64,000 bases of DNA, taken from the NCBI RefSeq assembly GCF_027532185.1, contig NZ_JAPZSV010000003.1:1-64000 (forward strand), in the 5' to 3' direction. The DNA is from Hylemonella sp. Its GTDB lineage: Bacteria > Pseudomonadota > Gammaproteobacteria > Burkholderiales > Burkholderiaceae_C. Both the position numbers and the translations under genes were made by a program. This document shows positions 1 through 64,000 of this stretch, piece by piece (within the stretch, counting starts at the first letter, position 1; every line of letters begins with the position of its first letter). The notes below the pieces were generated by a model. The model was not told the origin of the DNA and made no database searches. It saw nothing but the letters and a program-made list of their open reading frames with translations.

Positions 1-547
1 CTTGCGTCGCCAAGAAAAGTAGGCAAAAGAAGGCGACCCTGGTGTCTGTGACCCCGGCTTTGCCGGGGCAACCTGCGATGCTCGCGCCAGGCGGGAGCCG
101 CGCAAACTCGCTGCGCTCAAACATGCGCGTCTCTTGATCCGTCTGCCGCTGCGCTTCTCGGCACAGACACAAGGGCGGGGGATACCAACAACCGAGCAGC
201 CGAACCCCACAAGGACGCGCCGTGGCGCGTCCTTGTTGAATTGGTATTTGGTTCACATCGCCGTCATGAGGAGGCGAGTAGCGCAGGGAGCGGCGGTAAG
301 AGAAGCGCAGATGTCTGAGCCCGCAGGGCGAGTTTCTGCGCTTCCCGCCGATCCCGAGCAACGCAGCGTGCCCGGAGCGCAGCGCAGGGTCGACGAATCC
401 GGCTCGCCTTTCTTTGCCTACTTTCTTTGGCGACGCAAAGAAAGTAGGTGCGCTGCCGGGCGCATATCCCGGCCAAACCAAGCCACCGGGGCGAGACCCC
501 GCAAGCCATGCAAGAGAAACTGGACCGACTAAAATCAGGCCCACACA
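1..547. repeat. gene-free stretch bounded by an inverted repeat pair (MITE-like)
   Basis: I see no credible gene here; the two open frames in the stretch have no recognisable protein features and look like chance frames in GC-rich DNA. Bases 1-41 and about 403-440 are the same roughly 38-base motif in opposite orientation, with a few mismatches. They enclose about 360 bases. The interior carries further short palindromic pieces (for example around 46-68). This layout resembles a non-autonomous mobile or REP-like intergenic element of the kind scattered in Comamonadaceae genomes. That comparison is from memory, and copy number could not be checked. Confidence 0.5.
417..448. repeat. perfect 13-bp inverted repeat hairpin
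   Basis: Arms 417-429 (CCTACTTTCTTTG) and 436-448 are exact reverse complements around the 6-base loop 430-435. This is the right-hand unit of the inverted repeat pair that bounds the gene-free stretch. It has no T-run, so it does not look like a simple terminator. Confidence 0.75.
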
Positions 548-576
548 CCCCCCGCGAAGTGCGCAGGGGGTTTTTG
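548..576 (+). terminator. hairpin plus T-run just before mfd
   Basis: CCCCC at 549-553 pairs with GGGGG at 566-570, with GCG/CGC extending the stem. Five T follow at 571-575. It has the form of a rho-independent terminator reading +. It sits only about 10 bases before the mfd start codon. It either ends transcription entering from the left, so that mfd needs a promoter at or beyond it, or acts as an attenuator in the mfd leader. The sequence alone does not decide. Confidence 0.55.
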
Positions 577-586
577 TGTTTTCTGC

Positions 587-3500
587 ATGGACCTGCCCAA
601 ACTTCAAACTGGCAAGCGCTACACGCTGCCCCGCCCTGCCGGCTCCGCCGACGCCCTGCTCCTGGCCCGCCTCGCCCTGCGTGAGAAGGAGGCCGGCCGC
701 CTGCTGGCCATCGTCTGCGCCGATGCGACGGACGCCCAGCGCCTGATCGACGAGATCGCCTTCTTCGACCCGGATCTGCGCTGCGCCCTGTTTCCCGACT
801 GGGAGACCCTGCCCTACGACACCTTCTCGCCGCACCAGGACCTGATCAGCGAGCGCCTGGCCACGCTCTGGCGGCTCTACAACCATGGCAAGGGCAAACC
901 CGAGGACACGACCGATGTGGTGCTGATCCCGGCCAGCACCGCGCTGTACCGCCTGGCGCCGCCCAGCTTCCTGGCCGCCACCACCTTTGCCTTCGAGACC
1001 GGGCAGAAGCTCGACGAAGCGCAGCTGCGCGCCCAGCTCACGCTGGCTGGCTACAACCACGTGACCCAGGTCGTGAGCCCGGGCGAGTACGCGGTGCGCG
1101 GCGGCCTGATCGACCTCTACCCCATGGGCTCGCAAGTGCCCTACCGCGTTGATCTGTTCGACAACGAGGTCGACTCCATCCGCACCTTCGACCCGGACAC
1201 CCAGCGCAGCCTCTACCCCGTGCCTGCCGTGCGCTTGCTGCCCGGGCGCGAGTTCCCCATGGACGAGGATTCGCGCAAGCTCTTCCGCCAGCGCTGGCGC
1301 GAGCTGCTCGAAGGCGATCCGACCAAGAGCCGGCTCTACAAGGACATCGGCGCGGGCGTGGCCACGGCCGGCATCGAGTACTACCTGCCGCTGTTCTTCG
1401 AAGCCACCGCGACCGTATTCGACTACCTGGGCAGCGGCACCGAGCACGCCGCCACCCTGGTGCTGCACGGTGATCTGGAGCCGCCGCTGCAGCGCTTCTG
1501 GCAGGACACGAAAGAACGCTACCGCCTGGCCCAGGGCGAGCCGGACCGCCCGCCCATGGCGCCGGAACACCTCTTCCTGGCCATCGAGAAGTTCTACGGC
1601 CTGGCCAACGCCCATGCGCAGCTCGCCATCCGCACGGTCGCTTCGGAAGGCGTGGCCGAATTCGATACCCTGCCCGAGCTCACCGTGGTGCGCGGCGCCG
1701 ACGACCCGCTGGCCAAGCTCAAGGACCATCTGCGCAACACCCAGCACCGCGTGCTGCTGCTGGCCGAGAGCGACGGTCGGCGCGAAAGCCTGCTGGACTT
1801 CCTGCGCGCCAGCAGCGTCATCCCGCCCGCCTTTGACTCGCTCGAAGAGTTCAAGGCCAGTGACGAGAAGCTGGGCATCGCCACCGCCGCGCTCAATGTG
1901 GGTTTCGCCTGGACCGAAGAGGGCCTGGACTTCGTCACCGAGACCGAGCTCTTCGCCACCGGCGTCAGCATGCGCCGGCGCAAGAAGCAGGAGCAGGTCA
2001 GCGACGTCGAGGCGCTGATCAAGGACCTGTCGGAGCTCAACGTTGGCGATCCGGTCGTCCACGCCCAGCACGGCATCGGCCGCTACCGCGGTCTCGTCAA
2101 CATGAGCGTAGCCACACGCGCCGACGGCAGCGAGGAGACGCAGGAATTCCTGCACCTCGAATACGCCGACCAGGCCGTGCTCTACGTGCCCGTGAGCCAG
2201 CTGCAGCTCATCAGCCGCTACACCGGGGTGAGCGCCGAAGAGGCGCCGCTGCACAAGCTGGGCTCGGGCCAGTGGGACAAGGCCAAACGCAAGGCCGCGC
2301 AGCAGATCCGCGATGCCGCGGCCGAGCTGCTCAACATCTACGCGCGCCGCGCCGCACGCGAAGGCCACGCCTTCCGCTTCTCGCCGCGCGACTACGAGCA
2401 GTTCGCCAACGACTTCGGTTTCGAGGAGACGGCCGACCAGCGCGCCGCCATCCACGCCGTGATCCAGGACATGGTGAGCCCGCGCCCCATGGATCGCCTG
2501 GTCTGCGGTGATGTGGGCTTCGGCAAGACCGAAGTCGCGCTGCGCGCCGCCTTTGTCGCGGTCACCGGCGGGCGCCAGGTGGCCTTCCTCGCGCCCACCA
2601 CCCTGCTGGCCGAGCAGCACTACCAGACCCTGGTGGACCGCTTCTCCAAATGGCCCGTGAAGGTGGCCGAGATGAGCCGCTTCCGCTCGGGCAAGGAGAT
2701 CACGGCCGCCATGAAGGGCATCGCCGACGGCAGCGTGGACATTGTGGTCGGCACGCACAAGCTGCTGAGCCCCGACACGAAGTTCAAGAACCTGGGCCTG
2801 CTCATCATCGACGAGGAACACCGTTTCGGCGTGCGCCACAAGGAAGCCATGAAGGCCCTGCGCGCCGAGGTGGACGTGCTCACGCTGACCGCCACGCCCA
2901 TTCCGCGCACCCTGGGCATGGCACTCGAAGGCCTGCGTGATCTGAGCGTGATTGCCACCGCCCCGCAGCGCCGCCTGGCCATCAAGACTTTTGTGCGCAA
3001 CGAGGACAAAGGCGTGATCCGCGAGGCCGTGCTGCGCGAACTCAAGCGCGGCGGCCAGGTCTATTTCCTGCACAACGAGGTCGAGACGATCGAAAACCGT
3101 CGCGCACGGCTCGAAGAACTGCTGCCCGAGGCGCGCATCGCCGTGGCCCACGGGCAGATGCCCGAGCGCCAGCTCGAGGCCGTGATGCGCGACTTCGTGG
3201 CCCAGCGCAGCAACCTGCTGCTGTGCTCGACCATCATCGAGACCGGCATCGACGTACCCTCGGCCAACACCATCGTCATTTCGCGCGCCGACAAGTTCGG
3301 TCTGGCCCAGCTGCACCAGCTGCGCGGGCGCGTGGGCCGCAGCCACCACCAGGCCTATGCCTACCTCATGGTGCCCGACAAGGACAGCCTCACCAAACAG
3401 GCCCAGCAGCGCCTCGACGCCATCCAGGCCATGGAAGAGCTGGGCTCCGGCTTCTACCTCGCCATGCACGACCTGGAAATCCGCGGCGCCGGCGAGGTGC

Positions 3501-4084
3501 TGGGCGAGAACCAGAGCGGCAATATGCTCGAAGTGGGCTTCCAGCTCTACAACGAGATGCTGAGTGAAGCGGTGCGCAGCCTCAAGGAAGGCAAGGAGCC
3601 GGACCTGCTGGCCCCCATGAGCGCCACCACCGACATCAACCTGCACGCCCCGGCGCTCTTGCCCGATGACTACTGCGGCGACGTGCACATGCGCCTGTCC
3701 TTCTACAAGAAGCTGGCCACGGCGAAGAAGACCGAGCAGATCGACGCGCTCATGGAAGAGCTGGTGGATCGCTTCGGCAAGCTGCCCGAGCCCACCCAGA
3801 CCCTGATCGACGTGCACCGTCTGCGCGTCATCAGCCAGCCCTATGGCGTGGTCAAGGTCGACGCCGCGCCGCACCTCATCAACATCACCTTCCGCAAGGA
3901 CGCGCCCGTGGACGGCCTGAAGGTGATCGAGCTGATCCAGAAGAACAAGCACATCAAGCTCGTCGGCAACGAGAAGCTGCGCATCGAACGCGAGCTGCCC
4001 GAGCCCAAGTCGCGCGCCCACCTCGTGCGCGATGTGCTGCGCAGCCTGGGCCAACCCAAAACCGAAACCGCGACCACCCCATGA
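587..4084 (+). CDS. mfd: transcription-repair coupling factor Mfd
   Basis: A 1165-residue protein of normal Mfd length. Mfd is an ATP-driven translocase that removes RNA polymerase stalled at DNA lesions and recruits UvrA. The UvrB-like N-terminal part contains the typical FPDWETLPYD stretch near residue 65. The CarD-like RNA polymerase interaction domain starts near residue 487 (DPVVHAQHGIGRY). Then come the Walker A motif GDVGFGKTE (about 640), the DEEH box (about 742), the second RecA lobe, and the TRCF C-terminal domain (about 1005-1110). No clear Shine-Dalgarno precedes the ATG, and a terminator-like hairpin lies directly upstream. The stop codon overlaps the serB start as ATGA, so the two are translationally coupled. 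Confidence 0.97.
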   Translation: MDLPKLQTGKRYTLPRPAGSADALLLARLALREKEAGRLLAIVCADATDAQRLIDEIAFFDPDLRCALFPDWETLPYDTFSPHQDLISERLATLWRLYNHGKGKPEDTTDVVLIPASTALYRLAPPSFLAATTFAFETGQKLDEAQLRAQLTLAGYNHVTQVVSPGEYAVRGGLIDLYPMGSQVPYRVDLFDNEVDSIRTFDPDTQRSLYPVPAVRLLPGREFPMDEDSRKLFRQRWRELLEGDPTKSRLYKDIGAGVATAGIEYYLPLFFEATATVFDYLGSGTEHAATLVLHGDLEPPLQRFWQDTKERYRLAQGEPDRPPMAPEHLFLAIEKFYGLANAHAQLAIRTVASEGVAEFDTLPELTVVRGADDPLAKLKDHLRNTQHRVLLLAESDGRRESLLDFLRASSVIPPAFDSLEEFKASDEKLGIATAALNVGFAWTEEGLDFVTETELFATGVSMRRRKKQEQVSDVEALIKDLSELNVGDPVVHAQHGIGRYRGLVNMSVATRADGSEETQEFLHLEYADQAVLYVPVSQLQLISRYTGVSAEEAPLHKLGSGQWDKAKRKAAQQIRDAAAELLNIYARRAAREGHAFRFSPRDYEQFANDFGFEETADQRAAIHAVIQDMVSPRPMDRLVCGDVGFGKTEVALRAAFVAVTGGRQVAFLAPTTLLAEQHYQTLVDRFSKWPVKVAEMSRFRSGKEITAAMKGIADGSVDIVVGTHKLLSPDTKFKNLGLLIIDEEHRFGVRHKEAMKALRAEVDVLTLTATPIPRTLGMALEGLRDLSVIATAPQRRLAIKTFVRNEDKGVIREAVLRELKRGGQVYFLHNEVETIENRRARLEELLPEARIAVAHGQMPERQLEAVMRDFVAQRSNLLLCSTIIETGIDVPSANTIVISRADKFGLAQLHQLRGRVGRSHHQAYAYLMVPDKDSLTKQAQQRLDAIQAMEELGSGFYLAMHDLEIRGAGEVLGENQSGNMLEVGFQLYNEMLSEAVRSLKEGKEPDLLAPMSATTDINLHAPALLPDDYCGDVHMRLSFYKKLATAKKTEQIDALMEELVDRFGKLPEPTQTLIDVHRLRVISQPYGVVKVDAAPHLINITFRKDAPVDGLKVIELIQKNKHIKLVGNEKLRIERELPEPKSRAHLVRDVLRSLGQPKTETATTP

Positions 4085-4794
4085 CCGCTCCCACTGAACT
4101 CTCACCCGGCCTCGTGCTGCAGGGTGTCACCCCGCCGCTGCGTCTGAGCGACTACAAGCTCATCGCCTTCGACATGGACTCCACGCTGATCAACATCGAA
4201 TGCGTGGACGAGATCGCCGACGCCGTGGGCCGCAAGGCCGAGGTCGCCGCCATCACCGAAGCCGCGATGCGCGGCGAGATCACCGACTTCAAGGACAGCC
4301 TGCGCCGCCGCGTGGCCCTGCTCAAGGGCGTGACGACCGCTGACCTGGAGGCCGTCAAGCGTGAACGCCTGCGCCTCAACCCGGGCGCGGCCGAGCTGGT
4401 GGCCGCCTGCAAGCGGGCCGGCATGAAGGTGTTGCTGGTGTCCGGTGGCTTCACCTTCTTCGCCGACCATGTGCAGCAGCTGCTGGGCATCGACTACACG
4501 CGCTCCAATGTGCTGGAGATCGTGGACGGCGTGCTCACGGGCCGCATGATCGACCAGCCCTGGGGCGACATCTGCGACGGCGCCGAGAAGCAGCGCACGC
4601 TGCTGCAGACCTGCGCACAACTCGGTGTCTCGCCGCGGCAGGCCATCGCCATGGGCGACGGCGCCAACGATCTGCCCATGATGGGCGCGGCTGGCCTCTC
4701 GGTGGCCTACCACGCCAAGCCCAAGGTGCGCGACCAGGCCATGGTGGCCATCAACAGCGGCGGACTGGACCGCCTGCTGGAGATCCTGCGGTGA
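4081..4794 (+). CDS. serB: phosphoserine phosphatase SerB
   Basis: Cytoplasmic HAD-superfamily phosphatase that releases serine from O-phosphoserine in the last step of serine synthesis. The nucleophile motif DMDST is at residues 31-35 (Asp31, Asp33). The SGG motif follows near residue 121, and the late acidic motif GDGAND is present. At 237 residues it is shorter than the roughly 320-residue E. coli enzyme because it lacks the N-terminal regulatory extension; short forms like this are usual in Burkholderiales. Its ATG overlaps the mfd stop, and its own TGA overlaps the GTG of the next gene, so it is the middle of a coupled three-gene run. Confidence 0.94.
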   Translation: MTAPTELSPGLVLQGVTPPLRLSDYKLIAFDMDSTLINIECVDEIADAVGRKAEVAAITEAAMRGEITDFKDSLRRRVALLKGVTTADLEAVKRERLRLNPGAAELVAACKRAGMKVLLVSGGFTFFADHVQQLLGIDYTRSNVLEIVDGVLTGRMIDQPWGDICDGAEKQRTLLQTCAQLGVSPRQAIAMGDGANDLPMMGAAGLSVAYHAKPKVRDQAMVAINSGGLDRLLEILR

Positions 4795-5348
4795 ATGCGC
4801 GGCTGCAGCGCCTGGGCGCAGGCTTCAAGGCCTGGCTGTTCAACTGGCGCGCCCATGCCGCCACGCTGATGGTCTTCGTCGTCGCTGTGCTGGCGCTCAA
4901 CGCCTGGCAGACGCGCGATCTGCCCGCCGGGCCTGCACCGGATTTCCAGGCCCCGCTGGTCGGTGCAGTCGGCACCGAAGAGATCACGCTCGAAGCCTGG
5001 CGCGCCCAGCACCCGGGCCGCGCCGTGGCCCTGCACTTCTGGGCCGAGTGGTGCGGCATCTGCCGCGCCGAAGAAGGCTCCATCACCGACCTGCAAGAGG
5101 ACTGGCCCGTGCTGACCATCGCCATGCGCTCAGGCGATGCGGCCAAGGTGGCGCGCGTGATGGCGCAGCGTGAGCTGCCCTGGCTGGCCGCCGTCGATGC
5201 CAACGGCAGCCTCACGGCGCGCTACGGCTTCAAGGCCGTGCCGGCCTTCGTGGTGCTCGACGCCCAGGGCCGTGTGCGCCACGCCAGCGTGGGCTACACG
5301 CCCGAGCTCGGCATGCGGCTGCGCCTGTGGCTGGCGCAGCACTTTTGA
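4791..5348 (+). CDS. membrane-anchored thioredoxin-like disulfide oxidoreductase (ScsD/TlpA-like)
   Basis: A 185-residue protein with one N-terminal membrane segment (about 22-38) and a periplasmic thioredoxin fold. The active site is WCGIC with Cys88 and Cys91, and a conserved cis-proline region (VPAFVVLD) lies about 70 residues later. Such proteins reduce or isomerise disulfides in exported proteins and often support copper tolerance or cytochrome maturation; the exact client is not shown. The start is GTG at 4791, overlapping the serB stop (GTGA); the nearby ATG at 4795 is in another frame. Closest family name is ScsD, but TlpA/ResA-like is also possible. Confidence 0.8.
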   Translation: MNARLQRLGAGFKAWLFNWRAHAATLMVFVVAVLALNAWQTRDLPAGPAPDFQAPLVGAVGTEEITLEAWRAQHPGRAVALHFWAEWCGICRAEEGSITDLQEDWPVLTIAMRSGDAAKVARVMAQRELPWLAAVDANGSLTARYGFKAVPAFVVLDAQGRVRHASVGYTPELGMRLRLWLAQHF

Positions 5349-5360
5349 AGATCGGGGCGC

Positions 5361-6314
5361 TCAGTTCCCGATCTTCACGCTCAGGCCGGTGATCAGCGAG
5401 AGGTCGTACTTCTCGGCCGGCGGCGGTGACTGGCTGTCGTAGCGGCTCTGCAGCTTGACGCTCAGGCTCAGCGTCTCGTTGATGTCCACCAGCAGGCCCG
5501 CGTCGAAGGTCGCTCGCACACCCTGCCCCTTGAGCAGGCCAGGATAGATGACAAGTTTCTGGGTGAAGCGCGTGCTGCCCGCGAACTGGTGCGCGGACTC
5601 CTGGCCGAACAGGGTCTCGGTGGTGGTGTAGTGCTTGCGCAGCGCACCGTCGATTTCCACGCCCTCGCCGCGGTAGTAGTCCTCGCGCCAGGAGAGACCG
5701 GCATAGACATCCCAGGTCAGCTCAGCATCCTTGTAGACGTGACGGCCCAGACCGGTGCTGACCAGGGTGCGCAAATCCAGATCGCGCACGCGGTCGTGGC
5801 TGAATTCCAGGCCGACGAAACCGAACTCCCGCTCGGTGATGTCGCGGTCATACCGCGTGCCCGCGCGCCAGCGCCGGGCGGTGACGCTGGTCGTCACCAC
5901 CCCATCGGTCTCGGTGCGCGCGCGACTCTCCAGGAAGTTGCCGAACAGCGAGAGCTTGTCCTCGGTGCGCGTGTAGGTGGTGTCCAGCGTCAGGTTGAAG
6001 GCCTGCCCGTCGGTATTGCCCGAAGACAGCGTGAGCCCGGCACCGAAATCGCCCGCCCAGCGGCCGCCCGGCTCCAGCTGCAGCGGCGGCACATAGGCCG
6101 GCTGCACGGGCGGTGCGGGCGTCGTGGCCGGCACTTCGGGCGCCGGCTCGGCGGCTGGCGCGGGCTCCACCACCACGGGCGCCACCTCGGGCGCGCGCAG
6201 GGGCACGGCGACCGGTTCGGTCACCGCGGGGGTTTCTGAAGGGGTGGAGTTGGCCGCTTGGGCCAAGGCCACGCTGCCGGCCAGCAGCCATGGCAAGAGG
6301 AACGCTTGCTTCAT
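5361..6314 (-). CDS. DUF481 outer membrane beta-barrel protein (YdiY-like)
   Basis: A 317-residue exported protein. Residues 1-20 form a signal peptide ending in AQA. About 60 residues of Pro/Ala/Val-rich low-complexity sequence follow, then a region of alternating aromatic/polar strands ending in a short hydrophobic strand, as in the DUF481 (salt-induced outer membrane protein) family. The function of the family is unclear; it is thought to form a small barrel. The proline-rich spacer could span periplasm or peptidoglycan. It converges on the thioredoxin gene with a 12-base gap and is transcribed alone. Confidence 0.8.
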   Translation of the reverse strand: MKQAFLLPWLLAGSVALAQAANSTPSETPAVTEPVAVPLRAPEVAPVVVEPAPAAEPAPEVPATTPAPPVQPAYVPPLQLEPGGRWAGDFGAGLTLSSGNTDGQAFNLTLDTTYTRTEDKLSLFGNFLESRARTETDGVVTTSVTARRWRAGTRYDRDITEREFGFVGLEFSHDRVRDLDLRTLVSTGLGRHVYKDAELTWDVYAGLSWREDYYRGEGVEIDGALRKHYTTTETLFGQESAHQFAGSTRFTQKLVIYPGLLKGQGVRATFDAGLLVDINETLSLSVKLQSRYDSQSPPPAEKYDLSLITGLSVKIGN

Positions 6315-6372
6315 CTCAGGGGGGGGTCAATCGGTGCGTGTCGCCGGCCTGCAAACCGGTGCACAGCCCCGA

Positions 6373-7956
6373 TTATCCCCGCTCGATGTGCGCACGGCCC
6401 GTGGGGACTTCGAATTGCGCCAGGGTGTAGGCACCGGAGTCCGCACGCGTCACGTCCTCCACCGCACGCAGCGTGGTGCGCAGGCGCTGCGGCGTGAACT
6501 CGGCCAGGCCATAGCCGCGGTGCTGCGCCTCGCCGTAGACGAAGTGCGGGTTCTCGGCCAGGCGCTCGGCCGCCAGCGCCATCCCCGAGGCGCTGGCACG
6601 CGAGCTGATGCTGGTGCCGCAGAATTCCACGCCGATGTTGGCGCTGTCCGCGCGGCTGTAATCGGCTTTCACGTGTCCGACCCAGTTCTCGTGCACATCG
6701 CCACCGAAGAACACCGGGTTGCTCACGCGGTGGCGCTGCAACGCATCGAGCAGGCGGGTGCGCGCCGCGGGGTAACCGTCCCAGCCGTCGTTCCAGAAAC
6801 GCTGGCCCGGGCCGGGCCGCGCATCGCGCGGCCCGAACAAGGTCTGCTGCCCGATCACGTTCCAGCGCCCGGCGCTGCGCGCCAGCGCCTGGTCCAGCCA
6901 TTGCTCCTGCGCCGCGCCCAGGTAGCTGCGCTGCGGCTCGGCCCATTCGGCGCACTGCGCGGGGTCGATCAGGCTGCCGCCGTCCTTCACGCAGGCCTGG
7001 CGGTCGCGGTACTGGCGGCCGTCGAGCAGGTGCAGCGTGGCCAGGCGGCCCCAGGCCACCTGCTGGTGGATGCGCAGTTCGGCCCCGTGCGGGCGCTGCT
7101 GCAGACCTCCCAGCCCCTGCGTCAGCATCGAGGCGCGCACCGGCATGTGCTCGTACCAGGCTTGGTAGGCCGCGGCGCGGCGCGCCGCGAAATCCGGTGC
7201 CGTGCCCAGCACGGGCATGCCATTGCCTGCGTGCAGTGCGGCGTAGTCGTTCTGCACCTCGTGGTCGTCCCAGGTGAGCAGCCAGGGGCAGGCCGCGTGC
7301 ATGGCCTGCAGGTCCGGGTCGCTGCGGTGCAGGGCGTAGCGCGCGCGGTAGTCGTCCAGCGTCAACACCCAGCCCCCGCTCACGGGACGCACGGCGTTCT
7401 GCGCGCCCGGGTATTCGTAGATGTAGTCGCCGAGGAAGAGCACCAGGTCTGGCGCGTCGGCGCGCAGATGCCGCCACGCCGCGTAATAGCCATGCTCCCA
7501 GCGCTGGCAGGAGGCATAGCCCACGCGCAGGCGCGCCGCCTCGGCGCCCGGCGCCGGTGCCGTGCGCGTACGGCCCACAGAGCTGACGGCGTCGCCCAAC
7601 ATGAAGCGGTAGTAATACCAGCGGTCCGGCGCCAGGCCCTGCACCTCGGCGTGTACCGCATGGCCCAGGTCGGGCACCGCCTGTACCTGGCCGCTGCGCG
7701 CCAGGCGCGTGAAAGCCTCGTCATGCGCCACTTCCCAGCGCAGGGTCAGCTCACGCGTCTGCGGCTCGGGGAAATGCAGGCGCGTCCAAAGCACCACCCC
7801 ATCCGGCTCGGGTGCGCCGCTGGCCACGCCCAGGGCAAAGGGGTCGCTGCCCAGGCGCGCGCTGCGGCTCCAGGCGCTGCGTGGCAACCAGAGTGTGGTG
7901 GCGGTAGCCGCGGCCAGACGCAAAAGCTGGCGGCGTTCGGAAAAGTCCTGCGACAT
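6373..7956 (-). CDS. phoD: PhoD-type alkaline phosphatase/phosphodiesterase, Tat-exported
   Basis: A metallophosphoesterase of the PhoD family (about 527 residues from the chosen start), expected to release phosphate from phosphoesters in the periplasm. The N-terminus carries a twin-arginine signal (SERRQLLRLAA, arginines at 8-9), followed by a PhoD N-terminal Ig-like domain with the DPFALGVASGAPEPDGVVLW segment. Metal-ligand motifs include FLGDYIYEYPG and WDDHEVQNDY, and the C-terminal GGDVHENWVG motif is present. The ATG at 7956 puts the RR motif at the right place. In-frame ATGs at 7986 and 7989 would add about ten residues and cannot be excluded. No convincing Shine-Dalgarno is seen for either. 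Confidence 0.88.
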   Translation of the reverse strand: MSQDFSERRQLLRLAAATATTLWLPRSAWSRSARLGSDPFALGVASGAPEPDGVVLWTRLHFPEPQTRELTLRWEVAHDEAFTRLARSGQVQAVPDLGHAVHAEVQGLAPDRWYYYRFMLGDAVSSVGRTRTAPAPGAEAARLRVGYASCQRWEHGYYAAWRHLRADAPDLVLFLGDYIYEYPGAQNAVRPVSGGWVLTLDDYRARYALHRSDPDLQAMHAACPWLLTWDDHEVQNDYAALHAGNGMPVLGTAPDFAARRAAAYQAWYEHMPVRASMLTQGLGGLQQRPHGAELRIHQQVAWGRLATLHLLDGRQYRDRQACVKDGGSLIDPAQCAEWAEPQRSYLGAAQEQWLDQALARSAGRWNVIGQQTLFGPRDARPGPGQRFWNDGWDGYPAARTRLLDALQRHRVSNPVFFGGDVHENWVGHVKADYSRADSANIGVEFCGTSISSRASASGMALAAERLAENPHFVYGEAQHRGYGLAEFTPQRLRTTLRAVEDVTRADSGAYTLAQFEVPTGRAHIERG

Positions 7957-8041
7957 GGTGGCGAATCTGGAGGGTGACGCGGGCATCATGCCACGCGTTC
8001 GTGACGGAAATATCGCCACCTGACCGCCCGGCGGCGCGCGG

Positions 8042-8069
8042 TTGACAGCCCCCTGCCTCTGACTAAAAT
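8042..8069 (+). promoter_or_regulatory. sigma-70 promoter for the small-protein cassette
   Basis: Consensus -35 TTGACA at 8042-8047, a 16-base spacer, and -10 TAAAAT at 8064-8069. It is placed 28 bases before the ATG at 8098. This is the best-matching vegetative promoter I found in the window. Confidence 0.75.
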
Positions 8070-8097
8070 TTGGGCAATCCACACTTGGGAGTCCGTC

Positions 8098-8325
8098 ATG
8101 GCAACCGAAGGCATTTCCTCCAGCAGCCCCGTCTCTCCCCCGCCCCGCGCCAACGCGAACAACCGCGCGCAGGAATTCCGCGCCGAGCAGCAGCGCGTGC
8201 AGAACGAACAGACCCAGCGCGAATCCCAGGCCGCCCAGGCCGCGGAGCGCGAAGCCCGCCAGCGCGAACCGGTGGTCAACACCCAGGGCCAGACCACGGG
8301 CCGCATCGTCAACGAGCGGGCCTGA
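8098..8325 (+). CDS. small hydrophilic protein of unknown function, first of two
   Basis: A 75-residue protein that I do not recognise. The first 20 residues are Ser/Pro-rich. The middle (about 22-58) is dominated by Gln, Glu, Arg and Ala in a pattern that would form a charged helix or coiled coil. The tail (VVNTQGQTTGRIVNERA) looks like a short conserved motif. No signal peptide or membrane segment is present. A strong promoter lies directly upstream, and a second small gene follows after 14 bases, with a terminator behind it. The pair therefore forms an isolated, well expressed cassette. A structural or flagellar/surface-related helper is possible but unsupported. Confidence 0.65.
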   Translation: MATEGISSSSPVSPPPRANANNRAQEFRAEQQRVQNEQTQRESQAAQAAEREARQREPVVNTQGQTTGRIVNERA

Positions 8326-8339
8326 ACCCAAGGCGCCCC

Positions 8340-8636
8340 ATGGTCCTCGCTCTCAGCTCCCTCAACGGCGGCACGCCCAGCGTGCGCAGCCAGCTGAGCC
8401 AGTACCAGGCCCAGCTGCAGCAGGCCCGCCAGGAGGCCAGCCGCGCCGCCGACCGCGTGGCCCGCCTGGAGCAGCAGACCCAGGTGGCGCGCAGCGAATC
8501 GGTGCGCGCCGACGAGCGCGTGCGCGGCCTCGAAGGCAACGCGCCCAGGGAGCCGCTCAGCAGCAGCCCCACCACCCGCCGCACTATCAACACCCTGAGC
8601 CAGCTCAGCGGTACCCTGCTCGACGAAACGGCCTGA
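8340..8636 (+). CDS. small coiled-coil protein of unknown function, second of two
   Basis: A 98-residue protein beginning MVLALSSLNGG. Residues about 15-65 show regular hydrophobic spacing in a Gln/Ala/Arg-rich helix typical of a coiled coil. The C-terminal 30 residues are Ser/Thr-rich and end in a short amphipathic helix (TINTLSQLSGTLLDE). There is no export signal. It starts 14 bases after the preceding small gene and ends 20 bases before a rho-independent terminator, so both are cotranscribed. Both are helix-rich and lack recognised domains; they may act together. Confidence 0.6.
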   Translation: MVLALSSLNGGTPSVRSQLSQYQAQLQQARQEASRAADRVARLEQQTQVARSESVRADERVRGLEGNAPREPLSSSPTTRRTINTLSQLSGTLLDETA

Positions 8637-8656
8637 CTCTCTGCCCCGCCAACGAC

Positions 8657-8680
8657 AACGGCCCTCGTGAGGGCCGTTTT
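8657..8680 (+). terminator. rho-independent terminator after the small-protein cassette
   Basis: AACGGCCCTC (8657-8666) is complementary to GAGGGCCGTT (8669-8678), giving a GC-rich stem with a small loop followed by TTTT (8677-8680). It closes the + strand cassette and lies 19 bases beyond the end of the converging rlmB gene. Confidence 0.85.
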
Positions 8681-8698
8681 GCATGGTGTGCTGGCGAC

Positions 8699-9436
8699 TT
8701 ACCCGCCGCGTTGTCTCAGCGCCTCATAGAGGCACACACCACTGGCCACCGACACATTGAGGCTCTCCACCCCGCCCTTCATGGGAATGCTCACCAGCTC
8801 GTCGCAGGTCTTGCGCGTGAGCTGCCGCATGCCCTCGCCCTCGGCGCCCAGCACCAGGGCCGTGGGCGTCTTGAGGTCCACCTGGTAGATGGTCTTGGGC
8901 GCGTCGTCGCTGGTGCCGATGCACCAGATGTTGCGTTCTTTCAGCTCGCCCAGCGTGCGCGCGAGGTTGGTCACCATGAAATAGGGCACGGTCTCGGCCG
9001 CGCCGCTGGCGACCTTGGCCACCGTGGCATTGATGCCCACCGCATGGTCCTTGGGCGCGATCACCGCATGCGCGCCAGCGCCATCGGCCACGCGCAGGCA
9101 GGCGCCCAGGTTATGCGGGTCGGTCACGCCGTCGAGCACCAGCAGCAGAGGCGGCTCGCTCAGCGAATCCAGCAGATCGTCGAGGGAATGCTGCTGCGGC
9201 AGCGCCTCTACGCGTGCCGCCACGCCCTGGTGCCCATGGCTGCCGGCCAGCTTGGCCAGGCGCAGGCCATCGGCCTCGATCAGCCGCACGCCGGCCTCCT
9301 TGGCCTTCTCGATGAACTGCCGCATGCGCGCATCACGGCGCGTGGGCTCGAAATAGATCTCGATGATGGACGCGGGCGCCGTCTTCAGGCGCACGCCCAC
9401 GGCGTGGAAGCCGAACAGGACTTTGGGGGAGGACAT
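8699..9436 (-). CDS. rlmB: 23S rRNA (guanosine-2251-2'-O)-methyltransferase RlmB
   Basis: A 245-residue SpoU/TrmH-family knotted methyltransferase that 2'-O-methylates G2251 in the peptidyl-transferase P loop. The N-terminal substrate-binding domain (1-75) begins with the typical [12 protein letters not shown]. The SPOUT motifs are [20 protein letters not shown] and [15 protein letters not shown]. In many proteobacteria rnr is the upstream neighbour; here the upstream side holds an AT-rich orphan gene instead. A GATAAT sequence lies about 8 bases before the ATG, too close to be a normal promoter for this start. Confidence 0.95.
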
Positions 9437-9563
9437 GGAGGGATTATCCCAGCAAGGAGAAGCACTTCATCACCAATAATGTGATACGTCATCCCCAGCT
9501 TGAGAAGTTGCGTGCGACTCATTGCATACCCGTATATCGCATCCCAATTTCTGGGAGAACCCA

Positions 9564-10025
9564 ATGACCAATAAATCTCCAAATCCAAAGAAAAACCCGA
9601 AAGAAGAATTAGCTCCAAAATCGAGTAGTCAAAAGGCCTACAGCATTGATCCTGCTATTGTCGTTATCGTCATAATGGTATTCGTCGGCTCCATCTTCTT
9701 CTCGAAGACTTTTGAAAGCGTCGCAGTACAAGTATCCTGCGATAGCATCTCAGGGGGATATGTATGCAATCTCACAAGCGACACTAAAAACCCGACAACG
9801 CTGAATACATGCTGGTCAATAAATCGGGTTTGCGAGAACGGGGTCTTATCAGACGTAAGAAAATGCCAATCGATCTACTTCCAACCAGGTAAAGGTTCTG
9901 TGATTACTTTAGCCAATTCAGAGTTTACAAACGACAATGAATGTAAAAAGGTCTCAGCTTTCTCTGTCGAAGAGGTCAGTCTTGTAAGTTCAGATTCGCA
10001 ACCTGCGAACACATCGAAACCGTGA
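9564..10025 (+). CDS. AT-rich orphan gene: single-span membrane protein with a cysteine-rich exterior
   Basis: I do not recognise this 153-residue protein. Residues 1-28 are Lys/Pro/Asn/Ser-rich and polar, 29-47 form one membrane span (IDPAIVVIVIMVFVGSIFF), and the remainder is a polar domain with six cysteines (59, 68, 83, 90, 101, 127), enough for three disulfides if exported. The positive N-terminus predicts an N-in, C-out orientation. A GGGAG Shine-Dalgarno precedes the ATG at 9564; an in-frame upstream ATG at 9522 is less likely. Codon use (AAA, AAT, ATA, TCA) and the plainly lower GC of about 9440-10100 differ from all neighbours, which points to horizontal acquisition. Confidence 0.65.
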   Translation: MTNKSPNPKKNPKEELAPKSSSQKAYSIDPAIVVIVIMVFVGSIFFSKTFESVAVQVSCDSISGGYVCNLTSDTKNPTTLNTCWSINRVCENGVLSDVRKCQSIYFQPGKGSVITLANSEFTNDNECKKVSAFSVEEVSLVSSDSQPANTSKP

Positions 10026-10098
10026 TAGCAGAAGATGCTACTTCGTCGAATTCCGCACGTGAGCTCGGATCGTCAACCTCAGCATCGGTTGGCAACAT

Positions 10099-10120
10099 AA
10101 AAAAGCCCGGCATGCCGGGC
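10099..10120 (-). terminator. rho-independent terminator for the lolD-like gene
   Basis: The 16-base perfect palindrome GCCCGGCATGCCGGGC (10105-10120) is followed on the - strand by six T (complement of the A-run 10099-10104). It lies 25 bases past the stop of the ABC ATPase gene. Without a T-run on + it would only weakly stop the converging AT-rich gene. Confidence 0.85.
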
Positions 10121-10145
10121 CATTCACATCTAGCGAATAGGCGTG

Positions 10146-10817
10146 TCACCCACTCGCCCTACCCGCCTCAATCGTGATCCGCCGCTCGCAGCGCGCTGCA
10201 ATCCCCTGGTCATGCGTCACGAGCACCAGGGTCGTGCCCTGCTCGCGGTTGAGCGCAAACATCAGCTCCATCACCGTCTCGCCCGTCGCGTAGTCCAGGC
10301 TGCCTGTGGGCTCGTCGGCCAGCAGCACCGAGGGATGGACGACGAAGGCGCGGGCCAGGGCCACGCGTTGCTGCTCGCCACCTGAGAGCACCTTGGGGTA
10401 ATGCCCCAGACGCTCGCCCAGGCCCACGCGGCCCAGCATCTCGGTGGCGGCCTTGCGGGCGTCCTTGCGGCCCGCGAGCTCCAGCGGCAGCATGACGTTC
10501 TCCAGCGCGGTCAGGTGGGCCAGCAGCTGGAAGCTCTGAAAAACGAAACCAAGCTTCTGCGCCCGCAGCGCGGCGCGTGCGTCTTCGTCCAGGTTGAAGA
10601 GGTCGTGACCGTCGAGCTTGACAGTGCCGCGGGTGGGGGTGTCCAGGCCGGCCATGATGGACAGCAGGGTGCTCTTGCCCGAGCCCGAGGCGCCCACGAT
10701 GGCCAGAGTCTGCCCACGGGGCACCTGGAAATGGATATCGCGCAAAATGTCGAGCGTGCCGGTCGAGTCGCTCACGGACTTGACCACGTGTTCCACGGAA
10801 ATGACGGGTTCGGACAT
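10146..10817 (-). CDS. ABC transporter ATPase, YbbA/LolD-like
   Basis: A 223-residue ATPase of the LolD/MacB/YbbA type, which drives mechanotransmission transporters rather than ordinary import. Walker [10 protein letters not shown] is at 42-50, the signature is LSGGEQQ, Walker B is VLLADEPTG, and the H-loop is VTHD. It diverges from tesA exactly as ybbA does in E. coli, so YbbA is the likeliest orthologue. However, no permease of the YbbP/LolC type follows, because a terminator and the AT-rich orphan gene come next. Its membrane partner must be elsewhere or absent. Its ATG (10815-10817) overlaps the tesA ATG on the other strand. Confidence 0.85.
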
Positions 10818-11457
10818 GGTGTTGTTCTTTCGGTTGCGCCGCTACTGTATCGCGGCCCTGTTGCTGGGCGGTTTGCTGGGGTTATCCCAGGCGCAGACGC
10901 CGCAGCGCACGGTGCTGGTGCTCGGCGATTCGCTGAGCGCCGAGTACGGCCTGGCCCGCGGCACGGGCTGGGTGACCTTGCTGGAGCAGCGACTGGCCCA
11001 GGAGAAGCCAGGCACACGCGTGGTCAACGCCAGCATCAGCGGCGAGACCACTTTTGGCGGGCGCTCGCGCCTTGCCGCCCTGCTGGCCCAGCACAAGCCC
11101 ACGCACGTGATCCTGGAGCTGGGCGGCAATGACGCGCTGCGCGGCCTCTCGCTGGACGCGACGCGCGCCAACCTGGAATGGATGACGCAGCAATCCAAGA
11201 AGGCTGGCGCCAAGGTGCTGCTGCTGGGCATGCAGATGCCGCCCAACTACGGCGCCGACTACGCCAAGCGCTTCGAGGGCCTCTACACCCAGGTGGCGCG
11301 CGCCGAGAAGGTGGGCCTGGTGCCCTTCTTCCTCAAGGGCGTGGCCGATGGCCCGGAGCCGACGCGCCTGTTCCAGCCAGACCGCATCCACCCGACCGCC
11401 GAAGCCCAGCCGCTGATGCTGGGCAACGTCTGGCCTGAACTCAAGAAACTCCTCTGA
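10816..11457 (+). CDS. tesA: TesA-like SGNH/GDSL arylesterase-lysophospholipase
   Basis: A 213-residue periplasmic SGNH hydrolase hydrolysing acyl thioesters, lysophospholipids or aryl esters. Residues 1-26 form a signal peptide ending in SQA. Block I is VLGDSLSAEYG with nucleophile Ser39, block III is LGGND, and block V is DRIHPTAEA with the catalytic Asp and His. The ATG at 10816 shares bases with the start codon of the divergent ABC ATPase gene. In-frame GTG (10819) and TTG (10822) are alternatives that would only trim the signal peptide. The divergent tesA/ATPase pair is conserved in gammaproteobacteria. mnmH follows after a palindrome-rich spacer. Confidence 0.9.
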   Translation: MVLFFRLRRYCIAALLLGGLLGLSQAQTPQRTVLVLGDSLSAEYGLARGTGWVTLLEQRLAQEKPGTRVVNASISGETTFGGRSRLAALLAQHKPTHVILELGGNDALRGLSLDATRANLEWMTQQSKKAGAKVLLLGMQMPPNYGADYAKRFEGLYTQVARAEKVGLVPFFLKGVADGPEPTRLFQPDRIHPTAEAQPLMLGNVWPELKKLL

Positions 11458-11460
11458 ATA

Positions 11461-11535
11461 TGCCCCCTAGCTCACCAAGTTCGCGTCCCCCCGTGGGGGA
11501 GCAGCCCCCCTTTGGGGCGGCCCGGCGGGAGGTCT
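11461..11535. repeat. palindrome-rich intergenic element between tesA and mnmH
   Basis: The spacer holds CCCCC/GGGGG hairpin arms near 11488-11501 and a second C-run/GGGGCGG pairing near 11506-11520. Sequences of this kind recur between genes in Comamonadaceae (from memory). It could act as a terminator-like or mRNA-stabilising structure but lacks a T-run. Confidence 0.45.
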
Positions 11536-11536
11536 G

Positions 11537-12592
11537 ATGCCTCTCTTCCCCATCACGGCCGAAGCGGCCCTGCGCGAGCTCGATACCTTCCACACCATCA
11601 TCGATGCGCGCAGCGAGAACGAGTACGCCGAAGATCACCTGCCCGGCGCGGTGAACTGGCCCACGCTGAACAATGCCGAGCGCCACGACATCGGCACCAC
11701 CTACAAGCAGGTCAACGCCTTCGAGGCCAAGAAGCGCGGCGCGGCCCTGGCGGCGCGCAACATCTCGGCGCACATCGAGCGCGAAGTCATAGACAAGCCC
11801 AAGGACTGGAAGCCGCTGACCTATTGCTGGCGCGGCGGCAAGCGCAGCGGCTCGCTGAGCCTGATCCTCAGCGAGATCGGCTTTCGCGTGACGATCATCG
11901 AGGGCGGCTACAAGGCCTTCCGCAACGCCCTGCTCGAAGACATGCCGCGCCGGGTGCAGGGACTCGATTTCCGCGTGATCTGCGGCACCACGGGCTCGGG
12001 CAAGACGCGGCTGCTGCAGGCGCTGGCCGCGGCGGGCGCGCAGGTGCTGGACCTTGAGGCACTGGCCCATCACCGCAGCTCCGTGCTGGGCGCCATTCCC
12101 GGGCAGCCCCAGCCCACGCAGAAGGCCTTTGACACGGCGGTCTGGAACGCGCTGCGCCAGCTGGACCCGGCGCGCCCGGTCTATGTGGAGAGCGAGAGCA
12201 AGAAGGTGGGCAATGTGGCCGTGCCACCCGCGCTGATCGAGGCCATGCGCGCGGCGCCCTGCCTCAACCTGGTGCTGCCCGATGAGGAGCGTGTGGCCCT
12301 GCTGCTGGAGGACTACCAGCATTTCGTGCGCGACGACGTGGCCTTCTGCGAGCGCCTGGGTGCGCTGACCGAGTTGCGCGGGAAAAAAGTGGTGGAAGAC
12401 TGGCAGGCCGCCGTGCGCGCCGGCCGCACCGAGGACGTGGTGCGTGAACTGCTGCTGAGCCACTACGACCCGGTCTACCGCCAGTCCATGGCGCGGAACT
12501 TCCGGCAGTTCGAAGCGGCGCCCGAGCTGCGCCCGCGCGACCGCTCGCTGGCGGCCATGCAGGCGCTGGCGACGCAGATGCTTCAGAAGTAA
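11537..12592 (+). CDS. mnmH: tRNA 2-selenouridine synthase MnmH (SelU)
   Basis: A 351-residue enzyme that replaces sulfur by selenium in 2-thiouridine at tRNA wobble position 34, through a geranylated intermediate. The N-terminal rhodanese domain (1-135) has the catalytic Cys97 in YCWRGGKRSG. The C-terminal P-loop domain carries Walker A GTTGSGKT at 150-157. Length matches E. coli YbbB (364). Activity needs selenophosphate from SelD, which is not in this window. Its last ten bases overlap the end of the converging small membrane protein gene. Confidence 0.93.
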   Translation: MPLFPITAEAALRELDTFHTIIDARSENEYAEDHLPGAVNWPTLNNAERHDIGTTYKQVNAFEAKKRGAALAARNISAHIEREVIDKPKDWKPLTYCWRGGKRSGSLSLILSEIGFRVTIIEGGYKAFRNALLEDMPRRVQGLDFRVICGTTGSGKTRLLQALAAAGAQVLDLEALAHHRSSVLGAIPGQPQPTQKAFDTAVWNALRQLDPARPVYVESESKKVGNVAVPPALIEAMRAAPCLNLVLPDEERVALLLEDYQHFVRDDVAFCERLGALTELRGKKVVEDWQAAVRAGRTEDVVRELLLSHYDPVYRQSMARNFRQFEAAPELRPRDRSLAAMQALATQMLQK

Positions 12593-12840
12593 CGCAGCAG
12601 CAGCCAGGCGATGGCGGCGATGCACAGCAGCAACGCCGGCAACGCCACCACGGTGATGGTGCGCTGGCGGCGCAGCGCCTCGCGCTGCAGGCCCACCGAC
12701 TCCTCGATGCGCTGTCGCGATTGCGCCATCTGCTGTTCGGCCAACTCACGCTGGGCCTGGACCTGGGCCAGCAAGGCCCGCTGGTCGTCGCGGATCTCGC
12801 GCAGGGTGGCGAGGATGTCTTCGTCGCGTTGGAAGGTCAT
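12583..12840 (-). CDS. small C-tail-anchored membrane protein
   Basis: An 85-residue protein, not assigned to a named family. Residues 1-60 form a charged Gln/Arg/Glu-rich helix with coiled-coil spacing. Residues about 62-82 form a single C-terminal membrane span (ITVVALPALLLCIAAIAWLLL). It is the last gene of a three-gene - strand operon in which each start overlaps the previous stop as ATGA, so production of the three is coupled. Its 3' end overlaps mnmH by ten bases on the opposite strand. Confidence 0.7.
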   Translation of the reverse strand: MTFQRDEDILATLREIRDDQRALLAQVQAQRELAEQQMAQSRQRIEESVGLQREALRRQRTITVVALPALLLCIAAIAWLLLRYF

Positions 12841-13451
12841 GGCAGGGTCGTCGTGACGGTGGCGGGGAATGGACCTTCGACGCAGCCCTGCGCGCGCGCC
12901 CAGCCCTTGAGGTAGGGCCGGCGCATGGTGCCGGCAGCGATGGCCGCCGTGACCGCCTTGGAGTGGCGCTCGGCACCGCTGAGCTTGCGCACCCAGCTGC
13001 GGAAGGGAATCACGCCGTCGACCACGGTGTTCACGGTGCTGGTCACGGTGCCCAGGGCCTTCTGCCCCACATAGCCCACGGCCTGCACCACGTAGCCGGG
13101 TTCGGCACCCGGCGTACCGGCGGCATCGATGTCCGGGCCCAGGGCTGCGTCCAGCGCCAGCAGTTCGGTCTGCAGGGCGGCACAGGAGGCATCGGCCGGC
13201 GGTGCATAGGCGCCGCCCAGACTCGCGCGGGTGAGCACGGGCGGGATGGCGGTCTTCATGAGGTTGAGGTCACTGAGCGGCTGGGTGGCGGTCTGCACCA
13301 CGCCGGAATCCTTGACCAGGGTCTCGGCCTGGCCGCCCAGGCCGGGCTCGGGAGCCGCTGCGTCGGCGTCGCCCGGGGCCGGGGTGGCCGCGGGGCCATG
13401 GGCACAGGCCGACAGCAGGACCAGCAAGGCCACTGCGAGCAGCGGCCTCAT
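12837..13451 (-). CDS. putative lipoprotein of unknown function
   Basis: A 204-residue exported protein starting MRPLLAVALLVLLSACAHG; LSAC with Cys16 is a good lipobox, so it should be lipid-anchored in the envelope. After an Ala/Pro-rich linker the mature part contains a helical segment rich in Val/Thr (about 125-150) and a short C-terminal domain with a conserved-looking GWARAQGCVEGPFPATV ending. I do not recognise the family. The chosen ATG overlaps the stop of the preceding Lys-rich protein, and its own stop overlaps the start of the small membrane protein. Confidence 0.7.
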   Translation of the reverse strand: MRPLLAVALLVLLSACAHGPAATPAPGDADAAAPEPGLGGQAETLVKDSGVVQTATQPLSDLNLMKTAIPPVLTRASLGGAYAPPADASCAALQTELLALDAALGPDIDAAGTPGAEPGYVVQAVGYVGQKALGTVTSTVNTVVDGVIPFRSWVRKLSGAERHSKAVTAAIAAGTMRRPYLKGWARAQGCVEGPFPATVTTTLP

Positions 13452-13636
13452 GGCTGGGCAGCGTCTCCTGCGGCGGGCGCGTCGCTGCCGCCCTCTGGCG
13501 CATCGGCCTGGGGCTCGTCCGCCCCCTGCCCGCCAGAGCGCTTGCGCTCGGCCTTGAGCTTGAGTTTCTCTTCCTTCTTCTGCTTCTTGGCCAGTTCTTT
13601 CTGGCGTTTCTCGTATCCGTAATTGGGGGTGGCCAC
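13448..13636 (-). CDS. small Lys-rich protein, first gene of the three-gene operon
   Basis: A 62-residue protein. Residues 1-32 (starting MATPNYGYEKRQKELAKKQK) are very basic and conserved-looking; the C-terminal half is Gly/Ala/Asp/Pro-rich and probably disordered. Small proteins with this N-terminus are common conserved hypotheticals in betaproteobacteria, with no function known to me. The start is GTG at 13636 with a GAGGAA Shine-Dalgarno a few bases upstream. RNA or nucleoid contact is possible from its charge, but nothing proves it. Confidence 0.65.
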   Translation of the reverse strand: MATPNYGYEKRQKELAKKQKKEEKLKLKAERKRSGGQGADEPQADAPEGGSDAPAAGDAAQP

Positions 13637-13765
13637 AGCGTTCCTCGCATTGAATCAATGAAAACACTCTAGCAGGTCGCCGGCCATCGCTCCACCCGCC
13701 CTGGCCAGGACCGGTGTTTTCGGCGGCGCCGGCGCGACAATGCGGGGCTGCGACACCCCCCACCC

Positions 13766-14521
13766 ATGGAACGCACCCTCTCCTGGCTGCCTGACGGCAG
13801 CCCTTACAGCGCACATTACGGTGACGTCTACCACGCGCGGGCCCGCGCGCTGGCCCAGGCGCGCACGGTCTTCCTGGGTGGTTGCGGCCTGCCCATGGGC
13901 TGGGAGGACCGGGCGAGCTGCCGCATCCTGGAGACCGGCTTCGGCCTGGGCCTGAACTTCCTCGTCAGCTGGGCCAGCTGGCAGGCCGATGCGCGGCGCA
14001 GCACCAGCCTGCACTTCGTTTCCCTCGAGGCGCATCCGGTCACGGCCGACGATCTGCTGCAGGGCGTGCGGACCCTGCAGGCCGGCGATGCGCAGGAGGC
14101 GGTCCTGCTGTCGCGCATGCAGCCGCTGGCCGAGGAGCTGGCCCGTGCCTGGGCGCAGCTGCGCCCTGGGCTGCAGCACTGGGACTTCGACGACGGCCGG
14201 GTGCGACTGAGCCTGGGCATCGGCGACGTGCAGGCACAGCTGCCCCTGCTGCCGGGGCCGGTGGACGCGGTCTACCTGGACGGCTTCAACCCGGCGCGCA
14301 ACCCGGCCATGTGGTCGGCCGAGGTGATCGAGGGCGTGGCTCGGCTGTGCCATCCGGGCACGCGGCTGGCCAGCTGGTGTGTGGCCGGCGCCGTGCGCCA
14401 GCGCCTGCAGCAGGCTGGCTTCGAGTGGCGCAAGCAGCCCGGGCTGCCCCCGAAGTGGCAGCGGCTGGAGGCGCGTTATCTGGGCCCGACGGGCCTCAGG
14501 CCCGGAAACGCCGGCGCGTGA
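13766..14521 (+). CDS. mnmD: MnmD-type tRNA wobble-uridine methyltransferase (stand-alone)
   Basis: A 251-residue SAM-dependent methyltransferase of the DUF752 family that converts aminomethyl-uridine to methylaminomethyl-uridine at tRNA position 34. The SAM-binding motif is ETGFGLGLNFL (near residue 56). The family signature DGFNPARNPAMWS is near residue 172, followed by a PPKW(Q)R-type ending. Only the methyltransferase half of bifunctional E. coli MnmC is present; the FAD oxidase half is absent and no such gene adjoins. Its last 26 bases overlap the converging ABC permease gene. Confidence 0.88.
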   Translation: MERTLSWLPDGSPYSAHYGDVYHARARALAQARTVFLGGCGLPMGWEDRASCRILETGFGLGLNFLVSWASWQADARRSTSLHFVSLEAHPVTADDLLQGVRTLQAGDAQEAVLLSRMQPLAEELARAWAQLRPGLQHWDFDDGRVRLSLGIGDVQAQLPLLPGPVDAVYLDGFNPARNPAMWSAEVIEGVARLCHPGTRLASWCVAGAVRQRLQQAGFEWRKQPGLPPKWQRLEARYLGPTGLRPGNAGA

Positions 14522-15272
14522 GCGCCAAGGCGATGACCCAGGCCACGGCGGCGTAGGCGGCCAGCACCAGGAAATGCAGCAGGGCCTGCTGCGGCCAGCG
14601 CCCCATGAAGAGCGGGCGCACCAGTTCCACGGCCTGCGTCAGCGGCAGCCAGGCCGAGACGTGCTGCAGCAGCACCGGCAGGTTCTCGCGCGGGAAGAAC
14701 ACGCCGCTCAGGAACATCATAGGCGTGAGAAAGAGCGTGAAGTAGTAGGTGAAGAAGTCGTAGCCCTTGGCCAGGGCATTGAAGATCAGCGCCATGCAGC
14801 TGAAGGTGATGCCCGCGAGCAGCAGCACGGGCAACACCAGCACGAGCATGGGGCTGCGGCTGATGTCCAGCGCCAGCATCACACCCAGGATGGCCGTCAC
14901 CGCGAACAGGGACTTGAAGGCGGCCCAGAGCATTTCGGCCAGCAGCACGTCGCGCAGGGCGATGGGCGCATTCATGATGCTGTCCCAGGTCTTCTGCACA
15001 TGCATGCGCGAGAAAGCGGAGTACAGGGCCTCGAAGGTGGCCGCGTTCATGGCGCTCATGCAGATCGAGCCGCTGGCCAGGAAAAGGATGTAGGGCACCT
15101 GCTGCCCGCCCAGGGGCACAGAGCCCACGAGGGCGCCCAGGCCGTAGCCGAAGGCCACGAGCCACATCAGCGGCTCGGCGATGTTGCCGACGAGGCTGGG
15201 GATGGCGAGCTTGCGCCAGACCAGCAGGTTGCGCAGGAAGACGGGCCACCACCGCATCATGTTGTTCATCAT
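14496..15272 (-). CDS. ABC-2 type permease, NodJ-like
   Basis: A 258-residue integral membrane protein with about six membrane segments and the ABC-2 permease pattern. It includes a conserved region near IMNAPIALRDVLLAEMLWAAFKS and the late FLSGVFFPRENLPVLL segment, typical of NodJ/DrrB exporters. With the preceding ATPase gene (overlap ATGA) it forms a two-component exporter. In non-nodulating Burkholderiales this pair probably exports a lipid, polysaccharide or toxic compound; the substrate cannot be told from sequence. Confidence 0.85.
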   Translation of the reverse strand: MMNNMMRWWPVFLRNLLVWRKLAIPSLVGNIAEPLMWLVAFGYGLGALVGSVPLGGQQVPYILFLASGSICMSAMNAATFEALYSAFSRMHVQKTWDSIMNAPIALRDVLLAEMLWAAFKSLFAVTAILGVMLALDISRSPMLVLVLPVLLLAGITFSCMALIFNALAKGYDFFTYYFTLFLTPMMFLSGVFFPRENLPVLLQHVSAWLPLTQAVELVRPLFMGRWPQQALLHFLVLAAYAAVAWVIALALTRRRFRA

Positions 15273-16192
15273 GCGTCCTCCCGAATTTGCCGACCCGTGA
15301 GCTTGAGGAAGAGGTCCTCCAGATTGGCCGGGCGGTGCAGGCTGCGCAGCGTGTGCTCATGGGCCAGGGCCTGCATGAGCGGTGCAGCATCCTGGGTGTA
15401 GAAAAAGACCGTCTCGCCGCTGACCTCGACCCGGCTGGCCAGGGCGCGCAGCGGGCCGGCGCTCAGGGCCTGCGCATCACCACCATAGACTTCGACCACA
15501 TCGGGTTCCAGATGCTCCCGGATCAGCTCGCGCGGCGTGCCTTCGGCAATCTTGCGGCCGTGGTCGATGACCAGCAGACGGTCACACAGGCGCTCGGCCT
15601 CGTCCATGAAGTGCGTGGTGAGCAGGATGGACTTGCCGTGCTGCAGCAGTTGCTGCAGGCGCTCCCACATGAGGTGGCGGGCCTGCGGGTCCAGGCCCGT
15701 GGTGGGCTCGTCGAGCAGCAAGAGACGGGGGTCGTTGACCAAGGCCCGCGCCAGGCTGAGCCGGCGGCGCATGCCGCCCGAGAGCTGGCCCGGCTTGGCC
15801 GTGGCCTTGTGCGAGAGCGCAGCGAATTCCAGCAACGCAGGAATGCGCGCCTGGATCGCGGCCGTCTTCATGCCGAAGTAGCGGCCAAAGACCAGCAGGT
15901 TCTCGGCGCAGGTGAAGTCGGGGTCGAGCGAATCAAACTGCGTGACCACACCCAGCTGCGCCTTGATGGCGTGCGCGTCGCCAGGCATGCGCAGGCCGAA
16001 AGCCTCCACGTGGCCGCTGTCGGGTGTCGTGAGCCCCAGGCACATGCGCAGCGTGGTGGTCTTGCCTGCGCCATTGGGGCCGATCACGCCCAGGCATTCG
16101 CCGGGTCGGATCTCGAAGCTCAGGTCGTTGACGACGGTGGACTCGCCGTAGCGTTTGACGAGGTGGTGACAGCTCAGAAAGGCATCGGACAT
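15269..16192 (-). CDS. ABC transporter ATPase, NodI-like
   Basis: A 307-residue ATPase of the NodI/DrrA/CcmA group. Walker A GPNGAGKTT is near residue 38, the signature LSGGMRRRLSLARAL near 137, Walker B LLLLDEPTTGLDPQ follows, and the H-loop is LTTHFMDEAERLCD. The C-terminal roughly 80 residues form the extension found in NodI-type exporters. Its stop overlaps the start of the permease gene (ATGA), and together they form a complete exporter. No nodulation genes are nearby, so the name reflects family only. Confidence 0.88.
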   Translation of the reverse strand: MSDAFLSCHHLVKRYGESTVVNDLSFEIRPGECLGVIGPNGAGKTTTLRMCLGLTTPDSGHVEAFGLRMPGDAHAIKAQLGVVTQFDSLDPDFTCAENLLVFGRYFGMKTAAIQARIPALLEFAALSHKATAKPGQLSGGMRRRLSLARALVNDPRLLLLDEPTTGLDPQARHLMWERLQQLLQHGKSILLTTHFMDEAERLCDRLLVIDHGRKIAEGTPRELIREHLEPDVVEVYGGDAQALSAGPLRALASRVEVSGETVFFYTQDAAPLMQALAHEHTLRSLHRPANLEDLFLKLTGRQIREDA

Positions 16193-16249
16193 GGCGACGA
16201 TTCTGGCATGGCTGCATGACCGCTGCCGGTCAAGGTCATGCCCTGTGCC

Positions 16250-17074
16250 CTAGTCCAGCCAAAGGACGGAACCGCGGTACGCATGCCAGGTGGCATGGCC
16301 CAGCCAGGGGCCGATGATCAGCAGGCCCAGGCCCCAGGGAATGAAGGCCAGTACCACGAGCGCGGTGATCAACGCACCCCAGAACAGCATCACGGGCAGG
16401 TTGTTGAAGAAGACCTGCAGGCTGGTGAGCGAGGCCGAGATGGCGTCGGTATCGCGGTCCAGGATCATGGGGATGGACACCACCGAGGTGGCAAAGACGA
16501 GGCCCGCGAAGAAGCCGCCGACGGCCGCGTAGACGGCGACGAATTCCCAGTTCTCGGGGTTGAAGACCGCCTGCAGCACACCGGCCGTGGACGGCATGCC
16601 GGTGTTGAAGAAGACGGCGAAGACCACCAGTGAAGCACGCCCCCAGAGCAGCTCCAACACCACGAGCACAAGCACCAGCAGGCCCATGCTGCCGATGCGC
16701 CGGTCCCAGCAGGTCAGCGAGCTCGCAAGGTCCGGTGCCTGACCCAGCTCGCGCCGACGGCTCACCTCGTACAGGCCCATGGCCAGGAAAGGCCCGATGA
16801 GCAGGCAGCCCGAGACCAGGGACATGGTGTATTCGGGCAGGTGGCGGAACACGGCGCCCAGCGTGAGGGCCATACCCCAGAAGCAGATGCCGTAGAACAG
16901 CGCGATGCCCATGGCCGCACCCATGTCGCGCCAGCCACGCGCGAGCCAGCGCAGCGGGTCGGCGTAGGACAGGGCCACGATCTCGCGCCGCGGGCCCACA
17001 GGCGGCGGGGGAATGTAGGGATCGGGATTGACGGGCAGACCGAGGCGGTCTTCGGGGATGTCTTGCTCACTCAT
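16250..17074 (-). CDS. DUF2189 integral membrane protein
   Basis: A 274-residue membrane protein with a polar, Pro-rich N-terminus (1-35) and about six hydrophobic spans. It carries DUF2189 features, namely the early DPLRWLARGWRDM segment and the late GLLIIGPWLGHATWHAYR segment. Some members are annotated as putative cytochrome c oxidase-associated; no activity is established. It lies between the NodI-like ATPase and metC with gaps of about 60 bases on each side and may be an independent unit. Confidence 0.8.
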   Translation of the reverse strand: MSEQDIPEDRLGLPVNPDPYIPPPPVGPRREIVALSYADPLRWLARGWRDMGAAMGIALFYGICFWGMALTLGAVFRHLPEYTMSLVSGCLLIGPFLAMGLYEVSRRRELGQAPDLASSLTCWDRRIGSMGLLVLVLVVLELLWGRASLVVFAVFFNTGMPSTAGVLQAVFNPENWEFVAVYAAVGGFFAGLVFATSVVSIPMILDRDTDAISASLTSLQVFFNNLPVMLFWGALITALVVLAFIPWGLGLLIIGPWLGHATWHAYRGSVLWLD

Positions 17075-17141
17075 GCAGTGAGACTAGTGCGCGTGCCCTG
17101 CCCTGTCGACTCAGGAAAACCCCGGCCGAACTTGACACGCG

Positions 17142-18347
17142 TCAAGACAGGCGCGCGAGAGCCTGCGCCAGATCCGCCTGCAGGTCCTCCACGGCTTCGA
17201 GCCCGACCGAGAAGCGCACCAGGGTGCCGCGCGCGAGATGGGCGGGCCAGGCCTGGCGGGACTGGGCCAAGTTGTAGGGCACGACCAGGCTGACCGGGCC
17301 GCCCCAGCTGTAGCCCAGACGGAACAGGCGCAAGGCATCGCAGAAGGCGTCGACCTGCGCGGTGCTGTAGCGCTCCGGGAAGACCACGCTGAAAAGCCCG
17401 GCTGCCCGCCCCTCCTCGGCGCCGCACAGCGCCCGCCAGTGGGCGTGACCGGGCGACGCCGACAGCGCCGGATGCAGCACCTGGGCGAACTCGGGGCGCG
17501 TGGTGCACCAGTGGGCTAGCGTGCGCGTCACGCGGTCATGCGCAGCGTAGCGCAGGGCGATGCTGGGCAGCGCGCGCAGCACAGCCTCCACATCGTTCAT
17601 GCCCACGCCCAGGCCCAGGCGCATATGGGTGAGCTTGAGGCGGATGTGCAAGGCAGGGTCACGCGTGACGATGGACCCCATGAGCACATCGCCACCGCCG
17701 CTGGGGTATTTGGTGAGCGCATGGATGGTCAGGTCCACCCCCAGACCGGCGCCGAGCTCGAAGGCGTTGAAGGCCAGTCCGGCCCCCCAGGTGTTGTCGA
17801 GCGCGCAACGCACGCCGGCCCCACCGTTGGCGGCGCGGCAGATGCGCACGAGCTCGGGCAGATCGGGAAACTCCAGCGTGACCGAGCCCGCGGCCTCCAG
17901 CCAGACCAGCTTCGTCCGGGCACTGATGCGACGCGCGAGGTCCTGCGGGTCCAGGGGGTTGTAGATCTGGTGGGTGATGCCCCAGGCCTTGAGCTCGCCC
18001 TCGGCCAGGGCCTTGTTGGGGCTGTAGGCGTTATCGGGGATCAGCACCTCGTCGCCACTTTGCAGCAGCGAGAGCGCCACGGTGGCGATGGCCGCCAGCC
18101 CGCTGGGCACGAGCAGGCACTGCGCCCCGCCTTCGAGCGTGGCGATGCGCTCCTCGAGCAGGTAGCTCGTGGGCGTGCCGTGCAGGCCGTAGGTGTAGGC
18201 CGTCTTGTCTTTCCACTCCCGGCTGCGCATGGCCGCCACATTGGGGAAGAACACCGTCGAAGCCTTGTAGACGCCGGGCAGCGGCGCCTCGAAGCCCGCG
18301 GGCGGGACGTAGGGATGGTGGATCAGGCCAGTGATCTTGTCGCTCAT
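17142..18347 (-). CDS. metC: cystathionine beta-lyase (Cys/Met metabolism PLP enzyme)
   Basis: A 401-residue fold-type I PLP enzyme that cleaves cystathionine to homocysteine, pyruvate and ammonia in methionine synthesis. Visible features are the YTYGLHGTPT substrate/PLP phosphate region (about 51-60), the SGLAAI segment, the LDNTWGAG aspartate motif, and the PLP lysine in IHALTKYPSGGGD. The near-C-terminal RFSVGLEAVEDLQADL is the family ending. It has the MetC subgroup pattern rather than MetB or MegL, but assignment among these is less certain than the superfamily. Confidence 0.88.
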   Translation of the reverse strand: MSDKITGLIHHPYVPPAGFEAPLPGVYKASTVFFPNVAAMRSREWKDKTAYTYGLHGTPTSYLLEERIATLEGGAQCLLVPSGLAAIATVALSLLQSGDEVLIPDNAYSPNKALAEGELKAWGITHQIYNPLDPQDLARRISARTKLVWLEAAGSVTLEFPDLPELVRICRAANGGAGVRCALDNTWGAGLAFNAFELGAGLGVDLTIHALTKYPSGGGDVLMGSIVTRDPALHIRLKLTHMRLGLGVGMNDVEAVLRALPSIALRYAAHDRVTRTLAHWCTTRPEFAQVLHPALSASPGHAHWRALCGAEEGRAAGLFSVVFPERYSTAQVDAFCDALRLFRLGYSWGGPVSLVVPYNLAQSRQAWPAHLARGTLVRFSVGLEAVEDLQADLAQALARLS

Positions 18348-18464
18348 GTGGCGAGCTTAACGCGATCCGAAAAGAGCTGGACGGTATTCAAGCCAAGGCA
18401 CCCGCGGAGCCGGCTTTGCCGGGCCGCTGGGTGCGCGCCCTTGAAGGGGCTGAGGGCCGCGGCT

Positions 18465-18521
18465 CCAAGCCTGCCGGCGCAGGCTTGGACGGACCGAAGA
18501 GACGGGGCCTCAGGCCCCGTC
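18465..18521. repeat. two adjacent perfect hairpins between the phosphoribosyltransferase gene and metC
   Basis: Hairpin 1 has arms 18465-18474 and 18479-18488 (CCAAGCCTGC and its exact complement) with a 4-base loop. Hairpin 2 has arms 18501-18510 and 18512-18521 (GACGGGGCCT and complement). They lie in the 222-base spacer downstream of the phosphoribosyltransferase stop and upstream of metC on the - strand. No T-run follows. They may mark a 3' end, stabilise mRNA, or be a dispersed repeat. Confidence 0.6.
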
Positions 18522-18569
18522 ACCGGGCGGAGCGACACGAAGTGCGCGCAGCCTGGGGGTGAGCCTAGT

Positions 18570-19094
18570 TCACACCTTCCACTTGTCGAGGACGTCCTCG
18601 ATGCGCATGCGGTCGTAGACCTCGAAAGGCTGGTGAATCCAGGGATTGGTCGGCAGGTAATCGACCGAGTAGTCGGGCTGGAAGGCCGAGACGCCCTTGG
18701 TCCAGATCACCGCCGTGCGCAGCTCGGTGATGGGCACATAGCGCTCGCGCAGCATCGTGACCACGGCCTGAAGGGTGTGGCCCGAGTCGGCCAGATCGTC
18801 GACCAGCAGCACGCGGCCGGCGATCTCGCCCTGGGGCGTGGTGATGTACTTGGCGATGTCCAGGTGGCCCTGCTCGGTGCCGGCGTTGGCCCGGTAGGAA
18901 CTGGTGGACATGATGGCCAGGGGCTTGTCGAAGATGCGCGAGAGGATATCGCCCGGGCGCATGCCGCCGCGCGCCAGACAGAGGATGGTGTCGAAAGTCC
19001 AGCCGGACTGGTGGATCTTGATGGCCAGCTTCTCGACCAGGTTGTGGTACTCGCCGTAGCTCACGTACAGGTGCTTGCCATCTTCGGTCAACAT
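18570..19094 (-). CDS. purine-type phosphoribosyltransferase (Gpt-like)
   Basis: A 174-residue type I phosphoribosyltransferase that attaches ribose-5-phosphate from PRPP to a base, probably hypoxanthine, guanine or xanthine. The PRPP loop is VLLVDDLADSGHTL near residue 95. The CLARGG stretch near residue 39 and the hood region are also visible. It sits 37 bases behind purA (adenylosuccinate synthetase), consistent with salvage next to de novo purine synthesis. The short gap contains a T-run followed by the palindrome AATAGCTATT. Confidence 0.82.
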   Translation of the reverse strand: MLTEDGKHLYVSYGEYHNLVEKLAIKIHQSGWTFDTILCLARGGMRPGDILSRIFDKPLAIMSTSSYRANAGTEQGHLDIAKYITTPQGEIAGRVLLVDDLADSGHTLQAVVTMLRERYVPITELRTAVIWTKGVSAFQPDYSVDYLPTNPWIHQPFEVYDRMRIEDVLDKWKV

Positions 19095-19131
19095 CCGGAT
19101 GCTCCTTTTTTAATAGCTATTCTTCAAGCAA

Positions 19132-21694
<2,563 letters not shown>

Positions 21695-21734
21695 GGGAAA
21701 AGGGGGAGCTGTTAAAAACGTGATTTTACCGGGT

Positions 21735-21768
21735 CGCGCGAGGGCGCCCGGCCGCCCGGCCTCGCGCG
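21735..21768 (-). other. strong GC hairpin between DUF2065 gene and hisZ
   Basis: Arms CGCGCGAGG (21735-21743) and its complement (21760-21768) enclose a further GC-rich self-complementary loop. On the - strand it is followed by GGTAAAATCACG, so a -10-like TAAAAT sits downstream, about 30 bases before the hisZ start. It may separate the hfl operon from hisZ-purA or attenuate it. Confidence 0.45.
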
Positions 21769-21772
21769 GGGC

Positions 21773-21964
21773 TCAGAGCGACTGCCAGCCGACCCAGGCC
21801 AGACCGACCAGGATGCTCAACAGGCCGAAGAAGCGGATCTGGCCGTCGGAGAGCTGGAGGATCTGGCTGAACATGCGACGCCAGCCACCGGGTGAGAGGA
21901 AAGGAAAAAGGCCCTCGATCACGAGGACGAGGGCCATGGCCAGCCAGAAGGCGTCGCTGCTCAC
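21773..21964 (-). CDS. DUF2065 small membrane protein (YjeT-like)
   Basis: A 63-residue protein with two hydrophobic spans (about 6-26 and 43-61) separated by a basic loop containing GGWRRMF. This is the DUF2065 pattern; in E. coli the homologue yjeT lies directly after hflC, as here (6-base gap). The conserved position suggests a link to HflKC or the FtsH membrane complex, but no function is established. Confidence 0.88.
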   Translation of the reverse strand: MSSDAFWLAMALVLVIEGLFPFLSPGGWRRMFSQILQLSDGQIRFFGLLSILVGLAWVGWQSL

Positions 21965-21970
21965 GCGGAC

Positions 21971-22864
21971 TTATTTCCGTGGCGCAGCACCACCGCCGCG
22001 GAAGACCTTGAAGAACTCCGAGCCGTTGGGATCGAGCACCATCACGTCGCTCTTGTTCGCGAAGCTGGCCTTGTAGGCCTCAAGACTACGGTAGAACTGG
22101 GCGAAGGACGGGTCGCGGCCGAAGGCCTCGGCATAGATGGCTGCGGCCTGGGCATCGCCCTGACCCTTGATCTTCTGGGCGTCGCGGTAGGCGTTGGCGA
22201 CGGTCACCTCGCGCTGGCGATCGGCGTCGGCGCGGATCTTCTCGCCTTCGGCGGCACCGGTGGAGCGCAGCTCGTTGGCCACGCGCTTGCGCTCGGCCTC
22301 CATGCGGCGGTAGACGTCACCCGTGATGGACTCGACATAGTCCACGCGCGTGATCCGCACGTCCACCACATCGATGCCCCAGGGCTTGTCACCACGCACC
22401 GCACCCAGCACCTCGGCCTTGACGTCGGACATCAGGGCCTCACGCTTGGTCGACAGCAGGTCCTTGACCGTACGCTTGTTGATCTCCTGCTGGAAGGCGT
22501 CGCGCACCACGCGGTTGAGCTGGTTGGCGCCGGCGGCCTCGTTCAGGCCCACGTTGCGGATGTACTCGCCCGGCTCGCTGATGCGCCAGCGCACATACCA
22601 GTCGATCACCACGCGCTGCTTCTCGGCCGTGAGCATGGGCTCGGTGTCGCTGCTGTCCAGCGTCAGCAGGCGCTTGTCGATGTAGGTGACGTTCTGGAAC
22701 GGCGGCGGCAGCTTGATGTTCAGCCCCGGCTCCGTGATGACTTCCTTGATCTGGCCCAGGGCGTAGACCACGCCGAACTGGCGCTGGTCGACCACGAAGA
22801 GCATGGAGCTGGCCAGTGCCAGCAGCACCAGCAGCGAAGACAGGATGAATCCAATGCGGTTCAT
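21971..22864 (-). CDS. hflC: FtsH protease modulator HflC
   Basis: A 297-residue SPFH/band 7 protein, one of the two partners of the large HflKC cage that surrounds FtsH in the inner membrane. It has an N-terminal anchor (about 4-24, IGFILSSLLVLLALASSML), the SPFH domain with FVVDQRQFGVVYALG, and a long charged helix (about 170-250) before the C-terminal GSEFFKVFRGGG tail. I choose the ATG at 22864 because AAGGAA precedes it at good spacing; a start twelve residues earlier lacks this. hflK ends 13 bases upstream. Confidence 0.95.
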   Translation of the reverse strand: MNRIGFILSSLLVLLALASSMLFVVDQRQFGVVYALGQIKEVITEPGLNIKLPPPFQNVTYIDKRLLTLDSSDTEPMLTAEKQRVVIDWYVRWRISEPGEYIRNVGLNEAAGANQLNRVVRDAFQQEINKRTVKDLLSTKREALMSDVKAEVLGAVRGDKPWGIDVVDVRITRVDYVESITGDVYRRMEAERKRVANELRSTGAAEGEKIRADADRQREVTVANAYRDAQKIKGQGDAQAAAIYAEAFGRDPSFAQFYRSLEAYKASFANKSDVMVLDPNGSEFFKVFRGGGAAPRK

Positions 22865-22877
22865 GTTCTTGTTTTCC

Positions 22878-24212
22878 TTAACGGGTCTCGCGTTCACGCG
22901 AGCGCTGGTTCAGGCGGGACCGCGGGTCATTGACGTTGGGCGCCGGGACCGTGGACTGGGAGGCGGGAGCCGTGCCCTGCATCAGCGGGGCCGGGGCTTC
23001 GTCGCCAGTGAGTTGCATGATCTTGTCCAGCGGCAGATAGAGCAGGTTGGAACCCTGCTTGGAGTCCACCAGCACCTTGGTCACATTGCCGTAGATTTCC
23101 TGCATGCTCTCCAGGTAAAGGCGGTCGCGCGTGACCTGGGGCGCCTTCTGGTATTCGGCGAGCACGGAACGGAAGCGCTGCGCATCACCCTGGGCCTGGG
23201 CCACGATACGGGCCTTGTAGCCTTCGGCCTCTTCCTTCAGGCGCGAGGCCGTACCGACGGCGCGCGGCACCACGTCGTTGGCGTAGGCCTGGGCCTCGTT
23301 CTTGAGTCGCTCGCGCTCCTGGCCGGCCTTGAGCACATCGTCAAAGGCCGCCTGCACCTGCTCGGGGGGACGCACGCCGCCCTGCTGCATGTTGACAGCC
23401 ACGACCTCGATCCCGACCTTGTAGCGGTCCAGGATGTCTTGCATGAGTTTGCGCACGCGCGGGGCGATCTGTTCGCGTTCCTCGGACAGGGCCGAGTCCA
23501 TCTTCAATTTGCCCACGACCTCGCGCACCGCCGTCTCGGCAGCCTGCACCACGGCGCTGGCCGGATCGCGGCTCTCGAACAGGTAGGCGCGCGCATCGTT
23601 GAGGCGGTACTGCACGGCGAACTTGATCTCGACGATGTTCTCGTCCTCGGTCAGCATGGCCGACTCGCGCAGACCTGTGGCCTTGATGACCACGTCGCGG
23701 CCCACGTCCACCGAGCGCAGCTGCGTCACGAAGACCAGCTCATGGCGCTGGATGGGGTAAGGCAGGCGCCAGTTGAAGCCGGCACCCACGGTGCTGTGGT
23801 ACTTGCCGAACTGGGTGATCACGGCCTGCTGGCCTTCCTGCACGATGAAGAAGCCCGTGCCCAACCAGATGAGCACGGCGATCGCGCCGATCAGGCCGAT
23901 GCCGATGCCCGCGCCCTTCATGTCGGGCTGCCCGCCACCGCTGCCCGTGCCGCCGTTGCGGCCGCCGCGGCCGCCAAACAGGCCTGAGAGCTTGCGGTTG
24001 AAGTCGCGCCAGAGTTCGTCCAGATCCGGCGGGCCCTGGGTGTTGCCCGGGCGGGAACCGCGGTTGCCTTGCGGCGGCGTCTCGTCGGGCCGGCTGCCTT
24101 CGGCGGGCTTGTCATCCCCACGACCCCAGCGCGGGTCGTTCAGGTTGAACATGCCGCGCAGGCGTCCGGGCCATTGCGCGGCCCAGCGGAAAGCTGGTGC
24201 ATGGAGTTTCAT
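22878..24212 (-). CDS. hflK: FtsH protease modulator HflK
   Basis: A 444-residue SPFH-domain inner membrane protein. Residues 1-100 are Gly/Pro/Asn/Arg-rich and probably disordered in the cytoplasm. A membrane segment follows (about 104-126, GIGIGLIGAIAVLIWLGTGFF), then the SPFH domain starting VQEGQQAVITQFG, and a long coiled helix (about 290-340). With HflC it forms the complex that controls FtsH access to membrane substrates. The gene order hfq-hflX-hflK-hflC is conserved in proteobacteria. Confidence 0.95.
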   Translation of the reverse strand: MKLHAPAFRWAAQWPGRLRGMFNLNDPRWGRGDDKPAEGSRPDETPPQGNRGSRPGNTQGPPDLDELWRDFNRKLSGLFGGRGGRNGGTGSGGGQPDMKGAGIGIGLIGAIAVLIWLGTGFFIVQEGQQAVITQFGKYHSTVGAGFNWRLPYPIQRHELVFVTQLRSVDVGRDVVIKATGLRESAMLTEDENIVEIKFAVQYRLNDARAYLFESRDPASAVVQAAETAVREVVGKLKMDSALSEEREQIAPRVRKLMQDILDRYKVGIEVVAVNMQQGGVRPPEQVQAAFDDVLKAGQERERLKNEAQAYANDVVPRAVGTASRLKEEAEGYKARIVAQAQGDAQRFRSVLAEYQKAPQVTRDRLYLESMQEIYGNVTKVLVDSKQGSNLLYLPLDKIMQLTGDEAPAPLMQGTAPASQSTVPAPNVNDPRSRLNQRSRERETR

Positions 24213-24268
24213 TCTTGGCTCTCTCTGTAATCTCGGCCCAGGGCCTGGGACGCCTGCATTGTGCCCAA

Positions 24269-25453
<1,185 letters not shown>

Positions 25454-25524
25454 GGGGGACGCTGGCGCCTGTCAGAGTGTGAACCGCGCAGCCGGCAAGC
25501 GGCTGCCCCTCGCCCCTGGACCCA

Positions 25525-25779
25525 TCAGGAAGCACTGGGGGTATCGCCCTCGCCACCGACCGCAAAGTTCACGGCGCGGCCGGGAACAATGGTGGAGATG
25601 GCATGCTTGTAGACCATCTGGGTCACGGTGTTGCGCAGCAGGACCACATACTGGTCGAAGGACTCGATCTGGCCTTGGAGCTTGATGCCGTTGACCAGAT
25701 AGATCGAGACCGGCACGTGCTCACGGCGCAGGGTGTTGAGGAAGGGATCCTGCAGAAGCTGGCCTTTGTTATTGCTCAC
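25525..25779 (-). CDS. hfq: RNA chaperone Hfq
   Basis: An 84-residue Sm-like hexameric protein that pairs small RNAs with mRNAs. It starts [15 protein letters not shown]; the Sm1 motif contains [16 protein letters not shown] and the Sm2 signature is YKHAIST, with a short acidic/Ser tail. The start is GTG at 25779, preceded by GGAG at 9 bases. An in-frame ATG at 25818 would add 13 residues not found in the family. The gene begins the hfq-hflX-hflK-hflC cluster, 129 bases after der. Confidence 0.95.
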
Positions 25780-25908
25780 GATATTCTCCGTGTTCAAAAG
25801 TGATGAAGAAGTCGCCACCTTACCACAGCAGGCCCGGATGCGCTTGACAGATGCGCCGGATGCCCGTTAGGGCCCGCAGGTCGCAGGGAATAGCACCAGG
25901 ATCCCGCC

Positions 25909-27246
25909 CTATTCCTTGTCGGCGTAGGGATTGTCGGAGGTCTTGAACTCGATGCGCATGGGGGTGCCGACCAGATCGAACTCCTTGCGAAACCAGCCTT
26001 CAAGGTAGCGCTTGTAGGAATCGGGCACGTGCTCCAGCGAGTTGCCGTGGACCACGATGACCGGCGGGTTCATGCCGCCCTGGTGGGCGTAGCGCATCTT
26101 GGGCCGGAACATGCCGGCGCGCTTGGGGCTCTGAAACTGCACGGCCTGCTGCAGCAGGCGCGTGAGCACGGGCGTGGACATCTTGCGGTTGGCCGCCGCG
26201 TAGGCCTTGGCAATGGACGTCCATAGCGGGCCCAGGCCCTGGCGCTTCTGGGCCGAGATGAAATGGATGTTGGCGAACTTGAGGAAAGCCAGCCGGGTCT
26301 CGATGGAGCGCTGCACGGTCTGGCGCTGGTAGTCGTCCACCGCATCCCATTTGTTGATGGCCAGCACCACGGCGCGGCCGCTCTCCAAGATGTAGCCGGC
26401 GATGTGCGCGTCCTGGTCGGTCACGCCCTGGGTGGCGTCAATCAGCAGCAGCACCACATGGGCCGACTCGATGGCCTGCAGGGTCTTGACCACCGAGAAC
26501 TTCTCAATGGCCTCGAAGACCTTGCCCTTGCGGCGCAGGCCGGCGGTGTCGATGAGCTCGAACTTCTGGCCATTGCGCTCAAAGGGGACGCTGATGGCAT
26601 CGCGCGTGGTGCCCGGCAGGTCGAAAGCCACGAGGCGCTCCTCGCCCAGCCAGGTGTTGATCAGGGTGGACTTGCCGACGTTGGGGCGGCCGGCCACGGC
26701 CAGCTTGATGACGCCCGGGGTTTCCTCTTCCTCGGCTTCGTCCTCGTCCGGCAGGTTGAGCGGCGCCAGCGCGAGTTCGACCAGGGAGCGGATGCCCTGG
26801 CCGTGGACGGCCGACACGGGATGTACCTCGCCCAGACCAAGTTCGTAGAACTCGCCGAGCTGGGCGCCTTCGGTCATGCCCTCGGCCTTGTTGGCGGTCA
26901 GGATGCAGGGCTTGCCCAGACGCCGCAGGTAATTGGCGATGTCATGGTCCTGGGCCGACAGGCCGCCACGCGCATCGACGACGAAGATCACCACATCGGC
27001 CTCGGCCACGGCCTGGCGCGTCTGCTTGGCCATCTCCTTGTAGATGCCGCTCTCGGCGGTGGGCTCGAAGCCGCCGGTGTCGATGACGATGTACTCGTGC
27101 TTGCCCTGCTTGCCGTTGCCGTAGTGACGGTCGCGCGTGAGGCCGGCGTAGTCGGCCACGATGGCGTCGCGCGACTTGGTCAGCCGGTTGAACAGCGTGG
27201 ATTTACCGACGTTGGGGCGGCCGACCAGGGCCAGGACGGGTTTCAT
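25909..27246 (-). CDS. der: ribosome biogenesis GTPase Der (EngA)
   Basis: A 445-residue protein with two tandem G domains and a C-terminal KH-like domain, needed for 50S subunit assembly. First G domain: [12 protein letters not shown] at about 8-19, DTGG, NKAE. Second: [12 protein letters not shown] near 187, DTAGL, NKWD. The C-terminal part contains the family segment [24 protein letters not shown]. It follows bamB by 7 bases, so the two are cotranscribed. Confidence 0.96.
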
Positions 27247-27253
27247 GGAAGCC

Positions 27254-28390
27254 TTATTCAGGACGCAGGCCGAGCACGCGGCCCTTGCGGGTCACAACGA
27301 CCAGGGTGTTGCCAGCCAGCACGGGCGGGGTGGCGATGGGTGAGCCGTCGGTCTCGAGCCGGGCCTGCAGCGCGCCGTCGGCACGCGCGAGGAAATGCAG
27401 GCGGCCGCCCTCGTCCCCCACGACCAGGCCCGCGCCCAGCAGCAAGGGGGCCGTGAGACGACGGTAGCGCAGCGTCTGGCTCGACCAGAGGCGTTCGCCA
27501 TCGGCGCGGCGCCAGGCGACCACCGTGTCGTCGAACTCCACGCCCAGCAGCAGCTCGGCGTCACCGCTGAGGCCCGAGGCACCGGCGGCCGGCTTGGTCC
27601 ACAGCAGCGCACCGCGCGCCGCGTCCACGCAACCCACGGTGGCCTGGAAAGAACGCAAGCAGACGTTGTCACCCTGTCGGGCCACGCCGCTGACCAGATC
27701 GACCAGACGCTCGACGTCGTTGGTACCGCGCGGGCTCGCCAGGGGCAGTTCCCAGCGCGAGGTGCCGTTGAGCGGGTTCATGCCGACCAGGCGCGCGCCC
27801 AGGCCCACGACCAGGGTGTCGCCCACGGCCATCAGCACGCCCGGCTGACGCAGCACCAAGGGCTCACCCGTCCGCGTCTGGGTCCAGAGGCGGCGACCGG
27901 TGGCGCCGTCGAAGGCGCTCACGCTGCGATCAGCGCCGAGCACGAACACGCGCGCTCCCGCCACCAGAGGCGCCGTGTAGCTGGGGGCGCTCAGGCGCTG
28001 GCGCCAGAGTGGCTTGCCGGCCTGCAGGACCACGAGTTCGTTGTCGGTCGTGACCACGGCCGCACTGCGGCCGTCATGGCCCACGCCGGCATTGAGCGAG
28101 GCTCCCGCCGGCGCACGCCAGAGCACTTCACCGGTGCGCGCGTCCAGCAGGCTGACGTCGCCCGCGTCCGAAGCCAGGCCCACGGTGGCGCCCGCCGTCT
28201 GCACGACCAGCGGAAAGCTCACCTTGCCGAGCTCGGCCGTCCAGACCTGGCGCACGCTCAGCTTCTGGGGGTCGGGCTGCAGCGGCGCCGGCTCAGGCCG
28301 CTTCGGGCTGCTGGAACAGGCCGCCAGCAAAGCCGCCAGCAAAGCCGCCAGCAGTGCAGCCGCGAGGGGCCGCAGGAAACGTCGCGTCAC
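27254..28390 (-). CDS. bamB: outer membrane assembly lipoprotein BamB
   Basis: A 378-residue periplasmic beta-propeller lipoprotein of the Bam complex, which inserts outer membrane barrels. The signal peptide ends in the lipobox LAAC (Cys28) followed by SSSPK. Eight PQQ-like propeller repeats follow, with recurring [16 protein letters not shown] and LWTKPAAG-type blades. The start is GTG overlapping the yfgM stop (GTGA). The signal peptide is encoded partly by a 12-base tandem repeat that makes it Leu-Leu-Ala-Ala periodic. BamD is encoded at 38341-39150. Confidence 0.93.
28320..28355. repeat. 12-base tandem repeat inside the BamB signal peptide
   Basis: GCCGCCAGCAAA occurs at 28320-28331 and 28332-28343 exactly, and with two end changes at 28344-28355. 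On the coding strand this gives repeated LLAA units in the hydrophobic core of the signal peptide. Copy changes would keep frame and alter the core length by four residues. Confidence 0.8.
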
Positions 28391-29043
28391 TTCTTCTCTC
28401 CGACCGCAGGCGCCTGCCCCAGCGCGGCCAGCTTGACGTCCACGACCTGGCGGTAGCTGCTGCCAGCCTCCAGGCCGGCCCAGGCCTTCTGGTACTCGGC
28501 CGCGGCCTCGGCCTTCTTCCCCTGGGCCAGGTACACATCACCCCGGCGGTCCGCAGCCAGCGCGGCGAAGGAGGCCGGGAAGGTGGCGCCCAGCATCTTG
28601 AGCGCCTCGTCGTAGGACTTGGCGTCGAGCAGCAGGCCGGCCAGGCGCAGACGCGCCAGGGCCTGGTAGCCCTCGTCGCGCCCCTCCTCGGCCACCCACT
28701 GCAGGGCGGCGCGGGCCGGCTCGTTGCGGCCTGCCGAGGCGTGCACGGCCGCGACCAGCAGCGCGGCCTGCTGGGCCTGGGCGGTGCGCGGGAACTTGTC
28801 CTTCATGTCGGCCCAGGCACGGTCCAGGCGCGCCGCGTCATTGCCGCTGGCGATGCGTTCGACTTCCTCGTACAGGGCCGTGGCCTGCACGGCCTGGCGG
28901 TTCTGCCAGTACTGCCAGCCGTTCCAGCCGGCATAGATCGCGAGGATGACGATCAGCGCCCAGCTGATCAAGCCGCCGTACTGCTTCCAGAAGTGCTTGA
29001 ACTGGTCAAGCTGTTCTTGTTCTTCAAGGTCGAGGTGTGCCAT
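28387..29043 (-). CDS. yfgM: YfgM-like ancillary translocon TPR protein
   Basis: A 218-residue single-span membrane protein with a short cytoplasmic N-terminus (MAHLDLEEQEQLDQFKHFWKQYG), a membrane span at about 28-46, and a periplasmic helical TPR-like domain. YfgM associates with SecYEG and periplasmic chaperones such as PpiD in E. coli. It sits between hisS (12-base gap) and bamB (overlap GTGA), the same order as E. coli hisS-yfgM-bamB-der. Confidence 0.9.
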   Translation of the reverse strand: MAHLDLEEQEQLDQFKHFWKQYGGLISWALIVILAIYAGWNGWQYWQNRQAVQATALYEEVERIASGNDAARLDRAWADMKDKFPRTAQAQQAALLVAAVHASAGRNEPARAALQWVAEEGRDEGYQALARLRLAGLLLDAKSYDEALKMLGATFPASFAALAADRRGDVYLAQGKKAEAAAEYQKAWAGLEAGSSYRQVVDVKLAALGQAPAVGEKK

Positions 29044-29055
29044 GGGGGAATCCGG

Positions 29056-30363
29056 TTAGATGTTCGATTTTAGGCGGGGGGCCCAGCTGGCCACGGCGGC
29101 CAGCGTTTCGCTGTGCTGCGCGCCGGTACCGTCGCGCAGGGCCTTGACGGTGACTTCACCACGCGCCAGCTCGTCGGCACCGAAAATCAGCGCATAGCGC
29201 GCGCCGCTGCCATCGGCCTTCTTGAACTGCGACTTCATGCTGGACTGGCCGGGGTGCAGCACCACCGAGACGCCCGCCTCGCGCAGCGCCTCGAGTGCCA
29301 CCATCACCTGCGGCAGACCGTCCGCAGACGGCACGATGGCATAGGCATCGGGCACGGGCGCCTCGGGCAGCACGCCCACCTCTTCCAGCAGCAGCAGCAT
29401 GCGCTCCAGGCCCATGCCGAAGCCCACGGCCGGCGCGGGCGCGCCGCCGAGCTGCTCGATCAGGCCGTCGTAACGGCCGCCACCGCAGACCGTGCCCTGC
29501 GAGCCCAGCTTGTCGGTGACCCATTCGAAGACCGTCAGGTTGTAGTAGTCCAGGCCGCGCACCAGGCGCGGGTTGATCGTGTACCGCACGCCGGCCGCGT
29601 CGAGCATGGCGCGCACGCCGTTGAAGTGAGCCAGCGAGGCCTCGCCCAGGAAGTCCAGCAGCTTGGGCGCGGCGTTGGCCATGTCCTGCAGGGCCGGGTT
29701 CTTGGTGTCGAGCACGCGCAGCGGGTTGCTGTGCATGCGACGCTTGCTATCCTCGTCGAGCAGGTCCACGTGCGCCTCGAGGTGCCGGATCAGCGCCTCG
29801 CGGTGGGCACGGCGCTCGTCGGGCGCGCCCAGGCAGTTGAGCTCCAGGCGGAAATGCTCGCCGTCCTTCAGGCCCAGCTCGCGCAGCAGACGGCTGCCCA
29901 GCAGGATCACCTCGGCGTCCACGTCCGGGCCGTGGAAGCCCAGGGCTTCCACGCCCATCTGATGGAACTGGCGGTAGCGGCCCTTCTGCGGCCGCTCGCG
30001 GCGGAACATGGGGCCGAAGTAGTAGAGGCGGCGGCCCGAATCACGCAGGAAGTTGTGTTCGGTCATGGCACGCACGACGCCGGCCGTCATCTCGGGGCGC
30101 AGGGCCAGGTGCTCGGCCTGGCCGTGCTTGTCCGCACGGTCTTCGAAGGCATACATCTCCTTCTCGACGATGTCGGTCACCTCGCCGATGCCGCGCACGA
30201 ACAGCGCCGTGGGCTCGACGATGGGGGTGCGCACGTTCTGGTAACCGTAGCGCTGCAACACGCTGCGCATCCTGGCTTCCAGCCACTCCCAACGCGCCGA
30301 CTCGGGCGGCAGGATGTCATTCATGCCTTTGACGGCAAGCAATTTCTCTGGCTTGGCGGCCAT
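29056..30363 (-). CDS. hisS: histidyl-tRNA synthetase HisS
   Basis: A 435-residue class II aminoacyl-tRNA synthetase that charges tRNA-His. The N-terminus [13 protein letters not shown] is characteristic. Motif 2 is [20 protein letters not shown], the histidine A motif is [15 protein letters not shown], and motif 3 is [10 protein letters not shown]. The C-terminal anticodon-binding domain is complete. It stands 33 bases after ispG in the operon. The paralogue hisZ lies at 20546-21694. Confidence 0.96.
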
Positions 30364-30396
30364 CTTTTCTCGCTCTCGGTTGGAATGTCGGGACGC

Positions 30397-31668
30397 CTAG
30401 GGGGCGGCCTCGGCCTGGGCGCCGAAGCGCTTGGCGATGTAGTCCTCGACGATCTTCTGGAATTCCTGGGCGATGCCCTCGCCGCGCAACGTCAGGCGTT
30501 TCTCGCCGTCGATGAAGACGGGTGCCGCCGGCGCTTCACCCGTGCCCGGCAGGCTGATGCCGATGTCGGCATGCTTGCTCTCGCCCGGGCCGTTGACGAT
30601 GCAGCCCATGACGGCGACCTTCATGGTCTCGACCCCCGGGTACTGCTTGCGCCAGACCGGCATCTGCAGGCGCAGGAAATCGTCGATCTGCTTGGCCAGC
30701 TCCTGGAAGGTGGTGCTGGTGGTGCGCCCACAGCCCGGGCAGGCCGTGACGCTGGGCACGAAGACGCGCAGGCCCAGGGACTGCAGGATCTCGGAGGCGA
30801 TCACCACCTCCTGCGTGCGCGATTCACCGGGCTGGGGCGTGAGCGAGACGCGGATGGTGTCGCCGATGCCCTCCTGGAGCAGGATGGACATCGCAGCCGC
30901 CGAGGCCACCGTGCCCTTGGTCCCCATCCCAGCTTCGGTCAGGCCCAGATGCAAGGGATAGTCGCAACGTTTCGCGAGTTCGCGGTAGACCGAGATCAGG
31001 TCCTGCACGCCGCTGACCTTGCAGGACAGCAGGATTTGCTCGGGCGCCATGCCGAGCTCCTGCGCCATCTGCGCGGAATCGATGGCCGAGGTGATGAGCG
31101 CCTCGTACATCACCGACTTGGCATCCCAGGGCTGGGCGCGGCGGCTGTTCTCGTCCATCAGGCCGGCCAGCAGCTCCTGGTCCAGACTGCCCCAGTTGAC
31201 GCCGATGCGCACGGGCTTGTTCCACTTGAGTGCGGCCTCGACCATCTGGCCGAACTGGCGGTCACGCTTTTCGCCCTTGCCCACATTGCCCGGGTTGATG
31301 CGGTACTTGGACAGGGTCTCGGCGCAAGCCGGGTACTGCGTGAGCAGGGTGTGGCCGTTGTAATGGAAATCGCCCACCAGGGGCACCACGATGCCCATGC
31401 GGTCCAGCTGCTCGCGGATGTGCGGCACGGCCTGCGCCGCCTCGGGCGTGTTGACCGTGATGCGCACGAGCTCGGAGCCGGCCTGGGCCAGCTCCTTGAC
31501 CTGGATCGCGGTCCCGATCACGTCCACCGTGTCGGTGTTGGTCATGGACTGGACACGCACGGGCGCGTCGCCGCCCACGGTGACCACATGATCGCCCCAG
31601 ACCACGCGGGCCTGGCGGCTGCGCCGCGCACGGGGCGCGGCTGGCGCTATCGGCAGACAGTCGGACAC
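30397..31668 (-). CDS. ispG: 4-hydroxy-3-methylbut-2-enyl diphosphate synthase IspG
   Basis: A 423-residue iron-sulfur enzyme of the non-mevalonate (MEP) isoprenoid pathway, converting MEcPP to HMBPP. The N-terminal TIM barrel has [11 protein letters not shown]. The C-terminal [4Fe-4S] ligands are seen in CPGCGRTT and [16 protein letters not shown]. The start is GTG directly abutting the TAA of the rodZ gene, so translation is coupled. The order rodZ-ispG-hisS is widely conserved. Confidence 0.95.
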
Positions 31669-32667
31669 TTATTTCACCTCGAATCGTGCCACACCACCGC
31701 GGCTCACTTCGTCCAGCGGGAAGGGCTTGCCACGCACCGTGACCTCGGTCACATCGGCACGGCCGATGGTCACGTTCAGCGGCAGCGGGCCGGACGCGCC
31801 CACCGGCTCGCCGGGCTCGACCATGCGGCTGAGCTGGATGGCACCCCGGCCATCCGTGACTTCGATCCAGGACGCCTCACGCGTCTTGAACACCACCACC
31901 CCCGTGCTGGGGAGCTTCTTGCGCGGAGCCGCAGCGTCGGCCGCATCGGCCGCTGCAGCCTCCGTCGCCACGGCAGCCGGCTTGGCCGGCGGCGGCGTTG
32001 GCGTCTCACGCGGCGTCACCACAGGCGCCGCGACCACGGGGGCTGGCTTGACCGGCACAGGCTTGGCCGCCACGGGCGCAGGCGATGGTGCGGCCACCAC
32101 CTCCGCTACGGCTGGCGCAGGCTCGGGGGCTGGCGCCACGACCGGGGCCTGGGTCGGCACCGCCGGGGTGCTGGCCACGATGGCGCCGATCTCGGCGCGC
32201 TGCTCGGTCGAGGGGAAGAAGATGAGCACCAGGGTCCCCAACAGCACGGCCAGCGCGGCCAGCACCATGGGACGCGAGAGGCGGTCCAGGAAGGGCGTCT
32301 TGGCAATGTCGCCCGGCGTATGGAAAGGGGTGTTGAGGCCGGATTCGTCGTAGTCCAGGCGTGGCGCCTTGGATTGCGGCAGCAGGGCCAGGGCCGGCGC
32401 GGGATCGATCTTGAGCGCACGGCAGATGCTGGAGGCCAGGGCCCGCACGAACACCGCGTCGGGCAGCTGTTCGTAGCGGTCGGACTCCAGGGCTTCAAGT
32501 TTCTTGACCGACACCTTGAGCGCCAGCGCCAGCGCCGGCAGGTCGATGCCGGCGGCCTCGCGCGCCTGGCGCAGCAGGGTACCGGCCGTGGTGGACGGCG
32601 TGGGTGTGGCTGCGGCTGTCGTCTCGTCGTTCGCCGGTACGCTGCCGGCGCCTGCCTCTTCACTCAT
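31669..32667 (-). CDS. rodZ: RodZ-like helix-turn-helix morphology protein
   Basis: A 332-residue single-span protein with a cytoplasmic Xre-type HTH domain (about 30-95, beginning GTLLRQAREAAGIDLPALALALKV-like), a membrane span near 128-150, a Pro/Ala/Val-rich periplasmic stretch of about 80 residues, and the DUF4115 C-terminal domain. RodZ links MreB to the wall-elongation machinery. The ATG at 32667 has a GGGGAG Shine-Dalgarno at 6 bases; another in-frame ATG at 32685 lacks one. The start lies inside the last codons of pilW, so the two overlap by 8 bases. Confidence 0.87.
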   Translation of the reverse strand: MSEEAGAGSVPANDETTAAATPTPSTTAGTLLRQAREAAGIDLPALALALKVSVKKLEALESDRYEQLPDAVFVRALASSICRALKIDPAPALALLPQSKAPRLDYDESGLNTPFHTPGDIAKTPFLDRLSRPMVLAALAVLLGTLVLIFFPSTEQRAEIGAIVASTPAVPTQAPVVAPAPEPAPAVAEVVAAPSPAPVAAKPVPVKPAPVVAAPVVTPRETPTPPPAKPAAVATEAAAADAADAAAPRKKLPSTGVVVFKTREASWIEVTDGRGAIQLSRMVEPGEPVGASGPLPLNVTIGRADVTEVTVRGKPFPLDEVSRGGVARFEVK

Positions 32668-33472
32668 GGAACGCTCCCCGCTCATAGGAATTCAACTCAC
32701 GCGACCGGGGATAGCGGGCGCGCAGCTGGCCGCCCAGCTGGTCACGCGCCGTTCGGTCACCCAGACGATGCTCGATCTTGATGCCCAGCCACAGCGTCTC
32801 GGCATTGGCCAGCTCGCTGTTGTTGATGCGCCGGATGTAGAACTGGGCGCGCGAAGCCTCGCCGCGCTGATAGAGCAGCTGGGCCAGGTTGTAGCCGGTC
32901 ACGGGGTTGCCGGCGTCGAGCTCGTAAGACTTGCCCAGGCTGAACTCGGCATCCTGCGGCTGCTTGGCCTGGATCTGGCACAGGCCCTTGGTCAGCCAGG
33001 TCTTGGCGCGGCCGCCATAGGTGGGGTTGGCCAGGGCGCGCGTGAAAGTCTGGATGGCCTCGGTGTAACGGCTCTGCTGGCACTGCAGCCAGCCATAGTT
33101 GTGCAATACGTTCGGGTCGTTGGGGCTGATGGACAGCGCACGGCGGAAGCTCTCGTCGGCCAGGCGCTTGTCGTCCAGGCGCATGTAGATGAGGCCGCGC
33201 AGGTTGTAGGCTTCGGTGAAGCTGGGGTCGATGTTCAGGGCCTGCTTGGTCTCATCCAGGGCCACCGTGGTCTGCCCCTGCTCGAAGTAGCCCACGGCCA
33301 GCTGCAGGCGGATGCGTGCACGCCGGCGCACATCGGGTTCGTCGGAGGCGGTGACGATGTCGTCGGTCGGCGGGGTGGAAGCACAGCCGGCCATCCCCCC
33401 CAGCGCCAGCACGGCCAGACAACTGGTCAGCAGCCAGCAGGTGGTCCGTCCCCATCGATGCGTCACATTCAT
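32660..33472 (-). CDS. pilW: type IV pilus biogenesis lipoprotein PilW (PilF)
   Basis: A 270-residue outer membrane pilotin with TPR repeats, needed for PilQ secretin multimerisation in type IV pili. The signal peptide ends in the lipobox MAGC (Cys30). TPR units are visible as ARIRLQLAVGYFEQGQ, AYNLRGLIYMRLDDK, VLHNYGWLQCQQSRY and GYNLAQLLYQRGE. It lies 3 bases after rlmN and overlaps rodZ, the usual rlmN-pilW-rodZ order. It may also serve the secretin encoded at 55877-58180, though that protein has its own lipobox. Confidence 0.92.
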   Translation of the reverse strand: MNVTHRWGRTTCWLLTSCLAVLALGGMAGCASTPPTDDIVTASDEPDVRRRARIRLQLAVGYFEQGQTTVALDETKQALNIDPSFTEAYNLRGLIYMRLDDKRLADESFRRALSISPNDPNVLHNYGWLQCQQSRYTEAIQTFTRALANPTYGGRAKTWLTKGLCQIQAKQPQDAEFSLGKSYELDAGNPVTGYNLAQLLYQRGEASRAQFYIRRINNSELANAETLWLGIKIEHRLGDRTARDQLGGQLRARYPRSRELNSYERGAFHE

Positions 33473-33475
33473 GCC

Positions 33476-34612
<1,137 letters not shown>

Positions 34613-34631
34613 TGCATGGGACTGCGCGCGA

Positions 34632-35057
34632 TCAGCGCGAGTACACGTTCATGCCGGGGAAGAAGAAAGCCACTTCCACGGCTGCGGTTTCGGGCGCGTC
34701 GGAGCCGTGCACGGCGTTGGCGTCGATGCTGTCGGCGAAGTCGGCGCGGATGGTGCCCTTCTCGGCCTTCTTGGGGTCGGTGGCGCCCATCAGGTCACGG
34801 TTCTTCAGGATGGCGTTCTCGCCTTCCAGCACCTGGATCATCACCGGGCCGGAGATCATGAAGCTGACCAGGTCATTGAAGAAGGGACGTGCCTTGTGCA
34901 CGGCGTAGAAAGCCTCGGCTTCGGCGCGCGACAGGTGGGCCATCTTGGCGGCCACGATCTTCAGGCCGGCGCCTTCGAAACGGGCGTAGATCTGGCCGAT
35001 GACATTCTTGGCGACGGCGTCGGGCTTGATGATGGAGAGGGTGCGCTGGATGGCCAT
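34632..35057 (-). CDS. ndk: nucleoside diphosphate kinase Ndk
   Basis: A 141-residue enzyme that equilibrates NTP and dNTP pools by transferring phosphate through a histidine. It starts [15 protein letters not shown], and the catalytic histidine is in [10 protein letters not shown] near residue 117. It is the first gene of the long block running to purA. A GGTTAAAAT sequence about 60 bases upstream could be its -10 element, just after the hairpin that follows rluB. Confidence 0.97.
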
Positions 35058-35126
35058 GTGATTTCCTGAGTCTGGTTTTGAAATGGGTTTTCGCCCCCCT
35101 GCAGGGCAAAGCCCGATATTTTAACC

Positions 35127-35153
35127 GTTCAGGGTGACCGTTGCACCCTGAAC
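35127..35153 (-). terminator. hairpin after rluB, upstream of ndk
   Basis: Arms GTTCAGGGTG (35127-35136) and its exact complement (35144-35153) flank a 7-base loop. On the - strand it is 21 bases beyond the rluB stop and is followed by GGTTAAAATAT. This weakly T-rich tail could terminate rluB while supplying a -10 for ndk. Confidence 0.5.
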
Positions 35154-35174
35154 GTCCTGGGCAGCCGGTCGCCG

Positions 35175-36493
35175 TCAGCGGCCACGGCCGCCACGCCGCG
35201 AACCACCGCCACCCGCATTGCCGCGGCGTTGGTCCTGACGCTGGCGCGAGAAACTGTCGGCACCGATGTAGCCGAAGGAGGTCTTCATGGGATCGGGCTG
35301 GGCCTCGCCGCCGCCCTGGCGGGCGTTGCGGTCCTTGCCACGGCCCTGCTGGCCCTGGCCACCTTTGCCTCGCGGCTGTGCGCCGCCCGACGGCCCACCG
35401 GCCGGACGAGGCCCCTGCCCCTGCTGGCCGCCGCGACGCTTGTTGCGTCCGCCCCCCGGCTTGCCCTGAGGCGCAGAGCGCTCGGACGCCTCGCCCGCGG
35501 GCGTCTCGCCACCGGGGCGACGCTCGGCCGCACGCACCAGGGCGCGAATATCAGCCTCGTCGAGTTCCATCCAGGCCCCGCGTTTGAGCCCGCGCGGCAG
35601 CACCATGGCGCCGTAGCGGATGCGGATCAGCCGGCTGACGGCATGGCCCACGGCCTCGAGCATACGACGCACCTCGCGGTTGCGGCCCTCGGAAATCGTG
35701 ACGCGGTACCAGCAGTTGCTGCCCTCACCGCCGCCCTCCTCGATGCTGCCGAACTGGGCCATGCCGTCGTCGAGCTGCACGCCGTCGAGCAGGCGCTGCT
35801 TTTCCTCGTTGGAGAGCGCCCCCAGCACACGCACGGCATACTCGCGCTCCAGACCAAACCTCGGGTGCATGAGCTTGTTGGCCAGGTCGCCCGAGCTCGT
35901 GAACAGCAGCAAGCCCTCGGTGTTGAGGTCCAGGCGGCCGACCGACTGCCACTTGCCCTGCTGCAGCTTGGGCAGCTTGCGAAACACCGTGGGCCGGTTC
36001 TGCGGATCGTCGTGCGTGACGACTTCACCCACGGGCTTGTGGTAGGCGATGACGCGCGGGGGCGGCGGGTCGATGCGCACGCGGATGGGCTTGCCGTTGA
36101 CCTTGATCTGGTCGCCGAACTGGATGCGCTGGCCGATGTGGGCCGGCTCGTTGTTGACCGAGATGCGCCCCTCCATGATGAGCTGCTCCATCTCCAGGCG
36201 CGAGCCCATGCCGGCCTGGGCCAACACCTTGTGCAGCTTGGGCGTCTCGGCCTGCGGCGCGAGCACGCGCTTGGTGGGCAGCTGGACCTCGGGCGCCTCT
36301 TCGTCGGCATCGAACTCACCCGAGACCACGGCCGCAAAGCGCTGGCCAACCTCGGCCACCGGGGCCGGGCGCGCGTCCTTGCGCGTCGGGGCCGGCTCAG
36401 ACGCGGGGTCGGCGCTTGCGGGGGCGGGGGAAAGATCGGGCGGCGTCGTGTCGCCGGGCTCATTCGACGGGATATCGTCTTGCACTGCAGTCG

Positions 36494-36497
<4 letters not shown>
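35175..36497 (-). CDS. rluB: 23S rRNA pseudouridine synthase RluB with long disordered tail
   Basis: A 440-residue enzyme of the RsuA/RluB family that forms pseudouridine at 23S position 2605. An S4 RNA-binding domain lies at about 86-135, and the catalytic aspartate is Asp190 in [13 protein letters not shown]. Residues 1-75 are acidic/Pro-rich, and about 325-440 are a Gly/Arg/Gln-rich RGG-like tail probably binding RNA non-specifically. E. coli RluB is 291 residues, so both ends are extended. Its ATG overlaps the scpB stop (ATGA). Confidence 0.9.
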
Positions 36498-37174
<677 letters not shown>

Positions 37175-37304
37175 GTCTCTTCGAATCCGGACTGTGCCTC
37201 GGTTAAAGGCAGGATGAGAGGGGTCGGATATGGATGGGTCCGCACATCGTCACGATGCCGGGCCATGGCCGCCGGGACTTTCCACCGGCGCCGGGCCACG
37301 TTCT

Positions 37305-38291
37305 TCACAGAACGGCTTGCGGGTCATTGTAGCCCACGCCCCACGACTGCAGGGCCTGCACAAAATCGGCCGGGGGCGGCGCCTGGAAGACCAAGGCCTG
37401 CCCACTGACCGGGTGGACGAAGGCCAGGCGCCAGGCATGCAGGGCCTGGCGCACCAGGCCCGCCGCAGGCGTGCCGCCGTAGAGCGTGTCGGCCAGCAAG
37501 GGGTGGCCGATGGACGCGGCATGCACACGGATCTGGTGCGTACGCCCCGTGTGCAGGGTGCAGCGCAGCCAGCAGCCCTGCGCCGTGCTCTGCAGCAGAT
37601 CGAAGGTGGTGTGGGCCGGCTTGCCGGCCTGGTGGCTCAAATCCACCACGGCCATGCGCAGACGGTTGCGCGGGTCACGCCCGATGGCACCCTGAACCTC
37701 CCGCGGTGACGGGCCGATCCAGGGCCGGTGCGCCAGGGCCTGGTACTGGCGGCTGACTTCGCGTGCGGCAATCATGCGCACGAGCGCGTCCATGGCCGCC
37801 CGCGTGCGCGCCACCACCATCAGCCCGCTGGTGTCCTTGTCCAGCCGGTGCACGATGCCCGCGCGCGGCAGCTGCGATGCCTTGGCGTCGTGCGCCAGCA
37901 GGCCGTTGAGCAGGGTGCCGCGCCAGTTGCCCGGGGCCGGGTGCACCACCAGGCCCGCAGGTTTGTTGAGCACCAGCAGGTGCTCGTCCAGGTGCACGAT
38001 GTCCAGCACCATGGTTTCGGGCACGAAGGCCTGGCTCTGGGGCGTGGGACGCAGCTCGATGTACCCCGTCTCACCGGCCCGCACCTTGTGCGCCGGCTTG
38101 CGCAGCACTGTGGCCCCCTGCGTCACCATGCCGGCTTCGATCAGCTGCTGCAGATAGCTGCGCGAGAACTCGGGCACAAGCTCGCCCAGGGCACGATCCA
38201 GGCGCAGCCCATGCTGCGCCGGGCCGATGGTCCAGGGCCGCCGCTCGGCGTCCGCCCCCGTGTCGACCCCGTCCTCCAGGTCCTCGGTCAC
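37305..38291 (-). CDS. rluD: 23S rRNA pseudouridine(1911/1915/1917) synthase RluD
   Basis: A 328-residue (from this start) pseudouridine synthase acting on helix 69 of 23S rRNA. An S4 domain begins at LRLDRALGELVPEFSRS, and the catalytic motif is HRLDKDTSGLMVVA. The later GRTHQIRVHAASIGHP is the family motif. The start is uncertain because no in-frame ATG lies close by. GTG at 38291 gives a length near that of E. coli RluD (326); TTG at 38327, with AGGG upstream, would add 12 residues. It diverges from bamD, whose -10 element lies just upstream. Confidence 0.9.
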   Translation of the reverse strand: MTEDLEDGVDTGADAERRPWTIGPAQHGLRLDRALGELVPEFSRSYLQQLIEAGMVTQGATVLRKPAHKVRAGETGYIELRPTPQSQAFVPETMVLDIVHLDEHLLVLNKPAGLVVHPAPGNWRGTLLNGLLAHDAKASQLPRAGIVHRLDKDTSGLMVVARTRAAMDALVRMIAAREVSRQYQALAHRPWIGPSPREVQGAIGRDPRNRLRMAVVDLSHQAGKPAHTTFDLLQSTAQGCWLRCTLHTGRTHQIRVHAASIGHPLLADTLYGGTPAAGLVRQALHAWRLAFVHPVSGQALVFQAPPPADFVQALQSWGVGYNDPQAVL

Positions 38292-38303
38292 GGGGTCGGT
38301 CGA

Positions 38304-38309
38304 TATAAT
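38304..38309 (+). promoter_or_regulatory. consensus -10 box for bamD
   Basis: TATAAT at 38304-38309, 31 bases before the chosen bamD start. The -35 region is poor, so activity would rest on the -10 or an activator. If rluD used the TTG at 38327, this box would lie inside the rluD coding region. Confidence 0.55.
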
Positions 38310-38340
38310 TTGCGCTTGTTGTTCCAACGGAATGCCCTTG

Positions 38341-39150
38341 ATGCCCAGCGCCAAATTATCGGTTGTCTCTGCTCTGCTGCTGGCCACGGCCGCCTGGCTC
38401 AGCGGCTGCTCCAGCAAGCCGATCGACCCGACCGCCAAGATGACGCCGGAAGAGATCCATGCCCAGGCCCGGGAAGAGATCGAGAACCTGCAGTACGCCA
38501 AGGGCATCGAGCTGCTCGAAAAACTCGAAGGGCGTGCCGCCGGCACGCCGCTGGCGCAGCAGGCCCAGCTCGAAAAGGCCCACGCCCACTACAAGGCCGA
38601 GGAACCGGCCCAGGCCATCGCCACGATCGACCGCTTCGTGCGTTTGCACCCGGCCAGCCCGGCGATCGACTACGCGCTCTACCTCAAGGGCCTGGTGAAC
38701 TTCAACGAGAACAAGGGCCTGTTCTCCTCGATCACGCGCCAGGATCTCTCTGAACGCGACCAGCAGGCCGCCAAGGAGTCCTACGCGGCTTTCAAGGAGC
38801 TGGTCACCCGCTTCCCCAACTCGCGCTACACACCGGATGCCCAGGCGCGCATGACCTACATCGTCAACAGCCTGGCGCAGTACGAGGTGCATGTGGCGCG
38901 CTACTACTACAGCCGCGGCGCCTACGTGGCCGCGATCAACCGCGCCCAGCAGGCCATTGCCGACTACCGCAACGCACCGGCCCTGGAAGAGGCCCTGCAC
39001 ATCCTGGTCCAGTCCTTCGAGGCACTCAAGCTGCCGCAGCTGCGCGACGATGCGCGCCGCGTGCTGGAAGCCAACTACCCGCAGAGCCGCTACATCACGG
39101 GCAAGTCCACGCCGGCGACCGGCCAGGATCCGTGGTGGAAGATGTGGTGA
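38341..39150 (+). CDS. bamD: outer membrane assembly lipoprotein BamD
   Basis: A 269-residue essential Bam complex lipoprotein made of TPR-like repeats, bound to BamA at the outer membrane. The signal peptide ends in the lipobox LSGC followed by SSKPIDPTAK. Repeats include YAKGIELLEKLEGRAAGTPL-type helices, RLHPASPAIDYALYLKG and ARYYYSRGAYVAAINRAQ. A GGA lies 9 bases before the ATG at 38341; ATG 38332 is a possible alternative start. The last 56 bases overlap the 3' end of the converging helicase gene. Confidence 0.93.
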   Translation: MPSAKLSVVSALLLATAAWLSGCSSKPIDPTAKMTPEEIHAQAREEIENLQYAKGIELLEKLEGRAAGTPLAQQAQLEKAHAHYKAEEPAQAIATIDRFVRLHPASPAIDYALYLKGLVNFNENKGLFSSITRQDLSERDQQAAKESYAAFKELVTRFPNSRYTPDAQARMTYIVNSLAQYEVHVARYYYSRGAYVAAINRAQQAIADYRNAPALEEALHILVQSFEALKLPQLRDDARRVLEANYPQSRYITGKSTPATGQDPWWKMW

Positions 39151-41140
39151 GTTCGCGCAGCAGCGCGTCCACCTGACCCTCCCCTTCGATGCGCCGCATG
39201 GGCGGCAAGGCCTTGAGCAGCCGCCGGCCGTAGCCCATGGCGACCAGGCGCGTATCGCAGATCACCAGCACGCCCCGGTCCGCCTCGCTTCGGATCAAGC
39301 GCCCCGCCCCCTGCTTGAGCGCCACCGCGGCCTCGGGCACGTGGTAATCGTTGAAGGCGCTGCGCCCCTCGGCTTCCAGGCGCCGGCTGCGTGCCTGCAC
39401 CAGCGGATCGCCCGGCGGCGGAAAAGGCAGCTTGTCAATCACCACCAGCTGCAGCGCCTCGCCCGGAATGTCCACGCCTTCCCAGAAGGATGCCGAGGCC
39501 ACGAGCACGCAGCCCGCTTCGCCCTCACCCGACCCGCGGCGCAGACGCTCCAGCAGTTCACGCTTGGGTGCCTGCCCCTGGCTCAGCACCTGCAGGCCGC
39601 TGCCCGCCAGCAGTTCGGCAAGATGCTCGCCGATGCCGCGCAAGGCACGCAGGGACGTGGTCAACACCAGAGTACGCCCGCCCAGCGGTGGCGCCAGCCG
39701 CGCCACCAGCTCGGCCACGGCCTCGCTGTGCCGGGCCTCACCCGGCTTGGGAAAAGGACGTGGCACATAGACCGCCGCCTGGCGTTCGTAATCAAAGGGG
39801 CTGTCGACCCGCAGCACGCGCGCATCCTGCAGACCGCAGGGCTCGGTGAACCAGCTCAGGCGCTCGTCGTCGCCCAGCGTGGCCGAGGTGAAGATCCAGG
39901 CGCGTTGTGCCGCCTCGCCTTCGCGTGGCGCCAGCAGGCGCGTGCGCACGGCCTCGGCGATGTCCAGCGGCGACTCCACCAGGCGCAGCTGCTGCGAAAG
40001 CTCCAGCCAGCGCACGGCCTCGCTGGCACGCGAGGCCAGAAAAAACGCCGCCTGCTGAGCCAGCGCACGCGCACGCTCGGCCAGGCGCAGAAAGTCGGGA
40101 CCGAGCTCGCTCACGCTGTCCAGCCCTGTGCATGCGGCCTCACAGGCCCGCTGCAAGGCCTGCAGAGCGGCGTGCCAGGCGGCGCTGTCCAGCCGCTCGG
40201 GCGCCTCACCGTCCCAGGCCAGGCGCGCGCCCCCCGCGGGCGCGCGGCCGGCGCACAGACGCAGGTCCCGCGCAGCACGTTCCACATCGGCGGTGAGCTG
40301 CTGCCAGTCCACCAGCCCGCGCGCCTGCTGCAGGCCACAGGCCAGCAGGTCGCGACAGAAATCCAGCACCTGGGCCGTCGAGAGCTGGCGGCCCAGGAAC
40401 TGCACACCGGTCTCGTTGAGCTGGTGCGCCTCGTCGAAGATCACGGTGTGCACGCTGGGCAGCAGCTCGGCCATGCCCGACTCGCGCACCGCGAGGTCGG
40501 CAAAGAAAAGGTGGTGATTGATGACCACCACATCGGCCGCCAGGGCTTCGCGCCGCGCGAGGTTCACATGGCAGTCGCGATGGCGCGGACAGTTGCTGCC
40601 CAGGCAGTTGTCGCGCGTGGATGTGACCAAAGGTATCACCGGTGAGCGTTCGTCCAGACCGGGCAGCTCGGCCAGGTCACCGCTGCGCGTGCCCTGGGCC
40701 CAGCGCTCCACGCGCGCCAGGGCATAGGCCGTCTGGGCCGTGGCCGCCGAGTGATCCTGCCGCGCCAGCGTCAGACGATGCAGGCAGAGGTAGCTCGCGC
40801 GCCCCTTGAGCAGCGCCGTGCGCAGCGGCAGGCCCAGGGCCTGGGTCAGGCGTGGCAGGTCACGCGCAAATAGCTGGTCCTGCAGGGTCTTGGTCGCGGT
40901 GGAGAGCAGCACACGCACGCCGCTGAGCAGGGCTGGCACAAGGTAGGCGTAAGTCTTGCCCACGCCGGTCCCCGCTTCGGCCACCAGCACGCTGCGCTCG
41001 GCGATGGCGTCGGCCACGGCCAGGGCCATCTCGGTCTGGCCGGCGCGGGGCTGGAAGGTGTCCACGGTGCGCGCCAGCACCCCGTCAGGGGCGAACGCGG
41101 CACGCACGTCCTCGTGCAGGACGGTCTCAGGCCGGCTCAT
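39095..41140 (-). CDS. yoaA: XPD-family DNA helicase YoaA/DinG-like
   Basis: A 681-residue superfamily 2 iron-sulfur helicase for DNA damage tolerance. Walker A AEAGTGVGKT is at about 54-63. The four Fe-S ligands are Cys119, Cys179, Cys184 and Cys190. The DEAH box FDEAHQ is at about 235-240, and late motif VI is QGAGRLIRSEADRG. The length and Fe-S spacing fit YoaA better than DinG. Its 3' end overlaps the bamD 3' end by 56 bases on the other strand, and its start overlaps the DUF465 gene by 14 bases. Confidence 0.88.
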   Translation of the reverse strand: MSRPETVLHEDVRAAFAPDGVLARTVDTFQPRAGQTEMALAVADAIAERSVLVAEAGTGVGKTYAYLVPALLSGVRVLLSTATKTLQDQLFARDLPRLTQALGLPLRTALLKGRASYLCLHRLTLARQDHSAATAQTAYALARVERWAQGTRSGDLAELPGLDERSPVIPLVTSTRDNCLGSNCPRHRDCHVNLARREALAADVVVINHHLFFADLAVRESGMAELLPSVHTVIFDEAHQLNETGVQFLGRQLSTAQVLDFCRDLLACGLQQARGLVDWQQLTADVERAARDLRLCAGRAPAGGARLAWDGEAPERLDSAAWHAALQALQRACEAACTGLDSVSELGPDFLRLAERARALAQQAAFFLASRASEAVRWLELSQQLRLVESPLDIAEAVRTRLLAPREGEAAQRAWIFTSATLGDDERLSWFTEPCGLQDARVLRVDSPFDYERQAAVYVPRPFPKPGEARHSEAVAELVARLAPPLGGRTLVLTTSLRALRGIGEHLAELLAGSGLQVLSQGQAPKRELLERLRRGSGEGEAGCVLVASASFWEGVDIPGEALQLVVIDKLPFPPPGDPLVQARSRRLEAEGRSAFNDYHVPEAAVALKQGAGRLIRSEADRGVLVICDTRLVAMGYGRRLLKALPPMRRIEGEGQVDALLRELTTSSTTDPGRSPAWTCP

Positions 41141-41330
41141 CGGGGGTGAGTTCGTTTTCGAGGCGGACGATCTCGTCGCGCAGCACCAAGCGCCGTTTCT
41201 TGAGCCGGCGCACCATCAACTCGTCGACCACGGTCTCGTGGCCCAGACGGTCGATCATCGCGTCGAGATCGGCGTGCTCCATGCGCAGCTCGATCAGGCG
41301 GCGCTGCGGTGAATGCAGGTTGGAATCCAA
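41127..41330 (-). CDS. DUF465 small helical protein (YdcH-like)
   Basis: A 67-residue protein forming two antiparallel helices, with the DUF465 signature LKKRRLVLRDEIVRLE near the C-terminus and a preceding HADLDAMIDRL helix. Homologues are widespread and of unknown role. It overlaps the helicase start by 14 bases, so both are likely cotranscribed. Confidence 0.85.
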   Translation of the reverse strand: MDSNLHSPQRRLIELRMEHADLDAMIDRLGHETVVDELMVRRLKKRRLVLRDEIVRLENELTPDEPA

Positions 41331-41462
41331 GGATCAGACTTGTGAGGAAAACAGCCAAAGCGGTAAAACTTGCCAACGGCACCTTGGCGTATGCTTTGAT
41401 AATACGACTTTCAGTCCGTCCCGCCGGGGCGGTGCCAGGGGACAGCAGAAGAACGGATCATC

Positions 41463-42230
41463 ATGAGCAAAGGCTACCGACTCACCGCCGCCACCGGCAT
41501 CCACAAGGGCGACCGCGAATACCAGCAGGACCAGGTGGCCGTGTTCACGCACCCGCGCCATGTCGGCTGCATGCTCGCTGTGGTGGCCGACGGCATGGGC
41601 GGGCGCAGCGGCGGGCGCAAAGCCTCCGACCAGGTCATGCTGACGGCCAAGCAGCTCTTTGAACGCTACGCGCCCGAGACCGACGACGCCGCCGCCATGC
41701 TGAGCCAGCTGGTGCAGGAATCGCACATCGTCATCAAGCTCACCGCGATCTCGGCCGAGCAGGAGCCGCACAGCACCATCGCAGCCTTCCTGATCAACCC
41801 GGGCGGCGACTGCCACTGGATCCACGCGGGCGATTCGCGCATCTACCACTTCCATGCCAACCGCATGGTCAAGCGCACGCTGGACCACTCCTACGTCCAG
41901 ACCCTGGTCAACCGGGGTGAACTCACCGAGGATGAAGCCTCGGTGCATCCGCAGTCCAACATCCTCATGGGCTGCCTGGGCACCGAGAGCGATCCGCCGC
42001 AGGAGCCGCATTTCATCCCCCAGCTCAAGCCCGGTGACACCCTCATGGCGTGCAGCGATGGTGTCTGGCACTACTTCAACAACGACGAACTGGGCTCGGT
42101 GCTCTCCAGCCTGTCGGCGCGTGAAGCTTCGGAGTTCCTGATCGAGAAGGCGCGCGTGCGCGCCAGTGGCGGCGGCGACAACCTGTCGCTGGTCATCGTC
42201 AAGCTCGAACCGCTCAGCGGCCGGCCCTGA
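41463..42230 (+). CDS. PP2C-family serine/threonine phosphatase
   Basis: A 255-residue metal-dependent protein phosphatase. Motifs are GDREYQQDQVAVF (usual RxxNeDxxxv motif), VVADGMGGRSGG with the metal-binding Asp-Gly, HAGDSRIYHF, CSDGVWHYF, and SGGGDNLSLVIVKL at the end. This is the compact bacterial PP2C without sensor domains. No kinase gene adjoins. It probably dephosphorylates an unknown regulator in the cytoplasm. It converges with the next, - strand gene with a 7-base gap. Confidence 0.9.
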   Translation: MSKGYRLTAATGIHKGDREYQQDQVAVFTHPRHVGCMLAVVADGMGGRSGGRKASDQVMLTAKQLFERYAPETDDAAAMLSQLVQESHIVIKLTAISAEQEPHSTIAAFLINPGGDCHWIHAGDSRIYHFHANRMVKRTLDHSYVQTLVNRGELTEDEASVHPQSNILMGCLGTESDPPQEPHFIPQLKPGDTLMACSDGVWHYFNNDELGSVLSSLSAREASEFLIEKARVRASGGGDNLSLVIVKLEPLSGRP

Positions 42231-42237
42231 CTGGATG

Positions 42238-42852
42238 TCAGGGCGGCACCGGCAGGGGCTTGCTGGTGCGCGGCCCCTGTTGCGACTGCCGCCGCTCGTA
42301 TTCCTGGCGTCTCTCCTCGGCGCGGCGCTGCCGCTCCTCGTAAGCCTTCTGCTGCTCGGCTCGGCGTGCCGCCGCCGCGGCGGCACCGGCGTTGGGTGTG
42401 GACTGCGCCGCCCCAGGCCCGGCGGGCGGTACCGCGGCCCGCTCCGCCTGCCGTCGCTGGGCGTCCTGCACCCGCGCCGCCTGTTCCTTGGCGGCAGCAT
42501 CGCGCTCGGCCTGGCTGGCCGACGACTCGCGCTCGGCCTGGCGCTGTTCGATGCGGCGCTGCTGCTCGACTGCGATCGCAGCGCGCTGGGCATCGTTGAG
42601 GATGATTTCCTGCCGCCGCAATTCCTCCAGCGCCACCCGGCGCTGACGACGCACATCGCGCAGGCAGTCGTTGACCGCGAAACGCTGGTAGCAGTCGGCC
42701 TCTTCCCCGCTGTAGCGCTGCACCGCCTGCGCACGTTCGGCGCTGATGCGCTCGCGCTCACGCGCGTCAAAGGCGGGGTCGTAGGTGGCCGGCAGCTGCG
42801 CCCGAGCCAGCCCCAGCAGGCACAGGCAGCACAGACTCAGCAGATATTTCAT
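42238..42852 (-). CDS. exported coiled-coil protein of unknown function
   Basis: A 204-residue protein with a signal peptide (about 1-19, ending ARA|Q). The mature part is dominated by Arg/Gln/Glu/Ala helices with coiled-coil spacing (about 25-150), then a charged stretch ending SKPLPVPP. Cys54 and Cys63 could form a disulfide. I do not recognise the family. Its ATG overlaps the zapE stop (ATGA), so it is coupled to the sucAB-lpdA-zapE operon. Confidence 0.75.
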   Translation of the reverse strand: MKYLLSLCCLCLLGLARAQLPATYDPAFDARERERISAERAQAVQRYSGEEADCYQRFAVNDCLRDVRRQRRVALEELRRQEIILNDAQRAAIAVEQQRRIEQRQAERESSASQAERDAAAKEQAARVQDAQRRQAERAAVPPAGPGAAQSTPNAGAAAAAARRAEQQKAYEERQRRAEERRQEYERRQSQQGPRTSKPLPVPP

Positions 42853-43949
42853 GTCAGGCGGGTGTCGACCACGCGGCGTTCCTGCTCCAGAAACTCGCGC
42901 GACTGCATTTCGTTCAATCGCGACACTGTACGCGGAAATTCGTGCACCAGCGGCCCCTCGGTGTAAAGCTGCTCGGGCGGCACGGCCGCCGATAGGATGA
43001 GCTTGACACGCCGGTCGTAGAGCACGTCGACCAGCCAGGTAAAGCGTCGCGCCTCCGAGGCCATGCGCACCGGCATGTGCGGCACATCGCTCAGAAACAC
43101 GGTGTGGAACTGGCTGGCGATTTCGAGGTAGTCGTTCTGCGAGCGCGGCCCGCCGCACAGGGTCTTGAAGTCGAACCAGACCACACCACCGGCCTTGCGC
43201 CGGGCCTGGATCTGGCGTGACTCGATGTGCAGCACCGGGTCTTCGTCGTGCGATTCGGCCAGCTGGTTGAAGGACTCCGTCATGGCCGCATCGGCCTGCG
43301 GACCCAGCGGCGTGTGATAGGCCTGCACCTGCTCCATGGTGCGACGCCGGTAGTCGGTGCCGTTGTCCACGTTGACGATCTCCATGGTCTGGTTCAGCAG
43401 CGCGATGGCGGGCAGGATGCGGTCGCGATGCAGGCCGTTGGGGTAGAGCTCGTCGGGCTTGAAGTTGGAGGTGGCCACCAGGCCCACACCATTCTTGGAC
43501 AGCGCCGCCAGCAGGCGGTGCAGGATCATGGCGTCGGTGATGTCGGCGACGTGGAACTCATCGAAGCAGATCAGCTTGTACTTCTCGGCGATGCGTTCGC
43601 CCAGCGCGTCGAGCGGATTCACCGTGCCCTGCAGCTCGGCCAGCTCGCGGTGCACCTCACGCATGAACTCGTGGAAGTGCAGGCGCGTCTTGCGCACCAG
43701 GGGCACGGCGTTGAAGAAGCAGTCCATGAGGAAGCTCTTGCCTCGCCCCACCCCGCCGTACATGTACACCCCCTTGGGGATGTCCGGGTGGTTGATGAGC
43801 TTCTTGATCGCGTTGGAGCGCTTGACCTTGTACTCGGCCCACTCGACAGCACAGCGCTCCAGCGCGGCGACGGCGCGCAGCTGCGCGGGGTCACTCGCGT
43901 AACCCCGCGTCTTCAGCTCGGCTTCGTAGGCCTTGCGAACGGACGCCAA
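42849..43949 (-). CDS. zapE: cell division ATPase ZapE (AFG1-like)
   Basis: A 366-residue P-loop ATPase of the AFG1 family; in E. coli ZapE acts on the Z-ring during constriction. Walker A is GGVGRGKSFLMD near residue 66, Walker B ICFDEFHVADI near 128, and the sensor is VGLVATSNFKPDELYPNGLHR. The start is TTG at 43949 with AGGA upstream; I see no ATG giving the family N-terminus. It lies 16 bases after lpdA, an order common in Burkholderiales. Confidence 0.93.
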   Translation of the reverse strand: MASVRKAYEAELKTRGYASDPAQLRAVAALERCAVEWAEYKVKRSNAIKKLINHPDIPKGVYMYGGVGRGKSFLMDCFFNAVPLVRKTRLHFHEFMREVHRELAELQGTVNPLDALGERIAEKYKLICFDEFHVADITDAMILHRLLAALSKNGVGLVATSNFKPDELYPNGLHRDRILPAIALLNQTMEIVNVDNGTDYRRRTMEQVQAYHTPLGPQADAAMTESFNQLAESHDEDPVLHIESRQIQARRKAGGVVWFDFKTLCGGPRSQNDYLEIASQFHTVFLSDVPHMPVRMASEARRFTWLVDVLYDRRVKLILSAAVPPEQLYTEGPLVHEFPRTVSRLNEMQSREFLEQERRVVDTRLT

Positions 43950-43965
43950 ACCCGATCCTGTGGAA

Positions 43966-45393
43966 TCAGAAGTTCAGCGTGCGCTTGTCCACGGCCAGCG
44001 CGGCTTCCTTGGTCGCCTCGCTCAGGCTCGGGTGCGCGTGGCAGATGCGTGCGATGTCCTCGGCGCTGGCCTTGAACTCCATGGCCACCACGGCCTCGGA
44101 GATCAGCTCGGAGGCCATGGGACCCACGATGTGCACACCCAGGATCTCGTCGGTCTTGGCGTCGGCCAGGAACTTCACCATACCCGTCGTATCGCCCAGC
44201 GCGCGTGCGCGGCCGTTGGCCAGGAAGGGGAAGGTGCCGGCCTTGTAGGCCACGCCATCGGCCTTGAGCTGCTGCTCGGTGCGGCCGACCCAGGCGATCT
44301 CGGGGCTGGTGTAGATGACCCAGGGGATGGTGTTGAAGTTGACATGCCCGTGCTGGCCGGCAATGCGCTCGGCCACGGCCACGCCCTCTTCCTCCGCCTT
44401 ATGCGCCAGCATGGGGCCGCGCACCACGTCGCCGACGGCCCACACGCCGGGCAGATTGGTCTTGCACTCGCCGTCGACCACGATGGCGCCGCGCTCGTCC
44501 AGCTGCAGACCCACGGCCTCGGCGTTCAGGCCGTTGGTGTTGGGCACCCGGCCGATGGAAACGATGAGCTTGTCCACCTCCAGCGTCTGGGCCTCGCCCT
44601 TGGCGTTGGTGTAGGCCACAGAGACGCCCTTCTTGGACGACTTGACCTCACCCACCTTGACGCCGAGCTCGATCTTGAGGCCCTGTTTGTCGAAGGCCTT
44701 CTTGGCTTCCTTGGCGATCTGCTCGTCGACCGCGCCCAGGAAGGTCGGCAGACCTTCGAGCACCGTGACTTCCGCACCCAGTCGGCGCCAGACCGAACCC
44801 ATCTCCAGACCGATCACGCCCGAGCCGATCAGGCCCAGCTTCTTGGGCACGGCGCCCACGCGCAGCGCGCCATCGTTGGACAGGATGTTGACCTCGTCGA
44901 AAGCCACGCCGGGCAGCGCACGGGCATTCGACCCCGTGGCCACGATGACCTGCTTGCCCACCAGCGTCTCTTCGGCAGCGCCCGCCACCTTGAGCTCGTA
45001 GCCGCCGTCGACCTTCTTCACGAAGGATGCCAGGCCGTGGAAGAAGGTGACCTTGTTCTTCTTGAACAGGTAGAGGATGCCGTCGTTGTTCTGCTTCACC
45101 ACGGCGTCCTTGCGGGCCAGCATCTTGGCCACGTCCATCTTGACGTCGCTGGCCGTGATGCCGTGCTCGGCAAAGTGCTTGTTGGCGTGCTCGAAATGCT
45201 CGGACGACTGCAACAGCGCCTTGGACGGGATGCAGCCCACGTTGGTGCAGGTGCCGCCAGGCGCGGGACCGCCCTTCTCGTTCTTCCAGGCGTCCACACA
45301 CGCCACGTTCATGCCCAGCTGGGCGGCGCGGATGGCGGCGATGTAGCCGCCGGGGCCGCCACCGATGACGACCACGTCGAATTGTTTGCTCAT
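43966..45393 (-). CDS. lpdA: dihydrolipoyl dehydrogenase, E3 of 2-oxoglutarate dehydrogenase
   Basis: A 475-residue FAD enzyme that reoxidises lipoyl groups and makes NADH. FAD motif [17 protein letters not shown] is near residue 11, the redox disulfide is in [13 protein letters not shown] near 47-59, the NAD motif is [17 protein letters not shown], and the catalytic HAHPSLSEA (His-Glu pair) is near the C-terminus. It is the third enzyme gene of the sucA-sucB-lpdA operon, separated from sucB by a long palindromic element. Confidence 0.95.
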
Positions 45394-45415
45394 AAGGTTT
45401 CCAATCGGTTGTTCA

Positions 45416-45535
45416 AAGCGTAGCGAGCGGCCTCAGGGCAAGGCGCGGGTGGCGAGCAACCGGAACGTACTTCAAGGTACGTGAGGATGGCTCGAACGGG
45501 ACCCGCAACGCCGCCATGAGGTCGCGCAGTAGCTT
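45416..45535. repeat. about 120-base imperfect palindrome between sucB and lpdA
   Basis: The centre is ACGTAC (45465-45470), loop TTCAAG, GTACGT (45477-45482). The flanks continue to pair imperfectly out to AAGC (45416) and GCTT (45532-45535), covering nearly the whole intergenic space. It would fold as a long stem in the operon mRNA. It has no coding potential I trust. Confidence 0.75.
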
Positions 45536-46789
45536 TTAGATGTCAAACAGCAGGCGAGCGGGGTCTTCCAGCGCTTCCTTCATCGCGACCAGGCCCAGCA
45601 CGGCTTCGCGGCCGTCGATGATGCGGTGGTCGTAGCTCATGGCCAGGTAGTTGATCGGGCGGATCACGATCTGCCCGTTCTCCACCACGGCGCGGTCCTT
45701 GGTGGCGTGCACGCCCAGGATGGCCGACTGCGGCGGGTTGATGATGGGGGTGGACAGCATGGAGCCGAACACACCGCCGTTGGAGATGGAGAAGGTGCCA
45801 CCGGTCATCTCCTCGATGCCCAGCTTGCCGTCCTTGGCCTTCTGGCCGTATTCCGCGATCTTCTTCTCGATGTCGGCAAAGCTCATCTGATCGGCGTTGC
45901 GCACGATGGGCACCACCAGACCGCGCGGCGAACCGACGGCGATACCGATGTCAAAGTAGCCGTGGTAGACGATGTCGTTGCCGTCCACCGAGGCGTTGAG
46001 CACCGGGTACTTCTTGAGCGCGTGCACGGCCGCCTTGACGAAGAAGCTCATGAAGCCCAGCTTGACACCGTGCTCCTTCTCGAACTTCTCCTGGAACTTC
46101 TTGCGCATCTCCATCACGGGGGCCATGTTCACTTCGTTGAACGTGGTCAGGATGGCGTTGGTCGATTGCGACTGCAGCAGACGCTCGGCCACACGGGCGC
46201 GCAGGCGCGTCATGGGCACGCGCTGCTCGGGGCGCTCGCCCAGGTGCAGCGAGCTGCTCGGTGCAGCCACCTGCGGCAGGGCCTTGGTGGGCACGCCGGT
46301 CGGGATGGCCGCAGGGGCGGCAGCGCCACCGGCCACGGCGGCGAGCACGTCACCCTTGGTCACACGGCCGTCCTTGCCCGTGCCGGGCACGGAGCCGCTG
46401 GCCAGGTTGTTGTCGGCCATGAGCTTGGCCGCTGCGGGCATGGCCACACCGGCCTTGGAGGCCGAAGCAGGCGCAGCGGCAGCCGGCGCGGCGGAGGCAG
46501 GAGCCGCTGCCGGCGCGGCAGCGGCGGGGGCGGCGGCAGCGGCCTTGCCGTCGGTGTCGATGCGGGCGATCAGCTGATCGGCCACCACCGTGCCGCCGTC
46601 GGCAACCAGGATCTCGGCCAGCACACCTGCCGACGGAGCCGGCACTTCGAGCACGACCTTGTCGGTCTCGATGTCGATCAGGATCTCGTCGGCCGCCACC
46701 AGCTCACCGACCTTCTTCTTCCACTGCAGCATGGTGGCTTCTGCCACCGATTCGGACAGCTGCGGGACCTTGACTTCTACGATAGCCAT
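45536..46789 (-). CDS. sucB: 2-oxoglutarate dehydrogenase E2, dihydrolipoyl succinyltransferase
   Basis: A 417-residue E2 core protein. A lipoyl domain is at about 1-75 with the lipoylated lysine in ETDKVVLEV. An Ala/Pro-rich linker follows (about 80-110), then the peripheral subunit-binding domain (about 112-150, AKLMADNNL). The acyltransferase domain has the late motif [12 protein letters not shown] with the catalytic histidine. It lies 84 bases after sucA. Confidence 0.95.
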
Positions 46790-46873
46790 TTGAATTCTTT
46801 CCGTTTCTTTGTTGCGCGTCGGGACCGGCGCATGGGCCGGTCCCGTTCTGTTTCATCGAGCGGGTGATGCCCC

Positions 46874-49756
46874 TTACTTGGTCAGCACGAAGCCCTTGAG
46901 CTTGGCGAAGGCAGCTTCCACCAGGGCCTTCTGCTGGTCCTGGTGCAGGTGGGCATAGCCCACAGCCGGCGAAGCCGAGGCGGCGCGACCGGCGTAGCCC
47001 AGCTTCTGACCCTCGAGCATGTTCTCGTGGATGTTGTGCTGGATGAAGAACCAGGCGCCCTGGTTCTGCGGCTCGTCCTGGCACCACACGATGTCGGTGG
47101 CGTTCGGGTACTTCTTGAGCTCGGCGCCGAAAGCCTTGTGCGGGAAGGGATAGAGCTGCTCGATACGCAGGATGGCGGTGTCGTCCTGGCCCTTCTCCTC
47201 GCGCTTCTTGACCAGGTCGTAATAGACCTTGCCCGAACACGCGATCACGCGCTTGACCTTCTCGGCCTTGAGGTCCTTCTGCTCGCCGATGACGGTCTGG
47301 AACCCACCCTTGGTGAACTCGGACAGCGGCGAGGTGGCGTCCTTGTTGCGCAGCAAGGACTTGGGCGTCATGATGACCAGCGGCTTGCGCAGGTCACGGA
47401 CCTGCTGGCGACGCAGCACATGGAAGATCTGGCTGGCCGTGGTCGGCTGCACGATCTGCATGTTGGTGTCGGCGGCCAGCTGCATGAAGCGCTCCAGACG
47501 TGCGGAGCTGTGCTCAGGGCCCTGGCCTTCGTAGCCATGCGGCAGCATCAGCGTGATGCCGTTGACGCGGCCCCACTTCACCTCACCGGAGGCGATGAAC
47601 TGGTCGATCACCACCTGGGCGCCGTTGGCGAAATCGCCGAACTGCGCTTCCCAGATCACCAGGGTGTTGGGGTCGTTGGAGGCGTAGCCGTATTCGAAGG
47701 CCAGCACGGCCTCTTCGGACAGGATGGAGTCGATGACCGTGAAGGAGGCCTGCCCCTCGCTGACGTTCTGCAGCGGGATGTAGGTGCCCTCGTCCCACTT
47801 CTCGCGGTTCTGGTCATGGATCACGGCATGGCGGTGCGTGAAGGTACCGCGGCCGCAATCCTCACCCGACAGACGCACCGGGTAGCCGCTGGCCACCAGC
47901 GAGGCGAAGGCCATGTGCTCGCCCATGCCCCAGTCCACGGGGATCTCGCCGCGGCCCATGGCTGCGCGGTCGTCCAGCACCTTCTTCACGAGCTGGTGCG
48001 GCGTGACGTTGGCGGGGATGGTGGTGATCTTCTCGGCCAGGCGCTTCCACTCGGCCAGCGGGATGGCAGTCTCGGCGGCGTCGGTCCACTTCTTGTTCAG
48101 AAAGGGCGACCAGTCCACCGCGAACTTGCTCTTGAAGTTGGTCAGCACCGGATCCACCGTGTGCTTGCCTGCGTCCATGGCGGCGCGATAGGTCTTGACC
48201 ATCTCGTCCGGGCCTTCGGCCGTCAGCACGCCCTGGGTGACCAGCTTGTCGCCGTAGAGCTTGCGCGTGCCCGGGTGCTGGGCGATCTTCTTGTACATCA
48301 GCGGCTGGGTCAGGCTCGGGGTGTCCTGCTCGTTGTGGCCCAGCTTGCGGAAGCAGATGATGTCGACCACCACGTCCTTCTTGAACTCCATGCGGAATTC
48401 CAGGGCGAGCTGGGTGGCCAGCACCACGGCTTCGGGATCGTCACCGTTGACGTGCAGCACCGGCGCCTCGATCATCTTGACGATGTCGGTGCAGTACAGC
48501 GTGGAACGCAGGTCGCGCGGATCACTGGTCGTGAAGCCGATCTGGTTGTTGATGATGATGTGCACCGTACCGCCCGTGCTGTAGCCACGGGTCTCGGACA
48601 GGGCCAGGGTTTCCTGGTTCACGCCCTGGCCGGCGAAGGCGGCGTCGCCATGCACCAGCACGGGCAGCACCTGCTTGCCCTCGGGGTCACCGCGGCGGTC
48701 CATGCGGGCACGCACCGAGCCCTCGACCACCGGGTTCACGATCTCCAGGTGCGAGGGGTTGAAGGCCAGCGAGAGGTGGACCGGGCCGCCGAGGGTGGTG
48801 ACGTCGGAGCTGAAGCCCTGGTGGTATTTCACGTCACCGGCCGGCAGATCTTCCGGCGCGGTGTGGTCGAACTCGGCGAACAGGTCCTTGGGCATCTTGC
48901 CCAGGGTGTTGACCAGCACGTTGAGGCGGCCGCGGTGGGCCATGCCGATCACGATCTCCTGCACGCCCTTGGCGCCGGCGAGCTGGATCAGCTCATCCAT
49001 GGCGGCGATGAAACTCTCACCCCCCTCGAGCGAGAAGCGCTTCTGGCCCACGTACTTGGTGTGCAGGTAGCGCTCCAGACCCTCGGCCGCGGTCAGACGG
49101 TCCAGGATCTGCTTCTTCTTCTCGGCCTTGAAGTTGGGGTTGGTGCGGACGCTCTCCAGCTTCTGCTGCCACCAGCGCTTCTGCGCCTGGTCGGTGATGT
49201 ACATGTACTCGGCGCCGATGGTGCCGCAGTAGGTCTCACGCAGGGCGTTGAGCAGCTCGCGCAGCGACATGCTCTCCTTGCCGAAGAAGGTGTTGCTGGT
49301 GTTGAACACCGTCTCCAGGTCGGCATCGGAGAAGCCGTAGAAGGACGGCTCCAGCTCGGGAATATTGGGGCGCTCGGTGCGCTTGAGGGGGTCCAGATCG
49401 GCCCAGCGCTGGCCCACGTTGCGGTAGGCGGCGATCAGCTGCTGGGTCGCCACGCGCTTGCGGCCCATCTCGGAATCGGCACCCGTGGCCATAACCACCT
49501 GGGTCACGCCGGCCTTGGCACGCTCGGCGAAGGCATTGATCACCGGCAGGTGCGGGATATCGCGGGAATTCGTGCCGTCGACCGCGGGCACGTTTTGCAG
49601 CGCGTCGAAGTAATCGCGCCAGTTGTCAGGAACGCTGCCGGGGTTGGCGAGGTAGTTCTCGTACATCTCTTCGACGTACGGAGCATTGCCCCCGAACAGA
49701 TAGGTGTTGTCACGGTACGTCTGGTACACAGACGCCGCGGCCTTGGAATCGCTCAT
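46874..49756 (-). CDS. sucA: 2-oxoglutarate dehydrogenase E1
   Basis: A 960-residue thiamine diphosphate enzyme decarboxylating 2-oxoglutarate in the citric acid cycle. The N-terminal segment [31 protein letters not shown] is typical. Further motifs are [17 protein letters not shown], the TPP site [10 protein letters not shown], and [22 protein letters not shown]. The ATG at 49756 has a GGAGGT Shine-Dalgarno; a start 16 residues earlier is not supported. It is first in sucA-sucB-lpdA-zapE. Confidence 0.96.
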   Translation of the reverse strand: [960 protein letters not shown]

Positions 49757-49860
49757 TGCGCTGACCTCCGTTTCCCTGCAGGAAACTTTGAACTGGTTAA
49801 ACAACCTTCCGCGACACGGCTGGACCGATTGGCGGATGCGACTGTGGCTGGAAGGGCCCA

Positions 49861-49879
49861 GAGGCGGATCAACCGCCTC
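49861..49879. other. short perfect hairpin in the sucA leader
   Basis: GAGGCGG (49861-49867) and CCGCCTC (49873-49879) flank a 5-base loop. It lies between the prpE stop and the sucA start, about 15 bases downstream of the proposed sucA -10. No T-run follows on either strand. Confidence 0.6.
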
Positions 49880-49893
49880 TCAGTACGAGCGAG

Positions 49894-49923
49894 ATTGTGC
49901 CACCGAATTGGATCCGGCGCCAA
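49894..49923 (-). promoter_or_regulatory. candidate sucA promoter
   Basis: On the - strand TTGGCG (complement of 49918-49923) and CACAAT (complement of 49894-49899) are separated by 18 bases, upstream of sucA by about 138 bases. The match is moderate and the long leader contains a hairpin. Confidence 0.35.
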
Positions 49924-49950
49924 TCAACTTATGGTTCCGGGTGCTGATTC

Positions 49951-51846
49951 TTATGAATTCACGAGTTCACGCACCTGCTGCAACGCCGTCGGGTCGTCCA
50001 GCGTGGTGAGGTCACCTGGATCGCGCCCCTCGGCCACGGCCTGCAAGGCACGACGCAACAGCTTGCCGCTGCGGGTCTTGGGCAGCAGGTTGACGAAGAA
50101 CACGCGCGAAGGCCGCGCCACCGCGCCCAGCTGGCTGTCCACCACTTTCATCACCTCGCCTTCGAGCTTGAGGCGGGCGTTGGCGTCGCCCAGCGCACTC
50201 GCGTCACGCGCCACGGCAAAGGCCATGGCCACCTGGCCCTTGAGCTGATCGGCCACGCCCACCACGGCCACCTCGGCAATGTTCGGGTGGCTGGCAATGC
50301 ACTCCTCGATCTCGCGCGTGCCCAGGCGATGGCCGGCCACATTGATCACGTCGTCGGTCCGGCCCAGGATGAAGAAGTAGCCGTCCTGGTCACGGATGCC
50401 CCAGTCAAAGGTGCTGTAGACCAGCTTGCCCGGAATGCTCTTCCAGTAGGTGTTGACGAAGCGCGCATCGTCACGCCACACGGTCTGCATGCAGCCCGGC
50501 GGCAGCGGGCCCTCGATGGCCACGACACCCTTCTGGTCCGGCCCCACGAGCTCTTCACCCGTGCTTTCGTTGATCAGCTTCACGTCGTAGCCATACATGG
50601 GCACGCCCGGGCTGCCGAACTTGCTCTTCGCCTTTTCGATGCCGTTGGCAATCGTCAGGATCGGCCAGCCGGTCTCGGTCTGCCAGTAGTTGTCGATGAT
50701 GGGCACACCCAGCCCCTCGCTGATCCATTGCGCCGTGGGCTCGTCCAGCGGCTCGCCGGCGAGATACAGGGCCTTGAGGCTGGAGATGTCGTATTTCTTG
50801 AGGAAGGCCGGGTCCTGCTTCTTGAGCACCCGCACCGCGGTGGGCGCCGAGAACATGCGCGTGACCTTGTACTTCTCCACCAGCTGCCACCAGATGCCGG
50901 CGTCCGGGCGAATCGGCAGGCCTTCGTACATGATGGTCGCCATGCCCGCGATCAGCGGGCCGTAAATGATGTAGCTGTGCCCCACGACCCAGCCGATGTC
51001 ACTGGTCGAAAAATAGGTCTCGCCGGGCCGCCCCTCGAAGATGTACTTCATGCTCGCGGCCAGCGCAACGGCATAGCCACCGGTGTCGCGCTGCACACCC
51101 TTGGGTTTGCCGGTGGTGCCGCTGGTATAGAGCGTGTAGCTGATGTGGGTCGCGTCGAGCCAGGCGCAGGGCACCTGCGTGGCCAGTTGCTGCTCACGCA
51201 GCGCGCCCCAGAGCTGGTCGCGCCCCGTGGTGAGTTCCATGGGCGCCAGGCCGCGGTCTACCAGCAGCACCGATTGCGGCTTGTGTTTGGAGAGGCGGAT
51301 GGCCTCATCCAGCAGCGGCTTGTAGGCCACCACCTTGCCGCCCCGCGAACCCGCGTCCGCACTCACGATGAGCTTGGGCTCCGCATCCTCGATACGGCTG
51401 GCCAGCGAACCAGAGGCAAAACCGCCGAACACCACCGAGTGGATGGCCCCGATGCGCGCGCAGGCCAGCATGGCAAACGCCGCCTCGGCAATCATGGGCA
51501 TGTAGATCAGCACGCGGTCGCCCTGCCCCACGCCCAGGCCGTGCAACACCGCCGCCATGCGCTGCACCTCGGCGTGCAGCTCGGCAAAGCTGTAGGTCTT
51601 CTCCTGGCCGGTCTCGGTGCTCACATAGATCAGCGCCGGCTGGTTGGCGCGCGCCTTGAGGTGCCGGTCCACCGCGTTATGGCAAAGGTTGGTGGTGCCG
51701 CCCACGAACCAGCGCGCAAAGGGCGGGTTGCTGTAGTCGCAGATCTGCTGCGGTGGCGTCTGCCAGTCGATCAGCTGCGCCTGCTCGGCCCAGAAGGCAT
51801 CACGCTCGGCGATGGAGCGGCGGTGGAACTCGGCATAGGAACTCAT
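49951..51846 (-). CDS. prpE: propionate-CoA ligase PrpE
   Basis: A 631-residue acyl-adenylate-forming enzyme that activates propionate to propionyl-CoA. The start MSSYAEFHRRSIAERDAFWAEQ, the DYSNPPFARWFVGGTTNLCHNAVDRHL segment and the ADAGSRGGKVVAYKPLLDEA segment follow the PrpE pattern rather than acetyl-CoA synthetase. The ATP motif is YTSGTTGKPKG and the acetylatable lysine is in LPKTRSGKLLRR. GAGGAG lies upstream of the ATG. The methylcitrate cycle genes prpBCD are not in this window. A 14-base palindrome lies 36 bases before the start. Confidence 0.9.
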   Translation of the reverse strand: MSSYAEFHRRSIAERDAFWAEQAQLIDWQTPPQQICDYSNPPFARWFVGGTTNLCHNAVDRHLKARANQPALIYVSTETGQEKTYSFAELHAEVQRMAAVLHGLGVGQGDRVLIYMPMIAEAAFAMLACARIGAIHSVVFGGFASGSLASRIEDAEPKLIVSADAGSRGGKVVAYKPLLDEAIRLSKHKPQSVLLVDRGLAPMELTTGRDQLWGALREQQLATQVPCAWLDATHISYTLYTSGTTGKPKGVQRDTGGYAVALAASMKYIFEGRPGETYFSTSDIGWVVGHSYIIYGPLIAGMATIMYEGLPIRPDAGIWWQLVEKYKVTRMFSAPTAVRVLKKQDPAFLKKYDISSLKALYLAGEPLDEPTAQWISEGLGVPIIDNYWQTETGWPILTIANGIEKAKSKFGSPGVPMYGYDVKLINESTGEELVGPDQKGVVAIEGPLPPGCMQTVWRDDARFVNTYWKSIPGKLVYSTFDWGIRDQDGYFFILGRTDDVINVAGHRLGTREIEECIASHPNIAEVAVVGVADQLKGQVAMAFAVARDASALGDANARLKLEGEVMKVVDSQLGAVARPSRVFFVNLLPKTRSGKLLRRALQAVAEGRDPGDLTTLDDPTALQQVRELVNS

Positions 51847-51881
51847 GCGGACTCTCCTCGTCTTTTCTTTGTCAAACTGAA

Positions 51882-51895
51882 TTCATAATTATGAA
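51882..51895. promoter_or_regulatory. 14-base perfect palindrome upstream of prpE, candidate operator
   Basis: TTCATAATTATGAA at 51882-51895 is fully self-complementary (half-site TTCATAA). It is AT-rich in a GC-rich surround and lies 36 bases before the prpE ATG, a position suited to a repressor or to a site overlapping the promoter. No regulator gene adjoins. Confidence 0.5.
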
Positions 51896-51954
51896 GACCG
51901 ATCTTGCTGCAAACTGACGCAGTCCCGCAGATTCCGCGGTGAACGTGATCCAAA

Positions 51955-52380
51955 TCAAGCTTTCCTGCGCCGGCCGGCCGGCCGCCAGCCCCGCGGCGGC
52001 CAGCGCCGCCAGAGCCAGAGCACCAGCAAGCCAAAGGCCGTGTAGGCCAGCACGAAAACCCAGGGTGGCAGGTCGTAGTAAAGCCAGTGCTGTACCCAGT
52101 GTTCAACGAAGCTTTTCTCGTAACCACCCAGGCGCGCCCGGCGACGCAGCTCGTTTTCCAGCACCGTCAGCGGGCAGGCCTGCCCCAGCCAAGCCTGGGC
52201 CACCACCACGGCGATGGCCGCCAGATGGGCCCAACGCAAGAGCGGCGACCTGACCCACGCCCAGCCCGCCGGCCCGCCCAGCAGCACGGCCAGGGCCACG
52301 CCCAGCACGAAGAGCACCACCGCAAAGTGCAGGGTCAGCACCGCATCCGCCAGGATCTGCCACAAGCGCAGTTCGTCCAT
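51955..52380 (-). CDS. DUF2784 membrane protein
   Basis: A 141-residue membrane protein with about four hydrophobic spans (near 10-32, 46-64, 98-120 as the clearest). The family stretch QACPLTVLENELRRRA lies between the second and third spans, followed by FVEHWVQHWLYYDLP. The C-terminus is very basic (RRWPPRGWRPAGRRRKA). DUF2784 has no known function. It diverges from the Nudix gene with about 50 bases between starts. Confidence 0.85.
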   Translation of the reverse strand: MDELRLWQILADAVLTLHFAVVLFVLGVALAVLLGGPAGWAWVRSPLLRWAHLAAIAVVVAQAWLGQACPLTVLENELRRRARLGGYEKSFVEHWVQHWLYYDLPPWVFVLAYTAFGLLVLWLWRRWPPRGWRPAGRRRKA

Positions 52381-52430
52381 GATGGCCCCATGATAGAGCG
52401 CCGCCGCGACGGGCCATTACACTCGTCCCC

Positions 52431-52976
52431 ATGCTGCACAGCCCCATCAAGCACTGTCGCAACTGCGGCACGGCCGTGACCTACCGCATCCCTGACGACG
52501 GCGACACCCGCGAGCGCGCGGTCTGCCCCGCCTGCAGCACCATCCATTACGAGAACCCGCTCAATGTGGTCGGCACCGTGCCGCACTGGGGCGACAAGGT
52601 CTTGCTGTGCAAGCGCAACATCGAGCCGCGCAAGGGCAAGTGGACCCTGCCCGCAGGCTTTCTGGAGCTCAACGAGACCACGGCCCAGGGCGCCGCGCGC
52701 GAGACCGACGAGGAAGCCGGCGCGCAGATTGAAATGGAAGGCCTGTACACCATCATCAGCGTGCCGCGTGTGGGCCAGGTGCACCTGTTCTACCGCGCCC
52801 GCCTGCTCAGCGACCGTTTCGACCCCGGCACCGAAACCATGGAAGCCCGGCTCTACGCCGAGCACGAGATCCCCTGGGACGAGATCGCCTTTCGCACCGT
52901 CAAGGAGACCCTGGAGCGCTATTTCGCCGACCGTCGGGCCGGCCGCTTCCCGGTCCACGAGCTCGACCTGAGCTGA
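52431..52976 (+). CDS. Nudix hydrolase with N-terminal zinc ribbon
   Basis: A 181-residue pyrophosphohydrolase. A four-cysteine zinc ribbon is formed by Cys9, Cys12, Cys32 and Cys35. The Nudix box runs 76-97 (GFLELNETTAQGAARETDEEAG pattern, with all expected Glu, Arg and Gly residues), giving metal-dependent cleavage of a nucleoside diphosphate linked to another group. Zinc-ribbon Nudix proteins of this length resemble NudC/ADP-ribose-type enzymes, but the substrate is not determined by sequence. Confidence 0.9.
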   Translation: MLHSPIKHCRNCGTAVTYRIPDDGDTRERAVCPACSTIHYENPLNVVGTVPHWGDKVLLCKRNIEPRKGKWTLPAGFLELNETTAQGAARETDEEAGAQIEMEGLYTIISVPRVGQVHLFYRARLLSDRFDPGTETMEARLYAEHEIPWDEIAFRTVKETLERYFADRRAGRFPVHELDLS

Positions 52977-53116
52977 TCAAGCGCCCGGCGCTGATAGAAA
53001 CCCTTACATCTCCCTGCTTTTCCGGCTTTCCGAGGCCCCCGATTGGGGGTACATTCGTCGGCAGGGTGCGCCCAGTGTGAACCTTTTCACGCCGCATCCC
53101 GGATCGATACCGAGTC

Positions 53117-53299
53117 ATGAAAAGGCAAGAGCATTTTTGGAACGTAGACCTACGGGTCGTCTTCAAGGAGTGGCTCTCCCAGCTGTGGACCTTCTTCCTC
53201 ACGCTGCTGACCTTCCTCGGCATCGGCCTGCCCGTGCTCATCTCCATCTTCGTTCTGTGGTATCTTGCCGGCTTCCCGCGTCTGACCATGTCGTTCTGA
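53117..53299 (+). CDS. small single-span membrane protein
   Basis: A 60-residue protein beginning MKRQEHFWNVDLRVVFKEW, with one long hydrophobic segment (about 24-50) and a short polar end. No family is recognised. No good Shine-Dalgarno precedes the ATG, so the call rests on sensible composition and the membrane span. The 140-base spacer upstream has a CCCCC-GATT-GGGGG hairpin (53036-53049). Confidence 0.5.
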   Translation: MKRQEHFWNVDLRVVFKEWLSQLWTFFLTLLTFLGIGLPVLISIFVLWYLAGFPRLTMSF

Positions 53300-53365
53300 T
53301 CGACCGCCAGCGCGGTCGCCCCCCACTCGCCGGGCGGCCCGCTTGTTTAGCCTGCAAGAGTTCCT

Positions 53366-53614
53366 GTGAAAGACGAGTCCGCCTTCCTGCAGCCCACGAA
53401 TGCTGCCACCCCCGGGGCCGAAGAGCCGCCGGTGGCCCACCTTCCCCTCTACCGTCCCGGCACGCGCGTGGTCTACCAGGGGCAGTACTGCACCGTCGGC
53501 CATGTCGTGATCAGCCGCAGCGAGCTGCTGGTGCACCTGCAGGAACCGGGTGTCTCCGTGACGGCCGACAAGGTGCAACTCTCGCCCACACGCATCCTGC
53601 TGCAGCGCAGCTGA
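53366..53614 (+). CDS. small hypothetical protein
   Basis: An 82-residue protein starting at GTG (53366). After a polar N-terminus (1-25) the rest looks like a small beta domain (YRPGTRVVYQGQYCTVGHVVISRSELLVHLQ... then a strand ending ILLQRS), similar in pattern to SH3-like barrels. I do not recognise a family. It follows the small membrane protein gene by 66 bases on the same strand. Confidence 0.55.
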   Translation: MKDESAFLQPTNAATPGAEEPPVAHLPLYRPGTRVVYQGQYCTVGHVVISRSELLVHLQEPGVSVTADKVQLSPTRILLQRS

Positions 53615-53714
53615 GCCGTTCAGCACAGAACTCCCTCAAGTCTTCCGGGCCGCCGTGGAGCCGCGGCAACACACGGGACATCGCGCAGAAGTCCGTGTCT
53701 ACGGCCCAGCAGAT

Positions 53715-54401
53715 TCAGGGGCCTGCGTGGAGCTTGATCGCCTGTGGCTGACTCAGCATCGTTCCACAACGAGCCTGCACAGAGGCCAACCAGGCAGACG
53801 GTACCGCAGCCTCACGCCGCATGTCCATTTGGAGTTCCACAGGCAGTGTCCAGGACGTCCCAGCCACTTCGTACCCGTTGATCCGTCGCGTCAAGGCACC
53901 ACCATCAGCGGACTGCACCACAGAAAATATCTGGACAACAAACCTGTCCACATTCCCGGATGAATGCCATTGCAGGGCATTGCCATGCTGTTGAACGGAG
54001 CGTGGCCGCAAAGCACATTGATCTGCAGACTCAACAATGAAATATGGCCCTTGGGCGTTCAGATCCTGGATGGACATCGTGGGGCAATGACGGCTCACCA
54101 GCACCTTGAATACGGCGGTTACGACGGAAACCGGCGCCACCGGCCGCCACTTGGTTCCCGTTACCACGGTATCGACCGACTCAAGAACTCTCCCTTCAGG
54201 CAGGATCACGGCCACCTGGAGACGGTAACTAGCATTCGGGTCGCCGTTCCAGTGCAATTCGGGTTGTCGGTCTGAGATCTGGCTGCCCCGCCTCGGCGCC
54301 AGCAACTCATACCGTTCGCAGGCGGGCTGCGCCCAGGCCCCGCAAGCCATCAGCAGCCCTAAGCCAGGCAACCACCAACGCGTCAGGTCCACACGCCTCA
54401 T
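53715..54401 (-). CDS. exported protein at the end of the secretion/pilus operon
   Basis: A 228-residue protein with a signal peptide (about 1-25, ending AWAQ). The mature part shows two stretches of alternating strands (SRQPELHWNGDPNASYRLQV-like, then NALQWHSSGNVDRFVVQIF) that look like fibronectin type III or related beta sandwiches, with four cysteines after the signal. I do not recognise a family. Its ATG overlaps the stop of the preceding pseudopilin gene (ATGA), so it belongs to the operon and may be a substrate, tip adhesin or accessory. Its base composition is somewhat less GC-rich than the window average. Confidence 0.7.
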   Translation of the reverse strand: MRRVDLTRWWLPGLGLLMACGAWAQPACERYELLAPRRGSQISDRQPELHWNGDPNASYRLQVAVILPEGRVLESVDTVVTGTKWRPVAPVSVVTAVFKVLVSRHCPTMSIQDLNAQGPYFIVESADQCALRPRSVQQHGNALQWHSSGNVDRFVVQIFSVVQSADGGALTRRINGYEVAGTSWTLPVELQMDMRREAAVPSAWLASVQARCGTMLSQPQAIKLHAGP

Positions 54402-54994
54402 CTGCCCGCTCCAGTCTGACTAGCTGGATGCGACGGTGCTAGCGATACACCCGCCTTTTGCAGGGTCTGCAACTGGGCCATCGGCAAACCGAACACCCAT
54501 TGGGCGTAGCCAGTCGCTTCCTCGAAATGGGCCTGTCTGGCCGGAAATCCCATCTGCTTGACTGGCCGCCCCTCAGCCAGACTGTAGATTCCGATGATGA
54601 AACCCGCGGGGTCACGCACGACGCCCCACTCAGGCTTACCGGTCATTGGATCCGCGTACAGCTGGCGCAGATGCCGTCGCACACCCGGAACCCGCGGGTC
54701 CTTGAGCAACTCCTCCAATGTCCGTGGTCCGCGCGCCATCAAGCTCCCCCCCTGCACGCCGAGGCCAGGTGCCGCGACGGGCACACCTGCATAGCTGTAC
54801 AAGGCACGCTCGAACTCCCCACCCACAAAGAGCAGCGCCTGCTCCGCATGCCTGCGACCTGATTCGGCACCCAGCTGCAAAGCAGCCGAGGCCCCCAATG
54901 CCAACACGGCGATGCTCAGGAGGAGCAGCACATAGGCGAAGCCGCGTGCCGCCGCACGCACATCGCACCTCGCCTGGCGGCTACCACTCCGCAT
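54398..54994 (-). CDS. pseudopilin-like protein lacking Glu+5
   Basis: A 198-residue protein with a basic leader of about 18 residues, then G|FAYVLLLLSIAVLALGASAALQL, a prepilin-type cleavage site and hydrophobic helix. Position +5 after cleavage is Leu, not the usual Glu, a trait of tip pseudopilins such as GspK. The rest is a globular domain. The start is uncertain; ATG 54994 overlaps the previous gene by 14 bases, and upstream ATGs would lengthen the leader. It is coupled to the exported protein gene. Confidence 0.7.
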   Translation of the reverse strand: MRSGSRQARCDVRAAARGFAYVLLLLSIAVLALGASAALQLGAESGRRHAEQALLFVGGEFERALYSYAGVPVAAPGLGVQGGSLMARGPRTLEELLKDPRVPGVRRHLRQLYADPMTGKPEWGVVRDPAGFIIGIYSLAEGRPVKQMGFPARQAHFEEATGYAQWVFGLPMAQLQTLQKAGVSLAPSHPASQTGAGR

Positions 54995-55355
54995 ACGGCC
55001 GTCCATTGCGCCCATTCCCTGGCGCCCCACTGCGTATGTCATAGACGCGCCCCTTGTGGCCACTGGGCACTTCGACGATCTGCCAGGTTGTGTCAGACTC
55101 CGTGAAAGGATCCATCGGCAGCGTCTTGAGGTAGCTCTTCTCCACCAGTTCCTCCAGACTCTCAGGAAAACGCCCCTGGTCGCCATAGAACTTGTCGATG
55201 ACATCACGTACACCGCGAAGGTTGTCGCGAAGCACAGTTTCCTTGGCCACGTCGATGCGATCCACATAGCGCGGAACGACCAGGGTCAGCAGCGTTGCCA
55301 CGATGGCCAGCACCACCAGCAGCTCGATCAGCGTGAAGCCTTGGCCGTGTTTCAT
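54981..55355 (-). CDS. type II secretion-like pseudopilin (GspG/PulG-like), second
   Basis: A 124-residue pseudopilin with a very short leader MKHGQG|FTLIELLVVLAIVATL, Glu at +5, and a C-terminal globular domain containing NLRGVRDVIDKFYGDQGRFPESLEELV and LKTLPMDPFTESDTTWQIV, like the GspG core. A GTG at 55361 overlapping the previous stop (GTGA) is an alternative start. It should be processed by a prepilin peptidase encoded elsewhere. Confidence 0.8.
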   Translation of the reverse strand: MKHGQGFTLIELLVVLAIVATLLTLVVPRYVDRIDVAKETVLRDNLRGVRDVIDKFYGDQGRFPESLEELVEKSYLKTLPMDPFTESDTTWQIVEVPSGHKGRVYDIRSGAPGNGRNGRPYAEW

Positions 55356-55357
55356 GA

Positions 55358-55846
55358 TCACCAGCGCCGCAAGGCCAAGCCGTTCAAGCCCGTCAATGTT
55401 GACAGGCTGTAGACGTCATACACATCGTCCCCTTCGGCCGGATCGTTCGGTTCGCTTGCATAGGAACGTTTGCCCCACGTCTGGGCATCCTCAACCTCTG
55501 GGTCTTCGAAAAAAGGATCCCGGGGAATGCGCCGCAAGAAGTAAAGTCTGCCGCGCTTCGGATCCCGCTGATCGTCCACACCTTCGACCAGCACCTCCAG
55601 GGTCTTGGGATACCCCGTCGCACCTGCATCGCGTGACACCCGGCCTTCGTCGCCCGCTTTCTTGTAGGCATCAATCGCGCTGCGGATCTCAGCCAACGCC
55701 GCCCGCAGCTCTTGCTCCTTGCTCCGTTGCACCTGGATCTGTGCCACCGGCACCACCAGACTGGCCAGCACCGCCAGAATCGCCAGCGTCACAAGCAACT
55801 CCACCAACGTGAAGCCACGCGACTGCGTTCTGCGTGCAACAGACAT
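55358..55846 (-). CDS. type II secretion-like pseudopilin (GspG/PulG-like), first
   Basis: A 162-residue pseudopilin. The leader [11 protein letters not shown] is cut before [22 protein letters not shown], with Glu at +5. The globular part has [21 protein letters not shown], then [11 protein letters not shown] and [26 protein letters not shown], a GspG-like fold with an insert. ATG at 55846 is chosen; upstream in-frame starts at 55849 and beyond lack a Shine-Dalgarno. It lies just downstream of the secretin gene. Confidence 0.8.
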
Positions 55847-55876
55847 CACGAATTCAGAGGGGCAAGTCATACACAC

Positions 55877-58180
55877 TCAGGGCCCGACACCTATCACCAG
55901 AGGCGAGGGCAAAGCCGCGCTCACCGCCTTGCCTCCCTGCGCCACCGGCGCCACCGTCAGTAGCTGCACACGCGCGTCGCCGGCCGCCGCTGTGGCACGC
56001 AGATTCACGGTCGCAACCACCCCGCTGCCTGAGACACCCGCATCACCGGAACGCGCCACGGTCAACACAATCTGACCACTCGGGTCCACCCGGCTGCTGA
56101 AGCTCGTCTGTGCCCCACCCTGCTTAAGGAAATCGCCCTCGACCACCGACACCACCTGCATGCTGCGCGCGTCGAAGCCCACCGCCAGCGGCAGGCTCGT
56201 CAGCGGTTGGCCAGACTGCATGGTCAGCTGCACCGAGAACACATCACCGACCTTCACTTTGTCTGGCCCCTGCCAAGTCAGGGTCGTCGGGGCCTGCACT
56301 CCGCTTGCGTCGCCGCTGCTCTGGGAGGCCGCCGTGGCCGCTCCGTTGACGGTCTTGGCTACGCCCTCGGTCGTCGCGCCGCCGCCAGCGGCTGCCGACT
56401 TGGCGCCCCCATCCGGACTGCCCCAGCTGAACCCACTGAGGCTGCTTTCGGTCCCCGATTCGAATTCCATATTGGAAGTCCCCGGGCGCGTCAGGTTGCG
56501 CAGGATGCGCGGCGTGATCGACAGCACGATCTCGGTCTTGGACGCATCGTCACGCTGCTGGCCAAAGAGGCGCCCCAGCACCGGCGCATCACCCAAGCCC
56601 GGCACCTTGTTGCCCGTCTGCCGGTCCTCGCTGTTGATCAGCCCCGCCAGCACTTGGTTCTCGCCGTCCTTGAGGCGCAGGATGGTCTGCGCCGTGCGCG
56701 TGCCAATCTGGTAGGCCAGTGACCCCGACTTGGTCTGGATCTGGTTGGTCACGCTGCTCACCTCGAGTGCGATCTTGATGGCCACCTCACCCTCAATCGA
56801 AATCGTCGGCTCCACATCCAGCTTGAGACCCACGTCCACATAGTTCACCGATTCGGCGACGAAGCCCGTGGCGGTTGACGTGGATGTGATGTTAGGCACC
56901 CGCTCGCCAATCAGGATCTTGGCCTTTTCCCGGTTGCGCACGCGTATGCGCGGGTTGGCCAGGATGTTCGTGTCCGAGTCCACCTTCTTGGCGTTGATGG
57001 TGGCCGGCCCGATGGTGGCCCCCAGCGTTTCCGAGTTCAGCCCCCGCAGGTCCGCCACCGACAACGCACCCGTCGACGCTGCCAAGGGACTCAGGCTGAT
57101 CTGCTCCGGCCAGCGGATGCCCAGATCCAGCAAGCGCGTGCGCTTGACCTCGAGGATCTCCACCTCGAGCATCACCTCGGACTCGGCCACATCGTGCATC
57201 GCAACCAGCCGAGACGCCATGCGGATTGCCTCGGGGGTATCGCGCAGGATCAGCAGGTTCAGCTTCTCGTCCACCACCACGTCGCGCGACTTGAGGATGG
57301 TCTTGAGCGTGCTCGCCACCACCTTGGCCTCCGCATTACCCAGATAGTAGGCCTTCACCGTCAGAGACTGGTAATCCTTCTGCTTGGCCTGCGTATTGGG
57401 ATAGATCAGCACCGTGTTCGCATCCAGCACCCGCTGCTCCAGCTGGTTGGTCAGCAAGGTCAGGTTGACGGCGGCCTCGATGGTGGAATTCTTCAGAAAG
57501 ATAGACGTCTTCTGGTCCGAGCGCACATCCTTGTCGAACAGAAAGTTCAGGCCTGACGTCCGCGAGATCACCTCGAACACCGACTTGAGCGGTGTGTCCT
57601 TGAACTCGATGGTGATGGGCTTGCGATAGGCCTCCGCCAGCAAGGCGGCCCCCGTCTTTTTTTGTTGACCTGCCTCCTCCAGACCTTGCAGCAGGGCCCG
57701 CGCCTTGCGGTGCTGGGGGTCTTCCGCCAGCACCATGCGCACCCAGTTCTCCGCCTCCTTGTCCTCCTTGCGGTCCAGGGACTGCTGCGCCGAGCTCAGC
57801 CACTTCGCATGGCGCTGCGCCGCCGCTATGGCATTGAGCCCCTCCTGGGCCCGCGGGCTACCCGGCTGCCAGGTCATGGCGCGCTGGAAGGCCGCACGCG
57901 CATCGTCGTACCGCTCCTCGTCCAGCGCCTTGCGCCCTGCTGCGAGCGCCGCCGATACAAGCGCCTCACGCGTCTGCAGAACGGCGATGCGGTATTGCGC
58001 CGAATCCGCGTCGCGCCGGCTCGCGTCCTCGAAGCGTTCCAGCGCCTCCTCGGCGCGCCCCTCGCGCGCCAGCTCCTGCCCTTCGCGGTAGGCGCGCTCG
58101 CTGGCACAACCCGCCAACATGAGCACAACCAGCCCCAGCAGCAGGTACTGCCGGGTACGCCCCGGCCTCATCCACATCAT
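55877..58180 (-). CDS. lipoprotein secretin with TPR-like N-terminus and C-terminal cohesin domain
   Basis: A 767-residue outer membrane secretin (GspD/PilQ/MshL-like). Residues 1-24 form a lipoprotein signal with lipobox LAGC (Cys24). Residues about 28-170 are TPR-like helices. N0/STN is at about 188-260 (ITIEFKDTPLKSVFEVI), an N1-type domain at about 270-335, and the secretin domain at about 340-562 ending in TEIVLSITPRILRN. A Ser/Gly/Ala linker (570-632) follows, then a cohesin-like beta domain (about 633-765). Start ATG 58180 overlaps the previous stop (ATGA). The lipid anchor may replace a pilotin. The TPR and cohesin modules are unlike classical GspD. Confidence 0.85.
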   Translation of the reverse strand: MMWMRPGRTRQYLLLGLVVLMLAGCASERAYREGQELAREGRAEEALERFEDASRRDADSAQYRIAVLQTREALVSAALAAGRKALDEERYDDARAAFQRAMTWQPGSPRAQEGLNAIAAAQRHAKWLSSAQQSLDRKEDKEAENWVRMVLAEDPQHRKARALLQGLEEAGQQKKTGAALLAEAYRKPITIEFKDTPLKSVFEVISRTSGLNFLFDKDVRSDQKTSIFLKNSTIEAAVNLTLLTNQLEQRVLDANTVLIYPNTQAKQKDYQSLTVKAYYLGNAEAKVVASTLKTILKSRDVVVDEKLNLLILRDTPEAIRMASRLVAMHDVAESEVMLEVEILEVKRTRLLDLGIRWPEQISLSPLAASTGALSVADLRGLNSETLGATIGPATINAKKVDSDTNILANPRIRVRNREKAKILIGERVPNITSTSTATGFVAESVNYVDVGLKLDVEPTISIEGEVAIKIALEVSSVTNQIQTKSGSLAYQIGTRTAQTILRLKDGENQVLAGLINSEDRQTGNKVPGLGDAPVLGRLFGQQRDDASKTEIVLSITPRILRNLTRPGTSNMEFESGTESSLSGFSWGSPDGGAKSAAAGGGATTEGVAKTVNGAATAASQSSGDASGVQAPTTLTWQGPDKVKVGDVFSVQLTMQSGQPLTSLPLAVGFDARSMQVVSVVEGDFLKQGGAQTSFSSRVDPSGQIVLTVARSGDAGVSGSGVVATVNLRATAAAGDARVQLLTVAPVAQGGKAVSAALPSPLVIGVGP

Positions 58181-58707
58181 CGCGTCTCTCCAATCGACAG
58201 GTTCTGGGACAGGCCCAGCGGCAAATACATCAATTCCATCTGGGGTGGCTTGATTGAATCCACACGGTACTGGCCGTCCAGCATCTGGCCTTCGCGAACG
58301 ACAAACGTCTTCTCGCCCTGCCCTAGGTACACCTCCCATTGACCGCCCTCCAGCTTCTTGCCCAAGTAGACGAAGGACAGCGGCGGCGCCGAGGGTGCGA
58401 CCACGGGCACCACGACCGGCTGGGGCTTGGGTGCCGGCGGCGCCCAGCTGCGCTGACTGAAAAGATCCCGCACCGGCGCGCGCTCCCCGGCGCGCACAAG
58501 CTGATCGCGCGGCACCAGCACCTGCACGCTCGCCCCCCCTTGTACCGGCGAAGCCACCGGTGCCGCCACAGCGGGCTGCACTCTGGGGGCCACCAAGGTC
58601 ACTGGACTGTCAGCGGGCCTCTTGTCGCCAAACACTGCCAACAGAAACGACCCCAACAGTAAGGGCCCCAGGATCCACCAGCGCTTATTCTGTCCTCGCG
58701 TCGCCAT
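58177..58707 (-). CDS. PilP/GspC-like inner membrane alignment protein
   Basis: A 176-residue protein with one membrane span (about 11-27, WWILGPLLLGSFLLAVF), a Pro/Val/Ala-rich linker, and a C-terminal small beta domain (FVYLGKKLEGGQWEVYLGQGEKTFVVREGQMLDGQYRV), the size and pattern of PilP/GspC homology regions that contact the secretin. GGGGGAG precedes the ATG. The ATG overlaps the previous stop (TGATG), and the secretin gene follows with an ATGA overlap, as for pilP-pilQ in type IV pilus operons. Confidence 0.72.
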   Translation of the reverse strand: MATRGQNKRWWILGPLLLGSFLLAVFGDKRPADSPVTLVAPRVQPAVAAPVASPVQGGASVQVLVPRDQLVRAGERAPVRDLFSQRSWAPPAPKPQPVVVPVVAPSAPPLSFVYLGKKLEGGQWEVYLGQGEKTFVVREGQMLDGQYRVDSIKPPQMELMYLPLGLSQNLSIGETR

Positions 58708-59300
58708 CAAGTGCTCCCCCGAGTGGACTTGGCCGGGTTGGTCCAGATGGACAGGCGCAGACGTATCTCGCCCTGGCGCTGCCCCACGGACTCCCGCTTG
58801 AGCAGCATCTGGTCCACGCTGACGCCAGGAAACTCCAGCAACACGGTCTCCACAAACTCTCGCACCTGCGGATACGCCGCCCGCAAGGGCAGCGTCAGCT
58901 GCAAACGTCGCAAGCCACCCAGGCCCTCGCCCGTGGCTTGGAAGTCCGTCTCTGTTAGCGCCAGGCCCTTGCTTTGCGCAATCCGTCCCAGCCGTCGCAA
59001 CACCTCGCTGACCTCCTGCTCAGACAACACCACGCGGTCCAGCTCAGCCACCAGCGCCAAGTCCTGTTGCCCGGCCCGTTCCGAAGGGCTCACCGTGCGC
59101 ACGGCCTGCCCGGACTGAAGGGCCTGCAACTCTGCCTGGGCCTGCGCCAGCTGCTTTGCACCGCCCGTCAACACAGCCAACCAGAGCACCAGTGCCGCCA
59201 GCAGCAATGCCAGCACGCTCAGCCAGATCGCGCCGTGACGCCACAGCAGGATCTCCAGCCGCAGGCGCCAGTGCCCCGCGTTCATCCAGGCCGGCATCAT
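58707..59300 (-). CDS. PilO-like alignment subcomplex protein
   Basis: A 197-residue bitopic protein with a cytoplasmic N-terminus, a membrane span at about 26-46, a coiled coil (about 47-90), and a periplasmic ferredoxin-like domain (LQLTLPLRAAYPQVREFVETVLLEFPGVSVDQMLLKR) as in PilO/GspM. The start overlaps the previous stop (ATGA). Identification is by layout and the ferredoxin-like pattern, not strong sequence motifs. Confidence 0.72.
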   Translation of the reverse strand: MMPAWMNAGHWRLRLEILLWRHGAIWLSVLALLLAALVLWLAVLTGGAKQLAQAQAELQALQSGQAVRTVSPSERAGQQDLALVAELDRVVLSEQEVSEVLRRLGRIAQSKGLALTETDFQATGEGLGGLRRLQLTLPLRAAYPQVREFVETVLLEFPGVSVDQMLLKRESVGQRQGEIRLRLSIWTNPAKSTRGST

Positions 59301-59938
59301 CGCGCCCCCTCCTGCTGGTTCGAGGCCATCGACGCTTGCCGTGAAGGCAGCAGCACCAACTCGAAGGTCAGGCGCATGGGCCGGTTCGCGTCCTGGCCAT
59401 TGGTCTCATGCTTGTTGTAATTCAGGCGGCCCAGCACCCCCTGGCCCTGCAGGGCGGCGGCGTACTGCAACAAGGTGTCGAGCGATTTCGCTTCAGCCTG
59501 CAGCCGCACCGTTCCCCGCTGCCCATCCGGCTCCACACTGACCAGGGCCACCTGCGGCGGCGTGGAGCGCTCCAATTGTTCGAACAGCTCCTGCCAGGGA
59601 ATGTTGAGCTGTCGCGCTACCGCCAGCAGTCCCTGCCGCTTGTCTGCGGTCAGGGCCTGCCCCGGCACCAACCCTGCGTCACGTCGTACAGCGGTGGATG
59701 CGCGTGCCGCCGCCGGCCTCGCGGGCGTGACACGCAGCGCCTGCACCTGGGTTTGCACCGCCTCCATAGCCTGCCTCTGCTGCCAAGCCACCCAGCCACC
59801 CCAGGCCAAAGCTGCCAGCGCCACACCAGCCAGCGCCAGTGTGACGACTTTTGCACGCACCCGGCTCTGCCGGCCCCACAGCGTCCAGCGCGGCGCGGTC
59901 TCCCAGTGAAACATCGCCTTAGAAGGTTCAAGCCGCAT
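59297..59938 (-). CDS. PilN-like alignment subcomplex protein
   Basis: A 213-residue bitopic protein with a short cytoplasmic N-terminus, a membrane span at about 31-50, a helical stretch, and a periplasmic beta-alpha domain (VALVSVEPDGQRGTVRLQAEAKSLDTLLQYAAAL), typical of PilN. AAGGGG precedes ATG 59938 at 7 bases. It overlaps the previous gene by 11 bases. In type IV pili PilM binds the PilN N-terminus; the preceding protein is a possible PilM equivalent. Confidence 0.72.
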   Translation of the reverse strand: MRLEPSKAMFHWETAPRWTLWGRQSRVRAKVVTLALAGVALAALAWGGWVAWQQRQAMEAVQTQVQALRVTPARPAAARASTAVRRDAGLVPGQALTADKRQGLLAVARQLNIPWQELFEQLERSTPPQVALVSVEPDGQRGTVRLQAEAKSLDTLLQYAAALQGQGVLGRLNYNKHETNGQDANRPMRLTFELVLLPSRQASMASNQQEGAR

Positions 59939-60785
59939 GCCGGGCCCCTTCCAGGCACTGTCGAACACACCAGGCCGCCTGCACCGCCTCCGGGGCGTCC
60001 AGCGGCACGGCTGGCTGTGCACCTGCCGGGCGCCAGGGCAAGGTCTTCAACGATGCATGCCCTGCAGCCTTGTCACCACCCTCGCACCATGCCAGCCAAT
60101 GCAAGTCTTCCTGCCTGCCGTCCACACGCAACATCTCACGTCGCCCTTCCTGTACAGCCAGAAGCTCCAAGGATTCCAGGGTACTGGCTGCCGGGCAACG
60201 CACGCTGCGCAAAGACACCATGCGCCCGGCCTCACGCCGCTGCACATACAGACGCTGCGCCACGGCCACGGCCAGCCAGCCCGTCTGCGGCCACTGGGTC
60301 TGCCCCTGTTGTTGCGCCAGCAGCAAAGGCGTGTGCAGCGCCATCTGGCCCCAGCGCGCCCGCATGGCCGCCCAGACCGACTCCCACACGGACGGCACCG
60401 CGGTGCACAGAAACGCGCCCTCGGCCTGCCAATCACCCGTCACCATCCAGCCGCCTGACGGGCCGGGGCCCCAGAGCTGTTGGGCTCTGGCCGAAGCCAC
60501 CGCATGCAACTCGGACAAGGAAGCCGTCTGGGCCGGCACACTTTGCACCCAATGCTGGGCCAGGCTGGGCGCCAGGCACACCTGCGCCGGCTGCTGCGCG
60601 GCACTCAGCTGCGGCGCCTGGTTCAGCACCCATTCCCGCAAGGCGGTCGGTCCATCCACATCTTCTGGCCAGTCCCAGCTCTGCCAGTCCGTCGCCTCCG
60701 GCGCCAGCCAAGCCACGCCCTGCGCGGATACGCCCAGCACCAGCGGCAGGGTCTGTTCTTTGGGCTTACTGCGCCAGCGTGACAC
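59928..60785 (-). CDS. possible PilM/GspL-like cytoplasmic scaffold protein
   Basis: A 285-residue soluble protein without signal or membrane span. It starts (GTG 60785) 20 bases before the end of gspE. The early PLVLGVSAQGVAWL segment is reminiscent of the first strand of actin-like PilM/MshI/GspL domains, but the phosphate-binding glycines are not clearly conserved. The position just before PilN-, PilO- and PilP-like genes supports a PilM/GspL role; I rate this as inference. Confidence 0.5.
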   Translation of the reverse strand: MSRWRSKPKEQTLPLVLGVSAQGVAWLAPEATDWQSWDWPEDVDGPTALREWVLNQAPQLSAAQQPAQVCLAPSLAQHWVQSVPAQTASLSELHAVASARAQQLWGPGPSGGWMVTGDWQAEGAFLCTAVPSVWESVWAAMRARWGQMALHTPLLLAQQQGQTQWPQTGWLAVAVAQRLYVQRREAGRMVSLRSVRCPAASTLESLELLAVQEGRREMLRVDGRQEDLHWLAWCEGGDKAAGHASLKTLPWRPAGAQPAVPLDAPEAVQAAWCVRQCLEGARHAA

Positions 60786-62451
60786 GTCGCACCTCCTCCA
60801 GCGTGGTCGCGCCCTCGCGCACCAGGTTCAGCGCCGCCTCCAGCAACGTGCGTGTGCCGCGCTGCCGTGCGGCTTCCTTGATCTGGCGCACCGGCAAGCG
60901 CTGGATGATCATCTCGCGCAGCTCGTCGTCGAGCAGCAGAAACTCCGCAATCGCGCGCCGCCCCCGGAAGCCCGTGCCGCGGCAGTCGCCGCAACCCGCG
61001 CCCTTCATGAACTTCGCCTCCGTCCACTGCCTGGGGTCCAGGCCCAGCTTCTCGAACTCCAGCGCCTCGGGCTGGTAGGGCTGGCGGCAATGCGTGCAGT
61101 TCACCCGCACCAGACGCTGCGCCCAGATGCCGTTGAGCGCCGACACCAGGGTGTAGGGGTCCAGGCCCATGTGCGTGAAACGGCCGAACACGTCGAACAC
61201 ATTGTTCGCGTGCACCGTGGTCAGCACCAGGTGGCCGGTCAGGGCCGACTGCACGGCGATCTCCGCCGTCTCGCGGTCGCGGATCTCGCCCACCATGATC
61301 TTGTCCGGGTCGTGCCGCAAGATCGAGCGCAGGCCCCGCGCAAAGGTCAGTCCTTTTTTCTCGTTCACGGGGATCTGCAGCACCCCGGGCAGCTGGTATT
61401 CCACCGGATCTTCGATGGTGATGATCTTGTCGCGCCCGGTGTACGTCTCGGCCAGCGCCGCATAGAGCGTGGTGGTCTTGCCCGAGCCCGTGGGGCCCGT
61501 CACCAGCAGCATGCCGTAGGCGGCCTCGGTCAGTGTGCGCATGGTCTTGAGCGCCACGGCATCAAAACCCAGGGCCTCCAGGCTCAGCTTGCCGTGCGCC
61601 TCGATCATGGCCTGTTTATCCAGGATCCGCACCACCGCGTCTTCGCCATGGATGCTGGGCATGATGGATACGCGCAGGTCAATCAGCCGCCCCTGGGCCC
61701 GCACCTGGAAGCTGCCGTCCTGCGGCACGCGCCGCTCGGCAATATCCAGCTCCGCCAGCACCTTGAGCCGCGAGATGGTCTGCTCCGCTACGCTGCGGTC
61801 CTGGATCTCCGTCACATCGTCCAGCACCCCGTCGATGCGGTAGCGCACCGCCAGCCCGACGGGTGTGGATTCCAGGTGCACGTCACTGGCCCCGGCGCGC
61901 AGCGCGTCGTAGAGCGTAGAGTTCACCAGCCTCACCGCCGGACTCGCCGCATCCGTGGCGCTCACCAGGGACAGCACCTCGATGCCCTGCTCGGCATCCG
62001 TCGAATCCGAGCGCATGGACTCCAGGCTGTCCACCGCGCGCAGCGAAGCCTCCTGCTGCGTCAGATAGGCGTGCAAGTCTTCCGGCGTGCACAGCACCTG
62101 CTGCACCGCCTGGCCCGCCGCCTGCTCCAGCTGGGCCAGCACGTCCCCATCAAAAGGGTCGGTCAGCGCCGCCACCCACACACCCGAGTCGTCGGCACTC
62201 TGCAGCAACACGGCGCGCTGGGACTGCGCCCGAGCCATGGGCCAGAGGTCCAGCCGGGCGGTCTGCGGGTTCAGCGCCAGGTTGTCCCAGAAAGGCAGAT
62301 CGAACTGGGTCGCCAGCCAAGTGGCTGCCTCGCGCGGGTGCATCTGATGCGCCTCGGCCAACACGTCCACCAGCGGCCGCCCGCTGGCCTGGGCACGGGC
62401 ACGCAGGCCCTGCAGGCCTTCCAGCGTCGGTACCGCCACCGTGTCGCTCAT
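60766..62451 (-). CDS. type II secretion/pilus assembly ATPase GspE-like
   Basis: A 561-residue cytoplasmic hexameric ATPase powering pseudopilus or pilus assembly. The N-terminal MshEN/GspE-II domain is at about 1-130. Walker A GPTGSGKTTTLY, the Asp box IEDPVEYQL, the Walker B region DPDKIMVGEIRD, and the His box LTTVHANNVFDVFGR are present. A zinc site is formed by CTHC and CGDC pairs. Its start overlaps the gspF stop by one base (TGATG). Confidence 0.9.
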   Translation of the reverse strand: MSDTVAVPTLEGLQGLRARAQASGRPLVDVLAEAHQMHPREAATWLATQFDLPFWDNLALNPQTARLDLWPMARAQSQRAVLLQSADDSGVWVAALTDPFDGDVLAQLEQAAGQAVQQVLCTPEDLHAYLTQQEASLRAVDSLESMRSDSTDAEQGIEVLSLVSATDAASPAVRLVNSTLYDALRAGASDVHLESTPVGLAVRYRIDGVLDDVTEIQDRSVAEQTISRLKVLAELDIAERRVPQDGSFQVRAQGRLIDLRVSIMPSIHGEDAVVRILDKQAMIEAHGKLSLEALGFDAVALKTMRTLTEAAYGMLLVTGPTGSGKTTTLYAALAETYTGRDKIITIEDPVEYQLPGVLQIPVNEKKGLTFARGLRSILRHDPDKIMVGEIRDRETAEIAVQSALTGHLVLTTVHANNVFDVFGRFTHMGLDPYTLVSALNGIWAQRLVRVNCTHCRQPYQPEALEFEKLGLDPRQWTEAKFMKGAGCGDCRGTGFRGRRAIAEFLLLDDELREMIIQRLPVRQIKEAARQRGTRTLLEAALNLVREGATTLEEVRRVTLAQ

Positions 62452-63638
62452 CAGATGCTCCCCGCCAGTTCGAAGATGGGCATGTAGAGCAGCACCACAA
62501 TCACCCCGATCACCAGGCCGATGGCCGCCATCAGGATGGGCTCAAAAGCCTTGCTGAACTGCTCGATCCAGCGCGTGGTCTCGGTATCGTAAAAAGCCGC
62601 CGTGCGCCCCAGCATCACCCCCATCTGCCCCGTCTGCTCACCCACACGCAGCATGCGCAACGACACCGGCGTGGCCAGGCCCTGGCGCTCCAGGGCGCTT
62701 GAAAGACTCTCGCCTTGGCCCACGGCCCCACGCGCAGCCTGCAGGCGGCCCACCGTGTCCTGCGGCAGCACGGCCTCACAGAGCTGCATGGCTCGCATGA
62801 TGGGAATGCCGCCGTCCAGCAGCATGCCAAGCGTGAGGTACAGACGCGTGAGCGTCAGGATTTCCAGGCGCTGCCGCACACCGGGCAGCACCCGCAGCAA
62901 GCGGCTCCACTGGCCCGTGCGCAGCAGTCGGCGGCCGCCCCAGACCAGCGCCACCACGGCCGCAGCCAGACCGGCCACCAGCCAGAGCGCATAGTTGGCC
63001 GCAAACTGCCCCCAGGCCAGCAGGGCTTGCGAGGCCCAGGGCAGGCTACGCCCGCCGCCCTGGTAGACCGAGGCAAAACGCGGCACCACATAGCCCAGCA
63101 GAAACAGTGCCACGGCCAGGCCCACGGTGAAGAGGATGGAGGGGTAGATGGCGGCACTGACCACCTTGTGTTTCAGAGTGCGCAGCCGCGTCTCGTAAGA
63201 CACATAACGCTCCAGCGCCTTGGGCAAATCACTGGTGCCTTCGGCCGCCTGCACCACACCCACAAAGAGCGGCGGAAACACATCACCCTGTTGCGCCAGC
63301 GCCTGGGAAAGGCGTTGCCCTTGTTGCAAGGCATCGCGCAGACGCTGCAGCACGGCCTTCAGATGCGGCTGGCCAGCGCGCTCCAGCAAGGCGTCCAGTG
63401 CCTCCACCACGCTCAGGCCCGCACTGACCAGGGCCAGCAGTTCCTGGGCGAACAAGAGCAGGTCAAAGGGTTTGCTGCGCCGCGCCGGCAGCCAGGCCTT
63501 GCCCGTTGCCGCCTTGAGCGACAGCAGCGCCAGGCCGCGGGATTGAATCAGGGTTTGCGCATGCCCCGCATCCAGGGCCTCCAGTTCAAAGACCTCGATC
63601 TGCTGTTGCGCACTCAGCGCCCGCACCTCGAACTTCAT
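62451..63638 (-). CDS. inner membrane platform protein GspF-like
   Basis: A 395-residue polytopic protein of the GspF/PilC family, the inner membrane platform. Two repeated cytoplasmic helical domains contain FAQELLALVSAGLSVVEALDAL and LYLTLGMLLDGGIPIMRAMQLC, with membrane spans near 170-190, 220-240 and 370-390. gspG ends 21 bases upstream and gspE starts at its stop. Confidence 0.92.
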   Translation of the reverse strand: MKFEVRALSAQQQIEVFELEALDAGHAQTLIQSRGLALLSLKAATGKAWLPARRSKPFDLLLFAQELLALVSAGLSVVEALDALLERAGQPHLKAVLQRLRDALQQGQRLSQALAQQGDVFPPLFVGVVQAAEGTSDLPKALERYVSYETRLRTLKHKVVSAAIYPSILFTVGLAVALFLLGYVVPRFASVYQGGGRSLPWASQALLAWGQFAANYALWLVAGLAAAVVALVWGGRRLLRTGQWSRLLRVLPGVRQRLEILTLTRLYLTLGMLLDGGIPIMRAMQLCEAVLPQDTVGRLQAARGAVGQGESLSSALERQGLATPVSLRMLRVGEQTGQMGVMLGRTAAFYDTETTRWIEQFSKAFEPILMAAIGLVIGVIVVLLYMPIFELAGSI

Positions 63639-63659
63639 GGCGGCGCCCCTCGCGCCCCG

Positions 63660-64000
63660 TCAATGGTTGCTGACGTCGGCCGCATCACCCGTACCTCCGG
63701 GCTGGCCGTCCTTGCCGTAGCTCAGCAGGTCGAAGTCGCCCTTGCTGCCCGGGCTGGTGTAGAGGTAAGGCTTGCCCCAGGGATCGGGCGGCGCGGCCTT
63801 TTCGAGGTAGGGGCCATTCCATTTGGCGGCGCGTGCGCTGTCCGCGGGGCGATTCACCAGGGCATTCAGCCCCTCTTCGGTGCTGGGGTAATTGCCCACG
63901 TCGATGCGATAGGCCCCCAGGGCGCGACTGAAGGCTTCGATCTGGGACTTGGCAACGGCTTGTTCGGATTTTCCGAGTTGGCCGAAGTATTTGGGGCCGA
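63660..64000 (-). CDS. gspG: major pseudopilin GspG, C-terminal part (cut by window end)
   Basis: Partial gene; the start lies beyond base 64000. The visible part begins GPKYFGQLGKSEQAVAKSQIE and continues to the stop at 63660. It contains DVGNYPSTEEGLNALV, GPYLEKAAPPDPWGKPY and YGKDGQPGGTGDAADVSN, the conserved GspG core including the calcium-site loop before the C-terminus. It is a classic GspG, unlike the two divergent pseudopilins encoded at 54981-55846. It is the first visible gene of the operon that runs to 53715. Confidence 0.92.
   Translation of the reverse strand, partial: GPKYFGQLGKSEQAVAKSQIEAFSRALGAYRIDVGNYPSTEEGLNALVNRPADSARAAKWNGPYLEKAAPPDPWGKPYLYTSPGSKGDFDLLSYGKDGQPGGTGDAADVSNH

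Follow-up and report, generated by a model that had tools for sequence, protein, structure and literature searches.

A T2SS-like machine shares one genomic block with an RHS protein and other candidate substrates in Hylemonella

The 64,000-nucleotide stretch of Hylemonella sp. DNA analysed here (the window) ends within a minus-strand operon (C11:53715–64100), whose gspG start lies 100 bases past the window edge. This single operon encodes GspG, GspF and GspE, platform proteins of the PilM, PilN, PilO and PilP types, a lipoprotein secretin and three further pseudopilins (Table 1). Judged from sequence comparisons, the machine represents a conserved lineage of its own and not a local hybrid. What is new here is the cargo, in that RHS and companion genes are joined to the machine on one block. 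We consider the machine to be probably a T2SS-like exporter with substrates encoded by neighbouring genes, here an RHS polymorphic toxin.

Table 1 Machine components and the portion of the genomic block that lie in the window.
Feature	Position	Strand	Basis
G1, GspG-type major pseudopilin	63660..64000 (5' end outside window, start = contig 64100)	-	NCBIfam GspG 171 bits, cut-off 88.85; T2SSG
F, GspF/PilC inner-membrane platform	62451..63638	-	T2SSF 155 bits; GspF 256, cut-off 424
E, assembly ATPase	60766..62451	-	T2SSE 403 bits; GspE 510 and PilB 474, both below cut-off
M, PilM / cytoplasmic GspL counterpart, actin-like fold	59928..60785	-	Predicted fold of M–N fusion relative L058
N, PilN / periplasmic GspL counterpart, one TM segment	59297..59938	-	PilN 21.8 bits, slightly below cut-off
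O, PilO / GspM counterpart	58707..59300	-	T2SSM_b above cut-off; profile A6 to PilO 3jc8, E 2.9e-8
P, PilP / GspC counterpart: TM helix, linker, C-terminal beta domain	58177..58710	-	Predicted fold
D, lipoprotein secretin	55877..58180	-	Pfam; family alignment A1; cohesin profile versus PDB
G2, pseudopilin with Glu+5	55358..55876	-	N_methyl
G3, pseudopilin with Glu+5	54981..55361	-	N_methyl
X, pseudopilin without Glu+5	54398..55042, start uncertain (54994–55042)	-	Conserved Glu+5 absence
Z, exported beta-rich protein (as described in the initial annotation; signal-like start by eye)	53715..54401	-	
Window share of 25.3-kb block	53617..64000	.	Absence from three near relatives

An initial annotation of this DNA had recognized one machine with a mixed T2SS and T4P look, an observation that we confirm, but its description of a hybrid, taken as a local mix, is not borne out. 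Specifically, the lineage is monophyletic in a tree of assembly ATPases, and among 80 named loci, nearly all betaproteobacterial, all eleven core genes are present in 52 and stand in strict order in 51. The machine ATPase falls in a separate clade that excludes the GspE, PilB and MSH types, all three of which the same genome also encodes outside the operon. In the tree, which is a quick one with unsure deep branching, 27 machine ATPases lie on one side of a branch with SH-aLRT 100, apart from nine GspE-type rows. A CxxC...CxxC motif in E was spotted by eye. The lineage is probably of the kind reported in Geobacter as an atypical Pul/Oxp T2SS, the two having been set together by description.

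Profile scores place the components neither all in a standard T2SS nor all in an MSHA pilus. G1 exceeds its equivalog cut-off, that for GspG (171 versus 88.85 bits), whereas E (510 bits against 630), F (256 against 424) and D (155 against 351) miss those of the canonical T2SS, and the PilB (474 of 676), PilQ (163 of 284) and MshL (106 of 250 bits) cut-offs are likewise missed. The same genome carries a canonical T2SS above cut-offs (GspE 652, GspD 593 bits). Its MSH-like parts also fall under their cut-off, so a low score alone is no proof of a new lineage. With the canonical T2SS, the machine has in common a GspG major pseudopilin, ATPase, platform and secretin as well as GspC-, GspL- and GspM-like roles. 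It differs in the separate clade of its ATPase, in a GspL counterpart that is split in 61/69 loci, in G2 and G3 lying below the GspH, GspI and GspJ cut-offs, and in a secretin that bears TPR, cohesin and a lipid anchor. The split PilM/N/O/P-like proteins adjoining the secretin resemble MSHA and type IVa pili, but T4aP and MSH-like parts are encoded elsewhere in the genome, and the machine ATPase belongs to another clade.

It is very unlikely, in our estimation, that the machine builds a T4P- or MSHA-like surface fibre with no protein secretion, its neighbours being unrelated island passengers. The platform is split as in T4P, and the best secretin score is for PilQ (163 versus 155 bits for GspD). 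However, G1 is a GspG equivalog by cut-off, a reading of the operon by eye revealed no PilT-type ATPase, the neighbours scanned in several genera include large exported-looking enzymes and RHS proteins, and adjacency to RHS requires 13 changes on the secretin tree.

The predicted fold of a natural M–N fusion (L058) matches both PilM (E 1.9e-7) and cytoplasmic EpsL (E 1.6e-6). M and N are fused into one gene, as in GspL, in 8 of the 69 loci measured. For P, a model with pLDDT 83 has its best fold matches in PilP (2y4y) and GspC (3oss; TM 0.81 by target), although the best E value is only 0.016. Unlike the folds, sequence profiles of M–N and of P yielded no significant match in the PDB. These models support the assignments of M as PilM/GspL and of P as PilP/GspC. 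The PilM-, PilN-, PilO- and PilP-like parts seen earlier were recovered by predicted folds, T2SSM_b and remote profiles. The accompanying statement that GspL and GspM of classical type are missing needs amendment: counterparts of GspL (M and N), GspM (O) and also GspC (P) are present, by fold or remote profile only, and X may correspond to GspK.

The secretin D is laid out as a lipobox, a TPR-like region, STN, Secretin_N, the barrel and a C-terminal cohesin-like domain (Pfam, alignment A1), much as had been proposed for a TPR-secretin-cohesin lipoprotein. Searched against the PDB, a cohesin profile retrieves cohesins of cellulosomes (best E 4.9e-10). By its N-terminal lipobox with cysteine, D classes as a predicted liposecretin; this residue, C25, is almost invariant across 19 alignment rows, and a crude pattern detects lipobox-like sequences in 55/81 stop-to-stop secretin ORFs. 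The Geobacter Pul/Oxp secretin presumably has the same domains. Cohesin–dockerin pairing was considered and set aside, as a search of the genome with PF00404 gave no match at E 0.1, leaving the cohesin part without a known partner. Cohesin tails occur in 14/15 RHS-positive named loci versus 31/65 others (P = 0.001). Despite this value, we do not claim a link between cohesin and RHS, because the cohesin domain changes only four times on the secretin tree and independent pairs lend the link no support.

Glu+5 is present, by a crude pattern, in 64/76 ORFs of the G2 family and 73/77 of the G3 family. Neither G2 nor G3 reaches an NCBIfam cut-off for GspH, GspI or GspJ. X, present in 77/81 loci, has no Glu at +5 in 75/77 readable ORFs and no Pfam match; it is possibly a GspK-like tip pseudopilin. 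One PilD-type peptidase match was found in the whole genome, encoded outside the operon.

The machine lies on a block that extends from 53617 to about 78907 of contig C11 (25.3 kb), is missing as one unit from three close relatives and has its far end roughly 8 bases away from the 3' terminus of a tRNA-Arg gene. Immediately upstream of the machine and on its strand, the block carries a small ORF together with genes for an RHS protein of 2618 aa and for two further proteins that are probably exported. The earlier impression that no substrate is evident no longer holds: candidate substrates, RHS and other probably exported proteins, lie just outside the window on the same block. That all share one 25-kb block absent from close relatives suggests that the machine exports these proteins. 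In a second genome of the genus (G018), the block sits at a different site with the A–B–C–machine order kept. No direct repeats of at least 12 bases were found within either block end region, the ends being searched separately, and visual reading of ORFs turned up no integrase.

The RHS protein begins with a signal peptide, read by eye, and its N-terminal part is long and Ig-like, with Big_2, TIG and CarboxypepD_reg. Companion A (1026 aa) has one RHS repeat and a Qn_am_d_aIII match, and companion B (551 aa) is Gly-rich. All four genus copies of the machine have a same-strand RHS gene upstream of gspG. The four RHS copies share 87–93% identity in their cores versus 14–28% in their C-tails, the conserved core and divergent tail by which RHS proteins would be classed as polymorphic toxins. 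Between each tail and gspG stands a short ORF that differs from copy to copy (134, up to 216, 111 and 54 aa, the last in G018). The ORF scan skips a frame if the first M, V or L in it is no start codon, and the 216-aa ORF of G013a, measured stop to stop, is therefore missing from its list. In our genome, a gap of 201 bases separates the small ORF from gspG. A simple scan of L006 1500–13200 detected no sigma-70-like promoter, and its sole terminator-like site is weak and lies inside the small ORF. Given this gap, the empty promoter scan and the weak terminator-like site, co-transcription of the small ORF with gspG stays a supposition.

The pattern of tail and small ORF suggests toxicity and immunity. 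The four genus tails and the small ORF of our genome match no Pfam family at E 0.05; five tails from other machine-adjoining loci include one HNH, one M91 and one DUF6973. A different view is that the machine exports the RHS protein not as a toxin but as an adhesin or structural surface protein, whose variable tails reflect ordinary RHS tip exchange. The Ig-like N-terminal region and the lack of toxin family matches for the genus tails are consistent with this view, but we regard it as unlikely in light of the core/tail polymorphism with a changing downstream ORF and the HNH and M91 tails at other loci.

RHS genes occur in 14/37 secretin-positive versus 9/83 secretin-negative genomes (P = 9e-4), where positive denotes a secretin match. 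Across the genomes with a secretin match, the whole operon was checked in a minority. Where both are present, 13/29 RHS genes lie within 25 kb of the secretin gene (6/22 outside the genus), compared with a rough assumed chance of 2% per gene that ignores kinship. RHS neighbours recur in other genera, and elsewhere subtilases or nucleases occupy that place. RHS genes were found near only 15/80 named loci, although many loci are truncated by contig ends. A survey by the YD pattern alone undercounted RHS, and L051, L056, L064, L068 and L117 were added by phmmer or by eye. Signal-peptide-like starts are commoner among the large upstream neighbours (21/33) than among controls (43/162). They were scored with a home-made pattern, the controls being every remaining gene of at least 350 aa at those loci, including downstream neighbours; both groups omit plus-strand genes truncated at the start of a locus. 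The listing left out L088, L092, L097, L104, L107, L114 and L115, whose large calls resembled wrong-strand ORFs. Among 99 listed neighbours, 42 entered a summary scan and six were scanned individually, as was L102 in addition; the other 51 are in many cases downstream genes on the other strand.

Counting against export of RHS by this machine, the canonical T2SS of the genome could export the RHS protein, and nine secretin-negative genomes have RHS. The machine might instead be a general T2SS-like exporter of many enzymes, with RHS a mere co-resident of the island that exits elsewhere, for example through the canonical T2SS. The 65/80 named loci with no RHS gene in the available DNA, some flanked by subtilases, nucleases and others, fit this alternative, as does the presence of the canonical T2SS itself. 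We nevertheless think it rather unlikely, since the block occurs, or is missing, in its entirety, the A–B–C–machine order recurs at another site, and both RHS matches of the genome at E ≤ 1e-10 lie inside the block.

If the machine is an exporter of its neighbours' products, Sec would bring the substrate into the periplasm, and E, acting through M–N–O and F, would build a short G1 pseudopilus capped by G2, G3 and X, these pseudopilins presumably being processed by the one PilD homologue encoded elsewhere. The substrate would then exit through D. Its likely substrates are the large exported products of the adjoining genes, namely the RHS protein, A, B and perhaps a PAP2-family protein, with the variable RHS C-tail and small ORF having the appearance of a toxin–immunity cassette. 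A more far-reaching proposal, which we hold only tentatively and find somewhat doubtful, is that the machine belongs to a separate family within the type IV filament superfamily, one that in Gram-negative bacteria is mobile and dedicated to exporting Sec-dependent RHS polymorphic toxins. Its secretin may act as its own pilotin through the lipid anchor and TPR and may hold the substrate with its cohesin domain, and the machine would move at tRNA genes in a single block with the toxin, the immunity gene and the companions.

Common in Betaproteobacteria, the lineage forms a single coherent class open to testing; 884 systems stay 'generic', even with improved models, in a published type IV filament superfamily survey (PMC6668835). 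Among the literature matches listed, no title or abstract opening deals with this lineage in Betaproteobacteria or with its link to RHS. Its nearest relative by published description, the Geobacter/Pelobacter Pul/Oxp system, an atypical T2SS by the title of Mehta et al. 2006, has the pseudopilins PulG, OxpG and TklG and is needed to secrete the multicopper oxidase OmpB, and the excerpt used for this comparison by description mentions no RHS cargo or tRNA island (PMC3543383). HxcQ of Pseudomonas aeruginosa is, like D, itself a lipoprotein secretin and needs no pilotin, according to a passage citing Viarre et al. 2009 (PMC3542185); D differs by its added TPR region and cohesin domain and its other machine context. 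Table 1 of a 2012 polymorphic-toxin survey (PMC3482391) lists T2SS/Sec-dependent toxins with RHS repeats, a signal peptide and a variable C-terminal domain, and tabulates no signature neighbourhood genes for that route, whereas here a machine adjoins the toxin-like gene. If our reading is true, this is a candidate machine for such toxins, and if neighbours are substrates, the locus itself names them.

Z was ruled out as a core part, being found by profile in only 3/81 loci. It is present in all genus copies and rare beyond them, with identities of 55–70% in L122, L123 and L124 and 24% in L075.

The T2SS-like operon of this Hylemonella sp. (genome of 3.33 Mb; window C11:1–64000) encodes a genuine and conserved machine that forms a lineage of its own; what is new about it is its putative cargo and its mobility, not its kind. 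The initial annotation had proposed a hybrid T2SS/T4P-like machine; the machine stands, but not as a local hybrid, because the eleven core genes are complete in 52 of the 80 named loci and 27 machine ATPases group together (SH-aLRT 100), away from GspE, PilB, MSH-type and TfpB rows, in a quick 59-row tree whose deep branching is unsure. These loci are the best 80 of at least 585 confirmed stretches, nearly all betaproteobacterial by title, with the Dyella locus L098 an exception. Gene order is strict in 51 of the 52 complete loci, eight further loci of the 80 carry an M–N fusion, and the remaining 20 lack at least one core gene, many being cut by a contig end. Secretin relatives were found in 37 of 120 genomes, ours included, when searched at E 1e-30 (three of the 37 in the genus), and a family profile at E 1e-60 gave matches in 8, again counting ours, of a 274-genome sample of the class. 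Going by its published description, the Geobacter Pul/Oxp system is a probable relative of this lineage.

Two loci, L073 and L117, have the operon split or permuted into two modules, either as G1-F-E-N-O-P and D-G2-G3-X or with G1-F-E after X, an arrangement that suggests two separable units.

Features of the block and its border on contig C11; all but the operon lie wholly beyond the window
Feature	Coordinates	Strand	Remarks
G1, F, E, M, N, O, P, D, G2, G3, X, Z (operon, in this order)	64100 down to 53715	minus	
Small ORF	64302–64706	minus	likely ATG at 64673, four bases beyond RHS stop; TM segments by eye
C, RHS protein, 2618 aa	64678–72534	minus	signal peptide by eye; Big_2, TIG, CarboxypepD_reg, DUF6531, RHS repeats
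B, Gly-rich, no family	72703–74358	minus	
A	74372–77452	minus	one RHS repeat and Qn_am_d_aIII
PAP2-family protein	77416–78789 (L121 15417–16790)	plus	on block
tRNA-Arg(tct) gene	78915–78991 (L173 2416–2492)		

Gene coordinates place nine of the eleven operon junctions in overlap, one abutting and one with a 21-base gap. Pfam and NCBIfam models identify G1 as GspG above the equivalog cut-off; for the ATPase, platform and secretin the family is clear, with scores under the system-specific cut-offs. The secretin D had been described as carrying TPR-like and cohesin-like parts, and it does: Secretin, Secretin_N and Cohesin score above cut-off, STN and TPR slightly below it. At E 0.01, STN was found in all 19 relatives including our own protein, TPR_19 in 16 and Cohesin in 10, and profiles built in this analysis detect the TPR region in 81/81 secretins and a cohesin-like tail in 46/81. 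The pseudopilin X lacks Glu at +5, as first described: of 77 ORFs the motif was readable in 75, and none of these carries it; GspK likewise lacks it. M and N form a single protein in 8 of 69 loci measured, and as such resemble GspL; the predicted structure of the L058 fusion (mean pLDDT 63, linker poor) best matches PilM and cytoplasmic EpsL. The O family profile A6 matches Myxococcus PilO at E 2.9e-8. In the P model (pLDDT 83) a single TM helix is accompanied by a beta domain at the C-terminus, which matches PilP and the GspC homology region best (E weak, about 0.02; probability 1.00).

The machine and its neighbours are gained or lost together, since the 25,291-base block is absent as a unit in three near relatives and the order of A, B, C and machine is kept in G018, where the flanking NUDIX gene lies a megabase away. 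Two near relatives that lack the secretin, G005 and G020, have our position 53616 followed by 78908/78907 after only 37 and 42 intervening bases; the same flanks are about 980 bases apart in G016. The right end of the block and the 3′ end of the tRNA-Arg(tct) gene are about 8 bases apart. Its G+C is 63.8%, versus 67.1% for window positions 1–53616. The flanks meet at nearly the same place, near tRNA-Arg(tct), in three relatives without the block.

Upstream of gspG, on its strand, come the small ORF, C, B and A in that order, with a spacer of 201 bases between the small ORF and gspG. Relatives of B recur in five loci (L054, L063, L167, L170 and L171), of A in the last two, and of the PAP2 protein, beside the machine, in L054 (Rubrivivax) and L075 (Accumulibacter); vanadium chloroperoxidase models match two PAP2 relatives, below cut-off only.

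An RHS gene lies directly upstream of gspG in all four machine copies of the genus (ours, two in G013, one in G018). Where compared, their cores are 87–93% identical versus 14–28% for the tails, and the short ORF after the tail differs per copy (134, up to 216, 111 and, in G018, 54 aa). Pfam gave no match to these four tails or our small ORF; five tails from other loci yielded one HNH, one M91, one DUF6973, one RHS shell only and one without a match. The two G013 copies (L122, L123) sit about 63 kb apart on contig C17, with different RHS tails.

Across the 120 relatives, strong RHS matches occur in 14/37 secretin-positive versus 9/83 secretin-negative genomes (p 9e-4, relatedness ignored). In genomes with both, 13 of 29 RHS genes are no more than 25 kb from the secretin (7/7 in the genus, 6/22 outside). 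On the operon's strand, G057 has two RHS genes before it and G084 three, with signal-like starts, after it. Among the best 80 of at least 585 stretches, examined up to 10 kb each side, 15 have RHS; mapped on the secretin tree, adjacency shows 13 changes. An apparent cohesin–RHS association failed a test for relatedness. RHS matches also fall within open frames some 14,000 codons long in G100 (C2:115640–120052), whose sole secretin match is on another contig, and G058 (C10:45503–50095), with no secretin match at E 1e-30.

Neighbour types and the enrichment of signal-like starts in large upstream neighbours (21/33 versus 43/162) lead us to favour, from sequence, an exporter with locally encoded putative substrates over a pilus. 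A summary scan of 42 neighbours gave nine subtilases and eight with RHS repeats; scanned singly, L091 has a subtilase, and L082 and L102 have nuclease domains, which we take to resemble ExeM. Judged by N-termini, Massilia, Duganella and Janthinobacterium loci hold most of the subtilases. Among the other neighbours, that of L077 is SpvB/TcdB-type, that of L050 combines prenyltransferase with CarboxypepD_reg and that of L063 is Ig-rich. Export, toxicity and immunity are putative roles for the RHS protein, its tail and the small ORF. Protein C could instead be carried by the canonical T2SS of the same genome. Outside the operon, the genome encodes GspE, GspD, PilB, PilQ and a TfpB ATPase that score above cut-offs, together with a PilB-like ATPase of 804 aa and MSH-like components that score under them. 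One PilD-type peptidase was found in the genome, and no PF00404 dockerin partner for the cohesin domain. Elsewhere in the window, positions 46943–50248 (plus strand) hold a 1101-aa open frame whose composition resembles that of a GC-rich antisense frame.
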